Below are positions 1 to 64,000 of a stretch of 64,000 nucleotides of DNA, in pieces. The stretch is from Rhodopirellula baltica SH 1. Its GTDB lineage: Bacteria > Planctomycetota > Planctomycetia > Pirellulales > Pirellulaceae. The DNA is taken from NCBI RefSeq assembly GCF_000196115.1, contig NC_005027.1:5576001-5640000 (forward strand), written 5' to 3'. Numbering within the stretch: position 1 is the first letter of the stretch; every line of letters begins with the position of its first letter. The notes beneath the pieces are model-generated. The model did not search any database and was not told the origin of the DNA. It saw nothing but the letters and a program-made list of their open reading frames with translations. The translations under genes and the position numbers were made by a program.

Positions 1-1620
1 TTCGCGGTCGTCGATGCAGAAAATCGCAGCGTAAGCTGGACGTCGTCGCGAATTTGTCGCGAGCTCACGTCGGCGACGAGAGTGAATTGAAATCGCATCG
101 AGCGCCTGGTTGGCGTAATGGCGTTCGTAGGCGGCATGCAACAACCGGCGGCGATCCAATGACGCGAATGATTCGATTTCGGTTATCAAGCATCGCCATT
201 GAGCGGACGACATGTTCAGCATCTGCTCGGGAGTCCAGCCTCCCAATTGAGCCAGCTGAAATACCGTGTGGGTGCGGGAACGCACGGAGGACGCGGACCG
301 GACGTCCGCCGATTTCAACGCCAGTCGAAGGATCTCGCTCGCGGTTCCGACGTTGAACTTGGCTTTGCCGAAGTGCTCAATGGCGTGCGCGAGCAAAATC
401 AAACGGATGGCCAAGTACTCGTTGAGAGATCCCTCGGGGATTGGATTCGCTAAGAATGGACCGTTTGTTTCCATCTGCCAAATCATTCCTGCCCAACCTC
501 TCAGCGAGAGCAGACACTCGGACAGAAAACCTTCGCACTCATTGTTCGAAATACCCATTCGTTCCAGCGACTGTTCAATGCTCTGGATGGCATCCCAATC
601 CGGCGACTGGACTTCACGTAGCGACGCGTCGACATGTTTCATCCAGTCCGCACGGATCGCCCACCGACCCAAGTACAAATCGGCGAACGCTTTGGCGAAG
701 CCGTTTTCCCGCTCGGGCAGCTTCCAATCCGCGAACCCCTGGTCGAGGAAGCAGCCACAAAAACGAATCAGGACGTCATCAATCTTCGTCTTCAGATCAA
801 TGCCAAGTTCACCCCGCATCAATCGATGGAGCGAATCATTGCTTGCCGTATTGGGTGTTTGAACCTCTGCTTTCTCAACGCCCTGTTGGCAAGTCTCCCA
901 CAACGCGTGCAAGGTGAAGGATTCCCATTGCTGATCATTCCAGCGATGGATTTGGGATTCACCGGCCGCTTTTAAACGATCCTGCAGTGGAGCAGGTAGC
1001 GGAGATGCCGGATTCGACGATGTGGTGTCCGTGGTGATCGGTTCCAGATGTCGCATCACCCAACCACGTGTTTGGGTGATTGTTTTTTCGCGATAGGGCG
1101 CGGGAACTTCCTCTCGAAAGCGTTTCAACAATTCGCTCTCGGCCAAGACCCAACTGAGTCCTGATTCGGGCATGGGTTGCAGTTCGGTCTGCAACATTGA
1201 CAAACGCAGCGTGTAGCGAGTCCCAAATGTCGCCACCAATTTGTCGGCGTCATCCTGCAAGTCAGCCATCAAGACTTCGCGAAGATCCTCGCGGCTAATA
1301 CGACCTCGCAAAAGCTCTTGGTGGTAGCGTTCCTCGCTGAGATAGGGTTCGCAACCAAATCGTCGTCCACCCTCGATCACTGCTTTCTCGAAAGGCAGAT
1401 CTTCGAAAGCGTGCAGGGTGTTGTGGTGGACAAATACTGAGATAGGGCCCTGCGCAGGCAAGAAGTGACGTGCGTGTTCGATTGCTTGCAGGACGTTTGT
1501 GGCTTGATGTGAAGTGTTTGGTTGAGTGTCCTTGTGAAGGGCGGGAAGCGGTGATTTGAGACGGGTTGGCTGATTGTTGACTGGTGAGTGGTTTTGGCTC
1601 GACGTGTTGCCAGAGCTCAT
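1..1620 (-). CDS. dabA: Inorganic carbon transporter subunit DabA (UPF0753/DUF2309), partial
   Basis: The reading frame is open from an ATG at 1620 to the left edge, giving the first 540 residues; the C-terminus lies outside the window. DabA works with the membrane protein DabB as a cation-driven DIC (CO2/bicarbonate) accumulation complex and carries a carbonic-anhydrase-like zinc site. Seen here: the N-terminal family signature HFLPAQGPISVFVHHNTLHA near residue 55, and at the edge the motif FCIDDRE with C535 and D537, which match the Cys and Asp zinc ligands of the family. The remaining His and Cys ligands would lie off the window. No dabB is visible on this side. A sigma-54 promoter and paired operators precede it, and it is divergent from a two-component system. 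Family assignment is firm; the carbon-uptake role is taken from studied homologues. Confidence 0.93.
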   Translation of the reverse strand, partial: MSSGNTSSQNHSPVNNQPTRLKSPLPALHKDTQPNTSHQATNVLQAIEHARHFLPAQGPISVFVHHNTLHAFEDLPFEKAVIEGGRRFGCEPYLSEERYHQELLRGRISREDLREVLMADLQDDADKLVATFGTRYTLRLSMLQTELQPMPESGLSWVLAESELLKRFREEVPAPYREKTITQTRGWVMRHLEPITTDTTSSNPASPLPAPLQDRLKAAGESQIHRWNDQQWESFTLHALWETCQQGVEKAEVQTPNTASNDSLHRLMRGELGIDLKTKIDDVLIRFCGCFLDQGFADWKLPERENGFAKAFADLYLGRWAIRADWMKHVDASLREVQSPDWDAIQSIEQSLERMGISNNECEGFLSECLLSLRGWAGMIWQMETNGPFLANPIPEGSLNEYLAIRLILLAHAIEHFGKAKFNVGTASEILRLALKSADVRSASSVRSRTHTVFQLAQLGGWTPEQMLNMSSAQWRCLITEIESFASLDRRRLLHAAYERHYANQALDAISIHSRRRRELATNSRRRPAYAAIFCIDDRE

Positions 1621-1701
1621 TGAGCTTTGTAAGTCAGTTTCAGTTCATATGGGAAACAGCGAGTTCTGCGGTTGCGTCCAAGAAAACAGAAGGTCGTTGG
1701 G

Positions 1702-1720
1702 AAAGCACGTGTTGTGCCAA
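1702..1720 (-). promoter_or_regulatory. Sigma-54 (-24/-12) promoter of dabA
   Basis: Read on the minus strand this is TTGGCACAACACGTGCT, with GG at 1718-1717 and GC at 1706-1705, exactly ten bases apart. It matches the RpoN consensus TTGGCAC-N5-TTGC at all but two defined positions. Transcription would start near 1693, leaving a leader of about 70 bases before the dabA ATG. The adjacent regulator belongs to the sigma-54 activator class, which makes the assignment much stronger than the motif alone. Confidence 0.8.
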
Positions 1721-1828
1721 GGACGGTTCTGGGTGAAAACGAGTGCGACTGGCGAGCTTAAACGGCGTTAAAAACGAAGTTTTCTGTTCGCTCACTCCAT
1801 TTCGCTCGCGTTAGATTCTTCCCGAGGT

Positions 1829-1869
1829 TGTGCAGAATGTTGCACAAAATGTGTGCAAAGCATTGCACG
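1829..1869. promoter_or_regulatory. Paired dyad operators between dabA and the kinase gene
   Basis: There are two dyads: TGTGCA-N6-TGCACA at 1829-1846 (a perfect 6-bp inverted repeat, extendable by one pair) and TGTGCA-N6-TGCACG at 1852-1869. Their centres are 23 bp apart. They lie about 120 and 143 bp upstream of the -24 element of dabA and 40-80 bp upstream of the kinase start. The same TGCA-N6-TGCA core recurs twice upstream of the SulP gene. They are the natural candidates for enhancer sites of the response regulator encoded at 3287; that pairing is an inference. Confidence 0.72.
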
Positions 1870-1910
1870 CTGGCCGCGAATGAACATGACCCTTCAACCA
1901 CGCAATCTCG

Positions 1911-3290
1911 ATGTTTGACAATCACGATGGCCCCAGCGTCAGGGGATTCGCAGCGGTGCTGGCACTGCTGAGTCTGACGGCATTCGCGGTCACCGCGTCC
2001 ATGTTGTACCACGTGCATCATGAACAAGAAATTTTCGCCAAACTGACCCAGCATTTGCCAAAGAGCGATCTCGAGGCGGCTCGCGAACTGTCAGGCGAAC
2101 TGAGTCTACAAGGCGGATTGTTGGTTCTGTTGGGGCTCAACACGATCGGCACCGCGATTGCTTTCGCTTGGGTCGTGCGAGGTTACCTGACCAGTGAACG
2201 GACTTTGGAAGACGTCAAAGTTTATTCAGCGGACGTGCTGGCCAGCATGGATGCCGGAGTGATCACCACCGATCGCAACGGACGGATGACCAGTATCAAC
2301 CCGAGTGGAAAGCAGCTGGTCAGTTGCGACGAAGATCATCTGGGACGAACGCTCGAGTCGCTGGGGAAGCTGCACTCACTGCTCGTCGAGATTCGCGAAG
2401 ACGTCGCGACCTATCATCACCCGATTCGCGACCGTGATTACAACCTCGACAATCAAGGCCATCGTCAAACGCTGCGAGCCGGATGCACTCTGTTGAGGAA
2501 TCGCAGAGGTGAGGAAATCGGCACCGTCCTGCACGTGCGTGACGTGTCGGAGCGGGCTTTGATGGAAGAACGTCTCCGCCGAATGGAACGTTACATGGGG
2601 TTGGGGTCACTCGCGGCAGGTTTGCAGCACGAGATCAAGAATCCGCTCAGTGCCCTGTCCCTGCATATCCAGTTGCTTTGCGAACGATTGGAAACGACCA
2701 CGCAGGACGCGGAAGTCGACGAACTGCTAGACGTTTTGCACACGGAGATCCGCCGTATCAACGACGTCTTGGACGGGTTCCGCAACTACGCCTCCACCAA
2801 CCAAGTCGGTCGAACTTCCGTGGACGTGGCGATTTTGATTGAACGATTGGTGCGTTTGCTGCGTCCGCAGGCTGAGCAGCAATCGGTGAAGCTGGACGTG
2901 CAGCTACCCGCTGAAATGGTGGGACTGATTGAGGGCGATTCCGTCGGTCTCGAACAAGTCCTGCTGAACTTGGCGCTAAACGGAATGGCAGCGATGACTG
3001 ATGGAGGCAAGCTCACCTTCCGGCTCAGTCGCCAGGACGAGTTCGTTCGGATCGATGTGCGGGACGACGGCATCGGTATTCCCGAAGAAATTCGGTCCCA
3101 AATTTTTGACCCTTACTTCACGACTCGCAACAACGGCACTGGCATGGGGCTGGCTTTGTGTGACAAGATCGTTCGTCAGCACGATGGTAGCATCGATTTT
3201 CGGGTGATTGAGAACTCCAATCCCGACTCCGACCATTCCGTATTGGGTACCGAGTTCACGGTCCTCCTTCCACTGAGTCAATCAGCATGA
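1911..3290 (+). CDS. Membrane sensor histidine kinase (PAS, HisKA, HATPase_c)
   Basis: This 459-residue sensor kinase has two predicted membrane segments near residues 12-32 and 68-90, bracketing a short periplasmic stretch. A PAS-like segment follows near 105-215, then a HisKA box with H240 in QHEIKNP, and an HATPase_c domain whose N, G1 (DDGIGIP) and G2 (NNGTGMGL) boxes are all readable. It should autophosphorylate and pass the phosphate to the sigma-54 activator encoded immediately downstream; the two genes overlap by four bases (ATGA), so translation is probably coupled. The architecture resembles NtrB/AtoS-type kinases. The periplasmic loop is too short for a large sensor domain, so the signal may be read by the PAS region or within the membrane. 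There is no clear ribosome binding site before the ATG. Confidence 0.92.
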   Translation: MFDNHDGPSVRGFAAVLALLSLTAFAVTASMLYHVHHEQEIFAKLTQHLPKSDLEAARELSGELSLQGGLLVLLGLNTIGTAIAFAWVVRGYLTSERTLEDVKVYSADVLASMDAGVITTDRNGRMTSINPSGKQLVSCDEDHLGRTLESLGKLHSLLVEIREDVATYHHPIRDRDYNLDNQGHRQTLRAGCTLLRNRRGEEIGTVLHVRDVSERALMEERLRRMERYMGLGSLAAGLQHEIKNPLSALSLHIQLLCERLETTTQDAEVDELLDVLHTEIRRINDVLDGFRNYASTNQVGRTSVDVAILIERLVRLLRPQAEQQSVKLDVQLPAEMVGLIEGDSVGLEQVLLNLALNGMAAMTDGGKLTFRLSRQDEFVRIDVRDDGIGIPEEIRSQIFDPYFTTRNNGTGMGLALCDKIVRQHDGSIDFRVIENSNPDSDHSVLGTEFTVLLPLSQSA

Positions 3291-4654
3291 ACCGCAGCGA
3301 ATTTTCGGTACTGATCGTCGATGATGAACCCAACATTCGTTCGGGGCTTCAGAAGGGGTTGGTCAATGAAGCGGATCGAATCGAAACCGCAGCCGACGCT
3401 GAACAAGGTTTGGCAACGTTTGAAACAGGTGTTTACCAATTGGTGATCGCCGACGTTCGGCTGGGTGGTGGCATGGACGGGATCGAATTGCTGGGGCGAA
3501 TTCGGCATATCGATCCGGAGGTCGCCGTCATCGTCATCACCGCCCACGGCACAGTTGAAACCGCCGTCGATGCGATGCGTGCCGGCGCGTTTGATTTCAT
3601 CTCCAAACCGCTCGATTTGAATTTGGTTCGGCAACAGGTTCGGAAAGCCCGAGAGCACCGAGAGCTGCGTCAAGAAAACCAGTCTTTGCGAACTCGATTG
3701 GCCGACGCCGGTGAGTTGTCAAACATCATCGGTCAGTGTGCCGCGATGCAGGACGTATTTCATCAAATCCGACAGGTCGCCGCGACCGAAGCCACGGTGA
3801 TGATCCAGGGCGAGAGCGGTTCGGGCAAAGAACTGGTGGCGCGAGCGTTGCATGATTTGAGCGACCGAAGCGGTGGACCATTCGTGGCGGTCAATCTGGG
3901 CGCGATGCCCGAGACACTTCTTGAGAGCGAGTTGTTTGGCCACGAAAAAGGATCATTCAGCGGCGCTTCGCGGCAAAAGCCAGGCTGTTTCGAGCAAGCG
4001 ACCGGTGGGACTTTGTTTCTCGACGAAGTGACGGAGATGTCAGCGAAAAGCCAAGTGGATTTGCTGAGGGTGTTGGAGTCACGTCGCTTCACGCGTGTCG
4101 GCGGAGAGAAGTTGCTGGAAACGGACGTGCGAGTGGTTTCCGCCACCAACAAATCGGTGCCCGAGTTGATTCAAGACGGTTCCTTTCGCGAGGATCTTTA
4201 CTACCGACTGAATGTCATTCCGATCGAAGTGCCGTCGCTTCGTCAGCGTCGCGATGACATCCCTTTGTTGATCGAACACTTCCTTCAACATTTCTGTTCG
4301 CGTCATGGTCGCCCGATGAAGCAGATTGCTCCGGATGCCATGCGTGTGCTGGTTGGTGCCCAGTGGCCGGGGAACGTCCGGCAGCTTCGCAATTTGGTCG
4401 AGCGATTGGTGGTGACTCACACCGGCGACGTGATAGACTCAAACGAACTGCCCACCGATTTGCAGCCGGCCATGACGGACCGAGGGGTCAAGACGCAGCC
4501 GGCCTCGCTCAGCGAAGCGGTCGAAAACTGCGAACGTGAGATGATCTCGACCATTCTGGCCGAATGCGATTTTCATCGAGAAAACACGGCCAAGCGGCTC
4601 GGTGTCAGCGTCCGGACACTCCACTACAAAATGGGTCGCTACGGTCTGCACTGA
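3287..4654 (+). CDS. Sigma-54-dependent response regulator, NtrC family
   Basis: This is a 455-residue protein in the standard order. The receiver has phospho-acceptor D56 in LVIADVRLGG and the conserved Thr and Lys downstream. The AAA+ domain has Walker A GESGSGKE at 175-182 and Walker B GGTLFLDE. A Fis-type helix-turn-helix sits at the C-terminus (ENTAKRLGVSVRTLHYKM). The sigma-54 contact loop reads GSFSGA at 222-227 instead of GAFTGA, two conservative changes. Its gene overlaps the kinase gene, making a clear two-component pair. Candidate binding sites lie on both sides of the gene pair, upstream of dabA and of the SulP gene, each followed by a -24/-12 promoter. Function as an activator is secure by family; the targets are inferred from position. 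Confidence 0.94.
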   Translation: MNRSEFSVLIVDDEPNIRSGLQKGLVNEADRIETAADAEQGLATFETGVYQLVIADVRLGGGMDGIELLGRIRHIDPEVAVIVITAHGTVETAVDAMRAGAFDFISKPLDLNLVRQQVRKAREHRELRQENQSLRTRLADAGELSNIIGQCAAMQDVFHQIRQVAATEATVMIQGESGSGKELVARALHDLSDRSGGPFVAVNLGAMPETLLESELFGHEKGSFSGASRQKPGCFEQATGGTLFLDEVTEMSAKSQVDLLRVLESRRFTRVGGEKLLETDVRVVSATNKSVPELIQDGSFREDLYYRLNVIPIEVPSLRQRRDDIPLLIEHFLQHFCSRHGRPMKQIAPDAMRVLVGAQWPGNVRQLRNLVERLVVTHTGDVIDSNELPTDLQPAMTDRGVKTQPASLSEAVENCEREMISTILAECDFHRENTAKRLGVSVRTLHYKMGRYGLH

Positions 4655-4656
4655 AT

Positions 4657-4695
4657 CGTGCAATTCTTTGCAGGTTTCACGCAATCGTTTGCACG
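4657..4695. promoter_or_regulatory. Paired dyad operators upstream of the SulP gene
   Basis: Two copies of the TGCA-N6-TGCA type element are present: CGTGCA-N6-TGCAGG at 4657-4674 and a weaker CACGCA-N6-TGCACG at 4678-4695, centres 21 bp apart. They start three bases after the regulator's stop codon and sit about 162 and 141 bp upstream of the -24 GG of the SulP promoter. Number, core, spacing and distance all echo the pair in front of dabA. Confidence 0.66.
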
Positions 4696-4824
4696 TCCAC
4701 GTCACGGATGGGCAGCCGAAGCGGCAACTCTCTGCGTTTTCCAAAAAAATGAAATAGGTTTCGCCGCGGAAAACGCGGGCAAAACGAGCGGTCCGTCCCC
4801 GGTCATGCCCGATGCCAAGTCGGG

Positions 4825-4841
4825 TTGGTACGGTGCCTGCA
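4825..4841 (+). promoter_or_regulatory. Sigma-54 (-24/-12) promoter of the SulP gene
   Basis: The element TTGGTACGGTGCCTGCA has GG at 4827-4828 and GC at 4839-4840 with the required ten-base gap; it differs from TTGGCACG-N4-TTGCA at two positions. The predicted transcription start is near 4852. This placement argues against any SulP start codon upstream of it and for the ATG at 4902. Confidence 0.75.
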
Positions 4842-4886
4842 ATTGAGTGCGTCGGCCTCTGCAATGGCAGAGGTTTTCACTCAATT
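4841..4886 (+). other. Nested dyad across the SulP transcription start and leader
   Basis: The outer arms AATTGAGTG (4841-4849) and CACTCAATT (4878-4886) pair perfectly, and the inner arms CCTCTGC (4856-4862) and GCAGAGG (4867-4873) form a hairpin with a four-base loop. The left outer arm lies between the -12 element and the predicted start, so only the inner hairpin would be in the transcript from that promoter. It may be a protein site or a leader structure. Confidence 0.5.
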
Positions 4887-4901
4887 CGCGATGCCGACTT
4901 C

Positions 4902-6599
4902 ATGATGAATGCACCTTCGGATTCTTCGACCGCCAGCATGGACACCCCACCCCGCGGTGACATCAGCGGGTTCAAGCGATTTCTGAAAGACGATTTGATC
5001 GCCGGCGGTTTGGTGTTTTTGATCGCCCTGCCATTGTGCTTGGGGATCTCACTCGCCTCCGGGTTCCCCGCGATTGCCGGTGTATTCACCGCGATCGTTG
5101 GTTCCATTCTGACGACCTTTTTGAGCAACAGCGAGCTCACCATCAAAGGTCCCGCGGCTGGGATGATCGTGATCGTACTGGGTGCCGTGAATAGCTTTGG
5201 CTATACCGCCGGAGTGGATCCCGTCGCAGACATGCAGGCGTACAAAATGGCGCTCGCCGTCGGTGTTGTGGCCGGTTTGGTTCAGATCGCATTCGGCTTG
5301 CTACGAGCTGGCATTCTTGGTGACTTCTTCCCGACGGCAGCCGTCCACGGAATGCTGGCGGCGATTGGCGTCATCATCATGGTCAAACAACTGCCCATCG
5401 TTGTCGGCCAGTCCGCCAGCGGCGAACCGCTTGAAATCTTGCAAGAGCTACCGCACCTCTTGATGAATGCGAATCCCGAGATCGCATTGATTGGCGGTGT
5501 GTCACTGCTGATCCTGTTCGGGTTGGCATTTCTGAAAAGTCGTACCAGCGACGGCTTCATCAACAAGATCCCTGGTCCGTTGGTGGTTCTGTTGGTTGCA
5601 ATCCCGATGGGAATGGCGATGAATCTGAGCAGCGACCACACCTACACTCTGATGGGAAAAGAATTCACGGTCGGCGAAAGCGACTTAGTGACTGTGCCTT
5701 TCAACCTGTTTGGTGCGATCACGTTTCCTGATTTTGGTGTTTTCCTCAACAGCGAAACACTTCCCGCTGCTCTGGGCTGGGTGCTGATGTTTGCGTTGAT
5801 TGGTTCACTGGAATCGTTGCTCAGCGCTAAAGCGGTCGACATGTTGGATCCCCACAAACGAAAAACGAATCTGGACCGAGACCTTTGGGCGGTTGGTGTT
5901 GGAAACATGGCGGCGTCGTTGATCGGCGGCCTTCCCATGATCTCAGAGATCGTGCGGAGCAAAGCCAACATTGACAATCAAGCCAAGACTCGATTCGCGA
6001 ATATGTGGCACGGAGTCTTCTTATTGGGATTCGTCGCTTTGTTGCCTGGTTTGATCCACAACATTCCGCGAGCGGCGTTGGCCGCGATGTTGGTCTTCAC
6101 CGGCTTTCGTTTGGCATCGCCCAGTGAATTCCGAAGTGTGTACCGCGTTGGCCGCGAACAATTGATCATTTTCGCGACGACATTGGTTGCCGTCCTCGCC
6201 ACGGATCTGTTGATCGGAATTGCGATCGGTATTGCGACCAAGTTTGCCATTCACATGATCAATGGAGTTCCTTTGCGATCGTTGTTTGTGCCGACGTTGC
6301 AATTCGATGAAACGTCCGAAACGGAAGTCAATGTTCACGCAGGCGATTCGGCTGTGTTCAGCAACTGGATCGGTTTTCGGCGTCAGGTTGTCGAAAAGAG
6401 TCTCAAACAAGGCAAGAACTGCACCGTCGATTTCAGTGACGTTCACTTGATCGATCACAGTGTGATGGAAAAATTGCACGAACTCGAAGGCGAATTCGCT
6501 CGTGAAGGGATTGAATTGAACGTCGTTGGGATGGATCATCACCAACCGTTCTCACGACACCCGATGGCTGCTCGAAAGCGATCTTTCGTGAGTCATTGA
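4902..6599 (+). CDS. SulP family inorganic anion transporter with STAS domain
   Basis: From the ATG at 4902 the protein has 565 residues. An in-frame ATG at 4812 would add 30 residues but overlaps the sigma-54 promoter, so it is rejected. The N-terminal two thirds is a hydrophobic 12-14 helix transporter with SulP features, such as the first-helix stretch [20 protein letters not shown] and a [10 protein letters not shown] segment. The C-terminus is a STAS domain ([15 protein letters not shown]). SulP proteins carry sulfate, bicarbonate or other anions; BicA-type bicarbonate carriers belong here. Placement in the same putative regulon as dabA favours bicarbonate, but substrate cannot be read from sequence. 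The SUI1-like gene follows after 27 bases, possibly in the same transcript. Confidence 0.9.
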
Positions 6600-6626
6600 T
6601 TCGATCCTTTTGCCCCCTTCGACGTC

Positions 6627-7010
6627 ATGACGCGTCTCTTCGCAGGAACACCGTTTGATATTCCTCCGACCTGCGATTTGTGCGGTCAGAAGGAATCCGA
6701 GTGCAAATGCACGCCCCAGCAAAAGGCTGAAGCTGAGGCTCAACAGCAACGGGAAGCCGACCGATTGCCGCCGGAAAAACAGACCGCACGTGTTCGATTG
6801 GATCGACGTAAAGGTGGCCGAACCGTCACGCTGGTCGAAGGTTTGACGTCCCGGGCGAATGATTTACCCGAATTGCTCGGAAAGCTGCAATCTGCATGCG
6901 GTGCGGGTGGGACGGTGAAGAAGGCGGACGACTTCATCGAACTGCAGGGCGACCACGTGGAACGAGTGCGGCAGAAACTTGCCGAGATCGGCTATCGACT
7001 CAGGAAGTGA
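6627..7010 (+). CDS. SUI1/YciH-family translation initiation factor-like protein
   Basis: This is a 127-residue protein. The C-terminal part (about 55-127) is a SUI1/eIF1 domain with the conserved RRKGGRTVTLVEGL stretch and a C-terminal helix. The N-terminal part holds CxLC and CxC cysteine motifs (CDLCGQKESECKC) that could form a small zinc knuckle, followed by a Gln/Glu-rich linker. YciH-like proteins affect start-codon discrimination in vitro; their role in bacteria is not settled. It lies 27 bases downstream of the SulP gene. The last 19 bases overlap, tail to tail, the end of trmK on the other strand. Confidence 0.85.
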   Translation: MTRLFAGTPFDIPPTCDLCGQKESECKCTPQQKAEAEAQQQREADRLPPEKQTARVRLDRRKGGRTVTLVEGLTSRANDLPELLGKLQSACGAGGTVKKADDFIELQGDHVERVRQKLAEIGYRLRK

Positions 7011-7675
7011 TCCGAAGATAGAAGTCGGCGGATGGTTTCCACCCTCGCACGACTCGTTTGGGTGAGATTTTGTTTTGATTGCAGATAGCGTTGTTCCTCC
7101 GCCAATCGCTGCAACAACCGTTCGTCCTTTCGCAACAGAAACCACGGCCCAAACATCAATCCCATGGACTCATCCAAGCCGACCTCATTTAGCTTCTGAT
7201 AGACCGGATCGTGTGGTGGTCCAAACCGCGAAAAAACCAACACTTCGAAGCGCCGTTTGGTGCCGGTGCACTTTTCGTCCGTTAGCCAATAGCCGTTGTC
7301 TCTTGCCCATTGCCGGACCGAGGCGATCGCTTGGTTGGGTTGTAAAACGAGCTGTTTGGGCAGTCGGTTCGGATGCTCACTGAGAATGCGAACAATCGAT
7401 TGACCGCCCATGCCACAAATGCTCAGTGAATCAATCTCATTTTCCTCGATGACGTCCATCCCCTCGCCGAGTCGAACTTCCGCGTTGAGTCGTTCCAACG
7501 TGGCGGAGGAATTCCGATACGGTTGCAGTTTGTTCTCCACCGCGATGCCTCGCTCGATTCGGTCGGCTGACAGCAGAGCGGCGAGCAGATGCCCATGATC
7601 CGATCCAATGTCGGCGTGGATCTTTCCTCGGATTTCTGCCGCAACCAGTTTGAGGCGGGCATCAAGTCGAGGCAT
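6992..7675 (-). CDS. trmK: tRNA (adenine(22)-N1)-methyltransferase, TrmK/COG2384 family
   Basis: This is a 227-residue class I SAM-dependent methyltransferase. Motif I reads ADIGSDHGHL near residue 21-30; the family-typical ICGMGGQSIVRIL and LVLQPNQAI segments follow, then a C-terminal helical region. TrmK methylates N1 of A22 in tRNAs of Gram-positive bacteria; homologues in planctomycetes are less studied, so target identity is by family only. It begins six bases after the stop of the receiver-kinase gene and is probably read from the same transcript. Length fits the family (about 225-235 residues). Confidence 0.85.
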   Translation of the reverse strand: MPRLDARLKLVAAEIRGKIHADIGSDHGHLLAALLSADRIERGIAVENKLQPYRNSSATLERLNAEVRLGEGMDVIEENEIDSLSICGMGGQSIVRILSEHPNRLPKQLVLQPNQAIASVRQWARDNGYWLTDEKCTGTKRRFEVLVFSRFGPPHDPVYQKLNEVGLDESMGLMFGPWFLLRKDERLLQRLAEEQRYLQSKQNLTQTSRARVETIRRLLSSDHFLSR

Positions 7676-7681
7676 GGCAGA

Positions 7682-8935
7682 TCAAAGAGTTTGCGTTCGC
7701 AACGCAGCACGATCGTTGAGGAAATCTCGAAGCTCTTGAGCCAATTGGCCCGCGGACTGGGGGCGTTCCTCGGGATCGTCGGACAGACATCGAGACAGGA
7801 TGGATTCGAGTTTCGGGTTGAACTTGGGATTGATTTCGGTCGCCGGTCGCGGATCGGTGTTCGCAATCGCATCGATCGTTTCTTCGCGGCTCAGCGACAG
7901 TGCACCGTGCGGGTGCTCTCGAAGCAGAAACAGATAAAGCATCGTTGCGACTGCGTAAAGGTCCGATCGATGATCGACGCTATTTGCGTCACCGCGGGCT
8001 TGTTCCGGTGACATGTAAAGTGGTGTACCCAGGACAGCGCCATCGTGGGTGCTGTTTGCCGACACTGGTGATTTGGTTCGGAACATGGATTTGCTCAATC
8101 CAAAATCAACCAACTTGGGTTGTTCGTCGGGACCCACCATGATGTTGGATGGTTTGACGTCTCGATGGATCACACCATGATCGTGCGCGTGTTGCAATGC
8201 ATCGCAAACCATCGCCATCATCTCGATGATGCGAGTCGCACGGGGAGATTCCCGAGCGATGTAATTCGCCAAAGACTCGCCATCGATCAATTCCATCGCG
8301 TAGTAAGCAAGGTCGCGTTCTAGATGGCTCGCATAGATGGTTGCGATTCCCGGATGATCCATTTTTCGCATCACCTGAATTTCGCGAGCGAACCGTTCGA
8401 AGACCAAATCGGTTGCCAGGTCCGCGCGAATGATCTTGATCGCTGCCGGTTTGCCCGAGGCACGATGCATGCCTTTCCACACGGTCGCAAAGGCTCCTCG
8501 TCCGATCAGATGATCAATGTCGAAGCCTTCGATTTGAGGTTTCGTCCACTTCATCGGTGGAACGGCTTCGACAATCCGCCTCGCGGCGGTCAGGCGGCTC
8601 TTTAAAAGCGGCGCGACAATTGGTTTTGTTAAATAGTCGTCGGCGCCCGCGTCCAAACCCTGAATCATGTCTTCGTCGCGATCGCGACTGGTGAGCAGAA
8701 TGATATAGGTGAATGGGTTTTCGGGATCCTGTTTGATCCGGCGGCAGATTTCGACTCCCTCCATCCCCGGCATCAACCAATCGAGCAACGCCAACCGAGG
8801 CGGGTCGTCGGACTGAAGAAGCTCATAAGCCTCGTTCCCATCCGAAGCCAGCTCGATCCGGTAGCCCCAGTTTTCGACAGCCGCCGAAATCAGGTTTCGC
8901 CAAACTGGATTGTCGTCAGCGATCAGCAATTTCAT
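7682..8935 (-). CDS. Response regulator fused to Ser/Thr protein kinase
   Basis: This 417-residue protein has an N-terminal receiver domain (1-125) with acidic pair D7/D8, phospho-acceptor D52 in ALLDWLMPG and the Lys of TKPI. A Hanks-type kinase domain follows (about 137-410), complete: glycine loop GRGAFATVW, AIK lysine, HRDVKPSN with D259, DFG, and APE replaced by SPE. No membrane segment is seen. Its start overlaps the stop of the hybrid kinase gene by four bases, so the pair is almost certainly co-translated. The expected job is to receive phosphate from that phosphorelay and switch a Ser/Thr kinase; this coupling is inferred from domain content and gene overlap. Confidence 0.93.
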   Translation of the reverse strand: MKLLIADDNPVWRNLISAAVENWGYRIELASDGNEAYELLQSDDPPRLALLDWLMPGMEGVEICRRIKQDPENPFTYIILLTSRDRDEDMIQGLDAGADDYLTKPIVAPLLKSRLTAARRIVEAVPPMKWTKPQIEGFDIDHLIGRGAFATVWKGMHRASGKPAAIKIIRADLATDLVFERFAREIQVMRKMDHPGIATIYASHLERDLAYYAMELIDGESLANYIARESPRATRIIEMMAMVCDALQHAHDHGVIHRDVKPSNIMVGPDEQPKLVDFGLSKSMFRTKSPVSANSTHDGAVLGTPLYMSPEQARGDANSVDHRSDLYAVATMLYLFLLREHPHGALSLSREETIDAIANTDPRPATEINPKFNPKLESILSRCLSDDPEERPQSAGQLAQELRDFLNDRAALRTQTL

Positions 8936-11514
8936 AGTGTTTCGTTTCCGGGGTTTTCTCTTCCGGATGAAGAACGCAGAAACTTCTTCAGTTCAGTTTG
9001 GGCCAAATCGAAGGCACTAGCGAGTGCTTTCATCTGATTGTTGAAAAAATGCGAGGACTTCTCTTGAGACGTTTCCCCAGAAGAAAAGGTTTCCAACCTG
9101 TCAGCGATTTCTTGAGCCCGCGTCGCACCGATTGCCGAAGCGGTTCCTTTTAACGTGTGTGCGGCTCGTGCAATTTGAGTTGAATCGCCCACTTCGATGG
9201 CTTGTTGAAGCCTTTGCATTTGTGGTGGCAATTCATCCGTGATGGTTTGGACCAACATGGCGAGCACCTGCAAATCACCGCCAACATTGTGAAGGATCAC
9301 CTCGCGGTTCAATGGTTCGGCCGACGGTTCGTCAACATTGGTTGAAGGTGACTTTTCGATTGATTGAGGCGAAGAAACCAAGTCATCTTGGTTATCGGTA
9401 TGAGTGGCGAACGATTCGATTGTTTCAAACAAAACCTCCGGCGGATAGGGCTTTGTAAGGCAATCATTCATCCCCGCGTCCAAGCATCGTTGTCGGTCTT
9501 CACGCATTGCATGGGCGGTCAATGCGACAATGGGAACCTCGCTGGCCGGAGCAGGCAAGTCGTTTCGAATGATCTGAGTCGCCGTCAAACCGTCAATTTC
9601 AGGCATTTGCACGTCCATCAGAACCAGGTCGAATGAATGCAATCGGAGTTGTTCGATTGCGTCTTTCGCATTGGAAACGGATGTCACACGATGACCTCTC
9701 GAACGCAGCATGGTTTCCGCGACGGTGCGGTTGATGGCACCGTCTTCAACTAGCAATAGTTCACGCGGTTGGTCGCACTGACCAAATGACTTGGTGGACG
9801 TCTCGAGCGGCTGTGTCTTCGCAATCTCGTGAGGCTCCACCCCATTGGTTGTCCGCAACGGGATGTCGAAGCGAAAGCTGCTGCCTTCGTTTGGAACACT
9901 GCTGACCTGCAGACGTCCACCCATCAACTCCACCAATTGCGAACTGATTGATAAACCCAATCCGGTTCCGCCGAACCGTCGCGTCGTGGATGAGTCGCCT
10001 TGAGTGAATGCCTCAAAGATCTTGGCCTGCTGTTGCTGCGTCATGCCGATACCGGTGTCGGTGATCGTGAATGCGATGCGAGATCCTTTTGAATCCGATG
10101 TGTCCAACGTCGTCGCGTCTCGCGTTTCGTTCTCGACGGTTACAGTGACTCGACCCTGTTCGGTGAACTTCAGAGCGTTTCCGACCAGATTGATCAGGAC
10201 CTGACGGAGTCGTGTGGGGTCACCGACAATGATTTCGGGGACTCCGACGGGCGGTTGGAATTGCAGATCAACCTCTTCGTTCTTGAGATTCACGACGGCG
10301 TGCATCGTTTGGCTGAGAAGATCCTTCAACTCAAACGGAACCGATTCCAACGTCATCTGTCCTGAATCGACCTTCGAGAAATCGAGGATGTCGTTCAGTA
10401 CGGTGAGCAGACCTTTTGCCGATGTCTGAATCATATACATGTAGTGCCGTTGTTGCTCATCGAGCGAACTGCGGGTCATCAGTTCGGCGGTTCCCAAAAT
10501 GCCGTGCATGGGCGTTCGGATTTCGTGGCTCATGTTGGCCAGGAATTGATTCTTGATAATGGCTGCTTGCCGAGCTTGCGCGGCGGCCTGGGTTGCCAAA
10601 TCACGCTGGTCTTGCAACAGAGCGTGGCTGCGCTGTTGGGCAACGATTCCAGCCTTCAGCATTCCAATGCTGGTGACTGCACCCAAAAACAGAGTGATGA
10701 GTGCGGCAATGATTCCCATCGCACCGAGCCGGGTCAGGATGATCGAATGGATGTAGTTTTCGGCGGGGAAATCGACTCCGACCAACGCCTCAACCTTCCC
10801 ATCGGCATCAAATAGAGGCGCGTAAGCGGAAACCCATTTCCCCCATCGGTCTCGACTGGGTTGATTGGCGAAAGTTGTCACTCCGCGGAAAGCTTGTTCG
10901 ATTTGCTCGACGCTGCTGTCAGAAAAAATCTCGCCGATCTCAGTGCGACTTTCTCGAACGCCTTCAATCCTTCCATCGCCGCTATAGTCGGTCTCTGAGT
11001 CGACGATGATTTTGTAGAGATGTCCGTTGTTGTTTTCGCGATCGGGCAACGGACGGGTGGACAAATCTAACTCTGTGACCCGCCGCATGGTGTAGATGTC
11101 GGTGACTTGTGGATTGACCGACAACCAACGTTTCTGAGCCTCAATCATGCGAAGGTATTGCGGATCATCCGGCGATGTTTGCTCGTCGATGTTCGCATGC
11201 CCAAGCTGTTGCAACTCGGCCGCATAGGTTGGTGCGATTCCGAAAACTTGTTGTCGCATTCGCGATCGCTGGACACGGTCGGCGGTTTCGACCGCTATGA
11301 AACCACCGATCAGCAACAAGACGAGAATGCAGAATGACAACCTCGTTCGCAAGCCGGATCCAATCGCTTCGGGAGAGGTGGATGTTTCCGGGTGCGTCGT
11401 GGAAGGCGGCGGCATTGCCCGTCGGACGCGCGAAAGGATGGAGGAGTGCCCGACTAAGAACACGATGGTGAACAAAGCGTAGTCGATGCGATATTCGTAC
11501 CACGCTTGCCACAT
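8932..11514 (-). CDS. Hybrid sensor histidine kinase with receiver and HPt domains
   Basis: This 860-residue phosphorelay protein has a hydrophobic N-terminus (residues 8-25, then a helix near 60-78), a periplasmic sensor region of about 190 residues, another helix near 265-285, and a HisKA domain with H330 in NMSHEIRTP. Next come HATPase_c ([16 protein letters not shown]), a receiver with D634 in LVLMDVQMP and an HPt domain with H786 in [11 protein letters not shown]. ArcB/BarA-like order suggests a His-Asp-His relay. The start used (ATG at 11514) is three bases after the stop of the upstream small membrane gene; an internal ATG 33 codons in is an alternative and would remove the first hydrophobic stretch. 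The final phosphate acceptor is probably the receiver-kinase encoded by the overlapping next gene. Confidence 0.92.
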
Positions 11515-11517
11515 TGG

Positions 11518-11892
11518 TCAGTTGCCCTGCGTGGGAGCGAGTGTGTGTAGCACCAGCATGCCGACTCCGACGAAGAGTGCGATCGTGTAGATCAGCACCA
11601 CAATTGACCAGAGGACTCGTTGCCAAGCAGAGAAGTTTGGGTTTCGCCACAACAGCGGTATCCCGAAGGCACCAGTCACAAAAAACAAGACTGTCAATGT
11701 TGCCACGGGACGATTCGACCACTGGGCCGCATCGTCGTCATTGGTGCCTTTCAAGTACGCCGGTGCAACCGTTCCTGGCTGAATGACGATCGAACGGTGA
11801 ACACGATCGGAGACGCCATGCGTTTGTTCCGCTGACGAGTCAACGCCTTCGTTCGGCGGGGGGAGTTCCAGGTTCGCTTCGGCGGAAGTCAT
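11518..11892 (-). CDS. Small membrane protein of unknown function
   Basis: This is a 124-residue protein from the ATG at 11892; a further in-frame ATG at 11931 would overlap the previous gene and is less likely. The N-terminal half is polar, and two hydrophobic helices (about 65-83 and 95-117) occupy the C-terminal half, so it should be an inner-membrane protein with a cytoplasmic N-terminal region. It lies between a membrane pseudokinase gene (13 bases upstream) and the hybrid histidine kinase gene (3 bases downstream), all on one strand, so it is likely part of the same signalling operon. No family is recognised. Confidence 0.75.
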   Translation of the reverse strand: MTSAEANLELPPPNEGVDSSAEQTHGVSDRVHRSIVIQPGTVAPAYLKGTNDDDAAQWSNRPVATLTVLFFVTGAFGIPLLWRNPNFSAWQRVLWSIVVLIYTIALFVGVGMLVLHTLAPTQGN

Positions 11893-11905
11893 CCAGACGA
11901 TCTCG

Positions 11906-13567
11906 CTAAGGAAGTTTGTCGACGGCGGCACCGGCAGATGTTTCCGCTAATCGACTTTGTGCGGTGGCAACGAGCGGTTCGACAGCCGCATTGGACCCAT
12001 ACAGTTCTTCGATGCTGTACCAGATCTTCCGCGCCGCGATGGTTCGCCCTTCGACGAACATACGGTCGGCTTCTTTCAGCCGGTCCGTGATGATCCGGGC
12101 GGCTTCGGTTTGGTTGGTGTCCGCCTGTGAGATCTGCGCAATGCGGTTGCGGGCGAGATTGACCAATGGTTTGTATTGTTCTTCGTCTCCGAGCACCGTG
12201 ATCATCGATTGGTATTTGTCGACTGCGGTGGCATTGTCTCCGAACGTTTCATACCGCATGGCCTCGGCAACCAGGCGTTCGGCTTCGTTCTGGAGAGGCA
12301 AGTTGCGATTCATCTTGACCGTCAAAGCATGCTCAGCCTCGACCATTCGCACGCGGTCAATTTGTTCGGCCGCCCATTCGGAGTGTTCTCCATCCGGGAA
12401 TTGAGCCAACATTGGTTCCAGGTAACTGATGCGAGCTTGCGACATCGACGAGCGTGTGTCTTGTGCTAGCAGCTCCTCCGCTTCGTTTCGCATCTTTGAT
12501 TCGTTCATTGGCCAAGCGACCCATACCAGTATGCCGATCAACAAAGCCAGGATGGGTAGCAGCACCAATGCTTGATCGTGCCACGGTGTGGCATCCGGAA
12601 TCGAATCAACCTCCGCTTCGATTTCCTTTCGACCCAGCAGCTTGCGGGCTTCTTTCCGATCCGCATCGTCCGTCACTGACAACGGACTGAAACCACTCGA
12701 GGCATGCTCGGCGACACCACTGCGAGACATGGAACGTTTGCGGACTTCGGCTAGCTGGAGCTTGACCGCGGCAGCCGACACCGGGCGTTGTCCGGGATCT
12801 TTGTTGAGCAACTGCATCACCAATCGATCCATCCACACGGGGCATTCCATCACGGTGGAAGCCACGGAAGTTGGCGACTGATACTTCAGGTTACTGGTGA
12901 CTTCTTGAACGGTGGAACCGGTGATCGGCGGGGCACCTGTGAGTGCTTCGTATAGCAACGCACCGAACAGATAGAGGTCGGTGCGGGCGGTCACCGGATC
13001 GTTTGGCGTGGGGGCCTCCGGAGCCGACCGCATCATTTGGCCGATCGATGGTGGACGCGAAACGTGGTACGGACCGCTTCGAAAGGGAGGCGTTCCGTCA
13101 ACGTCGCGAACATCGATCAAGACCGGACTCAGCCCAGCGATGATGACTTTATCAGGGGTGATTCTTCCGTGAACGATGTCGCGGTCGTGCAGATACATCA
13201 ACGCATCGATCAGCGGTTCCGCGAGTTCTAGAACCGATTCCCAAGGCAATCGACCTCGACGCTGGATCTCTTCGGCCAAAGTGGATCCTTCGACCAACTC
13301 ATGAGCCAGGTAGGCTTCTGACTCTTCAAAGCCGCCGCCGTAGCATTTGACGATCGCTGGATGATCAAGCCGTTTGAGGCGATCCCATTCTTCCGCGAAA
13401 GCCTGTCGCGATTCTTGCGTTCCGCCAAATGGCATTTGGAAGACGCGAACGGCCACCGCTTTTCGCATTTTGATGTGCACAGCACGCCAAACACGCGCGT
13501 CCCTCGCCGACGGATCGGGACCCAGCGGGGATTCAATGGCGAGCGGACCGAGACGACTGCGAGGCAT
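11906..13567 (-). CDS. Membrane-anchored Ser/Thr pseudokinase
   Basis: This is a 553-residue protein with a Hanks-kinase fold over residues 10-265, but the catalytic residues are gone. The ATP-anchoring lysine is R41 (AVAVRVF), the HRDxKxxN loop reads HGRITPDK (133-140) with the catalytic Asp, Lys and Asn all replaced, and DFG reads DVR at 152-154. Near residue 335 a single membrane helix (LVLLPILALLIGILVWVAW) leads to an extracytoplasmic, helical, TPR-like C-terminal region. It likely serves as a binding or scaffold protein rather than an enzyme. It heads the operon with the small membrane protein, hybrid kinase and receiver-kinase. The fold is clear; loss of activity is inferred from motif loss. 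Confidence 0.87.
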   Translation of the reverse strand: MPRSRLGPLAIESPLGPDPSARDARVWRAVHIKMRKAVAVRVFQMPFGGTQESRQAFAEEWDRLKRLDHPAIVKCYGGGFEESEAYLAHELVEGSTLAEEIQRRGRLPWESVLELAEPLIDALMYLHDRDIVHGRITPDKVIIAGLSPVLIDVRDVDGTPPFRSGPYHVSRPPSIGQMMRSAPEAPTPNDPVTARTDLYLFGALLYEALTGAPPITGSTVQEVTSNLKYQSPTSVASTVMECPVWMDRLVMQLLNKDPGQRPVSAAAVKLQLAEVRKRSMSRSGVAEHASSGFSPLSVTDDADRKEARKLLGRKEIEAEVDSIPDATPWHDQALVLLPILALLIGILVWVAWPMNESKMRNEAEELLAQDTRSSMSQARISYLEPMLAQFPDGEHSEWAAEQIDRVRMVEAEHALTVKMNRNLPLQNEAERLVAEAMRYETFGDNATAVDKYQSMITVLGDEEQYKPLVNLARNRIAQISQADTNQTEAARIITDRLKEADRMFVEGRTIAARKIWYSIEELYGSNAAVEPLVATAQSRLAETSAGAAVDKLP

Positions 13568-13647
13568 GAGGCAATGAAAGAAAACGGAATGGAGAAAACA
13601 CCTTCTCTATCATACCCACGTCATGGAAGATTGGGTCGGGAAGTGTG

Positions 13648-14382
13648 TCAGGCGCCCACGTTTAACCCGCCAAAGCGACGTTGTCTGCCGGCAAACTCAT
13701 CCAAAGCAGCCTGGAAGTCGTCTCGCTCGAATTCTGGCCAGCATTTCGGGGTGAAGTACAGCTCGGCATAGCTAATCTGCCACAGCAGGTAGTTGCTGAT
13801 TCGGATGTCTCCCCCGGTGCGAATCATCAAATCGACGTCGGGCAGTCCCGCCGTGTCGAGCGATTCATCCACCAGCGACTCAGTGATCTCGTCGATTGAC
13901 CGCTCACCGTCCCGGACTTGCTGAGCGAGTTGCCGAGTCATTCGAGTCAGTTCGTCGCGTCCGCCATAGTCGACCGCCAGGACCAATTCCGTTCCGGTGT
14001 TGTTTTCGCTCACCGCCTGCGTTTTCGCAATTTCCTTCAGGACTTCATCGCTCAGCCGGTCGCGTCTTCCGATGAAACGCAATCGCATGTTCTGATCGCG
14101 AATGGTTCGCCGTTCCTCGACGAGATACTGCTGAAGCAGGTGCATCAAAAAGTCGAGCTCTGCCTGCGGCCGTTTCCAATTTTCGCTCGACAAGCAATAC
14201 AACGTCAGAGCGTCGAGTTTGAGTTCGCTGGCCATTTCCGTGACCGTTCGCACCGTCGTGACGCCGCGTCGGTGGCCTTCGATGCGAGGTAAATCGCGTG
14301 CTTGGGCCCAACGGCCATTGCCGTCCATGATGATCGCGACGTGACGTGGAAGATTCATGCTGAGAAGTGGAACAGAAGTCAT
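13648..14382 (-). CDS. uppS: Isoprenyl transferase (undecaprenyl diphosphate synthase)
   Basis: This is a 244-residue cis-prenyltransferase that condenses isopentenyl diphosphate onto farnesyl diphosphate to make the C55 lipid carrier for cell-wall and surface polysaccharides. Seen: HVAIIMDGNGRWA with catalytic D20, the EGHRRG stretch, LTLYCLSSENWKRP, and the C-terminal DLMIRTGGDIRISNYLLWQISYAE-type signature (in part). The start at 14382 overlaps the stop of the TPR gene by four bases (ATGA); an internal ATG eight codons in would also fit the family length. It sits third in a cluster rpoD, TPR-glycosyltransferase, uppS. Confidence 0.97.
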   Translation of the reverse strand: MTSVPLLSMNLPRHVAIIMDGNGRWAQARDLPRIEGHRRGVTTVRTVTEMASELKLDALTLYCLSSENWKRPQAELDFLMHLLQQYLVEERRTIRDQNMRLRFIGRRDRLSDEVLKEIAKTQAVSENNTGTELVLAVDYGGRDELTRMTRQLAQQVRDGERSIDEITESLVDESLDTAGLPDVDLMIRTGGDIRISNYLLWQISYAELYFTPKCWPEFERDDFQAALDEFAGRQRRFGGLNVGA

Positions 14383-15839
14383 GCGAGTTTGGAAAGGACC
14401 GTTTCAAGGCACGGTTTCCAATCCCCGAGCTCGGTTTGGCGAACGATTTCAACGCTGGGGTACCAAACGGTCGTCTCCCCCGATCGGAGCCAACGCCAAT
14501 CGGGAACTTTGCCCAGCAGCAGTATCGTGCGTACACCAAGGGATCCCGCCAAGTGGGCAATGGCTGTATCGGTGGTGACCAACGCATCCAAGTTGCACAG
14601 CACTGCCGCAGTATCCACAAATTGTCCACCCGATTGGTCGATGTCGTCGGGCAACCGGTGGATCGAGCTTCCCAAATCGCTTTGCTCGAGTTGTTCGGAT
14701 CCATGCCCGAATTGCAGGCTGATCGATTCTACGTTTGGCATTTCAATCAGCGGGCGAAACGTTTCCAGCGGAACGCTGCGATACACATCGGCATGGTGTT
14801 CCGGATTGCCCTGCCAGTTGAGCCCGATCAGCTTCTTTCCGGGTTGCTTCAGCGGTTGCAGGAAATTTGCCCAGTAGTGGACGGTTGATTCCGGAACGCT
14901 CAAGTACCCCGCCCAGTGATCCGATTCATTCCGCTGAAACAAATCGGACCCGTCGTAAAGTTTGCCATCGCGCTGATACAAACCGTCGAGCACCTCGAGG
15001 AAAGATCCCTGGTAATCGATCTCGACACCCGCGGGCAAACTCATCAGCCCGGATTGAGCGTCGATGTCTGGGATCAAACGTTCGATGCCCAAACCTGATG
15101 GTCCGACGGCGGAGGAAAACAGTGGGACCATCTTTGGTGGGCAGACGACCATCACGTGAGCACCATCCTGCGCGAGTGCCGCGGCGACACGCAGGAAGTG
15201 AATCGAATCACCAAGTCCCTGTTCGGGATAGATCAAAACGGTTTTGCCAGCGAGTGGTTGGCCGGACCAAACTGGCACATGCCCACCCGCGGAACGCAAG
15301 TGATCCGTGATTGCGGGACGACCGACACCGGGCATTCGCCAACGCCAGCGGTATTCGTTCCAACCCCGGTCGTAGTCACCCAGCAATAGCGAGATCACAC
15401 CGAGGTTGCGGTGCAGTTCGGCGTTGTCGGGCTGGATCGCGAGGCCTTCTTCATACCATTTCAGGCCACGTTCGATCTCACCATTCCAGATCCAAAGCGT
15501 GCCGCGATTTTTGATCGCGGAAAGATAGCCTGGCTGAAGCTCCATGGCTTTGGCAAAGCTTGCCTCGGCTTGATCGACTTGGCCGATCATTCGGAATGCG
15601 TTGCCAAGGTTGTTCCACGCGATCGGGAAGTTGGAACGCAGATCGATCGCTTTTTGGTACGAGTCCACCGCTCCGGTGAAATCTCGTTTGTCGAACTGAG
15701 CGATGCCCAGGTAGACCCAGGCATCCGCGGAGTTGGGTACCTGACGCAAAACGCCGCGATACATTTGCATCGCGGCGTCCACGTTACCCGATTGATGAAC
15801 TTGCCAGCTTTGCTGCAAGATCTCGGCCAAGGTTGGCAT
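14379..15839 (-). CDS. TPR protein with glycosyltransferase family 9-like C-terminal domain
   Basis: This is a 486-residue protein. The N-terminal 180 residues hold about four to five TPR units (for example SADAWVYLGIAQFDKRDF and WNNLGNAFRMIGQVDQAEAS). The C-terminal part resembles the ADP-heptose:LPS heptosyltransferase-like fold (GT9), with PEQGLGDSIHFLRVAAAL and a late TTDTAIAHLAGSLG motif. The same architecture resembles O-GlcNAc-transferase-like bacterial proteins, so the acceptor (protein or glycan) is open. It is tightly packed: its ATG shares a base with the TGA of rpoD (TGATG) and its stop overlaps the start of uppS. Translational coupling to the housekeeping sigma factor is likely. 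Confidence 0.85.
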   Translation of the reverse strand: MPTLAEILQQSWQVHQSGNVDAAMQMYRGVLRQVPNSADAWVYLGIAQFDKRDFTGAVDSYQKAIDLRSNFPIAWNNLGNAFRMIGQVDQAEASFAKAMELQPGYLSAIKNRGTLWIWNGEIERGLKWYEEGLAIQPDNAELHRNLGVISLLLGDYDRGWNEYRWRWRMPGVGRPAITDHLRSAGGHVPVWSGQPLAGKTVLIYPEQGLGDSIHFLRVAAALAQDGAHVMVVCPPKMVPLFSSAVGPSGLGIERLIPDIDAQSGLMSLPAGVEIDYQGSFLEVLDGLYQRDGKLYDGSDLFQRNESDHWAGYLSVPESTVHYWANFLQPLKQPGKKLIGLNWQGNPEHHADVYRSVPLETFRPLIEMPNVESISLQFGHGSEQLEQSDLGSSIHRLPDDIDQSGGQFVDTAAVLCNLDALVTTDTAIAHLAGSLGVRTILLLGKVPDWRWLRSGETTVWYPSVEIVRQTELGDWKPCLETVLSKLA

Positions 15840-17398
15840 CAGTCCAGGAAACCAACCAAATCTTGGCTGCGGCTGGGCTGTTGCAGCTTGCGGACCGCTT
15901 TGGCTTCGATTTGGCGAATTCGTTCACGGGTCACCTTGAAGATGTGCCCGACTTCTTCCAGCGTGTAGCTGTAACCATCGCCTAGACCGTAACGCAGTTT
16001 AATGATTTCGCGTTCACGATAGGACAGGCTTTTCAGCACGCCGGTGATTCGTTGACGAAGCATTTCTTGGGTCGCACCAATCTGCGGGCTCTCTGCGGTG
16101 CCATCGGGCAGCAGGTCGCCGAATTGACTGTCTTCGCTGTTGCCAACGGGACGATCCAACGAGATTGGGAAACGGCTCATTGTCAAAACACGACGTGCTT
16201 CTTCGATGGTGACGTCCGCACGACGAGCAGTTTCTTCGATCGATGGTTCGCGACCAAGTTCTTGCAACAACTGGCGAGCCACGTTGCGAACACGGCTCAT
16301 GGTTTCAACCATGTGAACGGGAATCCGAATCGTGCGGCTTTGATCCGCGACGGCACGGGTGATCGCTTGGCGAATCCACCAAGTGGCGTAGGTGCAGAAC
16401 TTAAAACCACGACGGTATTCGAACTTGTCGACCGCTCGCATCAAACCGGCGTTGCCTTCTTGGATCAGGTCCAAGAACGACAGTCCCCGGTTGCGATACT
16501 TTTTCGCGATCGAGACGACCAGGCGCAGGTTGCCTTCGCTCAGTTCACGTTTGGCTTGTTGGTAATCGCTGTAAACCGATCCCAACATCTTCACGCGATT
16601 GCGAAGCGAGGTGGGCGTTTCCTGGCAAGCGGTCAGGATCTGACGACGCTCGTGCAGCAATTGCTCACGGACTTCGCGGCCGTGCTTGGTACGTTTTTGC
16701 TGACGCACCAACTCATCGATTTCGTCGAGTCGGCGAGAGAATTTCTCCAGCAAGCCGATTCGGGTTTCGATGCGCTGTGTACGCAGACCGAGTTCTTCGA
16801 CCAAACGAACCGCACGACGACGGCGACGAGCCAATGCACGCCAAGCTTCCGCGCGACGGCGGGCGGGTGCACTCTTGCTCATCGCGACTTTCCAGTCGTG
16901 ACGGTTGCGGTTGAGCAACGTTTGCAGGGTTTTCAGGTTGTGTGGCAAACGACCAATGATCTGTTCTTTTTCCAAACGATCGGTCACGCTGACCTGAACG
17001 GTTCGGTCGAACGGCAGTTGGCCGCGGTAAACCTTCTTCAACGTCTTGTAGGCTTCGACCAATACGTAGTGGTTCTCGAGCAGCTTCGTGCGGAAGCGGC
17101 GGCGAGTTTCTTCGATACGTTTGGCCAACTCGATTTCTTGACGACGTGTCAGCAAAGGGATCTCGCCCATTTGCGTCAGGTACATTCGAACAGGGTCGTC
17201 CGACCAAGTTTCCGACTCATCGAGCGCAATCAGTTCGTCCGGGCTGTCCAATTGGACTTCGCCTTCGGGCGCATCGGCAACGCTGACCGCGTTGTCGTCT
17301 TCGCTGTCGTCGACTGGTAACTTGCGGAATCCTCCTGTGACCACGTCAGTGCTTTGTGCTGAAACGTCGTCGAAATCATCCATCATCGGATCAAACAA
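15839..17398 (-). CDS. rpoD: RNA polymerase primary sigma factor (RpoD/SigA)
   Basis: This is a 519-residue group 1 sigma factor. Region 1.2 ([20 protein letters not shown]) is followed by a charged non-conserved insert of about 150 residues. Regions 2.1-2.4 are intact, including [18 protein letters not shown] and [13 protein letters not shown]; region 3 follows, and region 4.2 ends in [19 protein letters not shown]. No full region 1.1 is evident; the N-terminus is acidic. The start is a TTG at 17398, chosen because AAGGAG (ending at 17407) lies eight bases upstream; ATGs four and five codons in are further from it. The gene is first in a cluster with the TPR-glycosyltransferase gene and uppS. 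Confidence 0.96.
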
Positions 17399-17406
17399 AG
17401 TAGATA

Positions 17407-17413
17407 CTCCTTT
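17407..17413 (-). promoter_or_regulatory. Shine-Dalgarno site of rpoD (supports TTG start)
   Basis: On the minus strand AAAGGAG lies eight bases before TTG at 17398. It is one of the strongest ribosome binding sites in the window and decides the start of the sigma factor. Confidence 0.7.
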
Positions 17414-18206
17414 AGGTGGCTGTCTTTTCTATGTTCGACGACCGCGATTGGTTTGGTGGGTCGTCACAAAGAACGCTGTGGCGATTCAGCGTTCGGGGCA
17501 ATTCAATTGGTTTTGGAACATCCGTGTCGTTGGGCGGCGGCACTCGTATGAGCAGCTCGTCGTCGGAGTGTAGTTACGCCGAATGTGAGGTCGAGACGTA
17601 ATCTGCCGCCGGGCATTGGGTCACTGGCGAAGTCGGTCAGGAGAAGTTCGAGAAGCACTTGGGTTTCGAGAAGAACAATCAATCAATAACGAATTCGAAA
17701 CGGTCCATGTGTTGGGAATGTTGCCAGTGCGAGGGACGCGGGTGCAGATCGATTGACCGACCGACGACGTCCATTGAAGAAAATTCCGACACACAGTGAC
17801 TCTACCACCCGTTAACCTGCGAACCTCCGAATCAACTGCCAATTGGAAAAATTTTCCGATTGACCCGATATTCCATCCTGGAGGCTGAAAAGGGACGGTG
17901 GACCGTTTGTTGCGCGAACCGAATCCCATTCGGAAGCGAAGACGAACGATAGCTCGTTGTGGTTGTATCGCGACTCATCCAGAGGATGTCCGGTCAGGCA
18001 AACGTGATTCTCGTGATCGATTGGCCAAGCAAGTTGAAGAATTTCAGATGAAACTCTGAATCAGCTTGCCGCCAAATGGCCGTTCGACGAGAGTGACGTC
18101 CTGACGGGAGCGATTGGTCGTGTGTTACCCTCAGCACACCGTGATTCTAGTTCCCAGAATGTCTCGGTCCACCCGGGCGTTGTTCTTTTGACCCGTGATT
18201 TCAGCC
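17414..18206. other. Long non-coding region upstream of rpoD, with a 23-bp palindrome
   Basis: About 790 bases lie between divergent genes. The short open frames inside look like chance: no family, no ribosome site. Visible structure: a near-perfect palindrome at 17840-17862 (CAATTGGAAAA-A-TTTTCCGATTG, one mismatch); a second small dyad ACGGT-GG-ACCGT at 17895-17906; and a distant inverted pair AAACGGTCCA (17698-17707) and TGGACCGTTT (17899-17908). These may be operators for rpoD or for the zinc-ribbon gene. No promoter was assigned with confidence. Confidence 0.45.
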
Positions 18207-18752
18207 ATGTATTTGCTTCCCTGTCCGCACTGCGAAGAGTCCGCCGAGGTTAGTCCCGCCCGCGCCGGTGACCAGATCCCATGCCCTCATTGCGGCCAGA
18301 ACATCCCCGTTCCAAAACTGGGTGAACTGCGTCAGCTCCCCACCGCAGAGGGCGACGCGGCGACGGAGAAGTCCAAAGCCAAGGCGGCCGAGGGTCGAGC
18401 CAACCGGCCGACAGTGCTGTTCACGGCACTCGGTTTGCTGGCAGCCGGCCTGTTTCTCGCGGCCGCGTTTTGTGTCGTGAATTGGGCCACTATCAGCGTT
18501 CCACTGACCACCGAAGGGCACATCGATGAGTTCCGTCAGGCCTACAAAGAGGTCAGCTCAGCTCAAATGATTCGGGAATGGGAAGAAATCAATCGCAACG
18601 GAGTCGACCTTCCGGCGATGTATCAGTACCGCGTCATGGAGCTCGACAAACAGGCTTGGCTGACGAACGCCGGGCTGTTTTCCGGAGCTGGTTTGCTGGC
18701 TGTCATCGGGGCGTTTTTTGTCGGTCGATCCGGTCGGGCAAGCGAGGTGTGA
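18207..18752 (+). CDS. Zinc-ribbon membrane protein of unknown function
   Basis: From ATG 18207 the protein has 181 residues (a GTG four codons upstream is the alternative). The N-terminus carries two CPHC pairs (CPHCEESAEV...CPHCGQNIPV), a typical planctomycete zinc-ribbon opening. A Lys/Ala-rich linker follows, then two membrane helices near 72-94 and 156-175, with about 60 residues between them predicted to be extracytoplasmic. It stands alone: the neighbour on the left is divergent and the next gene is convergent. No function is assigned. Confidence 0.8.
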   Translation: MYLLPCPHCEESAEVSPARAGDQIPCPHCGQNIPVPKLGELRQLPTAEGDAATEKSKAKAAEGRANRPTVLFTALGLLAAGLFLAAAFCVVNWATISVPLTTEGHIDEFRQAYKEVSSAQMIREWEEINRNGVDLPAMYQYRVMELDKQAWLTNAGLFSGAGLLAVIGAFFVGRSGRASEV

Positions 18753-18854
18753 ACCCGCTCACAATCCAGAAAAAAAATCTGGACCGATACATTTCAACAC
18801 CGTTCGGTTGAGGGACACTTGGTTGGCGTCCTCTTCGGGGGCGTCTGTCTGTGC

Positions 18855-19682
18855 TCAACCCTTGTTCTGCAGCACGTAAACAACGTCTTCGGTTGACGCA
18901 TCGACGGTGATGCGATCATCCATGTCATACGCAAAGTCGTACGTTGCCAAGCATTCCCATTGGTCGTCCGCCGCGATCAACCGATTCATCTGTGCCGGTG
19001 TGTAACTTCGCAAGTGAAGTTCATCGTTGATGCGGAAACTTCGACTCGGGGTGTGCACGTCAAAGCGAATTCCGAAACGCTCCATTCGTTTCTTCTTGTC
19101 GCGGTTGATCGTCCACATGTGTGTGTTGATCGCCAAGTTGCCGCGACGCGCCGACCATGATTCCGTTTCGCTGGGTGGAACCTTTGTGGGTGTCAGGTGC
19201 ACACCGAGTAAGTAGATCCCGCCGCGACGAACCATCGATGCCATACTGCGTAGATGCCCGCGAGCGGCGGCTTCGGAGTTCACGTGCCGAAAACTGTTGA
19301 TCGTGTTGAACGCGACGCAGGCTGGCCCTTCCGCTTTGGACGTTTTGGCTTTGCCGAGTGCGGATCGAAAATCAGCGGGTGAGAAGTCGCACATGTCCGC
19401 GACGATCGCGGTTGGTTTGAATCCACCTCGTTTCAAACGCTGATTGCAGAACTTGACGGCTTTTTCGTTCAGGTCCAATCCACAGGTCGCATGTCCTTTG
19501 CGGTTCAGCGAAGCCATCAATCGTCCTGTCCCACACGCAGGCTCGAAGAACAACTTCGGTTTGCGGGTTAGAAAATTGTCGGCGCAGTCCAAGATGAACT
19601 GCGTCTCCGCGGCGATGTCAGCTCCAAAGACCAAGTCGTAGTACTTGGGATGGTCGTAGATCGATTCTTCGAGGACTTCCAT
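18855..19682 (-). CDS. SAM-dependent methyltransferase, class I
   Basis: This is a 275-residue protein. It opens with YDHPKYYDLVFG, a pattern common in bacterial methyltransferase-11/25-type proteins. Motif I is FFEPACGTGRLMASL near residue 46-60, an acidic residue follows at the end of strand 2 (CGLDLNEKA), and motif IV-like AFNTINSFRH is present. The substrate is unknown. It is convergent with the zinc-ribbon gene and 21 bases downstream of the DinB gene on the same strand, which suggests a two-gene transcript. Confidence 0.85.
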   Translation of the reverse strand: MEVLEESIYDHPKYYDLVFGADIAAETQFILDCADNFLTRKPKLFFEPACGTGRLMASLNRKGHATCGLDLNEKAVKFCNQRLKRGGFKPTAIVADMCDFSPADFRSALGKAKTSKAEGPACVAFNTINSFRHVNSEAAARGHLRSMASMVRRGGIYLLGVHLTPTKVPPSETESWSARRGNLAINTHMWTINRDKKKRMERFGIRFDVHTPSRSFRINDELHLRSYTPAQMNRLIAADDQWECLATYDFAYDMDDRITVDASTEDVVYVLQNKG

Positions 19683-19703
19683 GGATTCAGTTTCTTTCAG
19701 TTC

Positions 19704-20258
19704 CTAGCGAACGGATTCCAGGCCGAGCCCGCGTCGCAGCATTCCAATTTGGCCCGCATGCAAACCTTCGTGAATCGGGCAAAACAAAACCGCGCCCAAC
19801 TTGCAGGGGTACACCGCGTACGGCATGTCGATCTCGACCAACAACTCAGCAGGATCCAGTTCGTCCAGTTCCGCTGACGCGAGAGCATGGATGCGATTGA
19901 GTTTGTCGAGCAACTCTTCCGCGGTTGGTTGACCTTCGCTGGATTCGGGCGGCTTGCCGCCGCGGCCATAGGTCTTGCGAAACCGACCTTTGATCAAATC
20001 CAAATCCTCGGGACGACGGCCCCGCATCCGGAACATCAGCAAACCGTATTGGCTGACGGCCAAGTGTCCGACTTGCCAAGCCACATGGGATACGCCACCC
20101 GGTGGAATCTCGAACCAGCGATCCATCGGAGTCGCTTCAAGCAGTTCCAGTGTGTACTGACGGGCAAATTCAATTTGACCACGTGCGGCTTCGAACATCC
20201 GAATCGCGTCGGACAGCTCTGGCAGTGGCTTGTCGGAAGAGGGAGGTGTTTGGCTCAT
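19704..20258 (-). CDS. DinB-family (DUF664-like) four-helix metal-binding protein
   Basis: This is a 184-residue protein. The DinB/YfiT-like fold is a four-helix bundle that binds a divalent metal through three histidines. Here HVAWQVGHLAV supplies the mid-protein His, and the C-terminal HEGLHAGQIGMLRR supplies the others. Several members are bacillithiol- or mycothiol-dependent transferases, but many have no known activity. It lies just upstream of the methyltransferase gene on the minus strand. Length matches the family. Confidence 0.82.
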   Translation of the reverse strand: MSQTPPSSDKPLPELSDAIRMFEAARGQIEFARQYTLELLEATPMDRWFEIPPGGVSHVAWQVGHLAVSQYGLLMFRMRGRRPEDLDLIKGRFRKTYGRGGKPPESSEGQPTAEELLDKLNRIHALASAELDELDPAELLVEIDMPYAVYPCKLGAVLFCPIHEGLHAGQIGMLRRGLGLESVR

Positions 20259-20386
20259 CGCCGAACTTTAGCCCGGTCGTGCGGCTCTGTCACCCAGCGT
20301 CCAAAGCTCACCATCATTCAGATTCGCCGACCCGGGCAAACCATTTCGATACGGCGGTGCCCGATACTACGTTTCACGATCGTCGT

Positions 20387-20878
20387 TCAGTGGATCGAAC
20401 AACTACCTGAGTCGCACGATTTGCCCGCCAGCCGATACCGACGTTTGGCGACCTCGTGATACAGCCGACGCCACAATTTTGCCGTCCCCGGAAGATGCAA
20501 GATCGGAGCAGCAAACCACAGCATCGGTAACCGTCGCGAAAGGTAGCGAACCGCATCGGCACCGCCGTGACGTTGGCCTTGCTGATCAATCACGTACATC
20601 TGTTCCATCAGCTGCTCTCGCGTCAGATCGGGATAACGGGTCGACACTCGATCGTCATGGAGCGACAAAAACGCCAGCCTCTTTCCACCCCAATCCAGAC
20701 GCCGAAGGTTCTGGACGCCCGCTTTGCAAAAATTGCAGTGGCCGTCGTAAATCACCACATCGCACGTCGAGCACTGGTCAGGATCCGGCAAATCGCCAGA
20801 TCCGCGTGTCGTTTGCGAAGGACCGGGCAATGGCTCTGCGGCCGTTTTCGCGTCGGTAATGGGTTGGGTTTGAGACAT
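20387..20878 (-). CDS. DCC-family thiol-disulfide oxidoreductase (DUF393)
   Basis: This is a 163-residue protein. The family motif DxxCxxC is present as YDGHCNFCKAG near residue 45-55; LSLHDDRVSTRYPDL, a TREQLMEQMYVID segment and the C-terminal RRLYHEVAKRRYRLAG pattern follow. DUF393 proteins are small thioredoxin-fold-like predicted thiol oxidoreductases. An N-terminal extension of about 38 residues is polar and carries one further Cys pair (DQCSTCD). It is divergent from the large coiled-coil membrane gene. Confidence 0.87.
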   Translation of the reverse strand: MSQTQPITDAKTAAEPLPGPSQTTRGSGDLPDPDQCSTCDVVIYDGHCNFCKAGVQNLRRLDWGGKRLAFLSLHDDRVSTRYPDLTREQLMEQMYVIDQQGQRHGGADAVRYLSRRLPMLWFAAPILHLPGTAKLWRRLYHEVAKRRYRLAGKSCDSGSCSIH

Positions 20879-21019
20879 GTATGGAAGTGTACGTCACTGG
20901 CGAACCCGCCGGATAGGATTCTCGTTTCATCGGGGAATTTGAGGAACGGCACGGATTCCGCCGCACAGATTCTGCCGTCGGGAGCAAGATTCGGCGTGCG
21001 GGAAAAGCGTTCGCCGCGC

Positions 21020-21025
21020 TATAAT
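21020..21025 (+). promoter_or_regulatory. Candidate -10 element of the coiled-coil membrane gene
   Basis: A perfect TATAAT lies 61 bases before the ATG at 21086. No good TTGACA-like -35 was found at the usual distance, so the call rests on the -10 alone. Confidence 0.4.
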
Positions 21026-21085
21026 GATAAGAATCGAACCGCACTCGTTCCAAGTTCACAACTTCGGGCACCCACGGAGCTATCC

Positions 21086-22849
21086 ATGACCAGCGTCGCC
21101 CCATCGCAGGATCCGCACGACGAGTTGACCCAGTGGTCGCCCGAGGAAGCCAAGGCCAAAGTGGAATCGAAGGTTCGTTCCGCTCGCAGGCGAATGATGC
21201 TTGGGAAGTTTGGACGCACGTTCGCTGTAACATGGTTTGTTGGTTTGATTGTCGCAACGATTGCGGTCGGTGCGATGGCAATCACCCCGTTGCCGCTGGA
21301 TCGCTTCGGATTGGAATCTTCCGAAGTTGGAGCCTCCCCGTTGACGGTGCAGCAATGGGCGACGGGATGGATCGTGGCTGCCACCGTGGTTTCCATTCTT
21401 GCGTCCGCGATTGTGACGATGGTCTCGGCTCCATCGGTCATGCGAGTCGCTGCCGAAGTCGATTCTCGATTCGGATTGAAAGAACGTTTGAGCAGCGCAT
21501 TGTCATCCGATGGTTCGACGGATGGAAAATCCGCGGCCGGGAACGCACTCCGGCAGGATGCCGCCCGACGAGCCAGCAAGCTGGACGTGGCGGAGAAGTT
21601 TGCTTTGTCACCTCAGCGAGTTTCTTGGTTGCCGCTGGCGATTGTCCCGATTTTGGCCGTCATGGTTTTCGCGATCGAGCCGGCAACCGAAATCACTTCC
21701 GAGCTGAACAACGAAGTCAACGCGAGCGAAGTTCGACAAGTCAAAATCGCCGCCGCGGAGCTGAAGAAACGTTTGGCTCAACAAAAGCGAGAAGCCGATG
21801 CGAAGGGCTTACTCGAGGCACGCGAACTGTTCGAGAAGATGGAATCGCAACTCGACAAGATCACCGAAAGCAAAACGTTGAAACGCAAGGACGCGTTGCT
21901 GGAACTCAACGACATCAAAGAACAAATCCAAGCTCGCAAGGACCGACTGGGGTCGCCGGAAGAGATGCGCAAGACGCTCGCTCAGATGAAGGGGCTCGAT
22001 GGCGGTCCGGCCGAAAAGGTTTTGTCGCAGATTCAAAAGGGTGAGTTTGGCAAAGCCGCGGAAGAGATCAAAAAGCTCGCAAAGCAAGTGAAAGATGGCA
22101 AGCTCACCGATCAGCAGAAAGAAAAGCTGAACAAGCAAATCAAAAAGATGGCTGAGCAGATGAAAGAGGCTGCAAAGAACCACGAAGAGAAAAAGAAGCA
22201 ATTGCGAGAGAAGATCGAACAGGCCAAAAAAGAAGGACGCAACGAAGAGGCCGCCAAGTTGCAGCAGAAACTGAACGAATCTGAATCAGCCGATGCACAG
22301 ATGCAGCAAATGCAGAAGATGGCTGATGCGATGCAGCAAGCCGCTGACGCGATGCAGCAAGGCGATGAATCCGCAGCTGCTCAAGCGATGGAAGAAATGT
22401 CCAGTCAGTTGGGCGACATGCAAATGGCCATGTCCGAGCTGGAAGATTTGGAATCGGCCCTGGGTGACCTGTCGCAGTCCAAGAACCAAATGAACTGCAA
22501 ACAATGCAATGGCGATGGTTGCCAAGCGTGCCAGGGTCAGGGATTTGGTGAGGGCGAAGAACCAGGGATGGGAATGGGACGCGGCAAGGGCAAAGGAGAC
22601 CGGCCCGAAGAAGAAACGGACGTCAACACCTACGACACTCAGGTTCGCGGCAAGGTCAAACGCGGACGAGCAATCATCGCTGGTTTTGCGGACGGTCCCA
22701 ACCGAAAAGGTGTGACCCGCGAAGACATCCAGTCGGCGATCGAGTCGAACCTCAGCGAAGAAGGTGATCCACTCGAAGATCAGGTCTTGCCTCGTGACGA
22801 ACGTGAACAAACCCGTGAATACTTTGATCGATTGCGAGAGGGTTCATGA
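21086..22849 (+). CDS. Membrane-anchored coiled-coil protein with half DnaJ zinc motif
   Basis: The ATG at 21086 gives 587 residues; the frame stays open for 173 codons upstream, but that part runs antisense to the DCC gene and is not credible. Three membrane helices sit near 45-65, 90-112 and 192-210; between the second and third is a RFGLKERLSSAL stretch like that in DUF4175-type proteins. Residues 220-480 are a long, highly charged Lys/Glu/Gln/Met coiled coil. At about 473-490 is CxxCxGxGCxxCxGxG, equal to one half of a DnaJ cysteine-rich zinc finger, then a Gly-rich tract and a polar tail. The next gene starts inside its stop (ATGA overlap). Function unknown. Confidence 0.85.
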   Translation: MTSVAPSQDPHDELTQWSPEEAKAKVESKVRSARRRMMLGKFGRTFAVTWFVGLIVATIAVGAMAITPLPLDRFGLESSEVGASPLTVQQWATGWIVAATVVSILASAIVTMVSAPSVMRVAAEVDSRFGLKERLSSALSSDGSTDGKSAAGNALRQDAARRASKLDVAEKFALSPQRVSWLPLAIVPILAVMVFAIEPATEITSELNNEVNASEVRQVKIAAAELKKRLAQQKREADAKGLLEARELFEKMESQLDKITESKTLKRKDALLELNDIKEQIQARKDRLGSPEEMRKTLAQMKGLDGGPAEKVLSQIQKGEFGKAAEEIKKLAKQVKDGKLTDQQKEKLNKQIKKMAEQMKEAAKNHEEKKKQLREKIEQAKKEGRNEEAAKLQQKLNESESADAQMQQMQKMADAMQQAADAMQQGDESAAAQAMEEMSSQLGDMQMAMSELEDLESALGDLSQSKNQMNCKQCNGDGCQACQGQGFGEGEEPGMGMGRGKGKGDRPEEETDVNTYDTQVRGKVKRGRAIIAGFADGPNRKGVTREDIQSAIESNLSEEGDPLEDQVLPRDEREQTREYFDRLREGS

Positions 22850-23451
22850 ATCGCGGCAACGTCTTGATGGTTGTTGTCGTTCTAGTGGGATGCGTTTGGC
22901 GTGGGTTGTGGCTGTCCGCCGGCGTAACCAATTCCACCTCGGTTGCCGACGTGACTCGCACTGAGTTGCTCCGCCAAATCACTGATGAACTGAAGACACG
23001 CGGACATGTCGCCGGTCCGCAGAACCTGCAAAGCGTTCAGGTGTTGGCGTATTTTGGTGATGCTAGCTCGGCAGAGCCATCGGTTGCTGCATCGCGTTCA
23101 TGGAAGCTTAATTCTGTTCAGCGATTCGATCCCAACGCGGAAGTGTGGATCGTGTCGGGTGCCGATGGCAAACCAGGTTGGGACGGCTGGGATGATAACC
23201 AAAATGGCACGGTCGACGACTTAAGCGAACTAGGTGCCGCATGGAGCGATGACCATTGTTTGACACCGCTGGATTCGGGGTACGAACAAGTCGATCCCGT
23301 CTATTCGCGGATCATCAATCGCGGAACGTTTGTCCCCTCCGACTTCGAATCTTTTGCGGCGGATCATTCTTTTAACCCGGACGAAAGCGAGCACCAACCA
23401 CATTCGTGGCGAGTGACGTTCGTTGATCAGGCCGCAGCCGAGTTCCGCTGA
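22846..23451 (+). CDS. Exported protein with EF-hand/dockerin-like calcium loop
   Basis: This 201-residue protein has an N-terminal hydrophobic helix (LMVVVVLVGCVWRGLWLSAGV) that may be a signal peptide or anchor. The middle holds DDNQNGTVDDLSE, close to an EF-hand or dockerin calcium loop. The start overlaps the stop of the coiled-coil gene by four bases, so the two are probably co-translated and may work together at the membrane. The 3' end overlaps the convergent ExeA-like gene by 25 bases. No family is recognised. Confidence 0.78.
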   Translation: MNRGNVLMVVVVLVGCVWRGLWLSAGVTNSTSVADVTRTELLRQITDELKTRGHVAGPQNLQSVQVLAYFGDASSAEPSVAASRSWKLNSVQRFDPNAEVWIVSGADGKPGWDGWDDNQNGTVDDLSELGAAWSDDHCLTPLDSGYEQVDPVYSRIINRGTFVPSDFESFAADHSFNPDESEHQPHSWRVTFVDQAAAEFR

Positions 23452-24203
23452 GCAGCTGTTTCAGAAGTCCAAGCTTGGCGTTGTTGGTCCAACCGATGGA
23501 TCGCTCGTTCGTCGATTTGTTGGCATCGTTCGCGTGCGCCCCATGCCAACACGACGTGCGTCCAAAACGCCAGTTGACGATAGTCTTCGTTGGCCCATTC
23601 AGCGATCAGCTTCACGGCGTCTTCGGTGACGCGAGGTCGGAGCTGACCGGCGTGTGACAGCGCTGCTGCGAGACAACGGACAAGCGAATTTGTGGAAACG
23701 CTCATCGTATGACTGACGCCAGGAAAGGTTTCCGGCCCCATCAGGAGCAAGGTCATTGGGCTGCATCGCGGATCGAGCTTCAAGGACTGCTTGTACCACT
23801 GAATCGTTGCCTGGTCGGGTGTTCCGTCGACGATGCACAACGTGTGAATGCCAAGGGGCCGATTGCTTCTTGCAATCGACAGCCATTGCTGACAAACGTC
23901 ATGGTCAAATTTTGTTGCCTCTGTTCCCAAAACGTCCAGCGGTAGATCAGCCAAACCGTGTGTTGCCATCCACTGTCTGGCCCACGTGGTTGCGCCAACT
24001 CCCGGGCAGATGTTCAACTTCGCGATTCCGACCTTGTTTCGCAGAATGGTTTCCAACCAGATCCGAGCCTGCGAATGTTCTGCGGACGCGTATAGAAACT
24101 CATCTGGCCGCGATGGAACGTTCACCGCGGGAGAATCGGCGAATGGTTGGCGGAACAATCCCCAGTGGCTTTGATCGGCCGGGCTGAGCAACGGGATCGG
24201 CAT
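23427..24203 (-). CDS. ExeA/GspA-like P-loop protein with degenerate Walker motifs
   Basis: This is a 258-residue protein. The opening HWGLFRQPFADSP is the pattern found at the start of ExeA-type AAA ATPases of type II secretion (a Phe-Gly-x-x-x-x-PF-like start). The expected P-loop region reads CPGVGATTW, which keeps the glycines but lacks the Lys of GxxxxGK[ST]. A beta strand HTLCIVDG stands where Walker B would be, ending in Asp-Gly. It therefore resembles an ATPase homologue that may no longer hydrolyse ATP. It is divergent from rsmE with 255 bases between. Family assignment is moderate. Confidence 0.65.
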   Translation of the reverse strand: MPIPLLSPADQSHWGLFRQPFADSPAVNVPSRPDEFLYASAEHSQARIWLETILRNKVGIAKLNICPGVGATTWARQWMATHGLADLPLDVLGTEATKFDHDVCQQWLSIARSNRPLGIHTLCIVDGTPDQATIQWYKQSLKLDPRCSPMTLLLMGPETFPGVSHTMSVSTNSLVRCLAAALSHAGQLRPRVTEDAVKLIAEWANEDYRQLAFWTHVVLAWGARERCQQIDERAIHRLDQQRQAWTSETAAQRNSAAA

Positions 24204-24458
24204 CGACGGCGGTCTCTCTCGGAAAAGAATCGGCTGGCCCAGCGGGGAAGATGCATGACCGAAGCTGACGTGGCAGCAATCTGAGTCAAGAATCTTTGGT
24301 TGGTTTGAGGCACCACTGGGGTTCGCTAGTCAGTCAGATCGACTGACCCGCTCGCCGATCGCTTTCCGTTTCGGTTACCTTGCACCGATCGATGCAACCG
24401 GCACGATTGTACCTTTTGGCTTTTTTGTATCTCTTCGAATCCTGCTGAACCGCTCGCG

Positions 24459-25301
24459 ATGACCCGACGCTATTACGTTCCCGATCTGCAAACCCAAGTA
24501 CCCGTTGTGCAACTGCCTGATGAAGAGGCGTCGCACGCGTCGCGAGTCATGAGGGTGCAAACGGGTGACCAGATCGAATTATTTGACGGGTGCGGGCACC
24601 AGGCCGATGCGGAAGTGGTATCAGTCAGCAAACGGGAATGTGTTGTCCGGTGCGATGCGATCGAGGCAGTGGATCGGGAGCCCAGCATCGCGGTCGACCT
24701 TGCGATCGGTTTGCCCAAACCGGATCGAGCCAAGGAAATGATCGAGCGGTTGACCGAGCTGGGCGTTGCGCGTGTGTTTCCAATCGTCTTCGAAAGAACC
24801 CAGCGGCCTCCCAAGGAAAATTTTCTCGATAAGCTTCGAAGGATCGTGATCGAGTCGTGCAAGCAATCGGGACGCAACGTTCTGATGACAATCGAATCAC
24901 CAATCGACTTTGTTAGCTTCACCGAGACACTTGCCGCAAGCAGCGCGACCAACGACGAGGAAGATCCACAGCCGCGTCAATGGAGTTGGCAACGGGTGTT
25001 GGTCGCGATGCCGGACTCACCGCCACTGAGTGCAACGGATGTTGAGCCAACCGGCGTGAGGCAAACCGGCGCGGCGCAAACGGGCGTGGGACAATCCGAC
25101 GCGAGACAAATCAACACAGGGCAATCCGGTTTGAATGACCGACCGAGAACGCTGGCATTGATAGGCCCGGAGGGTGGGTTGTCGGAGGCGGAGCATCAGA
25201 GATGCGTTGACGTCGGAGCAGAATCCATTGGATTGGGGCGGCGTATTTTAAGGATTGAAACGGCTGCGGCGATTATTGCGGCACGCTTGGTGGTGGATTG
25301 A
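24459..25301 (+). CDS. rsmE: 16S rRNA (uracil(1498)-N3)-methyltransferase RsmE
   Basis: This is a 280-residue SPOUT methyltransferase. The N-terminal PUA-like domain includes EEASHASRVMRVQTGDQIELFDG; the knot region has DLAIGLPKPDRAKEMIERLTELG, VARVFPIVFERTQ, ESCKQSGRN, and the C-terminal SAM site LIGPEGGLSEAEH...GLGRRILRIETAA. RsmE methylates U1498 in the decoding region of 16S rRNA. Odd feature: between the last two core segments is an insertion of about 50 residues containing six five-residue repeats. Typical members are about 240-250 residues, so this explains the extra length. Confidence 0.95.
   Translation: MTRRYYVPDLQTQVPVVQLPDEEASHASRVMRVQTGDQIELFDGCGHQADAEVVSVSKRECVVRCDAIEAVDREPSIAVDLAIGLPKPDRAKEMIERLTELGVARVFPIVFERTQRPPKENFLDKLRRIVIESCKQSGRNVLMTIESPIDFVSFTETLAASSATNDEEDPQPRQWSWQRVLVAMPDSPPLSATDVEPTGVRQTGAAQTGVGQSDARQINTGQSGLNDRPRTLALIGPEGGLSEAEHQRCVDVGAESIGLGRRILRIETAAAIIAARLVVD
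25047..25136 (+). repeat. Six 15-bp tandem units inside rsmE
   Basis: The units encode PTGVR, QTGAA, QTGVG, QSDAR, QINTG and QSGLN. They follow a Q-[TS]-G-x-x pattern with period 15 bases and diverge from one another. They lie in the surface segment before the SAM-binding GPEGG motif. Confidence 0.8.
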
Positions 25302-25361
25302 TAGATATGTTCACTATGAAGGCAGGTTGCAGTTCGGGCTCGAATCGCAAGCTAGGTTTGC

Positions 25362-26762
25362 ATGGCCAACGATCTCGTCCCGCTGGGGTGGGTTGTTCGG
25401 AACCAATGCAAACAACTCCAAATGCTTGCTTCACGCATGAATGCCCTGCTAACCGACACACACAACTTCGAATCAGCCGCGTTGGGCGGTTTGTTGACGG
25501 ACGATACGTTTTGGCCGGCGGAACCCCGCTCGCTGAATGAACTCGGCCTGTCGGTCAGCTTTATCGAAGCGTTGACGATCAAGTCGATTCATCAAATCGG
25601 AACCATCAGTGGTCGCAATGTGGCGACGATGATGGGATTGCCGTTTCGTTTGGTGGAACCCATCGTTGATGCGCTTCGGACTCGCAAGTTTGTTGCTCAC
25701 GTGCGACCGGCAGCGTTCAACGACTATTACTACTCGCTGACCGAACTGGGGCAAAAGCGGGCGCAGACTCACCTTCAGCAATGCAGCTACATCGGGCCAG
25801 CACCCGTGCCATTGGCTGATTACACACTCAGCGTGGAAGCTCAAGCCGCCGGTGTCGATCCCATCGAGCGAGATGATTTACAAGCTTCGCTTTCGAAGAT
25901 CTCCTACCAGGACGAATTGCTCGACCAGATTGGTCCAGCGATCAATAGCAACACTGGGATGTTCTTGTTCGGTCCTCCCGGCAATGGAAAGACCACCATC
26001 GCTCGAAGCTTGACCCAGTGTTTGGGACAGGAAATTTGGATCCCCCATGCGATCCTGGATGATGGCAATTTGATCAAAGTCAAAGACGATGCCTATCACC
26101 AAGAAACGCCTGTGCCGGAAGGCGACGGTCAGTTGTTGAAGGCGCAGGAATGGGACAAGCGTTGGGTGCGAATTCAACGACCCAGCGTCGTTGTTGGCGG
26201 TGAATTGGTAATGGAGAACCTCGAAGTTCGCCACGATCATCGATCCAATATCTGCGAAGCACCGCTTCAGATGAAAAGCAACTGCGGTTGTCTGTTGATC
26301 GATGACTTTGGCCGTCAACGAATTGCTCCGGAAGAGTTGCTCAACCGGTGGATTGTGCCGCTGGAAAATCGATGCGATTACTTGACGTTGCCAACGGGTA
26401 AGAAGATTCAGATCCCGTTTGAGCAGCTCATCTTGTTCTCGACCAATTTGAACCCGGACGACCTTGTTGACGAAGCGTTTCTTCGCCGCGTCCCCTACAA
26501 GATCTTTGTGAACGACCCGTCGCCCGACGAGTTTCGGTCGCTCATGAAAACAGTCGCTTCGCAAATGGGTTTCCCTGAGACACCCGAAGCCGCCAACCAT
26601 TTGCTCGCCTACTACAAGCAAAACAATCGACCACCGCGTCGATGCCACCCGCGAGATTTGCTGACGCAAGTCGCTAACTTCTGTCGTTACCGTCGATTGC
26701 CTTTGACGTTGCGGCCGGAGTACCTCGATCAAGCATGCCGTAGTTACTTCAGTGCTCTCTAG
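25362..26762 (+). CDS. AAA ATPase, partner candidate of the kinase-tubulin protein
   Basis: This is a 466-residue protein. The N-terminal 170 residues look like a winged-helix or helical adaptor (SLNELGLSVSFIEALTIKSI, LTELGQKRAQTHL). The AAA core has Walker A GPPGNGKT (204-211), Walker B CLLIDDFGRQR, a sensor-like LFSTNLNPDDLVDEAFLRR and a C-terminal lid with RCHPRDLLTQVANFC. The start at ATG 25362 has a weak AGG in front; an ATG at 25428 (MLASRMNALL) is possible. It lies 142 bases upstream of the kinase-tubulin gene on the same strand. MoxR-like or TadZ-neighbour ATPases look similar. The substrate is unknown. Confidence 0.8.
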   Translation: MANDLVPLGWVVRNQCKQLQMLASRMNALLTDTHNFESAALGGLLTDDTFWPAEPRSLNELGLSVSFIEALTIKSIHQIGTISGRNVATMMGLPFRLVEPIVDALRTRKFVAHVRPAAFNDYYYSLTELGQKRAQTHLQQCSYIGPAPVPLADYTLSVEAQAAGVDPIERDDLQASLSKISYQDELLDQIGPAINSNTGMFLFGPPGNGKTTIARSLTQCLGQEIWIPHAILDDGNLIKVKDDAYHQETPVPEGDGQLLKAQEWDKRWVRIQRPSVVVGGELVMENLEVRHDHRSNICEAPLQMKSNCGCLLIDDFGRQRIAPEELLNRWIVPLENRCDYLTLPTGKKIQIPFEQLILFSTNLNPDDLVDEAFLRRVPYKIFVNDPSPDEFRSLMKTVASQMGFPETPEAANHLLAYYKQNNRPPRRCHPRDLLTQVANFCRYRRLPLTLRPEYLDQACRSYFSAL

Positions 26763-26904
26763 GTTTTGTTCTAGGCGTGGCTGACCCTTCAATAGGGAAT
26801 GCTCGACGTCTACTGATTTTTCGAAAACAGCGGATTCCATCAAAGAATTCGTGCCGAACCAGACTTTCCATTCGCCGCTCAACAATGTCGTTCACAGTCG
26901 CCCG

Positions 26905-29900
26905 ATGACCGTCAAGACAACCCAAACGATCGCTCCCGGATACGAACCAATCACCGGCTACACGCTGGAGAAAAAGATTGGTGAAGGCGGCTTTGGTGAA
27001 GTTTGGTTGGCCAATGCGCCAGGCGGATTGAAGAAAGCGGTCAAGTTTGTGTTTGGTGCCAACGACGCCAGACGCGGTTCGCGTGAGCTGAAATCGTTGG
27101 AGCGAATCAAGGGAGTTCACCACCCGTTTCTGTTGACTCTGGAGCGATTTGGAATCGTGGACGATCGCTTGGTGATCGTCACGGAACTGGCTGACGGATC
27201 GCTCGAAGACGTACTGAAACGACATCAAGACCGCGGTTCATGTGGTATTCCCCGGGCCGCTTTGTTGTCGTATCTGCATGATGCAGCGGATGCTTTGGAT
27301 TACTTGCACGGCAGCTATCAACTACAGCACCTCGACGTGAAGCCAGGAAATTTGTTGTTGGTCGGTGGGCACGTCAAGGTTGGTGACTTTGGGTTACTCA
27401 AAGATCTGCGAGAGATCGATCACTCGGTGATTGGCGGATTGACCCCCATCTACGCTCCGCCGGAGTTGTTTGACGGTCGGCCATGCATCAACAGCGATCA
27501 GTATTCGCTCGCGGTGATGTATCAAGAGTTGTTGACCGGTACGCGTCCATTCACCGGTCGTACGATCGCGCAATTGGCAACGCAGCACATCCATGCCGCA
27601 CCCGTGTTGGATTCATTGCCAGCAGCCGACCGTGTGGCGGTGGCGCGAGCATTGGAGAAAGACCCGGAACGTCGTTTCGACTCGTGCAAGGACTTCGTCG
27701 AAGCACTGCGAACAACCCGTGGTCGCGATGAGACGGCCATCCATACTTCGACCAAACCAAGCATTCGGACTCGCCAGGAAGCCGTCGAAGACTTGCCAAG
27801 TCTGAAGTCGGGAAAGGCGATGGTCCACGCCCGTGTGACGGGACACGCCTTGGTGGTCGCCGTTGGTGGCGTCGGAGCAGAATGCTTGCATGAACTACGC
27901 AGCCGTGTTGCGACCTTGCATAGTGCTTGCCCCTTGGATCTGCATTCGGTATTGATCGACACGGACATGCATACCATTCACGCGGCTCGTTTGGCAGAAG
28001 CATCGGACCGCATTCCGCCGGCGACAATTCTGCACACACCGCTCAAATCGGCTCAGCAATACCGCGAAGGACGGACTGATCACTTCCGATCGTTGTCACG
28101 TCGTTGGATTTACAACGTGCCTCGCAGCGGTACGACCGAAGGCATGCGTCCACTGGGTCGGTTGGCGATGATTGATCACGCGAAAACCATCGACTCGGGG
28201 CTTCGCGAATCGATTGATCACTTGGCTGCGGTCTGTGGTGACCGCATTCCGTCGGTCTACATCATTGGTTCGCTTTCTGGTGGAACGGCCAGCGGAATGG
28301 TGATGGACTTGGCACCTCGGATTCGAACAATCTTGGATGAAGCGGGTCTGGAAAGCGCTTCGGTATTGCCGTTGTTGTCGACCGTATCGCTGCAGGGCAA
28401 CCCGCACCAACCATTGACGCTTCATGATTCATTCGCCGCGATCTCTGAGATCGGTCACTACATGTTGCCCGAGAACAGTTATCCCGGGGATTCCGGCGTG
28501 GACTGGTCCGGAGTTCCTGCCTCTCGAAACCCGCTGCGAAATGCGTATGTGGTCGTCGACGGCGATCACGCTCTCCCAAAATCAGGTTCGGCCGCGGCAA
28601 CGATGGTGGATTACCTGTGGGCGGATGCGACCGGTGCTGGCGAACTGTTGGCGGAAGCTCGACGAAGTGATCAAGCCGATGCTGCGGTGCTCGCGAAACC
28701 TATGCTGCGATCGGTCGGAGTGGCTCGGCTGAAATGTGTTCGCGCATTGGAAGAGAATTTGCTCGCGCCCGCTGCGGCACGTCACCTTTTGTTGCGTTGG
28801 CTCGGCAACCCCAATGAGTCACGTCAGATCGCAGGTCCAACAACCGAACGCTTACGGAAACGGTGCGGTCTGGACATCGCGAATTATTTGGACGAAGTGA
28901 AGGCACCGTTTGGCCAAGACGCGGACAACATCGCAAGAAATTTGTCCGAGATGCTTTCCCGTCTATCGGTTCAGGAAATCATGGATGGCCCACGAATCAC
29001 GCGACTGTTGAAGGAAAAACTAAGCGAGTGTGATGTTTTGGATCGATTGGACCGCCGGGCGGCAACTCAAATGGTCATGCTTCGTCGCGAAGTGTCGGTC
29101 AGGATGCACGATGGACGAATCGATGTCACTTCCAGCATGCAGGCCACCGAAGGATTGATGAATTGGTGTTCGGCCCAAGTCCAAGAATTGGAACAATTCC
29201 GAACCGACCTACGCGAGCAGCAAACCGCGGTGCGGCAACAGCTGTGCTCCAATACAGACTTGGAAAGCGAAATCGAAGCGGCCGAGAAGTTGGCGATGAT
29301 GGAGTTGAATCTGATTGCATCAGAAATGGCCGGCGAACAGCTCAAAGCATTTGCAAAACGAATTGAGAATCTGCATGCGACATTGACCAAGATGGCAGTC
29401 GGCATCGCGAAGGCCATTCGATGTGTTCCCGGTGACAATCGCGACACAGAGAATCCTTGGACGGAGATGCCGCAGGAGATTCAGATGCGTTTCAATGCGG
29501 TACTGGAAAACCTGCATTCGCAAACCGCGTCACCTTGGTTGCTCGGTCCGTTGCGTGACGCGAAAATCGAGTGGGACGAACAGGCGTTGGCAACTGATTT
29601 GGTCGGGAAGTGTTTACCCGTCGTCGAAAATGTGATCGACGCTCATCGACAGTCTTCTGCTAGTTTGACTGATTCAACGACCTCGTCAGCATCGGTTCTG
29701 ACTCAGGATTCAGACCTGACTAATACCCAAGTGATCCCGGATCAACGCGACACCAACACGGCTCAGCTAGCCCGGACAGGTGTTTGCGAAACTCAAACAT
29801 TTGAGCAACCACAGAACGGCACCTCGTTGTGGAATGAACAAACAACGATTGAATCCGCGTTGCGGGTTGCATCGCCACCGCTGCTGCAATGCGGCGGGCG

Positions 29901-30144
29901 GCAACGATTGTTGTTGTTGGTCGGAAGCGAGTCGGATCGTGAGCGTTTGGAACCCCAGGTTTCGTCCGCTCACACGGGCTCATTGACGACGGTGGTGATC
30001 CCGGGTGTGACTCCGATTTTGGTTCACGAAGCCCAGCAAATTCCGATTGATAATGTTTTGGAACAGCTGGAGTTGGTATCCGGCGGCAACACGCAGGTCA
30101 GCAAACGCTTGCACGCTCGCAGCGACGTGAACTGGAAAGAATAG
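26905..30144 (+). CDS. Ser/Thr protein kinase fused to tubulin/FtsZ-like GTPase domain
   Basis: This is a 1079-residue protein from ATG 26905; a GTG 18 codons upstream is the alternative. Residues 13-275 form a kinase domain with an intact core: glycine loop GEGGFGEVW, K47, catalytic loop HLDVKPGN with D144 and N149, and DFG 161-163. From about 308 a tubulin-superfamily pattern follows in the right order: glycine loop AVGGVGAE (319-326), LIDTD (350-354) like the FtsZ NTDxxAL strand, and SGGTASG (458-464), one residue off the tubulin signature [SAG]GGTG[SA]G. It resembles the Tubulin_2/FtsZ-like families. A helical, partly coiled-coil region (about 730-850) and a low-complexity linker precede a short C-terminal domain. 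No membrane helix is seen. GTP binding and self-assembly are inferred. Confidence 0.85.
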   Translation: MTVKTTQTIAPGYEPITGYTLEKKIGEGGFGEVWLANAPGGLKKAVKFVFGANDARRGSRELKSLERIKGVHHPFLLTLERFGIVDDRLVIVTELADGSLEDVLKRHQDRGSCGIPRAALLSYLHDAADALDYLHGSYQLQHLDVKPGNLLLVGGHVKVGDFGLLKDLREIDHSVIGGLTPIYAPPELFDGRPCINSDQYSLAVMYQELLTGTRPFTGRTIAQLATQHIHAAPVLDSLPAADRVAVARALEKDPERRFDSCKDFVEALRTTRGRDETAIHTSTKPSIRTRQEAVEDLPSLKSGKAMVHARVTGHALVVAVGGVGAECLHELRSRVATLHSACPLDLHSVLIDTDMHTIHAARLAEASDRIPPATILHTPLKSAQQYREGRTDHFRSLSRRWIYNVPRSGTTEGMRPLGRLAMIDHAKTIDSGLRESIDHLAAVCGDRIPSVYIIGSLSGGTASGMVMDLAPRIRTILDEAGLESASVLPLLSTVSLQGNPHQPLTLHDSFAAISEIGHYMLPENSYPGDSGVDWSGVPASRNPLRNAYVVVDGDHALPKSGSAAATMVDYLWADATGAGELLAEARRSDQADAAVLAKPMLRSVGVARLKCVRALEENLLAPAAARHLLLRWLGNPNESRQIAGPTTERLRKRCGLDIANYLDEVKAPFGQDADNIARNLSEMLSRLSVQEIMDGPRITRLLKEKLSECDVLDRLDRRAATQMVMLRREVSVRMHDGRIDVTSSMQATEGLMNWCSAQVQELEQFRTDLREQQTAVRQQLCSNTDLESEIEAAEKLAMMELNLIASEMAGEQLKAFAKRIENLHATLTKMAVGIAKAIRCVPGDNRDTENPWTEMPQEIQMRFNAVLENLHSQTASPWLLGPLRDAKIEWDEQALATDLVGKCLPVVENVIDAHRQSSASLTDSTTSSASVLTQDSDLTNTQVIPDQRDTNTAQLARTGVCETQTFEQPQNGTSLWNEQTTIESALRVASPPLLQCGGRQRLLLLVGSESDRERLEPQVSSAHTGSLTTVVIPGVTPILVHEAQQIPIDNVLEQLELVSGGNTQVSKRLHARSDVNWKE

Positions 30145-30186
30145 CCAACCGCTTCTGGCAAACCGAAAAGCGTGTCAGGAAGCTCT

Positions 30187-30849
30187 TCACGCGTTGGTGT
30201 TCTGCGGCAACAGTTCCCAAAGTCGCGGATCGGCAAGTGATTCAGCGACCAAATGGACGTCCTCAAAAACGTGCGACCGAGTGTGCTCGTTCGGTACCGC
30301 GACCGTGACTGCACCGGCCGAAACCGCAGCTTTCGATCCGTTACCGCTGTCTTCTAAAACAAGCATCTCTGTTGGCGATACACGGAGCCGATCGGCCGCT
30401 TTCAAGTACATTTCTGGATTGGGCTTGCCGTGAGTAACATCGTCACCGGTCAACGCAAACGCCAGATCGTCCGACCATTCGGTAGTCGGCAAGATCATGT
30501 CCACGAACTTTCGACGACTGCTGGTGGCTAAACCGAACGGCAGTCCACTGGTTCGCAACCGTTCGATCCATTCCGCCAGACCTGGCATCGGTCGAAGTTC
30601 TCCGAGCAAAAGATCGCCGTAGACGTCATCGGACTCCGCGAGCAAAGACACCGGGTCGTCATCCAATTGGTGGTGATCGATCATTTGACCAACAGCGGAC
30701 AAACCTACCCGCCCCATCATCTTCTGTTGCAGTTCCAATGTGAAAGTGTGACCGCGACGTTCCATCAACACTTGACCGACCTGGAAATAAATTCGCTCGG
30801 TATCGAACAACAGCCCATCCATGTCCAACGCAACGCCTCGAAGATGCAT
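30187..30849 (-). CDS. HAD-superfamily hydrolase, beta-phosphoglucomutase-like
   Basis: This 220-residue protein starts at ATG 30849; the frame is open further upstream only as antisense-free overlap with the exporter gene, which I reject. HAD motif I is LDMDGLLFDT with D9 and D11, motif II FGLATSS, motif III Lys in HGKPNPEMYLKAA and motif IV LVLEDSGNG. The helical cap fits the phosphoglucomutase/phosphatase subfamily that acts on small phosphorylated sugars. It lies 14 bases after the exporter gene and is likely the last gene of the lspA-exporter-HAD transcript. Substrate unknown. Confidence 0.9.
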   Translation of the reverse strand: MHLRGVALDMDGLLFDTERIYFQVGQVLMERRGHTFTLELQQKMMGRVGLSAVGQMIDHHQLDDDPVSLLAESDDVYGDLLLGELRPMPGLAEWIERLRTSGLPFGLATSSRRKFVDMILPTTEWSDDLAFALTGDDVTHGKPNPEMYLKAADRLRVSPTEMLVLEDSGNGSKAAVSAGAVTVAVPNEHTRSHVFEDVHLVAESLADPRLWELLPQNTNA

Positions 30850-30863
30850 GTTCGCTCCAGATT

Positions 30864-33191
30864 TCAATGTGAGTTTGTCAGACCGTCGACCGCGACGATG
30901 GCAGCGGGCAATAACGTGAGATTGATCAAAGCGGACGCCGCCAATGTCGCGGCGATCAACATTCCAAAGGTGGCGGTGGGGATGAAGGGGCTGGTCATCA
31001 AAATGCCAAACCCAATCACCAATGCTAATGTCGCCAGCAAGATCGGAGCCGCCACATCCGTCGCCGCTTCCGTCGCAGCCACCACCACATCCACGCCGGC
31101 GGATCGTCCACGCTGATAGCCCGCAAGGAAGTGGATCGAACCGTCGATGGACAAACCAATGGAGACCGCACCAATCATGGCGGATCCTAAATCCAAACCT
31201 CCGCCGGCAAGTCCCATGACAGCCAAGACCAGCATCACCGGCAACGTGTTCGTCAGCAATGCGACGAGAGAGTATCGCAGGCTTCCGGTCGCGATTCCGA
31301 TCAATATGCCGACCAAGGCCAGAGCGATCGCCAAGGCTTTCCATTGGTCGCGAAGCAAACTGCTGACGAGTTGAGACATCAGAACGGAGTAACCGGTAAC
31401 GAGTGCTCGTTCATCAAACTTTTGGGCCAATTGCGAGACTTGATCGATGAGTTCTCGCTTCACTTCGCCAGGCAGGCTTTCTTCGCTTCGCAGCATGATT
31501 CTCAGTTCTCGTGTCTCACCTTCCTTTGGTGGATCAAACGTCAACAGAGCGTCAGCGAAAGTGGGAATCGCGGTTCGCATGCCTGCCAAGCGAACTTCGG
31601 GGGTCACGATGGATAGCAGTGGACTCTGAGCTGCAACTCCGTCCGCATCCGCAAGTGACAAGACCTTCGTCAGGCGATGAATTTCGCCGGTCGAGGAATC
31701 AACAACTTCCAGTTCACGCAGTTTGGTCTCCAAACTTTGAACTCGAGACACGTAGTCCGGCGAAATGGTTTCTGGTGCGGGAAGTACAACGTCCCATACC
31801 CCCGCTCCGCCCAACTGTTGCTCCACACGAGCATAAGCCTGAACGATGTTGCTGGTTTCTCGAAAGTTGCTTAGGAAGCTGGTTTCGGTTCGCAGTTGAG
31901 TGACCATCGTTATGCTTACGATCAGAGCGATGATAGAAACGATTGACAAAAGTTTGCTGTGACGCAGGCTGACTGACACCAGGTGAACGAGGAATCTTTC
32001 TGAGAGACTGGGTGCTCCGTTGGAGTGCGTTGGTTCAAGCGGAGTTCGTTTACCTGATGGCAGGCTCATCAAAGCCGCGGTGAACCAAACCAATGCGGCA
32101 ACAATCGCCAATGCGGCAACAGCGGTCATCGTGCCAAATTGCTGAACCGGTCGCACTTCCGAGTTCAACAGCGAAGCGAATCCGGCCGCATCCGTCAGGC
32201 AGGTCCAGAGAATGGGAATCGCCAGAAACGCAGTGACTCGGACGATCGATTCATTAACAGGGGATTCGCCTGACCCGTTGGAGTTGTCTCGCGAACGGAC
32301 GCCGATATGCATCACAGCGGCGACTACGATGACCGCGATGATGGCGATCAGAATGGTTGAGACCAAAGACATTTCCATTCCCAACGCGACGATGGATGCT
32401 CTCGTGCAAAGTGTCGCCCATACGATTGCCATGGTGGCCAGCAGGACAACGCGATAATCGCGAAGCGTCAACAGCATCACCAGGCTCAGCAGACCGATCG
32501 TGCCCAACGCCAATCGATTGCCATCAGCTTGGATCATGTCAAAAGCATCATCGAGCAACACGGGTTCACCTATCAGAACCGGGGCTCGTTGAGAAGGAAT
32601 TTGATCAGCAAGCCGTCGCAATTCTGCAATGGCTGATTCGGTCTGCCCAGGTTGAAGCATCGCCACAATCGCAGCGGTCTTCTCGTCCTGCCCATGGGTG
32701 TACCCCGCAAAGAGATCCCGAAACGAATTCGCGACCGGATCGTCTTTCGCTAGCATCTTTGACGGAGGCGGCGGAGCTTCTGAACCAGATGGAAGCGATC
32801 CTGCTAGGAACGAAAACTGTGGCCGGATGTAAGCAAACGCCTGGACCAATTTCGAGACTGACAAAACGCCTCGAACGCCATCGATCGATTCAGCAGAGTT
32901 GGTCCATGCTCGATTCCGGGCGACTCCCTCAGGGGTCATCAATTCGGCGTCATCGTAGACCAACATGACGACCAAATTGCCGCCAAAGGTTCGCTGCAGA
33001 TGCTGATACTGATTCAGCGTTGGATCGGTTGGAGAAAACATCGCCGCCAGGGAACGGTCCATCCCCAGGTCTGTCTGGTAGATCGCCAGCGGGATCGCCG
33101 ACAGACAACCGATGAGGAATAACCACCAACGCCAAACCCAAAGCAATCGAGCCAGAGTGTGTCGTGGCGACGCGATCAGCGAAGTTCTCAC
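30864..33191 (-). CDS. MMPL/RND-superfamily membrane exporter
   Basis: This is a 775-residue integral membrane protein with the two-fold RND layout: one N-terminal helix, a large periplasmic domain of about 170 residues, five helices, a second periplasmic domain (about 440-600) and five more helices. It resembles the 'predicted exporter of the RND superfamily' group (hopanoid or lipid exporters, HpnN, MmpL). The start is GTG at 33191, overlapping the lspA stop in GTGA, which supports the choice. Cargo is not known. The Gly/Ala-rich last helices match the second repeat (IGAVSIGLSIDGSIHFL). Confidence 0.88.
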   Translation of the reverse strand: MRTSLIASPRHTLARLLWVWRWWLFLIGCLSAIPLAIYQTDLGMDRSLAAMFSPTDPTLNQYQHLQRTFGGNLVVMLVYDDAELMTPEGVARNRAWTNSAESIDGVRGVLSVSKLVQAFAYIRPQFSFLAGSLPSGSEAPPPPSKMLAKDDPVANSFRDLFAGYTHGQDEKTAAIVAMLQPGQTESAIAELRRLADQIPSQRAPVLIGEPVLLDDAFDMIQADGNRLALGTIGLLSLVMLLTLRDYRVVLLATMAIVWATLCTRASIVALGMEMSLVSTILIAIIAVIVVAAVMHIGVRSRDNSNGSGESPVNESIVRVTAFLAIPILWTCLTDAAGFASLLNSEVRPVQQFGTMTAVAALAIVAALVWFTAALMSLPSGKRTPLEPTHSNGAPSLSERFLVHLVSVSLRHSKLLSIVSIIALIVSITMVTQLRTETSFLSNFRETSNIVQAYARVEQQLGGAGVWDVVLPAPETISPDYVSRVQSLETKLRELEVVDSSTGEIHRLTKVLSLADADGVAAQSPLLSIVTPEVRLAGMRTAIPTFADALLTFDPPKEGETRELRIMLRSEESLPGEVKRELIDQVSQLAQKFDERALVTGYSVLMSQLVSSLLRDQWKALAIALALVGILIGIATGSLRYSLVALLTNTLPVMLVLAVMGLAGGGLDLGSAMIGAVSIGLSIDGSIHFLAGYQRGRSAGVDVVVAATEAATDVAAPILLATLALVIGFGILMTSPFIPTATFGMLIAATLAASALINLTLLPAAIVAVDGLTNSH

Positions 33192-33859
33192 GACGCGGCC
33201 GGCTTCGTACCTTCGGTCGGTTCGTCCGGCGCCCTCCGGCCTGGTAACTCATTGCCGTCGGCTTCACCGTGCGGTGGTGGCGGGAAGAAGAATGATTGAA
33301 CCAACAACATGATCGCTCCGGTAACCAACAAAGAGTCCGCAATGTTGAAGTTGGGCCATTTCCATTGATCGGATGCCTGCCAAAGAATCCAATCGCGAAC
33401 GCCGCTTTGCCATTGATCCGGCAGTCCCGGTTTCCACCAAAATCCTAGACGGTCGTAAAGGTTGCCGATGATGCCTCCGGTGATGCATCCGAGTGCGAAC
33501 GTCAACCAACACGATCGCGCGGCCTTGAAGAAGAACAGCCAAGCGATGATTGCCGCAGCGGCAAAGACTGAGATCGCCGCGAAAACCAAACCTTGGCCAG
33601 CTCCCAAACCGAAGACCGCGCCGATGTTCACCGCGGTTTCAATCCCGAAGTAACCTTCGATGATCCAATAAACGTCTTGGGTTCCCGGCAAACCACGCCA
33701 ACGGAAGATGGCCTCTTTGCTCCACAGGTCCAATGCGCCACCAGCAATGGCGAGGCCGAAAAACAATGCATAGCGGTTGGCGGGAAACGCTGCCCCCTGG
33801 CTAGCGGTTGGCGCTGGGGTGGGGGCGTGTCCGGAAGGATTCACTTTGGCTGAATTCAT
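33188..33859 (-). CDS. lspA: Lipoprotein signal peptidase (signal peptidase II)
   Basis: From ATG 33859 the protein has 223 residues. LspA cleaves the signal peptide of diacylglyceryl-modified prolipoproteins in the inner membrane. The two catalytic aspartates are seen in the family motifs GNLYDRLG (D136) and FNIADSLL (D175); four membrane helices are present. It is longer than the usual 160-170 residues because of a polar N-terminal extension, an extra loop (WWKPGLPDQWQSGVRDW) before the second catalytic motif and a polar C-terminal tail. An ATG 19 codons further upstream (33916) is less likely. The exporter gene overlaps its stop. Confidence 0.93.
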   Translation of the reverse strand: MNSAKVNPSGHAPTPAPTASQGAAFPANRYALFFGLAIAGGALDLWSKEAIFRWRGLPGTQDVYWIIEGYFGIETAVNIGAVFGLGAGQGLVFAAISVFAAAAIIAWLFFFKAARSCWLTFALGCITGGIIGNLYDRLGFWWKPGLPDQWQSGVRDWILWQASDQWKWPNFNIADSLLVTGAIMLLVQSFFFPPPPHGEADGNELPGRRAPDEPTEGTKPAAS

Positions 33860-34062
33860 TCGGGTGGGCCAAATGGAGGAACGCGAAGCAGACAGTGCCT
33901 GCTCGGGGTGCTTCAATCAGCCAGCACCGTAGATTGCGGAGGCGAAATTTCCCAGATGACTATCCGAGAAGAAGCCGCAATCGTCTCAGAATGTTAGAAA
34001 GCAAGAGGGCCTGCATTCCAAAGAGCCAACAATTCCGCACATCCAGGCCGGCTCAGCCGGGG

Positions 34063-34497
34063 TCACTGGTGACTGGCGACCCAACTTCGGAGCTCAGATT
34101 CCGATCGATAGCCCACTTCGTCCGCCAAGACCTTGCCGTTTCGGACCAGGAACATCCTTGGAATGCCTTCGATTCCAAATTGGGCGGCGACTTCTGGTTG
34201 CTCTCCCACATCAATTTTCACCACACGAACCTCCCCCGCGAGAGTCGGTTCAAGCGATTCCAATTCCTTGTCAATCTGCCGACATGGTCCGCACCATGGC
34301 GCACCAAATTTGACGAGCACCAAATCTTGATCGCCTGCTGAACCGACAACCTGTTGGATGGCTTCGGCGGGGACGTTCACCGTCGGCCCGGGGTTGTTGG
34401 GGACGTTGCACCCGATGAAGAACAACGAAGCCAGACCGATACCTGCAGCCGCAATGGAAGTCACGGCAAGTGAAGCGGGGCGAGGATAGGACGTCAT
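34063..34497 (-). CDS. Thioredoxin-like lipoprotein
   Basis: From ATG 34497 the protein has 144 residues. A hydrophobic signal ends in LFFIGC, a lipobox, so the mature protein should be a lipid-anchored periplasmic thioredoxin. The fold is clear: LVLVKFGAPWCGPCRQI with the CGPC active site, VVKIDVGEQPEVAAQFGIEGIPRMFL with the cis-Pro. The frame is open 46 codons upstream but that extension would bury the signal peptide. CGPC suggests a reducing thioredoxin-type centre. It lies on the same strand as lspA, 203 bases upstream. Confidence 0.9.
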   Translation of the reverse strand: MTSYPRPASLAVTSIAAAGIGLASLFFIGCNVPNNPGPTVNVPAEAIQQVVGSAGDQDLVLVKFGAPWCGPCRQIDKELESLEPTLAGEVRVVKIDVGEQPEVAAQFGIEGIPRMFLVRNGKVLADEVGYRSESELRSWVASHQ

Positions 34498-34679
34498 GAT
34501 CAGACTCCGCGAACAAAGCACCGCCGGAAAATGCGGTGCAAAAATGGGCAACGCGAAAAGACGCAATGCGAGGAACGGGAAACAAACTATTGTACTGCTA
34601 GGTATGCAATGTCTGTTCCACGGATTTCCCCGCACTGGATTTCATTTCAAATTCGCCCGTTTGCAGGCGGATATCCCAC

Positions 34680-35582
34680 TCAAGAGTGGAAGTTGTAGTC
34701 CTTGTTGTACGGATCGAAATCCGCATCGGTCAGTCCAACATTGACCTTCAGATTGAGGTAGTTGTACTCCTCGATCACTTCGCCGCGTCCGTCCGCGTTG
34801 TTCGGCCAGTCATAGGCGATGTAGCGGATCGGCATGTCCAGTTCGTCGTCCATGAATACTTGAGCGGTATGGAATTCCGCATCCGGACGACGGGTGGGTT
34901 GGGTCAATTGAAGTACGGTGCACGAACGATCTTTCAGCCGGGCGCCTTTGCGGAATTCTGCGTGGACGTCTTCGAATTGCAGAGCCTTTTCGCCTCGTTC
35001 GATCAGCTTCAAAATCATGTTCTCGACACCGATTTCGGTCATCGGATATCGCTGGCCACGCATGGCAAGCATCCCGGTCGGCGGAATCGAGACAGTTGGC
35101 AAGAAGCGGCCTTTGAAGCCGCCTTCGTGAGCGACAATGTTGCCATTGTTTTGATTCTCAACGTAGATGACTTCGCGACCTTTCACCGAGCTTGGTTTCA
35201 GGAACGACAGGTAAACGCTGAATGGTTGCACCAGACGACCATTGGCCTCTTTGCGGTTGCGAACCTTGATCGACATGTATTCGTGTTCGCCAACGGTGTC
35301 ACCGATGCGTTCTCGTTTGACCAGGATCGCGGTGTAATCGTTGACTTCCGTTTTGGAACGCGTCAGCGATTGACGAGCCATTTCCAAGCCACGAACTAAG
35401 TCGGCTTTCGCGGAACTGACCGGGGCGGCCGGTGCAGCTTTTTGTGCGGATAGGGCGGCGTTGGCGACTCGGTGAACCGGCTTGGTCCACTGGGGGTCTT
35501 GCCCAAAGAGAGTTGATTGAGAGAGTCCACCGGCCAGCAGTCCGCCGGCGAGTCCCAAAAATTGACGACGGGGTGTATTCAT
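34680..35582 (-). CDS. DUF1571 exported protein with Tat-type signal
   Basis: This is a 300-residue protein. The N-terminus RRQFLGLAGGLLAGG looks like a twin-arginine signal peptide. The remainder matches DUF1571, common in planctomycetes, with a lipoprotein-carrier-like beta-rich core (NDYTAILVKRERI, YEHEYMSIKVR-type strands, FMDDELDMPIRYIAYDWP). The function of the family is unknown. It is a single gene in its neighbourhood; a 300-base gap follows upstream. Confidence 0.87.
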   Translation of the reverse strand: MNTPRRQFLGLAGGLLAGGLSQSTLFGQDPQWTKPVHRVANAALSAQKAAPAAPVSSAKADLVRGLEMARQSLTRSKTEVNDYTAILVKRERIGDTVGEHEYMSIKVRNRKEANGRLVQPFSVYLSFLKPSSVKGREVIYVENQNNGNIVAHEGGFKGRFLPTVSIPPTGMLAMRGQRYPMTEIGVENMILKLIERGEKALQFEDVHAEFRKGARLKDRSCTVLQLTQPTRRPDAEFHTAQVFMDDELDMPIRYIAYDWPNNADGRGEVIEEYNYLNLKVNVGLTDADFDPYNKDYNFHS

Positions 35583-35883
35583 CTCAGCTTCCTTGCTGCG
35601 TGTGGGTCAGGCATTGAGTGGGAGGAACGCCACGGGAAGACGATCCAAGGGTCTGCGTCAATCAGAATCGACCGACTTGGTATGCAGCAGCCAATCGAGT
35701 GTTCGACTCAACTACAACCCGAACAATCCGAGTAACCAATCGGAGAATTCGTCCCTCGGCTATCGTGAAAAGTGCCGAAGGTGCGCCGACCGTAGCAAAA
35801 AGTCAGCACGAAGACCAAGCCAATCCTGCCCTTACGTCACGAAAAACAGTGCGTTTTCCGTGGTGCAGGACAACGATTGATCT
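35583..35883. other. Intergenic region, nothing recognised
   Basis: About 300 bases lie between the DUF1571 start and the end of a small gene on the same strand. It must hold the DUF1571 promoter, but no clear -35/-10 or hairpin was found. Short open frames here show no family. Confidence 0.4.
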
Positions 35884-36120
35884 TCAACGTGAGTCTTTCA
35901 GTCCACGCAGAATCGAACCGTGCGATTGAAATGCAGACAAACGCGTTTCCATGTCCGACAAATCCGTGTCAATCCAATCGCCAAAGGCAGCGTTTACTGA
36001 CTCGGTGTCAAAAAGAGCCGTGATCCGTCCCCAATCAAGACATTGGATTTCATGCCGAGGCGAGCCGGTTTCAGACGGCACCCATTCGGATGGATTCGGT
36101 GTTGGTGATGAAGTTGACAT
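35884..36120 (-). CDS. Small hypothetical protein (78 residues)
   Basis: The ATG at 36120 is preceded by GGAGA eight bases upstream, so this start is favoured over the one at 36174. The product is small, acidic and Ser/Asp-rich with no membrane segment or cysteine pair. It contains LDWGRITALFDTESVNAAF and WIDTDLSDMETRLSAF, which look helical. No family is recognised; it may be a small regulatory or structural protein. The gene is isolated between two longer gaps. Confidence 0.55.
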   Translation of the reverse strand: MSTSSPTPNPSEWVPSETGSPRHEIQCLDWGRITALFDTESVNAAFGDWIDTDLSDMETRLSAFQSHGSILRGLKDSR

Positions 36121-36327
36121 GGTTGTTTCTCCAGGACCATTCCAGATGGCTTCACCCAGGATAAGGTTCGGCAAAAAGTGGGCCGAAGAATCAATGTGGT
36201 TTACTGAAAACCTACGTTAAACGCGATCGAAACGCGTCGGAATCGCCTGAAAGAGAAGAGAAAACGCCAGCCTGGGACTGGTGTTTCTACGAATCGAAAC
36301 CGCGGCAGGTCGCCGGAATTCACCCTG

Positions 36328-36430
36328 TTTGTGGGATTTTCGGTTTTTTTGCGCCCGTTTGCCAAGACGCGACCGCCTGGAACGAAGAACCCAATGATGC
36401 GGCACTGACTCCGCCAAAAAATCCCACAAA
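36328..36430. other. 13-bp inverted repeat spanning the leader of the coiled-coil gene
   Basis: The arm TTTGTGGGATTTT (36328-36340) and its exact complement AAAATCCCACAAA (36418-36430) are separated by 77 bases. The second arm ends 22 bases before the start codon and just before the ribosome site. It could form a long leader stem or be two copies of one protein site in opposite directions. Confidence 0.45.
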
Positions 36431-36452
36431 ATGTTTTCTCAGGAGAACACAC

Positions 36453-37286
36453 ATGCTCAAAAAACTAGTGCTGGCAGGAACTGCTGCCACTTTGTTGTCT
36501 GGTTTGACCATCGCCACTCCAATCGGCAGTTACGCTCGTTGCGGTTGGTCGTACATGACCAATACCGCTAGCGACGCGGTGCCATTGGAATGGGAACTCA
36601 ACCGAGCCCGCCAATTGATCGTTGATTTGAAGCCCGAAATTCAACAAAACGCTCGCCGAATCGCTCAGGAAAAAACTGAGGTGGTTCGATTGCAACGCGA
36701 GTTGTCGACAACCGACGAGAAGTTGGCAAAGGCGAAGAACGACATTGAACGACTGACCAATGACCTGCGGGATGAAAGTTCCGTTTACTCCTATGGCGGT
36801 GTGACTTACACGTCGGCTCAGGTGAAGTCGGATTTGGGAAATCGTTTCAAACGCTTCCAAACTCGTCAGCAAACTTCGGAAAAGCTGCGACAAATGCTTG
36901 CCGCTCGCGAAGCTTCGCTCGCTGCGGCTTCTGAGCGGATGGACGCAATGCTGGACGCAAAACGCCAGTTGGAAGTCGAAGTCGAAAACTTGCAGGCTCG
37001 TTTGGGTGCCCTCCGTGTCGCTCAAACCAGCACTCAGTTGCACCTTGATGACAGTGCTTTGTCGGATACGCGGCGTTTGCTGGACGACATTGCCACGCGA
37101 ATCGATGTGGAAGAGGAAACGATGAAGGTCGATGTCGAGTACTTCGGCGAGATCAACTTGGACGAACCTTCGGACGAGAACCTGCTCGATGACGTTACCG
37201 CTTACATGCAAAAGCTGGATGGCGGCAAAGATCAGGCCTACGTTTCGATTCAATTGGAAGAAGAAAGCAGCGATTCGTCGCTGTGA
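36453..37286 (+). CDS. Exported coiled-coil protein
   Basis: This is a 277-residue protein. A clear signal peptide (MLKKLVLAGTAATLLSGL...) ends near residue 28. Residues 45-110 and 135-190 are strongly coiled-coil (EKTEVVRLQRELSTTDEKLAKAK, ERMDAMLDAKRQLEVEVENLQ), separated by a YSYGGVTYTSAQV segment. The C-terminus is acidic. AGGAG lies eight bases before the ATG. A terminator-like hairpin follows the stop. Similar proteins occur in planctomycetes, but no role is known; a cell-envelope structural function is plausible. Confidence 0.85.
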   Translation: MLKKLVLAGTAATLLSGLTIATPIGSYARCGWSYMTNTASDAVPLEWELNRARQLIVDLKPEIQQNARRIAQEKTEVVRLQRELSTTDEKLAKAKNDIERLTNDLRDESSVYSYGGVTYTSAQVKSDLGNRFKRFQTRQQTSEKLRQMLAAREASLAAASERMDAMLDAKRQLEVEVENLQARLGALRVAQTSTQLHLDDSALSDTRRLLDDIATRIDVEEETMKVDVEYFGEINLDEPSDENLLDDVTAYMQKLDGGKDQAYVSIQLEEESSDSSL

Positions 37287-37295
37287 TTTGTCTGG

Positions 37296-37320
37296 CACGG
37301 GGAGCATCGGGCTCCCCGTG
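37296..37320 (+). terminator. Hairpin after the exported coiled-coil gene
   Basis: CACGGGGAGC and GCTCCCCGTG form a perfect 10-bp stem with a five-base loop, ten bases after the stop codon. No T-tract follows, so it is either a weak terminator or an RNA-stabilising hairpin. Confidence 0.55.
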
Positions 37321-37374
37321 TGACCGTCCGAGTGAACCTGGCGGAACGTTCTCGTCTTGATGAAAAGGCATGCG

Positions 37375-39438
37375 ATGAGTGCTTTGGCCGATACAATGGA
37401 ACTTCCCGCAGACTACTCGAACCCAATGCCATCAACTCGTTCGATGAAATTCACCCACTCCCCTAACGATCTGGTCCTGGACCGATACACGATTCGTCGT
37501 GGCATCGGAGTGGGGGGATTTGGCGAGGTGTATTTCGCGGTCAGCCAAGCGGGCAAGGAAGTCGCACTGAAACGCATCCAGCGAAATCTGGAAGTTGAAC
37601 TGCGAGGGGTTTCTCACTGTTTGAATCTAAAACACCTGAACTTGGTCTCGCTTCACGACGTGTGTCGGGATGCCGACGACCAAGCCTGGGTGGTGATGGA
37701 GTATGTTGCCGGTCCCAACTTGCGAGAAGTATTGGATGACGCGGCCAAGTCCGCCGCATCCGATTCTCGCAATGTGTTGCCCAGCGGCATGTTTGAATCG
37801 CAGGCTCGTCACTGGTTCGCCGGAGCCGCGGCCGGCGTTGCCCATTTGCATTCCGCTGGTTTGGTCCACCGTGACATCAAACCTGGCAACTTGTTTGACG
37901 ACAACGGCATCGTCAAAGTTGGTGACTATGGGCTGAGCAAATTCATTTCGGCGTCTCACAGAAGCGGACATACCGAAAGCATCGGTACGTTCCACTACAT
38001 GGCACCCGAGATTGGTCGTGGGCAGTACGGTCGCGAAATTGACTTGTATGCACTCGGCGTGATCTTGTTTGAAATGTTGACGGGCGAGTTGCCGTTCGAT
38101 GGCGAGACTCCCCAAGAGATCATCGTTAAGCACCTGACTGACTCACCCGATTTATCGCGTGTGCCGAATCAATATCGAAATGTGATCCATCGCTGCTTGC
38201 AAAAGGATCCCAGCAAACGTCCTCGTGATGTTGCAGAAATGCTTTCGCTGGCTTCGATGCCGGCCGATCAGACACCCGTTTTAGCGGAAGTGGTTTCGTT
38301 CGATTCAAAAGAACAAAACGGCGCTACATTCTGCTTTCATCCAAAGAACAACCGAAGAAGCGAGCTAGTTGGTGCCGCGGGCGGTGTGGCTTCACCAAAT
38401 GCAGACGGTGCGTCCATGGTATTGAACACATCGACCGGCGAAGAACCCATCGCTCGAGCAGTCCGAAACAGTTTTTCAGATGCACGAGCTTGGTGGCGGG
38501 CACTGGAAACATCGCCTGGTGTCAAGCTGGTCTTGGCCATCTCTGCGGTCGCCATTTTGTTGATCAATACGCATTGGTTGTTGCCAGTACTGTCGATGGT
38601 TGGGTTCTTCTACGTTCCGTACTACGTGATTCGTCACGTTGTACTGCAACTGTCCGAACCGACGTCGTATTCGCCAGGTGCAACAGATTCGCGAAGTGTG
38701 CCGCATCAAAATTCGACGGCTCATGCCGTCGCGAATGTTCGGCCAGCTGGAAAACCAGTCATGACGAAGGCTCAAGTCCGATCACTGCTGAGAACCAGTT
38801 TATCTGAACGAACACGGTTGTCGCGTTCGGCGGAATGGGCAACATCGGGAATGACATCGATGATCGTGGCCGGTGTGCTGCTCTTGCTTAGTTCCGTGAT
38901 CGGAATGCGAAGCACCCCGCTGACACCCATCGCCTTGGCACCTTACGTTTGGATGGCGTTGGTGATTTGGTTGGGGGCGTTTGGATTGCTTGGCATTGGT
39001 AAATTCTGGGAAGGCAGTGAAGGCGAAGGATTGGTTCGTCGCCTGGTGTCCGCTTCCTGGGGAGCCTGCGTTGGTCTTCTCGCCTACGCTCTCGGCCATT
39101 TCCTAATGGTGCCAATGGATGAAGGATTGGGGCGAGACATCGATGCAACGGTGCTGCCCGTTTCGTTCTATCTGGAATCGGGCGTTCCCAAAGCCGCGGC
39201 GATGATGGGGCACTTCGCTCTGCTGTTTGCACTACTTCGCATGTGGAAGCCGGTTGATCCTTTGCGTCGCGTTCGATTGAGTTTGTGGGCGGTCACCGTT
39301 GCGGTGGTTGGTGAATGGGTCGTTCATCAAATCGTTCCCGTTCCTCAGCCCGCAGGCATGTTGATTGCCGGCGGCGTGATCGTGATGACACAATTGTCTG
39401 CTCCCTGGGTGAAATCCAATGCAATCTCAACAATCTGA
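37375..39438 (+). CDS. Membrane Ser/Thr protein kinase
   Basis: From ATG 37375 the protein has 687 residues; AAAAGG lies six bases upstream. ATG 37360 and TTG 37357 are alternatives without a ribosome site. The kinase domain (about 30-300) is intact: GVGGFGEVY, ALK lysine, HRDIKPGN, and DYG in place of DFG. The APE motif is present. After a linker, the C-terminal half has about seven membrane helices in two groups (near 385-425 and 495-680). The kinase domain is therefore cytoplasmic and tethered. The next gene starts 20 bases before its stop. Confidence 0.92.
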   Translation: MSALADTMELPADYSNPMPSTRSMKFTHSPNDLVLDRYTIRRGIGVGGFGEVYFAVSQAGKEVALKRIQRNLEVELRGVSHCLNLKHLNLVSLHDVCRDADDQAWVVMEYVAGPNLREVLDDAAKSAASDSRNVLPSGMFESQARHWFAGAAAGVAHLHSAGLVHRDIKPGNLFDDNGIVKVGDYGLSKFISASHRSGHTESIGTFHYMAPEIGRGQYGREIDLYALGVILFEMLTGELPFDGETPQEIIVKHLTDSPDLSRVPNQYRNVIHRCLQKDPSKRPRDVAEMLSLASMPADQTPVLAEVVSFDSKEQNGATFCFHPKNNRRSELVGAAGGVASPNADGASMVLNTSTGEEPIARAVRNSFSDARAWWRALETSPGVKLVLAISAVAILLINTHWLLPVLSMVGFFYVPYYVIRHVVLQLSEPTSYSPGATDSRSVPHQNSTAHAVANVRPAGKPVMTKAQVRSLLRTSLSERTRLSRSAEWATSGMTSMIVAGVLLLLSSVIGMRSTPLTPIALAPYVWMALVIWLGAFGLLGIGKFWEGSEGEGLVRRLVSASWGACVGLLAYALGHFLMVPMDEGLGRDIDATVLPVSFYLESGVPKAAAMMGHFALLFALLRMWKPVDPLRRVRLSLWAVTVAVVGEWVVHQIVPVPQPAGMLIAGGVIVMTQLSAPWVKSNAISTI

Positions 39439-40087
39439 ATACCGATGGGTGAGCATCGCGATCGCGATGTTTTTGCTAAGTGGTCTACCCAGTTTGGGGC
39501 TTTCCAACGCGCGGCGATGCTTCGCCGACGATGAAGTCAAAACTGAAGTGAAGCCGAAAGTGAAAGAGGCCGCTGAACTCAGTGTTGCGCCACTTTCGCA
39601 TTTGATCTATCCGGACGATCGACCCGGTTGGATCGATCAGCCGATCGTAAATGACGGCAAGGATTACAGCTTGGTCGTGACTGCGGGACCGAGTGGTTCG
39701 ATGGAGGAAGCCGATGAACTCATAGGAGTTTATGCTCGTGGCGCCGTTCAGAGTTACGTCGATGAACTGGTGTCTGAGCAAGAATGGGCGACTGAACCTG
39801 AGATGATTCCGCTGGACATCGATTGGATCCGCGATGAACTTGTTGTGCGGCGTTACGAGGGTGTTGTCCAGGTGGGCGATGAGCAGCAGTTCGAAAAAGC
39901 GATCTTGATCCGAATTGAACCCGAAGACAAAAAGGTCTTCGAAACTGCTATCGCCGACATGAAGCTCAAAGAACGTTTGGCAGCGACGGGGATTGTAATC
40001 TTGGGCGGTTTCTCATTGTTGGTCGGAGGGTCAATCGTCCTCGGTGGATTGGCTTCGCGTCAGAAGCAGCCGACCGCTGCAGCTTGA
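39419..40087 (+). CDS. Exported membrane-anchored protein of unknown function
   Basis: This is a 222-residue protein with a signal-like N-terminal helix (WVSIAIAMFLLSGLPSLGL) and a C-terminal membrane helix (ATGIVILGGFSLLVGGSIVLGGL) followed by a short basic tail. The middle 130 residues are acidic and probably extracytoplasmic. The gene overlaps the Ser/Thr kinase gene by 20 bases, so the pair is probably co-translated. Its product may be a partner or substrate of that kinase; this is inferred only from overlap. Confidence 0.78.
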   Translation: MQSQQSEYRWVSIAIAMFLLSGLPSLGLSNARRCFADDEVKTEVKPKVKEAAELSVAPLSHLIYPDDRPGWIDQPIVNDGKDYSLVVTAGPSGSMEEADELIGVYARGAVQSYVDELVSEQEWATEPEMIPLDIDWIRDELVVRRYEGVVQVGDEQQFEKAILIRIEPEDKKVFETAIADMKLKERLAATGIVILGGFSLLVGGSIVLGGLASRQKQPTAAA

Positions 40088-40194
40088 ATCAACGCTCAAA
40101 CCTGTGCACAGCTGGACCTATGCACAAACTCCTGCCGGCTGGTGGGACTGTTTCGTCGGCGGTTGACCATTCCCCGTCGGCTTTTTTCGGTCAC

Positions 40195-43110
40195 TTATTT
40201 CTGGGCCGTCAATTCATTCGCGGCCCGAAACAGTTCGGTAGAGAATGCTCTTTCGGACTGCATCCGAAACTCCGCCAAATCAACGACAACATCTTGACGT
40301 TGGTCTTCGTCGTCGTCGTCGTTCGAACTATTCGATGCGAGGCTCACGTCAGGGGTGTCGTCGTCCCTGATGACTTCTTCGCTCAACTCGTACGGGAAAG
40401 CGGAATCGTCAAGGTTCATCGAGTTCGCGGACGTCAGGTAGTCACTGGTGCTGACCTTCGGCATTGAAAAGGCACGCTTGCGAACACGACAACCGATCAA
40501 ACGGGTGTGATACGGAGGCGCGAAGTTGACGAAGAACGTTTGGTCGTGAACACCCAAATCCAAGGTCAGCCGAGGATTCACCCGAAGCAGATTGGCGATT
40601 TGTTTGGGGTCCAACGAGCAATCTTTTAGGACAACGCGACGAAGGGATTGCGAGTTGGCCAACGTGTTGAGATGCGATTCACTAAGTTCGCACCCGGTCA
40701 GGTCGAGAGCCTCGAGGTTGCCTGCAGCAAGAAGTCGTTGCAAATCCTCGGCTGGGAAATCGCATCCGCTTAAGTTCAAGGAAGACAGTTGGTACAGAGT
40801 GCTGACCATGCGTCGAGAGTCAGGGCTCAAGGGGACCCGCGCAATGGATAGCCGGCGTAACGATGGAATCGCATGCAACCATTCGAATGTTGGCAATGAC
40901 ACCTGTGTGTCATCGAAATTCGCGACGCGGAGACGAAGAAGTTTGGTCCAGTGTGATGTCACCTCGTCGTCCACGCGACAACCTGGGATCTCCAGGCCGG
41001 TCAGATACCTGTACTGCCCCAAAGCTTGTAATCGGTCAGTGGAGACATTCGGATACGCCAGCACGATGTGGTCAAGCTGCTTGAACTCTAGCAGTTGATC
41101 GATCACGTCATCGTTCAGCTCAGGCCCACCACCACCGAAATAACGCAGGTTGGTCAAGCCTTCCAAGCTCGCCTTTCGAGGCCACGGGCTTTCGACCAGT
41201 AACTCATCGAGAAGCGGTAAATCGACCAAATGCACATTTTTGATCTCGCCGCGAATTTGAATGGAACCCCGTAGCCGGGGAAGACCCCTCAGTTCCAATC
41301 GGTTCATCTTGGAAACCTCGAAGTGATCGAGCGAAACCAAATTTAGGTTCTCCGCGATGGTCAGTTGATCCAGATCGGAAAGGTCGGCTTGGACCATTCG
41401 TAACCTCGGAAGCTTTGCCAAGCAATCCTGAAGCCACTCGGCCGAGATTCGGCAGTCACGGATGCCAAGCGACTGAAGCTTTTCTAAACTCAACACCCAG
41501 TCGAGATCCGAATACTTCAGTCCGCACTTTTGAATGCTGAGCTGTTTCAGATACGAAAGGGTTGCAAGTTGTTCGAGAGACTCAGGCCGGAAGTGAACGC
41601 TCGCCAAGTCGACCTTGGTCAACGAAGGTATTTTCGCGATTTGCTGCAGCCAAGCTTCGTCACCAACGACCGTTTTCGAATTGGTTGTGATCTGCCCTTG
41701 TGAGTCGTAAGAGTACACACCCAAGTAGAACTCCTTCAGGCGACCCACATCCGATAGCCGAAGTTCTTTCAAATCGGCGGCGTGGCACTGCAATCGTCGG
41801 AGATTGGGAACATCTTGGAGATCGACGCTTTCGAATCGTGTAAGCCCGTGCAATTGGTCGTTACGGCCGTACAAAAGCATCAGATCGATCGGTTCTAAGA
41901 TCCGCCGGAATCGCGGCAGGTTCTTTGCGTGCAGCGAATGCTTTTGCGAACGGTCCAGTTCGATTTCGGTCAGCGACGGCAGGTTCGTAAGCGTCAACTT
42001 GAGGGTCGCATTGTTGTAAATGCGAATTGAACTTCGAATGGACAACCGTTCCAGACTGGGCCATTGATAGAGATTTATATGCCCTGTTTCACCTGGCTCA
42101 GGGCGACTCAGTAGCAACGAACGACAGGTGGTTGACCATTCTGGTTTTGAAATCGTATCCAACTTCAGCGGGTTTCTGCGTAGATCAACGTACTGCAGTT
42201 TGTCCATCTCATTGATGGGGGCCGCCATCTGAGATGTCAGATTGCACTGGTCCAAGCTGAGAAACATCAACCGTTTGCAAGCTCGAATGTCTTCGCAAAT
42301 CTCGTTTGATACGGGAGATCCGTTCAAAGTCAGGCTGGTCAGTTCGGTGGCATTGCGAAGTGGATCGAGCGTATGTGTTCCTAGTCGACCATCCGTGATC
42401 AGGACCGATCGCAAGGTCTTGATTCCGATAAGCGAGTTCAGTGTGTTTTCGGTCGGTGAATAAAGCTCCAAAGTGCGAAGCCGCAAAAAGCACGGATGCA
42501 GTTGTGCCGGGATTCGCTTTTTCAAAAAGCGAGGTGCTTCGAAGGTGAATTGATAGCCACCACGCGACTTTGACGATTCGATAATCGCCAATTGTGTTTT
42601 GGCGGTCCAGTTGCTCGCGAAAACCAAACCGGCCGGCAAAAGGAAGCAGGCCGAGGCGACGGCGATGTCAAACTTTCGACGAGTTCGCTCAGGCGTTTCA
42701 GATACCGCGATGCGTTCACCTCTCCAGCACCACAGCCAAAACGTAAGACCGATCAATAGGGAAGCGAAGGCAACGTCGGCCAGCAACGCCCATCCGGACC
42801 AATACTGCGGGGCGTTGTTTGCAAGCGAACGTGCCGCGAGAACATTGCTGGTAGATCGTTTCGAATTGCCGTCTGGACCTTCGTCGACCAAAACTTGATA
42901 CCGCCACGGCCAACCGGCCCGGGTGATTTGATCCGCTTCTAAGGCGGGCGCGCGTTGCACGAGCGTGAATGGTTCGCCCATCCAACGCTCACTGATCTGC
43001 GTGTATCGCCATGGAAAGTTAAGAAGGACCGCTACAACGGCGATCAGAGCGGCAACGGCATAAGCTGTCAGCCGAGTGCGACGGCGATACTGCGAGACTG
43101 AATCCAACAA
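40195..43110 (-). CDS. Leucine-rich-repeat membrane protein
   Basis: This is a 971-residue protein with three N-terminal membrane helices (near 15-32, 106-126 and 150-167). From about 210 to 860 there is a run of irregular leucine-rich repeats (for example LTSLTLNGSPVSNEICEDI, LESLGIRDCRISAEWL type units, LSSLNLSGCDFPAEDL, LEALDLTGCELSESHL). The C-terminus is acidic. The start is TTG at 43110; no ATG or GTG lies in frame before the next upstream stop. Bacterial LRR proteins of this length are usually binding proteins. No enzymatic domain is seen. It is convergent with the kinase pair. Confidence 0.82.
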   Translation of the reverse strand: MLDSVSQYRRRTRLTAYAVAALIAVVAVLLNFPWRYTQISERWMGEPFTLVQRAPALEADQITRAGWPWRYQVLVDEGPDGNSKRSTSNVLAARSLANNAPQYWSGWALLADVAFASLLIGLTFWLWCWRGERIAVSETPERTRRKFDIAVASACFLLPAGLVFASNWTAKTQLAIIESSKSRGGYQFTFEAPRFLKKRIPAQLHPCFLRLRTLELYSPTENTLNSLIGIKTLRSVLITDGRLGTHTLDPLRNATELTSLTLNGSPVSNEICEDIRACKRLMFLSLDQCNLTSQMAAPINEMDKLQYVDLRRNPLKLDTISKPEWSTTCRSLLLSRPEPGETGHINLYQWPSLERLSIRSSIRIYNNATLKLTLTNLPSLTEIELDRSQKHSLHAKNLPRFRRILEPIDLMLLYGRNDQLHGLTRFESVDLQDVPNLRRLQCHAADLKELRLSDVGRLKEFYLGVYSYDSQGQITTNSKTVVGDEAWLQQIAKIPSLTKVDLASVHFRPESLEQLATLSYLKQLSIQKCGLKYSDLDWVLSLEKLQSLGIRDCRISAEWLQDCLAKLPRLRMVQADLSDLDQLTIAENLNLVSLDHFEVSKMNRLELRGLPRLRGSIQIRGEIKNVHLVDLPLLDELLVESPWPRKASLEGLTNLRYFGGGGPELNDDVIDQLLEFKQLDHIVLAYPNVSTDRLQALGQYRYLTGLEIPGCRVDDEVTSHWTKLLRLRVANFDDTQVSLPTFEWLHAIPSLRRLSIARVPLSPDSRRMVSTLYQLSSLNLSGCDFPAEDLQRLLAAGNLEALDLTGCELSESHLNTLANSQSLRRVVLKDCSLDPKQIANLLRVNPRLTLDLGVHDQTFFVNFAPPYHTRLIGCRVRKRAFSMPKVSTSDYLTSANSMNLDDSAFPYELSEEVIRDDDTPDVSLASNSSNDDDDEDQRQDVVVDLAEFRMQSERAFSTELFRAANELTAQK

Positions 43111-43253
43111 TTCGATGCCCCATGCGAGTGCTTTTCCGCAGAGGGGTTCCCGTGCGGCTCTCCGGTCAATCTGTTGTCAGTTTAACAGACTCATTTGACG
43201 GATGATCACGTGAAATTTGCAACTTCGGTCGGATCGTTGTCGAGCTCATTTGC

Positions 43254-44012
43254 TCACCAAATTTGAGCCTCCACGAGTTGGCTGGTCGCTTTTCCCGCCC
43301 AATCCTTGTTCGCCGCTGGGGATGCGGGGCTGGGATGCAAAATCCGATGGATCGAAACGGATGTTTGCTCCATGGACTTCACAACGCGTTGAAGGCAATT
43401 TTCCGCGAACGCGCCCACGCCAACCAGATCCGTCCACGGGGCTGCGGCGATGACCTTTTTCAAGTGGGCGTCACAGACTGCTTGCAAAGCGTCTCTTTCG
43501 GCGGCGGGCAGTTTGTCCGGGGTTCGGTTTCTGCCACTTTCTTCCATGAAAACCAGCGGACAATAATTCGCAACGAAGTGTTGTTGGAAGAAGTTAGACG
43601 GCTCGGGGTATCTTTCGGAAATCAATCCCCACAACCGACGCCCACTGACTTCGCTGCGTGAACAGTTCAATCCTTCGATGGGACGTTTAGAATGTTCGTT
43701 GCTTGGACGTTCGACTTCGCCTTTCAAACCCATCCACTGAACCACGGAATCGATTTCACCGAATGGAACCCCGCTTTGCGCCATGCCCCATGGCCCCGGG
43801 TTCATTCCGAGAAACAACACGTGAGCATCGGCGCCGATTTGCCGAACGTATTGTTGGTGAAGGTTCCACGCATATCGCAGTGGGTTGTAAACGTGGGTGA
43901 CTGGTTCAGCGAATTGTAGTTGATCCACTTCATCCGAAAGCTCGCTCGCGGCGTCGAGCAATTGCTTTTGAATCTTCTCTTGACTTGGATTTCTAGCTGA
44001 CGTCATGGTCAC
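43254..44012 (-). CDS. SMUG1-type single-strand-selective uracil-DNA glycosylase
   Basis: This 252-residue protein belongs to the uracil-DNA glycosylase superfamily. Motif 1 is LGMNPGPWGMAQSGVPFGE, close to SMUG1 (GMNPGPFGMAQTGVPFG), and motif 2 IHRILHPSPASPAANKDW has the His and the SMUG1-type Pro-rich loop. VTHVYNPLRYAWNLH is also family-typical. SMUG1 removes uracil and 5-hydroxymethyluracil from DNA. It overlaps the end of the membrane-protein gene in ATGA and may be the last gene of a three-gene transcript. Confidence 0.92.
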   Translation of the reverse strand: MTMTSARNPSQEKIQKQLLDAASELSDEVDQLQFAEPVTHVYNPLRYAWNLHQQYVRQIGADAHVLFLGMNPGPWGMAQSGVPFGEIDSVVQWMGLKGEVERPSNEHSKRPIEGLNCSRSEVSGRRLWGLISERYPEPSNFFQQHFVANYCPLVFMEESGRNRTPDKLPAAERDALQAVCDAHLKKVIAAAPWTDLVGVGAFAENCLQRVVKSMEQTSVSIHRILHPSPASPAANKDWAGKATSQLVEAQIW

Positions 44013-44773
44013 TGCGGGTTGGGGTTACGAGTCGGCGTGGTGGTTCCAACGGACTGGTTGAGGATCATGATCTTCTGCCAAATTTTTCGCGACAAACCGG
44101 TGGAGAGTTGTTCAACCTCACTAACGGCAGCGACGGATGCGGCATCGTCGAAGTTCTTGACGTACAAAGCAGCGATCTTACCGGTCAAGGACAGCATCTC
44201 GCTGCAGTAGTCGAGGTATCGATTCAGCTCCAGCGGCGTCATTTTCTGACGCGGCGAGTTGTCGGTTCCACGAAAGTTCGCCAGCACCCGTTCGGGATCT
44301 TTGGTGAGCTGATGCATGTCGATGATGTGACAGATCGAACGTAATTCGTGAATCGCTGTGAGTGCACGACGACGTTTCAATCGCGTCTCCAGCGAGATCA
44401 AAAAGTAGATGCCCGCACTGAGTAGCAGCATCACTTGGCTGGAAGAATCCGCCATCGCAATCAGATTGGGCAGCTTCATGTCATCGCTGGACAAATCCGT
44501 CGTTGTGGGTTGCGCGATGGAAAAAATTAGAACGACCAATGATCCGATCAATCCAGCCAGCAGCAGATAACTGGCGAATCGTATGCGTCGAATCGGTCGG
44601 CCAATTTCTTGAGAACGCTGAGATGCACTGCGTCCAACTTCCAGCAATTCACCGCACAAATGCTGAAGTCCCGAATCGGGAAACCGTTCGCTGATGCGAC
44701 GTTGCAATTTCGCAATCGTCTCCACGATGTGGGTGTCTTGCAGCGTCAAGCGAGAGAGCAATTGCTTTTCCAT
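44009..44773 (-). CDS. Membrane protein of unknown function
   Basis: From ATG 44773 the protein has 254 residues; the start fits directly after the AroE-like gene (seven bases), while the longer frame (to 44857) would overlap it. There are two membrane helices (near 66-87 and 112-130) with a 25-residue loop between them, and long helical cytoplasmic segments on both sides. The topology (helical, two helices, no cysteines) gives no family. It is sandwiched between an AroE-like gene and a DNA glycosylase gene. Confidence 0.78.
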   Translation of the reverse strand: MEKQLLSRLTLQDTHIVETIAKLQRRISERFPDSGLQHLCGELLEVGRSASQRSQEIGRPIRRIRFASYLLLAGLIGSLVVLIFSIAQPTTTDLSSDDMKLPNLIAMADSSSQVMLLLSAGIYFLISLETRLKRRRALTAIHELRSICHIIDMHQLTKDPERVLANFRGTDNSPRQKMTPLELNRYLDYCSEMLSLTGKIAALYVKNFDDAASVAAVSEVEQLSTGLSRKIWQKIMILNQSVGTTTPTRNPNPQ

Positions 44774-44780
44774 CGTAGCC

Positions 44781-45725
44781 TTAAACGGACAGATACTCTT
44801 CCATCGCTTCGCGAAGCACATCCACCTGCACTTCAGCACCAAGCCACTGGGGAACAACTTTTGCCAAGCAGGCCGCGTGGATGTCCCAGCGAGTGATGCA
44901 GTTGCTGCCTGCGTCCATCTTGCAGCGTTCCCACTCGCTAATGTCGTTGGTGTCCCAGTTTTCGGTCAGGTCGACGAGCACCGTTCCTGGAGGTGTTGTT
45001 GAGCTACGGAACGCATCGATGATTTCGGATGCCGGACCGTCAACGGCCAGCCAAACGTTAGCCAGCGAAGTCGTGGTGATTTCGTCCGGCGAAGTCACCA
45101 TCACGACGCGGTCCAGCGCTGATTCAAGTTGCGGTTCAGCGCCCGATGGACAATCAGGGTCGCTCTCTTTTGTAGAGATATCCTTGTCAGATGCAGTGGC
45201 GTGCTTTGATTCGGTTGCGGCGAGTTGATTTTTAGCGACCAGCTTTTGCGAGAGTTGTTTGCGAACGTCCGCGTCAGTACTGATGATCAAAACTTGTTGA
45301 ACCGAAAATCCTCCCCGTTCGAGCTGATCTCGGACCAACTGAGTCCAGGTTTTCTCTCGAACTGAAATCGCGTTCCAGTTTGACCGGGGCTCATCGGCTG
45401 AGTTGGATTCGGGTGCACTCCGCAATGCTTCAACGGGCGATGATTGGTCCATGCCGGTGATGTGAAGATTGTCAGCGGTGTTTGAGTCTTTCGAGATTTG
45501 GCCGCGACAGCTCGCGTCGATCCAAACGCCCCGAAAGCTCATCGCGTGCATGCCATTCAAAGCGATCGGCAATTGCTTTGCATCGAGATCGAAGGACAAG
45601 ACGCGGCAATCCACGTTGGCTTGTTCCAGCGCGCTTTCAAGAGCGAATTGGGTGGGGTTGCCGGCAACCGGATGGCCAACCACCGCTAGCACGGGCTCGA
45701 TCTTTTCGTCCATGGATGGCGGCAT
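44781..45725 (-). CDS. Shikimate-dehydrogenase-like protein with degenerate active site
   Basis: This is a 314-residue protein. The opening VLAVVGHPVAGNPTQFALESAL and the following VLSFDL strand match the N-terminal substrate domain of AroE. The central part has a low-complexity, acidic insertion (about 165-205) where the dinucleotide-binding glycine motif would be expected, and the catalytic Lys of the NVTxPxK motif is not seen (GVWIDASC instead). The C-terminal VWLAVDGPA...LVDLTEN region resembles the AroE tail. It is probably not an active dehydrogenase. The start could also be the Met at 45713. Confidence 0.6.
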   Translation of the reverse strand: MPPSMDEKIEPVLAVVGHPVAGNPTQFALESALEQANVDCRVLSFDLDAKQLPIALNGMHAMSFRGVWIDASCRGQISKDSNTADNLHITGMDQSSPVEALRSAPESNSADEPRSNWNAISVREKTWTQLVRDQLERGGFSVQQVLIISTDADVRKQLSQKLVAKNQLAATESKHATASDKDISTKESDPDCPSGAEPQLESALDRVVMVTSPDEITTTSLANVWLAVDGPASEIIDAFRSSTTPPGTVLVDLTENWDTNDISEWERCKMDAGSNCITRWDIHAACLAKVVPQWLGAEVQVDVLREAMEEYLSV

Positions 45726-45925
45726 GCCGTGAGTGGTGAGGCGTTCGATGTATTCAGAGGCATCCTTTTTGGATGTTGCGATCCGTGTCGCGTCTCTCTG
45801 TGTTCAGTCTACCGTCATCTATCTCGATGCACGACCTTGCTATGCTGGGCCAATCGGCCGCGGTCTTGTTTTGCTTGCTTTCCCTTTTGCGGCCGGGGTG
45901 CTGCCACGACACGACGATCAACTTC

Positions 45926-47224
45926 ATGGAACCTTCTCGATCTGAATTCCGCTCGATGGACCGCGACAGCCTTCGGACGCATCAATGGGCTCGGTTGCAA
46001 TGCGTTTGGCAAGGGCTGAAAGAATCAAAGCATCCGCTTTATCAACAGGCTGTCACCGCGACGCCGAATTTGCATGATTGGAATTCATTCGAATCTTTGC
46101 CATTCCTCACCAAATCTGATTTGCTGGGAAACGCTCGTGAGGAACCGTCCAAGCTTTTCACTCTTGCGCGACGAGCCTATTCGCGAGCACACCAGACCAG
46201 CGGCTCCCGGGGTTGGCCGATGCCAATTTTTGACACGCCCGATGACTGGCGTTGGTGGTTGAAATGTTGGCAATACGTTTTGGATGCAGCTGATGTCACA
46301 CCCGCTGACACAGTCATGATGGCGTTTTCGTTCGGACCGTTCATCGGGTTTTGGACCGCCAACGATGCATTGGTCGAGCGTGGTTGCCTCGTCGTTCCGG
46401 GTGGTGGCCTGTCTTCATCGGCTCGTTTGCAGATGATGCTCGATCGTGATTGTACGGTCGTGTGTTGCACTCCGACCTACGCTTTGCATTTGATTTCGGT
46501 CGCGAATGAACATGGAATCGATTTGAAAGGAAGCAACGTTTCGCGATTGATCGTGGCGGGAGAGCCTGGCGGTAGTGTGCCCGAAATCCGCCGGGCAATC
46601 GAAGAACCCTGGGGGGCTCGTGTAGTCGATCATGCTGGAGCGAGCGAGCTTGGAGCGTGGGGATTTCCGACTGCTGATGATCTTGGTTTGCACGTCATTG
46701 AGTCAGAGTTCATTGCTGAATTTGTGGTGTTTGACGAAGACGGTCGGGCCGTGCGTTTCGCAGAGGCTGGTGAAGAAGCCGAATTGGTGATGACCAACTT
46801 GGGACGCTCTGGTGGACCGATTGTTCGCTATCGAACCGGTGACATTGTCCGACCGGTTTGGGATCACGGTTTGGAATGCCAGTTCGTCAAACTAGACGGG
46901 GGTGCGATTGGGCGAGCAGACGACATGCTGGTCATCCGTGGTGTCAACGTTTTTCCCGCCAGCATCGAAGCGATTGTTCGTCAGACGCTGCCTAAGGCGG
47001 AATTTCGAATGATCGCGACCCGTCAGGATCATTTAGACCAACTTTCGATCGAAATTGAAGCTCCGGGCGAAATGAACTCTGATGCCGGCAGACTGGGTGA
47101 TTTGCGAAGACTGCAAAATGCCTTTCGCGAGCGATTGGCCCTGCGTGTTGAGATTGCTTCGGTGCCTGAAGGATCGTTACCACGCTCGGAGGGGAAATCC
47201 AAACGCTTTGTGGATCATCGCTGA
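45926..47224 (+). CDS. Phenylacetate-CoA ligase-like adenylate-forming enzyme
   Basis: From ATG 45926 the protein has 432 residues; the frame opens at 45773, but the extra part is a hydrophobic, Cys-containing stretch unlike the family. PaaK features: YSRAHQTSGSRGWPMPIFDT (AMP-binding P-loop), VVCCTPTYALHLIS, VDHAGASELG, VRYRTGDIVRP, and GRADDMLVIRGVNVFPASIE in the C-terminal domain, with a C-terminal Lys in SEGKSKRFVDHR. It would activate an aryl or fatty acid as an adenylate and form a CoA thioester. It is not next to other phenylacetate genes, so the substrate is open. It is divergent from the AroE-like gene. Confidence 0.87.
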   Translation: MEPSRSEFRSMDRDSLRTHQWARLQCVWQGLKESKHPLYQQAVTATPNLHDWNSFESLPFLTKSDLLGNAREEPSKLFTLARRAYSRAHQTSGSRGWPMPIFDTPDDWRWWLKCWQYVLDAADVTPADTVMMAFSFGPFIGFWTANDALVERGCLVVPGGGLSSSARLQMMLDRDCTVVCCTPTYALHLISVANEHGIDLKGSNVSRLIVAGEPGGSVPEIRRAIEEPWGARVVDHAGASELGAWGFPTADDLGLHVIESEFIAEFVVFDEDGRAVRFAEAGEEAELVMTNLGRSGGPIVRYRTGDIVRPVWDHGLECQFVKLDGGAIGRADDMLVIRGVNVFPASIEAIVRQTLPKAEFRMIATRQDHLDQLSIEIEAPGEMNSDAGRLGDLRRLQNAFRERLALRVEIASVPEGSLPRSEGKSKRFVDHR

Positions 47225-47434
47225 TCCGGATTGGCTGTTTGTGTGAATCGCACGGATTGTCCGGCTTTTGGTCCGGGTGTGATGTCACAATGACAGCACT
47301 TCGTGCGGGAAAAATGGGCAAAAACGCTTTTTCGCTTGACGATATCGAGAGCGCAAGTGAACATCGGTTTGTCACGGTAGGGGGAGTCAACGAAACCCTG
47401 CGGTCCACAATCGATCGATCTCGAGAAAGTATCT

Positions 47435-49792
47435 ATGGCTGAGTCTGCCAAACCGACCAACCGACTTCCATCACGCAGTCCATCAAGCTCAACGTCTGAC
47501 GGCGAAGAAACGCTGGATGTTCTGCAAATATTGAGTCGGCAACGGTGGCTGATTGCGTTTTTGTCAATCGCAGGACTCGCGGCTGGCGTGGCTTACGCTC
47601 TGAATGCTCAGGTTTGGTACGAGTCCAACGCCAAGGTTCTGATCAACCAGAAGAGTGCTGGGTTGGGTGGCAATAGCACTGGCACTGACATGGTTGATGA
47701 GGACATTCTCGCCAACCATATGGAGTTGATTCAAAGCCGAATGATCGTCGGTGAGGCCTTGGAGCAAACCGAGTTAGTGAATTTGCCTTCTATCGAATCT
47801 CACCTGGATGAGAAAACGGATGCGATCGACTATGTCATCGATCAACTTTCCATAGTCAAAGGTGGAGATGGTTCCGCCAAGACTGCTCGAAGTCTCAACA
47901 TCACATTCACGCATACGGAGCCTGATGATGCCAAGCGGATCTTGACCGCCGTGATGAAACGCTACGAGCAATTCATCATCGACCAGGTCGAACAGGTGAT
48001 GGGCCGCGCGAATGAGATGGTCAACAAGGCAAAGACGGAAGTTGAAGCCGAGTTGGTTGCCGCTGAGCAGGAACACTTGAAAGCTCGTCAGGAAGCTCCG
48101 CTGTTTTTTCAAGGCGAAGGTAGCAGCAATATCTACCAAGATCGCTATCGCCGGTTGCAGGACGAACTGCTGGATCTCGACATCCAAGAGTCAACGGTCA
48201 AAACACGTTTGACTCGAGTCGATGAAACGCTGAAGGAGATGGATGAGTCGACAGATCCAATCGATCAACTGGACAAACTTGCCTTGATTGATAGCGAGAG
48301 TTTGGAACGTCTTGGCGTCTTTGCAGGACTGCAAATGAACTCTGCCAACACGGCTGAATTCAAAGCGGCGATGCCAGCCAAAATGGAAGAAGCTCGGACG
48401 CAGATCACTCACCTGTTGAGGCTTAACAGTGAAAAGCAACGGTTGACTTCGGTCTTTGGGCCTGGGCATCCGAAGGTGCAGGAACTCGAGAGTGAAATCA
48501 CGCTGGTCAAAGAGTTTTTGCAAGACCAAAAGGATCTCACCAGTCCGGCGGAAATGTTCGGCGACAGTGCACTGACCCCTGAGGGATTGTTGAAAGCTTA
48601 TGTGGGCTTTTTGAATCATGACTTGGCGGCTCTTTCCGAACGTCGTAAGGAACTGACCTATCTCGCGGCCGATGCTGAAACAAAAGCGAAAGAACTGATC
48701 GAGTACGAACTCACCGACATGATTCTGCAAAAGAAGATTGGTCGACAAGAAGATTTGTTCGAAGGCGTCGTGCAGCAACTCCGGGAATTGGATACGGCGA
48801 GTGGATTGACTGGATATCTTTACGAGTTTTTGGCCGTTCCGCGAACCGGCGAAAAGTCATGGCCAAAACTGCCGCTTTGTGGACTTGGCGGTTTGATGCT
48901 GGGGCTGTTTTCCGGACTGTTTCTGGCTGTTGCCAACGACGTTCGTGATGGACGTTTCCGGTCGGCTGCTGAGCTGGACGAAGCAATTGGATTGCCAAGC
49001 CTGGGGCGTGTTGGCAAGCTGAACTCGATCAATCAAGGCATCAAGGGATTGATTGCAACGGAGCTTTCGCCGGACGCCGAAGCTTTCCGTTTAGGACGCA
49101 CAGTCTTGCTACCTGATGTCCGAAACGGGAATGTTCGTGCAATTGGGTTCACCAGTCCTATGCAGGGCGATGGTAAATCGACCGTGGTTTCCAATTTTGC
49201 TGTGTCGTTCTCTCAAGTCGGATTGAAGGTATTGGTGATCGACGCTGACCTTCGACGTCCGAGTGCTCATCGCTACTTCAGTCTAGGGAAAGAAGATGGG
49301 CTTTGTGATGTTCTCGAAGGTCGCTTGGAAATTCCGGAAGCGATCAAAGTGACGGAGGCTGAGAATGTTTCAGTGATGACAGCAGGATCATCCAGCCAAA
49401 CACCTGCCGAACTATTGCAGTCGCAACGACTCGACGAAGTCTTGGCGGTTGTGAAAGAAGACTACGACTTGGTGCTGGTTGACTTGCCGCCCGTGCTGGC
49501 GGTTTCCGACCCAGTGGTGGTGATGCCGCGATTAGATGGTGGCATTCTGGTTGTCAAGGTTGCCAATGTTCGTCGAGATGAAGTGGTCAACACACTTCGC
49601 CGGATCGATAGTTCCGGCGGTGAGATGCTGGGCTGCATGCTCAACGCTTTCGGAGCTGGCAAGAAGTTTGACTCCGATGGTGGCTACTACGGGTACTACA
49701 AGAGCGACTACACACGACCATCATCGTCAACGACTCGCCAAGCCGCTCCAAAAGCAGCGACGATTTCCAGCAATGGACGTGTAGCAGAGTAA
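47435..49792 (+). CDS. Polysaccharide co-polymerase with tyrosine autokinase domain (Wzc-like)
   Basis: This 785-residue inner-membrane protein has an N-terminal Wzz domain with a first membrane helix near 36-55, and a large periplasmic coiled-coil region (about 60-460). A second helix near 475-498 is followed by a cytoplasmic BY-kinase domain: Walker A FTSPMQGDGKSTVVSN with K581, Walker A' VLVIDADLRRPS and Walker B YDLVLVDLPPV. A tyrosine cluster (GGYYGYYKSDY) near 745 is the expected autophosphorylation tail. It controls chain length and export of an exopolysaccharide. It is convergent with the wza-like gene; the shared terminator lies between. Confidence 0.93.
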   Translation: MAESAKPTNRLPSRSPSSSTSDGEETLDVLQILSRQRWLIAFLSIAGLAAGVAYALNAQVWYESNAKVLINQKSAGLGGNSTGTDMVDEDILANHMELIQSRMIVGEALEQTELVNLPSIESHLDEKTDAIDYVIDQLSIVKGGDGSAKTARSLNITFTHTEPDDAKRILTAVMKRYEQFIIDQVEQVMGRANEMVNKAKTEVEAELVAAEQEHLKARQEAPLFFQGEGSSNIYQDRYRRLQDELLDLDIQESTVKTRLTRVDETLKEMDESTDPIDQLDKLALIDSESLERLGVFAGLQMNSANTAEFKAAMPAKMEEARTQITHLLRLNSEKQRLTSVFGPGHPKVQELESEITLVKEFLQDQKDLTSPAEMFGDSALTPEGLLKAYVGFLNHDLAALSERRKELTYLAADAETKAKELIEYELTDMILQKKIGRQEDLFEGVVQQLRELDTASGLTGYLYEFLAVPRTGEKSWPKLPLCGLGGLMLGLFSGLFLAVANDVRDGRFRSAAELDEAIGLPSLGRVGKLNSINQGIKGLIATELSPDAEAFRLGRTVLLPDVRNGNVRAIGFTSPMQGDGKSTVVSNFAVSFSQVGLKVLVIDADLRRPSAHRYFSLGKEDGLCDVLEGRLEIPEAIKVTEAENVSVMTAGSSSQTPAELLQSQRLDEVLAVVKEDYDLVLVDLPPVLAVSDPVVVMPRLDGGILVVKVANVRRDEVVNTLRRIDSSGGEMLGCMLNAFGAGKKFDSDGGYYGYYKSDYTRPSSSTTRQAAPKAATISSNGRVAE

Positions 49793-49866
49793 AGCTGTTA
49801 TCTTCACTGTTTCATGAAAGAGTAAGAGCTTGCAATCAGTTCTCTTTTGATTTGATATCAACGCAA

Positions 49867-49902
49867 AAAAGGCCGCGAACAAATTGTTGTTCGCGGCCTT
49901 TT
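49867..49902. terminator. Bidirectional intrinsic terminator
   Basis: The arm AAAAGGCCGCGAACAA (49867-49882) and its exact complement (49887-49902) form a 16-bp stem with a four-base loop, flanked by A and T tracts on both sides. It sits between two convergent polysaccharide genes and should stop both transcripts. Confidence 0.9.
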
Positions 49903-49925
49903 GGTTTTGTCTGGTCAGGCAATCA

Positions 49926-51251
49926 CTATTCTCGAGTGAATGCGACCAAGATTGAATCGCCGCTGAAGTAGTTCAGGAACCCATTGAAGAACGCTCCACC
50001 TGGTTTCTGTTGCAGCATCACAACATCATCAGGAAGAATTCGAATCCGTTCTTTCGGATCTTTCATGGCACGATCGAGGTCGCATCGAATCGTCATTTGG
50101 CGACCGTCAGGCAGCGTTCGTAGAATCAAGACGCGGCTTGGTTCGCGAAGGTAACCCGGCGTTCCACCTGCCAGAACGCTTCCGTCTCGCCCAAGTGGAC
50201 CACCAGCAGATCCGCTGGCAAGTGCGATTGCCTCGATGACGTCGACATCTTGATCACGTGGTAGCGGCACGCGTCCACCAGGTAGTAAGCCGCCCGAGAT
50301 GAAGTATTCGTTGCGACGTGGGATGAAAACAACGTCACCTTCTTCTAGAATCACATCTTCCTGTGTGAACGGCAGGTTGTCGCAAGGGCATCCAGCAAGT
50401 GGAATGCGAATGACACCTGCGTTGCATTGACCGCCTTCACCGCCAGAGACGATGCTCTGAAGTTGACCGCCACTGATGAAGCTGTTGTTCAGACCGGCAC
50501 TGGCACGGATCACGTAAAGTTCACGAGCCGCATCCGTTCCCGGCAAACCACCGGTCGACGCCAAAGCATGCAGCACGTCGTTTTCGTAGATGGGCAAGTC
50601 GATGACTTCACCCGAACCGCGATGGATTTCATCGACGGCTTGCGGCGACACCAAAGCAACAGCAGTGTTTGGTGTGTCTTCTCGAAGGACAACGACTCGC
50701 TTGACACGTGGAATCAAGAGATCAACCGTCACACGCTCCTTGCCTTCTTGAACGACCTCTTCCTCAACCAAACGCGAGGTGATTCGTTCAATCGTTTCGG
50801 CCATCGTCAGGCCATTGACGTCCAGTCGACCGATGATGGGAAGTGTGATGCTGCCGTCGGCATCGACTTGAATTGGAAGACCTGTTGCAGGTGCAACGAC
50901 GCTACCACGCGGTGGGTAGTACCGTTGATTGACAGCCTGGGTTCGTTGCTGAACCGGAGTCTCGTCTTCATTCGGCGGAAAGACCCCGAAGACATAAACA
51001 CTGAGCGTGTCGCCAGCGCCGATTCGGTGAGCCGCCGGTTTGGGTTGCCCCAAAGTCGCATAGGGCAACGGACCCAACGCTTCTCGTGAGCAGGCAAACA
51101 GCTCTGGATCGAGTCGGTGCGCCGGAACTGCGTGAGCAGCGGACGAAACCAAGTGTTGATGGCAGCCGGTGGTGCCGATGGCAGCCAGAGCAAGCAATCC
51201 GCATGCGGTCTGTGCCACGCTTTTCAGAATGGATTCTTTTGAGCGAGTCAT
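49926..51251 (-). CDS. Polysaccharide export outer-membrane lipoprotein (Wza-like)
   Basis: From ATG 51251 the protein has 441 residues. The signal peptide ends in the lipobox IGTTGC. Then come a Poly_export domain (HRIGAGDTLSVYVFG, VDADGSITLPIIGRLDVNGLT, AETIERITSRL) and SLBB-like repeats (RVVVLREDTPN, VLHALASTGGLPG, DVVFIPRRNEYFISGGL). The protein would form the outer-membrane exit channel for the polymer handled by the Wzc-like protein. The frame opens earlier (51350), but the upstream part does not look like a signal peptide. It is 64 bases downstream of the lipoprotein gene. Confidence 0.92.
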   Translation of the reverse strand: MTRSKESILKSVAQTACGLLALAAIGTTGCHQHLVSSAAHAVPAHRLDPELFACSREALGPLPYATLGQPKPAAHRIGAGDTLSVYVFGVFPPNEDETPVQQRTQAVNQRYYPPRGSVVAPATGLPIQVDADGSITLPIIGRLDVNGLTMAETIERITSRLVEEEVVQEGKERVTVDLLIPRVKRVVVLREDTPNTAVALVSPQAVDEIHRGSGEVIDLPIYENDVLHALASTGGLPGTDAARELYVIRASAGLNNSFISGGQLQSIVSGGEGGQCNAGVIRIPLAGCPCDNLPFTQEDVILEEGDVVFIPRRNEYFISGGLLPGGRVPLPRDQDVDVIEAIALASGSAGGPLGRDGSVLAGGTPGYLREPSRVLILRTLPDGRQMTIRCDLDRAMKDPKERIRILPDDVVMLQQKPGGAFFNGFLNYFSGDSILVAFTRE

Positions 51252-51315
51252 TGCTGAGTCCCTTCGCAATGCAAGGAATGTATGTGTTGTTAAAGTTGCA
51301 AAAACGGGAACTCGA

Positions 51316-52203
51316 CTATTCGGCGAGTTTGACAACCGATTCGGTTTCAATCATTTCAAAGAAGCCAGTTGGCAATGCAATTGCGTTGCCGCTGGCATCT
51401 TTCAACTCAGCCGTTGCTTTCAAGCCTTTGTCAATTGGCTCTACCATGCGAACGATGGTTGTTCGAGCTGAGGCGGGCGTTGCCTCAATTGATCGAACAT
51501 TCTTTTTCGCCACGAGTTCCGACTCGTGCTTGTGAGCTGCACGGCGGGTTGCTGTGTCAGCTGATGCTTCCTTGGTAGACCGTTGACTGACTTCAGTCTC
51601 GTTGCTTGGAAGAACGCCCGCGTCCAAGTTGATGATCGCGTTCTTTTTCGCGGCGGCCGCTTGCAAGTCGCTGAAAGACTTTTCGATGTCGGTCGTTTCG
51701 ACGGTTGGCATGGGAACCGGAGCCATTTCGATCAATTCATCCGAAACAGGCATTCCCATCGTTGGCATTCCGCAAGGCACACAGGTCCCGTCCGCACACG
51801 GTTCTTCGCAGCGCGGGAATGGACATTCGCAAGTTTCAAAGATGCGAATGGTATGAGTGTCGGGGAACTGCTCGGCACGTGCTGCACCGTCTTGCCAACC
51901 ACTGTAGTAGGCGTGTCGTTTGTTGTCACAATCCTTCAGGATCTGACCCGGTTTCCAATACCGCGATGGAGCGACTGCCGGCGGGCATGTGCTTCCGCCG
52001 GTCGAGACTTCGTAGAAGCCATCGATCCAACCACATTTGTAATCATGCGGGTAGCAAGATGACTCAGGGTTTCCGCACTTGACGTACTGGACCATCGCTC
52101 GAGCTGATTGAGTGTGCTCGTAGCAACAATCGTTCAACGATGCACAACCGCCGAACGGGACCATCAGCAGCATGGTCGCTAAAAGTTTTCGTTTCATATT
52201 CAT
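51316..52203 (-). CDS. Cys-rich lipoprotein of the polysaccharide export locus
   Basis: This is a 295-residue protein with a short signal ending in the lipobox PFGGC (residue 20). Many cysteines occur in the first 150 residues (about 13, including CECPFPRCEEPCADGTCVPC), in an environment where disulfides can form. The remainder is polar. Similar proteins precede wza-like genes in planctomycetes, as far as I recall, but I cannot name the family. Position suggests an envelope role in polymer export. Confidence 0.78.
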   Translation of the reverse strand: MNMKRKLLATMLLMVPFGGCASLNDCCYEHTQSARAMVQYVKCGNPESSCYPHDYKCGWIDGFYEVSTGGSTCPPAVAPSRYWKPGQILKDCDNKRHAYYSGWQDGAARAEQFPDTHTIRIFETCECPFPRCEEPCADGTCVPCGMPTMGMPVSDELIEMAPVPMPTVETTDIEKSFSDLQAAAAKKNAIINLDAGVLPSNETEVSQRSTKEASADTATRRAAHKHESELVAKKNVRSIEATPASARTTIVRMVEPIDKGLKATAELKDASGNAIALPTGFFEMIETESVVKLAE

Positions 52204-52806
52204 ACTCGCACTGTGGCTCGTTCGAGGCCCGTGAATGGGATCGCCTACCGGTGTTTTCGGAAAGTCAAGCGAAATGCCGGTGGGGAACTCGGGAAAACAC
52301 GTCCAATTGACACTCCCCCCATCCTGCGAGCTTCAAAACCGGCGCGACTGCAACAGCCGTCAAAGTTTGCCCAGGCGGTTCGCTCGGGTTTGGGTGACTG
52401 CTCGCAACGCACCACGCAACAACCTTTTGCACGTCTTTGCTCAACTATTCATGACCCGCAGCGTCAGCAAGGATGCACGTACGTCGCAGCATCTCTTTCA
52501 TCCAAACGCTGGCAAGCAAGATAGACCCGCCATTGGGCTCTCCATGCACTTCTCATCGAAGCAATCCAACGTGACCCAGACTAAACTGGTTACCCCCTGA
52601 GCCTAGTACCGCGCAAATACATTCTGCATTCCGCAAGATGCTCCACGGAAAAATCCCAATGACAACCTGCAGGCGTAAATCAGTCTCAGCAAAATCATTC
52701 GCTCAGTCGTGAGCGTTCAGCCAAAAGAAAAGGCAATGAGCGCCATTCGGTTCGCTTTGCCATCTGCGGTTCTTTTCTTCCTTCCTCTTTCAACCTTCAC
52801 CTCCAC
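52204..52806. other. Intergenic region between divergent polysaccharide genes
   Basis: About 600 bases separate the lipoprotein gene and the O-antigen polymerase-like gene. It must hold two divergent promoters. Short open frames show no family, codon bias or ribosome site. I saw no strong palindrome, hairpin or -24/-12 element. Confidence 0.4.
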
Positions 52807-54213
52807 ATGTTCAGCCCCGAAATTTCGTTTTGGATCATGCTGGCCGTTTCGCTCGGCTTCGCAGGGTGGTTCGGCTGGCGGCACGGCAAGCATTACGCGC
52901 TAGGGGCTGGTATGGCAGCCTCACTGCTTGCTGGCACGTGGTTTGACATCATCGTGATGGGCACTCAGATCAACGTAACGATGGCGACTGCGATTGTGCT
53001 TCTCGTGGTCTATTGCACGCACTCATGGCGTGAGATTTTTCGGTTTCTCGGACCACTCGACTATTTAATTGGTGCGCTGACCATTTGGCATGTCATTGTC
53101 GACACGTATTATGGCGAGCAACCACTCGCCGTCGCGGCTCAAGCCTACGGCCAGTGGATGCTGCCCTACGCAGCGGGGCGATATGCATTCCTGCATCGGG
53201 ATAGTTTGCTCAAACTCGCGCCGGTCTTCAGCATCATTGGTGCTGTCATCTCATTGCTTTGCATTGCGGAAGCTTGGACGGGGATCAATTTGTGGGAGAC
53301 AGCGTTTTCGCCTCGCGATGAACTCGTCACTTTCACCGGGCAACTGCGTTACGGAATTGCCTATCGCGCCTGCGGTCCGACCCGACACGCGATCTTTCTG
53401 AGTAACGTGCTGCTCACCATGGTCCCCTTTGCCATTCTGATGACGCAGCGAGAAATTGCTTGGATTCCTGGACTAGGCAAATGGAATCGATGGATTGGTT
53501 CGATCCTTTTAACTGTGCTCCTTTTGGGTGTCGCATCGTCACTGTCTCGCGGACCCATCGTCACACTCATTTTGACAGGCGGTCTGGCCTTGGCATGGCA
53601 CTATCGGCCGGCCGCTTGGGGACTGTCAATGGTCGTAATTGTTCTAGCAGGATTGGTCGCAAGCAATTGGGACGGATTCCTCCGTCTGCTTGAGTCTGAT
53701 GCAAATGAGCACAAACGAGCAGCTGTTTTGGTCGTCGACGATCAACAGGTGGTGTACACCGGGACTCGAAATCGTTTGGTCAATCTGCAGGTTTACATGC
53801 CAATTTTGATCGAGGGCGGACCATTGGGCTACGGAACAATCAGCAGCACAGGATTTCCGCCAGCAAACCTGCCAGGATTGCCGACCGATCCAAAAGTAAG
53901 GAAACGCCTCGGAATCGTTGACAACGCGTTCCTAAACAACGGCCTACGTTTTGGCTGGGTTGGACTCGTTTTGTTTTCGGGTTTGTTCATCGCCACAGCA
54001 ATCACCGCGTTCCAACTGTCGCGTCGAGCGAGCACCTATTTCTTCCCACTCGATCAGCGCTACTTCATCGCCGCGGCAACGCTCGCTCTTGCGTTTCTAT
54101 TCGAAATCGCCACAGTGTTCTGGTCGTATGATTACGCCCTCTGGATCATCTTCGGGTTCGGGTTGCTTTCTGGCTTGGCATCGAGCTTGAAACGACCCAA
54201 CTTTTGTGATTGA
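52807..54213 (+). CDS. O-antigen polymerase/ligase-like membrane protein
   Basis: This is a 468-residue polytopic protein with about eleven hydrophobic helices and one large periplasmic loop near residues 290-375 containing GTRNRLVNLQVYMPIL and GYGTISS. The arrangement of a long periplasmic loop late in a multi-helix protein, with Arg and Gly residues in it (RACGPTRHAIFL before it), matches the Wzy/WaaL superfamily. It probably polymerises or ligates lipid-linked glycan units for the neighbouring export machinery. ATG 52807 is the only good start; the preceding bases hold no strong ribosome site. Confidence 0.82.
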   Translation: MFSPEISFWIMLAVSLGFAGWFGWRHGKHYALGAGMAASLLAGTWFDIIVMGTQINVTMATAIVLLVVYCTHSWREIFRFLGPLDYLIGALTIWHVIVDTYYGEQPLAVAAQAYGQWMLPYAAGRYAFLHRDSLLKLAPVFSIIGAVISLLCIAEAWTGINLWETAFSPRDELVTFTGQLRYGIAYRACGPTRHAIFLSNVLLTMVPFAILMTQREIAWIPGLGKWNRWIGSILLTVLLLGVASSLSRGPIVTLILTGGLALAWHYRPAAWGLSMVVIVLAGLVASNWDGFLRLLESDANEHKRAAVLVVDDQQVVYTGTRNRLVNLQVYMPILIEGGPLGYGTISSTGFPPANLPGLPTDPKVRKRLGIVDNAFLNNGLRFGWVGLVLFSGLFIATAITAFQLSRRASTYFFPLDQRYFIAAATLALAFLFEIATVFWSYDYALWIIFGFGLLSGLASSLKRPNFCD

Positions 54214-54295
54214 GAAATCCTATTGTTTGCCAGCGGTTTTTTCGCGTGACTAGAGCACAGCAGAAAACCACAATTCTGCAAGCGTTGCTGCGGTT

Positions 54296-54326
54296 CGCAC
54301 CTTTAACGGTGCCGTTGGTGCGTTTT
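54296..54326. terminator. Terminator between convergent polymerase and protease genes
   Basis: CGCACC pairs with GGTGCG, with an inner AACG/CGTT stem (a three-base bulge on one side), followed by TTTT on the plus strand. It lies 80 bases after the polymerase stop. Confidence 0.5.
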
Positions 54327-54382
54327 CGCGAACGACGCAAATCGGTGTCATCGCTCTATTTCAATGTCAATACTGATGGAGC

Positions 54383-57300
54383 TTAAAAGAGGTCGGTTGA
54401 GATACCTAAGTTGTGTTCCAACAGGAAGTCTTCATCAGAAGCAAATACCTCATCAGCGTCCCATCGGGGAACTGTTTTGCTTTCGTCTGTTTTCGAGCCA
54501 ATGACGCTCTGTTTGGTCAAATAATTGATGACAACAAGTGCATCACGAGCGGTGACGAACCCGTCCTCATTCGCATCGAACGTCAATGCCATATTCGATA
54601 CGCCAACGTCGATTGGCTCACTCATGCTGGAGTGAGAAAGGAAGTTGATGATGATCAAGGCGTCCAGAGCGCTGATGGAGCCATCGCGATTTGAGTCCAT
54701 TGCAACATCATTGTTGTTGTCGTAGCTCGCTGCGTTGCTAGACGACATCGTTACAGCTTGGTTGAGAGAGGCATTTGACGTTGCGGCTCGTGCGAGAATG
54801 GCACCGATTTCGAAGGCTGCGAATCCAACATTTTCGTCCGAGTGGCCGGTTTCTGCGTCGGCAGACTGTTCCTCTTCGACGAAGACCTGGACCGAGTTCT
54901 TGTCGAGATTGCGGAATCGCAATCCAGCAGGGTCGGCCCCGGTGGTGGTTTGCATCGCTGCCAAAAATGCGGGTGGGGCATCGAAACCTGCGCCAAGGTT
55001 GATTGATGCGAAGGCTTCGGAGATTCTCTCGCCGGTGCGGCCGACACGATATGATGTGCCAGCTGCGTTGCCAGCGCCTGCTTCGATGGCAACGTATCCA
55101 ACACGCTCAGTGCTATGATTGCCGTCTGCTCCCTGCTCTTCCTGCACACGAACCCTGAACCCAGTTCGACTGATCTCCTGTTGACGGGTGACAATCGCAG
55201 AGGGTCCATTCACCGTTTGGCTCTGGCTCAACACGACCGGAGACGTCTCGAAGATGTCCGGAAAATCGACGCGTTTGAGGTTCTGATTGACACTCGTTGT
55301 TCCCGCGTGCAGCACACGTCCATCGGGTAGCGCGTAGGAGCCTTTTTCAACGACCAAGTAGCTCACTGTTTCTAGGGAGTGGTTCCCGTCGTCGTAGTCC
55401 CATTCTTGCAGCCGAACTTGGAAACTATTGGAAGTCACGTTGCGGATACGCACGGTGACTGGATCCGGGCCACCGAAGGACGCGGGAGAAGCGATCACGA
55501 CCGGATCTACATAAGCGTTTTGCAGCTGGATCGTTTTCCAATCCTGATCCACACGGAACGTCCCCGACTCGCCGACTACTTCAACGGGCTGACCCACGAG
55601 TGCACCGATTTCGAAGGCTGCGAATCCAACATTTTCGTCCGAGTGGCTGGTTTCTGCGTCGGCAGACTGTTCCTCTTCGACGAAGACCTGGACCGAGTTC
55701 TTGCCGAGATTGCGGAATCGCAATCCAGCAGGGTCGGCCCCGGTGGTAGTTTGCATCGCAGCCAAGAATGCAGGTGGGGCATCGAAACCGGTGCCAAGGT
55801 TGATTGATGCGAAGGCTTCGGAGATTCTCTCGCCGGTGCGGCCGACACGATATGATGTGCCAGCTGCGTTGCCAGCGCCTGCTTCGATGGCAATGTATCC
55901 AACACGCTCAGTGCTATGATTGCCGTCTGCTCCCTGCTCTTCCTGCACACGAACCCTGAACCCAGTTCGACTGATCTCCTGTTGACGGGTGACAATCGCA
56001 GAGGGTCCATTCACCGTTTGGCTCTGGCTCAACACGACCGGAGACGTCTCGAAGATGTCCGGAAAATCGACGCGTTTGAGGTTCTGATTGACACTCGTTG
56101 TTCCCGCGTGCAGCACACGTCCATCGGGTAGCGCGTAGGAGCCTTTTTCAACGACCAAGTAGCTCACTGTTTCTAGGGAGTGGTTCCCGTCGTCGTAGTC
56201 CCATTCTTGCAGCCGAACTTGGAAACTATTGGAAGTCACGTTGCGGATACGCACGGTGACTGGATCCGGGCCACCGAAGGACGCGGGAGAAGCGATCACG
56301 ACCGGATCTACATAAGCGTTTTGCAGCTGGATCGTTTTCCAATCCTGATCCACACGAGTGTTACCCGACTCGCCGATTTCACGATCGATCAGTGATGGGC
56401 TTGGAGGATTAGGAGGCGGTGGTGGTGGAGGAGGCGGTGGTGGAGGAGGCGGTGGTGGATTTGTATTTCTGACGGCCGCGACGGCAGCATTAGCGTCGAT
56501 AAGCCCAAATCCTGTGAAGTGATCAAACCCGTTACCGGTCAGCGGGATGTCGATGGCAGTATTGGCCATGGCGGCGCGAATCTGGGCGGGCGTGAGTGAG
56601 CCTCGTCCGCCAGCAGCTTGGAGCATCAGGGCTGCAACGGCGGCGGCGTTGGGGGCGGCGGCCGATGTGCCCGCGAAATTGAAGATTCCGTCGCCTTCGA
56701 CGTCCAGCGGTGAGCCAAAAAACGAATTATTGATTGTGTCGGGAGCGGTAACAACTGGCTGAGTCCGGATCTCGGGTGTTGCAAGCCGGTTGCCCGCGGT
56801 ATCGAACAGAATAGGCAAACCTCCTTCACTGGTTGATTCTTGGACTCCAGGTGGGGAGACGCCAAAGGCTGGAGTTTGCCGATAGTCGACGGCAGCAATC
56901 GCGGCTACACCCGGCGCTTGATGGTGTCCGAACAGCGTTCCACCGAGCGTTTCGAACTGAAAAATATCGAAGTCGGTCGGCGAAGTGAGCGGGTGGTAAT
57001 GAACGATGCTAGGTCGCGGGCCTCCCGCACTGACATTACGAAAAATGCCAACCTCAAGAATGAGTGGACTATTGGTCGGATTAGAAAGCGCAAAGATCTC
57101 AATGGGGTCCTGGCCAACGTTGTTTTGCACGCCTCCGGAAACGGGCGTCCCAAACTCATTGAATACTATGATGTCCATGTCGGTCGACGCACCGGGGCCA
57201 CCCAAACTTGCCGACGGCTGGTCCCACTGGAACGTGATCGTTGTTGAACGCCCGGAGCCGAGAACGACTCTCTGGAAATTGTCGACTCCTGGTCCGGGAT

Positions 57301-58441
57301 CAAAGTCGTGAGGTTCGTAGACTTTGCCTGCGGATGGGGGGAAATTAGGGATGGTACTGGTCCGTCCGTCCGTATGATACAGCGCACTGTAGGCTTCACT
57401 GCCTTGATTACCGGCCGATGAAAAGAAAGAGATTCCCGCACTTGTCGCTTGAGCGACAGCCTGCGCAGTGACCCCATCTTGGAAAATTTGCATCCCAGCA
57501 TACGTGACATCATCAACGATGATATCAACGCCCGCAGCACTCAGTGCTTGTACTGCTTCCGCGAACTGCACGGGACCTGTGATTGCGGTGTGGAAAAACA
57601 GTTGTGCGCCAGGAGCAATGTCGTGGATCAGCTCCAGCATTGCTCGCCCTTCATCTTTGCCATTACCTGCGGTTGGCCCCGTCGTTGGTGCATCCTGCAA
57701 CACGGTAACCGGGATTGTGAAGCCGTTCGGGTTACCGGATCCAGGTAGATTGCCGGATGCAACGCTTCCACTAGCTCCTCCGCCTCCATTGGTTCGGCTG
57801 TAGCTGTCCGAGATCACACCAATCTTGATACCGGCTCCATTCACATTGAATTGTGACCGTGCGAGATTGCTTCGCATTGCCGGATCCGCTTGGCTAAAAA
57901 CGGTTCCCGCATTGAAAATGGCGGCCGAATTTTCGCGAACGACCTGGACCATCGGCAATTCTGCCGCCTCCACCATTTTGCCCCGCGCCAAATAGCCTTC
58001 CAAATTCCAGCCAAAGGAAGCGGTTTTCTCGAAATCCAACTCGGCTAGTGCGGCCTGAGCATCCTGCGTCGAAAACGCATCGTCGACCCGGATCTCCACC
58101 GAAATCAATTCCGTAGGATCACTAGCTTCCCAAAATTCAGAAAAGTCATTGGATGAAATTGTTTGGGTGAATGCCGAGCTTTCACTTTGAATCAACGCGG
58201 CATTTGAGCTCCCACTCAGAAACGCCGGGAAGTCGGCAAAACTCCGAATTTCTGGCAGTACCTCGGCGGCCAAGAGTTCTCGACGCTCCAGCGGCTCGCA
58301 TTGCATGGATCGTTTACGACGAACACTCGCCCTACGGGACGAAACTCCAGACTGAATGACGGGAGGACTGCTGTTCGGAGTGAGAAAACTGTCCAGATTG
58401 CCGGTCTGTAACAGCTTCGTAACCAGAGTTCGAATGGCCAT
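54383..58441 (-). CDS. Giant secreted subtilisin/sedolisin-like protease with dockerin
   Basis: This 1352-residue exoprotein has the planctomycete motif LERRELLAAE after a basic N-terminus. The protease domain (about 195-640) has D212 in GVISDSY, E264 in KDEGRAMLELIHDIAPGA where subtilisins have HGTHVAG, oxyanion-type Asn in SSAGNQG, and S593 in AGTSAAAP. A Pro-rich linker (about 16 Pro) follows, then two copies of a 267-residue block. Each block holds three related units of about 85-90 residues resembling H-type lectin beta-sandwiches. A C-terminal type I dockerin has two calcium loops (DSNRDGSISALD, DANEDGFVTARD). The enzyme is probably exported, binds sugar via the repeats and docks to a cohesin. 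Activity depends on the non-canonical triad. Confidence 0.88.
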   Translation of the reverse strand: MAIRTLVTKLLQTGNLDSFLTPNSSPPVIQSGVSSRRASVRRKRSMQCEPLERRELLAAEVLPEIRSFADFPAFLSGSSNAALIQSESSAFTQTISSNDFSEFWEASDPTELISVEIRVDDAFSTQDAQAALAELDFEKTASFGWNLEGYLARGKMVEAAELPMVQVVRENSAAIFNAGTVFSQADPAMRSNLARSQFNVNGAGIKIGVISDSYSRTNGGGGASGSVASGNLPGSGNPNGFTIPVTVLQDAPTTGPTAGNGKDEGRAMLELIHDIAPGAQLFFHTAITGPVQFAEAVQALSAAGVDIIVDDVTYAGMQIFQDGVTAQAVAQATSAGISFFSSAGNQGSEAYSALYHTDGRTSTIPNFPPSAGKVYEPHDFDPGPGVDNFQRVVLGSGRSTTITFQWDQPSASLGGPGASTDMDIIVFNEFGTPVSGGVQNNVGQDPIEIFALSNPTNSPLILEVGIFRNVSAGGPRPSIVHYHPLTSPTDFDIFQFETLGGTLFGHHQAPGVAAIAAVDYRQTPAFGVSPPGVQESTSEGGLPILFDTAGNRLATPEIRTQPVVTAPDTINNSFFGSPLDVEGDGIFNFAGTSAAAPNAAAVAALMLQAAGGRGSLTPAQIRAAMANTAIDIPLTGNGFDHFTGFGLIDANAAVAAVRNTNPPPPPPPPPPPPPPPPNPPSPSLIDREIGESGNTRVDQDWKTIQLQNAYVDPVVIASPASFGGPDPVTVRIRNVTSNSFQVRLQEWDYDDGNHSLETVSYLVVEKGSYALPDGRVLHAGTTSVNQNLKRVDFPDIFETSPVVLSQSQTVNGPSAIVTRQQEISRTGFRVRVQEEQGADGNHSTERVGYIAIEAGAGNAAGTSYRVGRTGERISEAFASINLGTGFDAPPAFLAAMQTTTGADPAGLRFRNLGKNSVQVFVEEEQSADAETSHSDENVGFAAFEIGALVGQPVEVVGESGTFRVDQDWKTIQLQNAYVDPVVIASPASFGGPDPVTVRIRNVTSNSFQVRLQEWDYDDGNHSLETVSYLVVEKGSYALPDGRVLHAGTTSVNQNLKRVDFPDIFETSPVVLSQSQTVNGPSAIVTRQQEISRTGFRVRVQEEQGADGNHSTERVGYVAIEAGAGNAAGTSYRVGRTGERISEAFASINLGAGFDAPPAFLAAMQTTTGADPAGLRFRNLDKNSVQVFVEEEQSADAETGHSDENVGFAAFEIGAILARAATSNASLNQAVTMSSSNAASYDNNNDVAMDSNRDGSISALDALIIINFLSHSSMSEPIDVGVSNMALTFDANEDGFVTARDALVVINYLTKQSVIGSKTDESKTVPRWDADEVFASDEDFLLEHNLGISTDLF
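54801..55575 (-). repeat. Long direct repeat, copy B (775 bp) in the protease gene
   Basis: Nearly identical to 55602-56376, with offset exactly 801 bases; I counted under ten differences by eye, several of them synonymous. It encodes the second block of three lectin-like units. Confidence 0.93.
55602..56376 (-). repeat. Long direct repeat, copy A (775 bp) in the protease gene
   Basis: This copy is nearer the protease domain. It starts at GCACCGATTT and ends at CTCGCCGA, like copy B. The 26-bp spacer between copies differs from the flanks, which marks the edges of the duplicated unit. Confidence 0.93.
56412..56459 (-). repeat. GGN tract encoding the poly-proline linker
   Basis: Built from GGA, GGC and GGT triplets with a 15-base period (GGAGGAGGCGGTGGT), read on the minus strand as consecutive proline codons. 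It separates the protease and lectin-like parts. Confidence 0.9.
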
Positions 58442-58770
58442 GATTCAAAGCAAAAAGTTTCAGGGTTGATCGCCAGACAAATGATTGCGTGTTGGAGTTG
58501 GCGTCCTTCAGCATCAACTCTGCGGCCCTCATTTCCAGGGGGATGATATAGCTCAACAGGGGTGGTTTCAAGCAAATTGTTTGGGCTCTCGCGTTCGTTC
58601 TCGGCAGGACGTGGATGTTGCGTCAGCACTGAAACTCAGAATCCCTCGCCTTTCCGCAATTTGTATCTCACCTTGATACGCCTCAGGAAAACTTGAGCAG
58701 TCCCCTCAATCGGGTTATTGTGGCGGACATCATCTGGCGACCGCGAGCTCTCTGTTTCCAAGCCCTCGAA
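58442..58770. other. Divergent promoter region of the two giant exoprotein genes
   Basis: About 330 bases between the two exoprotein starts. No clear -35/-10, -24/-12 or dyad was recognised. A TTG at 58693 in frame with the GH10-like gene lies inside it. Confidence 0.4.
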
Positions 58771-61700
58771 ATGCTGTTTTCTCACCGACGACCCCATCAC
58801 CTGACGCCGGCTTTTTCACCGCGTCAGCGTTGCAGGGCAATTTTCGAATCGCTCGAGGATCGTCGACTGCTCACCGCATCGCCTGGCAGCAACGCCTTCG
58901 AACATCTTGATGTCAATCGAGATGGGACGATCACTGAACTGGACGCGTTGCAAGTCATTAATGTTCTGCAAGCGGATCATACCGCGTTGGGGGCAGGAAA
59001 GAGTTCCGTCGAGGCCCGGCATGATGTCAACCAAGATGGCAGGGTCTCGGCCGTCGATGCGCTTTGGGTCATTAACTTTGTCAATGATGAGGACACACGT
59101 GTCATCAACCAGTCTTTGCAGAGTGAACCGGCACCGACCGCTTCGATATCTTTGCCTGGGCAGATTCGGGCACGTGACATCGCCGAGTTGACCATCCATT
59201 CGATCAACGACCTCGATCTTTCGACCATCGATCATCTTGAAATCGATTGGGGTGACGGACGGGTGACGGAAATCAAGGATGATCTGTCACAACCGCTGAT
59301 ACGGTTGCACTCCTATTTCATTGATCCCGCCACGGCATTCGTCGAAGTCCGCGCTGTACCCCATGTTGGTTCTGCGATCGTTCTGCAGAACGCTTCGATC
59401 GACGTTGTCGCCAATTCGCCGTTCATCGTCGACCGAGCCAATGAGGGACTCACCGCTGAGGTCTACGACAACACGACCTTCACAGGGCCGTCGGTCAGTG
59501 TGCGAACGGATCCCACGATCGACTTCGATTTTGGCGTTGGTTCTCCTGATCCAAATTTGAACATCGGTTCGGCACCCTTCTCAATTCGATGGCAGGGCCA
59601 ATTCAATCCGATTCAAACTACTAACTACACTTTTTTCGCAGAGGTTGGGGAAAACGATACGGTCGACTTCTACCTAGATAATCAATTGCTGTTCACTGCC
59701 AGCGACGGTGAACAGTCCGCAACGATTCTCCTCACCGAAAATCAAAGCGTTGATCTCAAGGTTGATTACGTTGCTGGGGCGGGAGTTTCAAAGATTCGCG
59801 TTGGCAGTGAAACCGGATCGTCCTTTAAAACGGCATTGCCGAGTAACCAACTCACGCCGCTGGTTCCTGCAAATCAACTCCGCAGCGGCGTATTGGTTGA
59901 AACGTTTGAGCCCGTTGCCCCCTCCCCGCCACTCTCGTCGATCGCCGAATTGCGTGATGATGAAACATTCGTTGCTAACACACCGAGCACTGCGTCGGAT
60001 ATCAGCAGCTTCAGTTACTCGGCGGCGCCCGGTGCAAAGGTCAGTCGAATCCGAGGCATCGTCTCACCGCCTGTCAGCGGGCATTACACCTTCCATCTTG
60101 CCGCCAGCGACGAGGCCGAACTGTGGTTGTCCCAAGGCGTCACATCTGACACTTCCCGATTGATCGCCTCGGTGGCAACACCCACGTTGATGGAAGGATT
60201 CACCGACGCCAATGCCGGTCTCTCCGCATCCGTCTATCTGGTCGCCGGTCAAGATTACTACGTCGAAACGCTGCAGGTTCACGACGATCCAGTGGCAAAA
60301 AATCATCTTTCGGTGGCTTGGACTCGTCCGGACCAGCTTGCTTCCGGACCACAGTTGATCGGCAACGAGTTCTTGCGTCCGATTGTGCCCCAGGTCAGTT
60401 TGCATGCCGAGATCTCACAGACAAACGAGGTTTTTTCCGTCGACTCATCCATGCGTTTCGTCGTCATACGCGACGACGATCTGGGGCGGGATCTGCCGGT
60501 TGCGTACACCCTAGGAGGCACTGCAACCAACGGTGCGGATTACCCGGCCGACACCGGAACCGTCATCATTCCAGCGGGACAGCGATCTGCCGAGATTGAG
60601 TTGGAAGTGACCAAAGATGGACTGCCCGAACCGACTGAAACAGTCGTGATTCGATTGGTCGCAGATCCTGCCTACCAACTCGGCAGTGAATTCACTCGGC
60701 AGGTGACCGGAACGATTGGTGGAGAGGCCCTAGGCGGAACGGAACTGCTTCCCGTCGATCCCATCCTCTTGTCCGCCTTTTCCTACTACGACGTGAGCTC
60801 GCCGAACTCGGTGGTCGAATTCGAAGAGACTGATCCCAGACTGCCGTTCGTTGATGCCTCCGCTGGTAACAATGCGATCCGAGTCGATGTCAACTCATTC
60901 ACGAACCCGTGGGACGTCGCCTTCTCACACACGCTGCCACCAACTGAGATTGTCGACGGTGACAAGTTGTTCGTCAGCCTTTGGGCCCGCAGTGTCAACA
61001 TCGATGGTTCTCCGGTGACCGTGGGCATGCGTCTTCAGGAAAGTGACAGCTATCACGGCAAGGAGCAAACCTGGGAAGTCAAGGATGAATGGACTCCGTT
61101 GCTTTGGCCAGTCGTCGCCGACTTCAACAACAACGCAACCGCTACCCGTGGTCTCGATATTCGGCTGGGGTACCAGCAGCAGTCCGTTGAACTGGCAGGT
61201 TTCAGCCTGCTGAAAATGCCGGGCTCGACGGAGATGAACAGCCTCCCGCGAACGATCTTCAGTTACGAAGGCCGCGACGCGGACGCCGCCTGGCGAGCCC
61301 AGGCCAAGATCAACGAGCAAACTCAGCGATCAAATCCGGTCCAAATCCTCGTCCAGGATGCCGCCGGCAATCCTGTTGAAGGGGCTGTTGTCACGATCAC
61401 GCCGCAGGCACTGTCTCTTCCCATGGGAATGGCAGTCTCGCCCTCTCAGGTGGTGCTGTCAGCGGATCCCATTTCATTGACCGCCGACTCGGCTCGTTAC
61501 CGGGCGATCATCGAAAATTACTTTGACACACTGACCGATGGTGGTGAAGCTCAGTGGGGCCCTTGGGAAGAGGACTCGCAGCTTCCAACTGATTTCTTGC
61601 AGTGGGTCGTGGATCGCGATGCCTTGTATCACGGGCACGCTCTTGTGTGGGGTGAGCTCGATCGCTTTCCTGCCCCTGCTGATTTGCTCACAAACTACGA

Positions 61701-63387
61701 GCAGGTAGAGACCACGGAGGGCCCCGTCGCTGCCAAGGCTTGGCTCGAAAGAGAAGTGCTCACGCACATTGCCACCGGTCCCGCGTCCGCATTCTCTGGA
61801 ACACGGGATGGCACCGACGAGCCGCTCGTGACGTGGTGGGATGTCATCAACCATCCGATCTTCAGTGACGACCTTTGGGACATCGTCGGCGATGACTTCA
61901 TGCTCGATGTCATCGAGGCGGCTCGGGCGGTCGTTCATCCCGACACGCGATTGATCATCAATGAGTTCGATATTCTCTCCAACCCTGACAATGGCCAGAG
62001 CGATGATTTCTTCAACCTGCTGACGTTCCTTGACGCCCAGTCCGCTAGCGGTCGTGCCGACTACGACACGATTGGCTTTCAAGGTCATTTTCTGTCAGAG
62101 CGTTTACCCGCCATCGACCGCGTTCTGGCGGAACTCGATCGTTACGAGAGCTTTGGCCGCAATTTCCAAATCACCGAATTCGACGTGGACGCATTGTTCA
62201 TCGATGAGCAAACCCAAGCCGACTTCACCCGGGACTTCTATCAACTCCTGGCCAGCAATCAAGCCGCCAGCCTCTTCACACCTTGGGGGGTCTGGGAAGG
62301 CGATCATTGGCGTTCCGAAGAAGAGGCCGCCCTCTTTAACCAAGACTGGACCCCCAAACCCAACGGCCAATGGTTGTTGGACCAAACATCTGACGAGCAA
62401 ACGCTTGTTCGAACTGGCGCCAGCGTGGACGCCGTATTAAATCCTGGATCCCATCGCATTCGGATCGAGGCAGATCAGTTCGATGGTTTTTATCTAGTGG
62501 ATGCATCCCAGACGGAAGGCGTTCTCACGTTCGTGATTGATGTGCCACCGGACTCAATGGATGACCACTTCACTGCAAACCCATTCGATGTATTGCCGGA
62601 CGTCAGCCTCTCGACAGAGACCGCTTTCCAGCAACCGGATGATCAAATTCGGTTTGAATCGAGTTTGGATCTCGATTCGATCGGAGCTGAAAATGGCGAC
62701 TGGACGATTGGGTTCGACCTTCGTCCTGACGCACCTCCTGATGGCCAATGGCGTTCGGTCTTGTTCAAAGGCGATGACGACTCCCAACGTGGGCCAGCTG
62801 TTTTCCTTCGCCCCAATGACATGCGGTTGCACGTTCGGGTTTCAACGGATCATCGTGACGACGAAGGCTTGGTCAGTGATTCGGAATTGCCACTTGGAGT
62901 CTGGTCGAATGTAACCATCGTAAAACGGGGGCAGCGCCTTGAACTCTATCTTGACGGACAGCTCGATCGTGTTCGGATCTTGGTCGGGGATACCTTGGGC
63001 AACGTCGGAGGCTTGACATTGGGCGCTGATTTCCGTCGGCCATCAGGCATTTTTTCCGTGTGTGATCTCGGCGTTCTCTCATCCGCAGTGACCCACGAAA
63101 GCCTAACGCAGTGGACTCTTTGGGGACCAATGAGTCTCCAGAGCATCAGAGGTAACCTAAGTGACAATGACAGTGCCATCTCGCCTGGCGATCTTCTCTA
63201 TGAATGGATTCAACCTGTTGAGGAATTGCTCGGTGGCTCATCGTTCACGCTATCACCAGATGGAAACTTCACATTTGCTGCTGGTTCGCTCTCGGACTCC
63301 GTTGTCACACTTGAAATCAAAGTCCGTCAGGTGACGGGGCAATTCACCATCTCAACTCTGACGATTGAATTGCCTGAGACCGCCTAA
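58771..63387 (+). CDS. Giant secreted GH10-like modular protein with N-terminal dockerin
   Basis: From ATG 58771 the protein has 1538 residues; TTG 58693 would add 26. Order: basic start; LEDRRLLTA motif; a dockerin already at about 40-110 (DVNRDGTITELD, DVNQDGRVSAVD); two PA14-like domains (about 225-370 and 375-530); a Calx-beta-like domain (near 545-650); a CBM-like beta domain (near 660-820). The GH10-like barrel (about 860-1210) follows with HALVWGE, WDVINHPIF and FQITEFDV (E1136, nucleophile position). Then come a laminin-G-like domain (about 1290-1450) and a C-terminal Ig-like segment. The acid/base position has H1028 instead of Glu. It is probably a xylan- or other glycan-binding protein, activity uncertain. 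Confidence 0.85.
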   Translation: MLFSHRRPHHLTPAFSPRQRCRAIFESLEDRRLLTASPGSNAFEHLDVNRDGTITELDALQVINVLQADHTALGAGKSSVEARHDVNQDGRVSAVDALWVINFVNDEDTRVINQSLQSEPAPTASISLPGQIRARDIAELTIHSINDLDLSTIDHLEIDWGDGRVTEIKDDLSQPLIRLHSYFIDPATAFVEVRAVPHVGSAIVLQNASIDVVANSPFIVDRANEGLTAEVYDNTTFTGPSVSVRTDPTIDFDFGVGSPDPNLNIGSAPFSIRWQGQFNPIQTTNYTFFAEVGENDTVDFYLDNQLLFTASDGEQSATILLTENQSVDLKVDYVAGAGVSKIRVGSETGSSFKTALPSNQLTPLVPANQLRSGVLVETFEPVAPSPPLSSIAELRDDETFVANTPSTASDISSFSYSAAPGAKVSRIRGIVSPPVSGHYTFHLAASDEAELWLSQGVTSDTSRLIASVATPTLMEGFTDANAGLSASVYLVAGQDYYVETLQVHDDPVAKNHLSVAWTRPDQLASGPQLIGNEFLRPIVPQVSLHAEISQTNEVFSVDSSMRFVVIRDDDLGRDLPVAYTLGGTATNGADYPADTGTVIIPAGQRSAEIELEVTKDGLPEPTETVVIRLVADPAYQLGSEFTRQVTGTIGGEALGGTELLPVDPILLSAFSYYDVSSPNSVVEFEETDPRLPFVDASAGNNAIRVDVNSFTNPWDVAFSHTLPPTEIVDGDKLFVSLWARSVNIDGSPVTVGMRLQESDSYHGKEQTWEVKDEWTPLLWPVVADFNNNATATRGLDIRLGYQQQSVELAGFSLLKMPGSTEMNSLPRTIFSYEGRDADAAWRAQAKINEQTQRSNPVQILVQDAAGNPVEGAVVTITPQALSLPMGMAVSPSQVVLSADPISLTADSARYRAIIENYFDTLTDGGEAQWGPWEEDSQLPTDFLQWVVDRDALYHGHALVWGELDRFPAPADLLTNYEQVETTEGPVAAKAWLEREVLTHIATGPASAFSGTRDGTDEPLVTWWDVINHPIFSDDLWDIVGDDFMLDVIEAARAVVHPDTRLIINEFDILSNPDNGQSDDFFNLLTFLDAQSASGRADYDTIGFQGHFLSERLPAIDRVLAELDRYESFGRNFQITEFDVDALFIDEQTQADFTRDFYQLLASNQAASLFTPWGVWEGDHWRSEEEAALFNQDWTPKPNGQWLLDQTSDEQTLVRTGASVDAVLNPGSHRIRIEADQFDGFYLVDASQTEGVLTFVIDVPPDSMDDHFTANPFDVLPDVSLSTETAFQQPDDQIRFESSLDLDSIGAENGDWTIGFDLRPDAPPDGQWRSVLFKGDDDSQRGPAVFLRPNDMRLHVRVSTDHRDDEGLVSDSELPLGVWSNVTIVKRGQRLELYLDGQLDRVRILVGDTLGNVGGLTLGADFRRPSGIFSVCDLGVLSSAVTHESLTQWTLWGPMSLQSIRGNLSDNDSAISPGDLLYEWIQPVEELLGGSSFTLSPDGNFTFAAGSLSDSVVTLEIKVRQVTGQFTISTLTIELPETA

Positions 63388-63546
63388 GGGCCTCGATTGC
63401 GAAAAGTGAGCTTTCTGGATGTAGGGTCTAGACTACCCTCGTGGAAGGGCTTAATGTGACTGGCGGATCCCCCTGAAAGAAGGGGCTGTCGAGGGCTTTT
63501 CATCACGATCGTTGGTGCTGAGCTGAATTTTGACGACCGGACTACT

Positions 63547-64000
63547 TTGAGCGCAACCCAGTCCTCCTCTGATTGCTCGATTGAACTCCGCTATCGGTGT
63601 AGTTCTGAGTTCATACCCATTTTGCAGCATTTGCGGGCATCCATCGTGGTGTCAACTTACAAGCTGGGAAAAGTAGCTGTGATCCAGGCTTCTGGGAGTG
63701 CCCTGGATGTGCGTTTGACGTCGTTCCCAACGGCGATGGGATTGGCAATTCATCCCAGAAAAATCACGGTGGGAACTCGCCGCGGACTGTGGACGCTTGC
63801 GGCTGAGAGAGACATTCCCTGGGAGGCCTCGTCGTCCACTGGGCCATCGAGCAATTCAAAGTCGCTCACACTAGCGGCTCGTGATTATCACATCACCGGC
63901 AACATTAGCATTCACGAGCTGGCATACCACGGCGACACATTGTGGGGCGTCAATACATTGTTTTCGTGCCTCTGCACGTTTGAGACATTGCACAATTTTG
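63547..64000 (+). CDS. TIGR03032 family protein, N-terminal part
   Basis: The frame is open from a stop at 63457 to the right edge, so only about 151 residues are seen. TTG at 63547 is the best start found; no ATG or GTG lies in a suitable place. The family pattern is clear: SIVVSTYKLGKVAVIQ, FPTAMGLAIHPRKITVGTRRGLWTL, RDYHITGNISIHELAYHGDTLWGVNTLFSCLCT. These beta-propeller-like proteins have no known role; some lie near glycan genes. The preceding intergenic stretch has only a small hairpin (CCCCT/AGGGG near 63470). Confidence 0.82.
   Translation, partial: MSATQSSSDCSIELRYRCSSEFIPILQHLRASIVVSTYKLGKVAVIQASGSALDVRLTSFPTAMGLAIHPRKITVGTRRGLWTLAAERDIPWEASSSTGPSSNSKSLTLAARDYHITGNISIHELAYHGDTLWGVNTLFSCLCTFETLHNF

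Follow-up and report, generated by a model that had tools for sequence, protein, structure and literature searches.

The gene described here lies on the forward strand of the window, the 64,000-nucleotide stretch of Rhodopirellula baltica SH 1 DNA that we analyzed, in a genome assembled as a single contig of 7,145,576 bases. Its reading frame runs from an ATG at 26905 to a stop codon ending at 30144; if translation began instead at a GTG at 26851, the protein would be 18 residues longer. The product joins an N-terminal Ser/Thr kinase to a protein of the FtsZl1/Tubulin_2 family (Table 1). The Pfam kinase model matched residues 19-257 with an E-value of 6.6e-29 and 101.5 bits against a cut-off of 31.7, and the landmarks GEGGFGEV, K47, HLD144xKPxN149 and D161FG (D161 to G163 intact) were all found. 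An earlier note on this DNA had called the kinase domain intact, and we agree: with its catalytic Lys, Asp and Asn and its DFG motif present, the kinase is apparently a working one. It is of the non-RD type, since HLD replaces HRD. Further downstream, the Tubulin_2 model (PF13809) matched residues 316-551 (E 1e-17; 64.9 bits against a curated cut-off of 27), and the SGGTASG loop to which the note had drawn attention is indeed there.

Table 1. Positions of the kinase-tubulin gene, its parts and its two partner genes (window coordinates unless a contig is named)
Feature	Position	Strand	Remarks
Kinase-tubulin fusion gene, FtsZl1/Tubulin_2 family with N-terminal Ser/Thr kinase	26905..30144	+	ORF of 1,079 aa
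Protein kinase domain	26959..27675	+	residues 19-257; Pfam PF00069, conservation
T1-like glycine loop GHALVVAVGGVGAE	27841..27882	+	residues 313-326; G321 in 81/81
Tubulin_2 domain as matched by Pfam	27850..28557	+	residues 316-551; PF13809, predicted tubulin/FtsZ fold
Family signature RRWxYNxPxSxxTEGxRPLGRLAxxDH	28099..28179	+	residues 399-425; R400, W401, R415 in 81/81
T4-like loop SGGTASG	28276..28296	+	residues 458-464; middle positions variable among relatives
Long helices, presumed coiled coil	29035..29673	+	residues about 711-923; AlphaFold2 model
Low-confidence linker, probably disordered	29683..29841	+	residues 927-979; TQ motifs in close relatives
C-terminal alpha/beta segment	29848..30105	+	residues about 982-1067; AlphaFold2 model, conserved positions in alignments A1 and A4
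AAA+ ATPase, conserved partner	25362..26762	+	next gene upstream, 142-bp gap, same strand
FHA-EAL protein of the window's genome	G000:C1:6880943-6882049		unlinked to the kinase-tubulin gene

The nearest named relative was found in Rhodopirellula europaea 6C, at 97% over the tubulin part, and the relative in a record labeled R. baltica BR-MGV was only 30% identical. A chance or artefactual reading frame was ruled out, because 11 of the 13 genus genomes carry the gene and 63 of 100 genomes of the family were matched by a profile built from the non-kinase part.

The fusion itself is already known, from 2010 and from two later papers. As far as the available text of their paper goes, Makarova and Koonin (2010; PMC2875224) described the FtsZl1 family with four planctomycete members bearing an N-terminal kinase, and the alignment in their Figure 1 has R. 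baltica in its legend. Planctomycetes Tubulin_2 proteins with an N-terminal protein kinase domain also appear in the accessible part of PMC9871819, and the corresponding part of PMC11032199 gives tubulin-like domains as the commonest partner among domains found solely in the cytoplasmic STKs of Planctomycetota.

Predicted fold of the non-kinase part

Residues 305-1079 were modeled with AlphaFold2 from an input of 66 aligned sequences. This kinase-free model had a pLDDT of 86.7 and a pTM of 0.70, and a Foldseek search of the PDB returned 86 matches at an E-value of 0.001 or lower. The best 50 of the 86, in which chains of complexes were classed by title and length, were all FtsZ, CetZ or tubulin/microtubule entries; among these 50 the best E-value was 1.8e-5 with a probability of 1.00, TM-scores by target length were 0.29-0.50, and sequence identity was 9-15%. 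The predicted fold of the non-kinase part is tubulin/FtsZ-like. When the PDB was searched by sequence with the A1 profile, the best matches were to coiled-coil proteins (E 2.7e-5, apolipoprotein), and no tubulin entry scored better than E 0.74 (CetZ). A profile comparison with E. coli FtsZ was also weak, with 39 columns aligned at an E-value of 0.011 and a probability of 3.7%.

The model begins with the nucleotide-binding half, in which strands and helices alternate. After it come a strand (model residues 296-304), long helices (about 310-619), a stretch of low confidence (623-675) and, at the end, a strand-helix-strand-strand-helix segment (695-754). The earlier note had asked whether residues 305-560 fold like tubulin; the tubulin/FtsZ-like fold was predicted, but in our reading of the model that range is only part of it. 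The coiled coil that the note had placed after the tubulin part corresponds to the long helices (Table 1). We infer from the model that these helices are an insertion into the second tubulin domain, a region that Makarova and Koonin were unable to align in FtsZl1, according to the available text of PMC2875224.

Residue conservation among the relatives

Conservation was determined in 81 sequences, namely the window protein and the best 80 of 156 relatives, which had been fetched with two peptide patterns from the tubulin part. Mean pairwise identity was 63% in the kinase, 37% in the tubulin half, 15% in the coiled coil and 29% at the C-terminus. K47, D144 and N149 were intact in all 79 rows that cover these residues, and DFG was kept in 80 rows, two of which have Y in place of F. 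Among 41 sequences of a separate set, which excludes L001 and L032 as duplicates of the window locus, two proteins had no kinase and one had a decayed kinase. Alignment A4 holds 65 of the 80 loci.

In the tubulin part, G321, R400, W401, R415, G459, E515, R586 and R602 were identical in 81 of 81 rows, the invariance of R400, W401 and R415 being partly built in because the search patterns contained RRW and RPLGRL. The GTP-binding loop, GGGTG(S/T)G in FtsZl1/Tubulin_2, reads SGGTASG in the window protein and is variable in the relatives; T461 of this T4 loop was kept in 62 of 81. Within the candidate T7 segment, D574 was D in 44 rows and N in 19; the segment also contains the invariant R586 and R602. 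No T7 catalytic signature of FtsZ/tubulin was recognized in the sequences of the window protein and its relatives. The SGGTASG signature proposed in the earlier note is present in the window protein but varies among the relatives. Because neither the T4 loop nor a recognizable T7 signature is strictly kept, the sequences suggest that GTPase-driven polymerization of the protein may not occur.

These data bear on a less likely alternative, in which the main role of the protein is that of a regulated kinase: its tubulin fold would be a non-polymerizing platform that senses nucleotide or another ligand and dimerizes, and the output would be phosphorylation read by the FHA-EAL protein described below. 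That the kinase is better conserved than the tubulin part (63% vs. 37%) would be expected just as well if a tubulin-like sensor regulated the kinase, and the invariant kinase residues and the T4 loop and T7-like segment, which are not strictly conserved, point the same way. However, the eight invariant tubulin-side positions, three of which lie in the search patterns, indicate that this part is under constraint as well.

The linker that precedes the C-terminal segment carried the motif TQ.[FWMIHLY] in 15 of the 81 sequences, all of them close relatives, compared with a mean of 2.2 in shuffled sequences and a highest value of 8 in 2,000 shuffles. The kinase linker showed no such enrichment, its 6 occurrences in 81 being within the shuffle range.

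Two conserved partner genes

ORFs of at least 90 aa were clustered across the 80 loci of the best 80 of 156 relatives, and only two other clusters were widespread: one of AAA+ proteins, in 60 loci (63 when tblastn was used), and one of proteins with FHA and EAL domains (60 loci). The next commonest, a response regulator that also carries GGDEF and CBS domains, occurred in 14 of the 80 loci, and nine other window neighbors that we tested had matches in 1 to 5. The earlier note had mentioned neither partner gene.

The AAA+ gene lay upstream on the same strand, with a gap of less than 1 kb, in 45 of the 73 loci having more than 1.6 kb of upstream DNA, and in 6 more of the 73 if called ORFs that overlap by 73-204 bases are counted. 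The protein evolves slowly, with 47-88% identity to the window's AAA+ protein in alignment A3; alignment A5 holds 47 of the 57 AAA rows of at least 400 aa. Its model (pLDDT 76.5) had PDB neighbors that include a Pyrococcus AAA protein, Lon, ComM, RuvB, MCM and NorQ, and the N-terminal part of the modeled protein looks winged-helix-like to us.

The FHA-EAL protein of the window's genome matched FHA at E 2.2e-15 and EAL at E 8.4e-40. Its gene was inside the locus in 58 of 72 loci with more than 3.2 kb of upstream DNA; 37 of the 58 were upstream on the opposite strand, and the remaining in-locus genes were mostly on the same strand, adjoining the kinase-tubulin gene. We compared 60 FHA-EAL sequences, that is, the rows longer than 300 aa plus the window genome's own. 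The FHA residues G47, R48, S62, H65, N84 and G85 were identical in all 60. At least 7 of the 8 residues of the EAL catalytic set were present in 45 sequences, which we class as intact, and the set was degraded in the other 15; we take these FHA residues, assigned to the phosphothreonine site, and the EAL set to be functional positions of the two families. The invariance of the FHA residues while EAL decays in 15 sequences argues for the kinase-tubulin protein being mainly a regulated kinase, whereas the AAA+ partner, which suggests a large assembly in need of remodeling, argues against it.

Co-occurrence and distribution

Among the 100 family genomes, the kinase-tubulin gene was counted in 62, a type A AAA gene in 58 and an FHA-EAL gene in 67. 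The 62 carriers are the 63 genomes matched by the non-kinase profile minus G040, which has a 137-residue C-terminal fragment; G021 and G051, which had PF13809 matches and no profile match, were not counted, and the protein of G051 (locus L020) lacks the kinase. The kinase was inspected in 30 loci (L002-L031) fetched on the basis of PF13809 matches, and the 62 carriers were counted by the non-kinase profile. Of those 30 loci, L015 (a second gene in G008) and L020 had no kinase and L023 had a decayed one. AAA proteins were called type A at 628 bits or more, a gap noticed after the search (the next score was 614.5); a second class, below 615 bits, also occurs in genomes without the kinase-tubulin gene. 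For FHA-EAL the limit was 200 bits; G090 and G084 were counted as well, since their partial matches contain the FHA part, and G051 and G096, with matches to the EAL part only, were left out.

The kinase-tubulin and type A AAA genes occurred together in 57 of the 100 genomes, the former alone in 5, the latter alone in 1 and neither in 37 (Fisher p 9e-21); the corresponding numbers for FHA-EAL were 61, 1, 6 and 32 (p 6e-19). Both tests ignore the shared ancestry of the family genomes, and the scores were already known when we divided the AAA proteins into types A and B and fixed the rule for counting FHA-EAL. Given in the same order, the 77 genomes at least 90% complete yielded 45/2/0/30 for AAA and 46/1/4/26 for FHA-EAL, and a tally by genus (68 genera) yielded 40/4/0/24 and 44/0/3/21. 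The carriers without type A AAA were G004, G008, G020, G034 and G062, some of these assemblies being incomplete, and six family genomes had FHA-EAL without the kinase-tubulin gene. G004, which was also the sole carrier without FHA-EAL, is the genome of locus L023, where the kinase reads HLN for HLD (one case).

The genus comparison used the same score limits as that of the family. Three of its 13 genomes (G000, G045 and G091) overlap the family set, and these three, G100, G102 and G109 had been inspected beforehand. All 11 carriers, the window's own genome included, had the AAA gene (at least 771 bits) and the FHA-EAL gene (at least 541 bits), even though the latter is unlinked in the window's genome. 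Both non-carriers, with completeness of 97 and 99%, lacked the two partners; they may represent a single loss.

PF00091, the FtsZ/tubulin model, had no match up to E 10 in the window's genome and matched 13 of 14 control genomes, in agreement with the earlier note, which had stated that these planctomycetes lack FtsZ. Against the genes of the relatives it gave two matches below the cut-off, with E-values of 0.008 and 0.19. The absence of a match in this genome and the predicted tubulin fold would suit a replacement for FtsZ, that is, a division or budding cytoskeleton of FtsZ-less bacteria. However, 38 family genomes of the 100, among them 30 of the 77 with completeness of 90% or more, and the two nearly complete genomes of the genus were not counted as carriers. 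Moreover, of 149 genomes sampled from the whole phylum the profile matched only 4 at E 1e-15, of which two belong to the family, including the window's, and two do not, yet the available text of PMC11032199 describes Planctomycetota in general as lacking FtsZ. For the two weak matches outside the family, the DNA at hand showed no kinase motif, but one of these loci begins at a contig end. Because many relatives are without the gene, it is most likely not a replacement division FtsZ, a role that we consider very improbable.

Kinase-free Tubulin_2 proteins beside vWA genes were found at two loci in the same family (L137 and L138); therefore the classical FtsZl1 arrangement and the three-gene module coexist in Pirellulaceae. 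These two proteins also speak against the view of the protein as mainly a regulated kinase.

The patchy presence of the genes, and the joint absence of genes that are unlinked, could be expected of a conflict (phage-defence) module in which a kinase, an AAA+ protein and a tubulin-like assembly form a patchy set. The available text of PMC7159879 describes NTP-dependent conflict systems, among them GTPase-centred and MoxR-vWA systems, in which tubulin-like proteins or AAA+ chaperones are likewise combined with regulators, and the kinase resembles the PADLOC models mad6 and PD-T4-6. The matches to the PADLOC models, however, extend over little more than the kinase domain, and the defence-system reading was rejected on that ground. 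Beyond the two partners no neighbor recurred in more than the 14 of 80 loci with the response regulator, and the AAA+ partner is slow-evolving. Those published systems use GTPase and vWA proteins, whereas a Pfam scan of 13 other window ORFs at 11.9-33.2 kb (two of them overlapping frames) revealed neither a vWA nor a GTPase gene. Overall, we regard a conflict module as improbable.

A proposed three-part module and its possible mechanism

The explanation that we prefer, with moderate confidence, is that this kinase-fused FtsZl1 (Tubulin_2) member is the core of a three-part Pirellulaceae module, the other parts being an AAA+ ATPase dedicated to it and the FHA-EAL protein. What has been demonstrated is which domains are present, the fold that is predicted, the conservation of catalytic and FHA residues, and the synteny and co-occurrence of the genes; a mechanism can be proposed for the rest. 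The tubulin-like body with its coiled coil would self-associate, or act as a scaffold, once its nucleotide pocket is filled, and the attached kinase would phosphorylate threonines on its own linkers or on neighboring subunits. Through its FHA domain, the FHA-EAL protein could then dock on the phosphothreonine and bring c-di-GMP turnover to the assembly; where EAL has decayed, it would contribute docking only. The AAA+ protein would dismantle or remodel the assembly. Self-phosphorylation may control assembly, as the earlier note had suggested, and the conserved FHA partner is indirectly consistent with this. The strongest version appears doubtful to us: a self-phosphorylating tubulin-like filament whose own kinase acts as the switch, which an FHA domain reads and couples to c-di-GMP and a dedicated AAA+ protein dismantles, and which would be a phospho-controlled cytoskeletal machine in FtsZ-less bacteria.

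The protein shares with FtsZl1, as described in the available text of PMC2875224, a tubulin-type N-domain, a coiled coil and a C-terminal domain, and with the four planctomycete members also an N-terminal kinase. Membrane remodeling was predicted there for FtsZl1, and its operons contain vWA proteins, kinases, GTPases and OmpA-like proteins, whereas the conserved partners here are the AAA+ ATPase and FHA-EAL. A vWA neighbor, typical of FtsZl1 although not required, was absent from the 13 window ORFs scanned. The C-terminal domain was predicted there to be mostly helical for most members, and here it is alpha/beta in the model. Compared with FtsZ, CetZ and tubulin, which it resembles in predicted fold, the protein has a long, presumably inserted helical part, an N-terminal kinase and no recognized T7 signature. 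The STKs with a tubulin-like domain in PMC11032199 are described, in the available text, without gene neighbors or mechanism. We found neither the AAA and FHA-EAL partners nor a functional study of FtsZl1 proteins among openly licensed PMC papers, and the additional files of PMC2875224 may list the partners. So far as these searches show, the module of kinase-tubulin, AAA+ and FHA-EAL proteins is a new variation on the FtsZl1 theme.

With named partners, a presumed phosphothreonine reader and a presumed AAA+ remodeler, the function of FtsZl1, left open in 2010, becomes a matter of a few direct tests. Such questions, namely self-phosphorylation, FHA binding and disassembly by AAA+, concern bacteria that grow without FtsZ.

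Additional features

The linker that precedes the C-terminal segment of the kinase-tubulin protein carries TQ motifs common to its close relatives, and these are candidate phosphothreonine sites. In genome G004, which lacks the partner genes, the kinase of the Tubulin_2 fusion has HLN in place of HLD, and its glycine loop is eroded.

R. baltica SH 1 (G000) has a second AAA homologue, with 52% identity over the C-terminal part, enclosed by an open frame of 2,114 codons; comparable long frames are present in other genomes of the genus. Two T2SSE-family ATPases are encoded in G000 on the downstream side of FHA-EAL, within a few kilobases of it; one of them, with MshEN, looks like PilB, and the other like PilT.

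A response regulator-GGDEF-CBS protein is a recurrent neighbour of the module, present in 14 of the 80 loci (the best 80 of 156 relatives), and may provide it with a second c-di-GMP link.

Locations of the additional features
Feature	Location	Strand
Linker with TQ motifs	window 29683-29841	
Tubulin_2 fusion with altered kinase	L136 (G004 locus) 8129-11479	
Second AAA homologue	G000:C1:5079995-5080981	
Two T2SSE-family ATPases	L132 (G000 locus, beside FHA-EAL) 12674-15761	
Response regulator-GGDEF-CBS protein	L066 3605-5074; 13 further loci	
Further protein kinase gene	window 11912-13567	-
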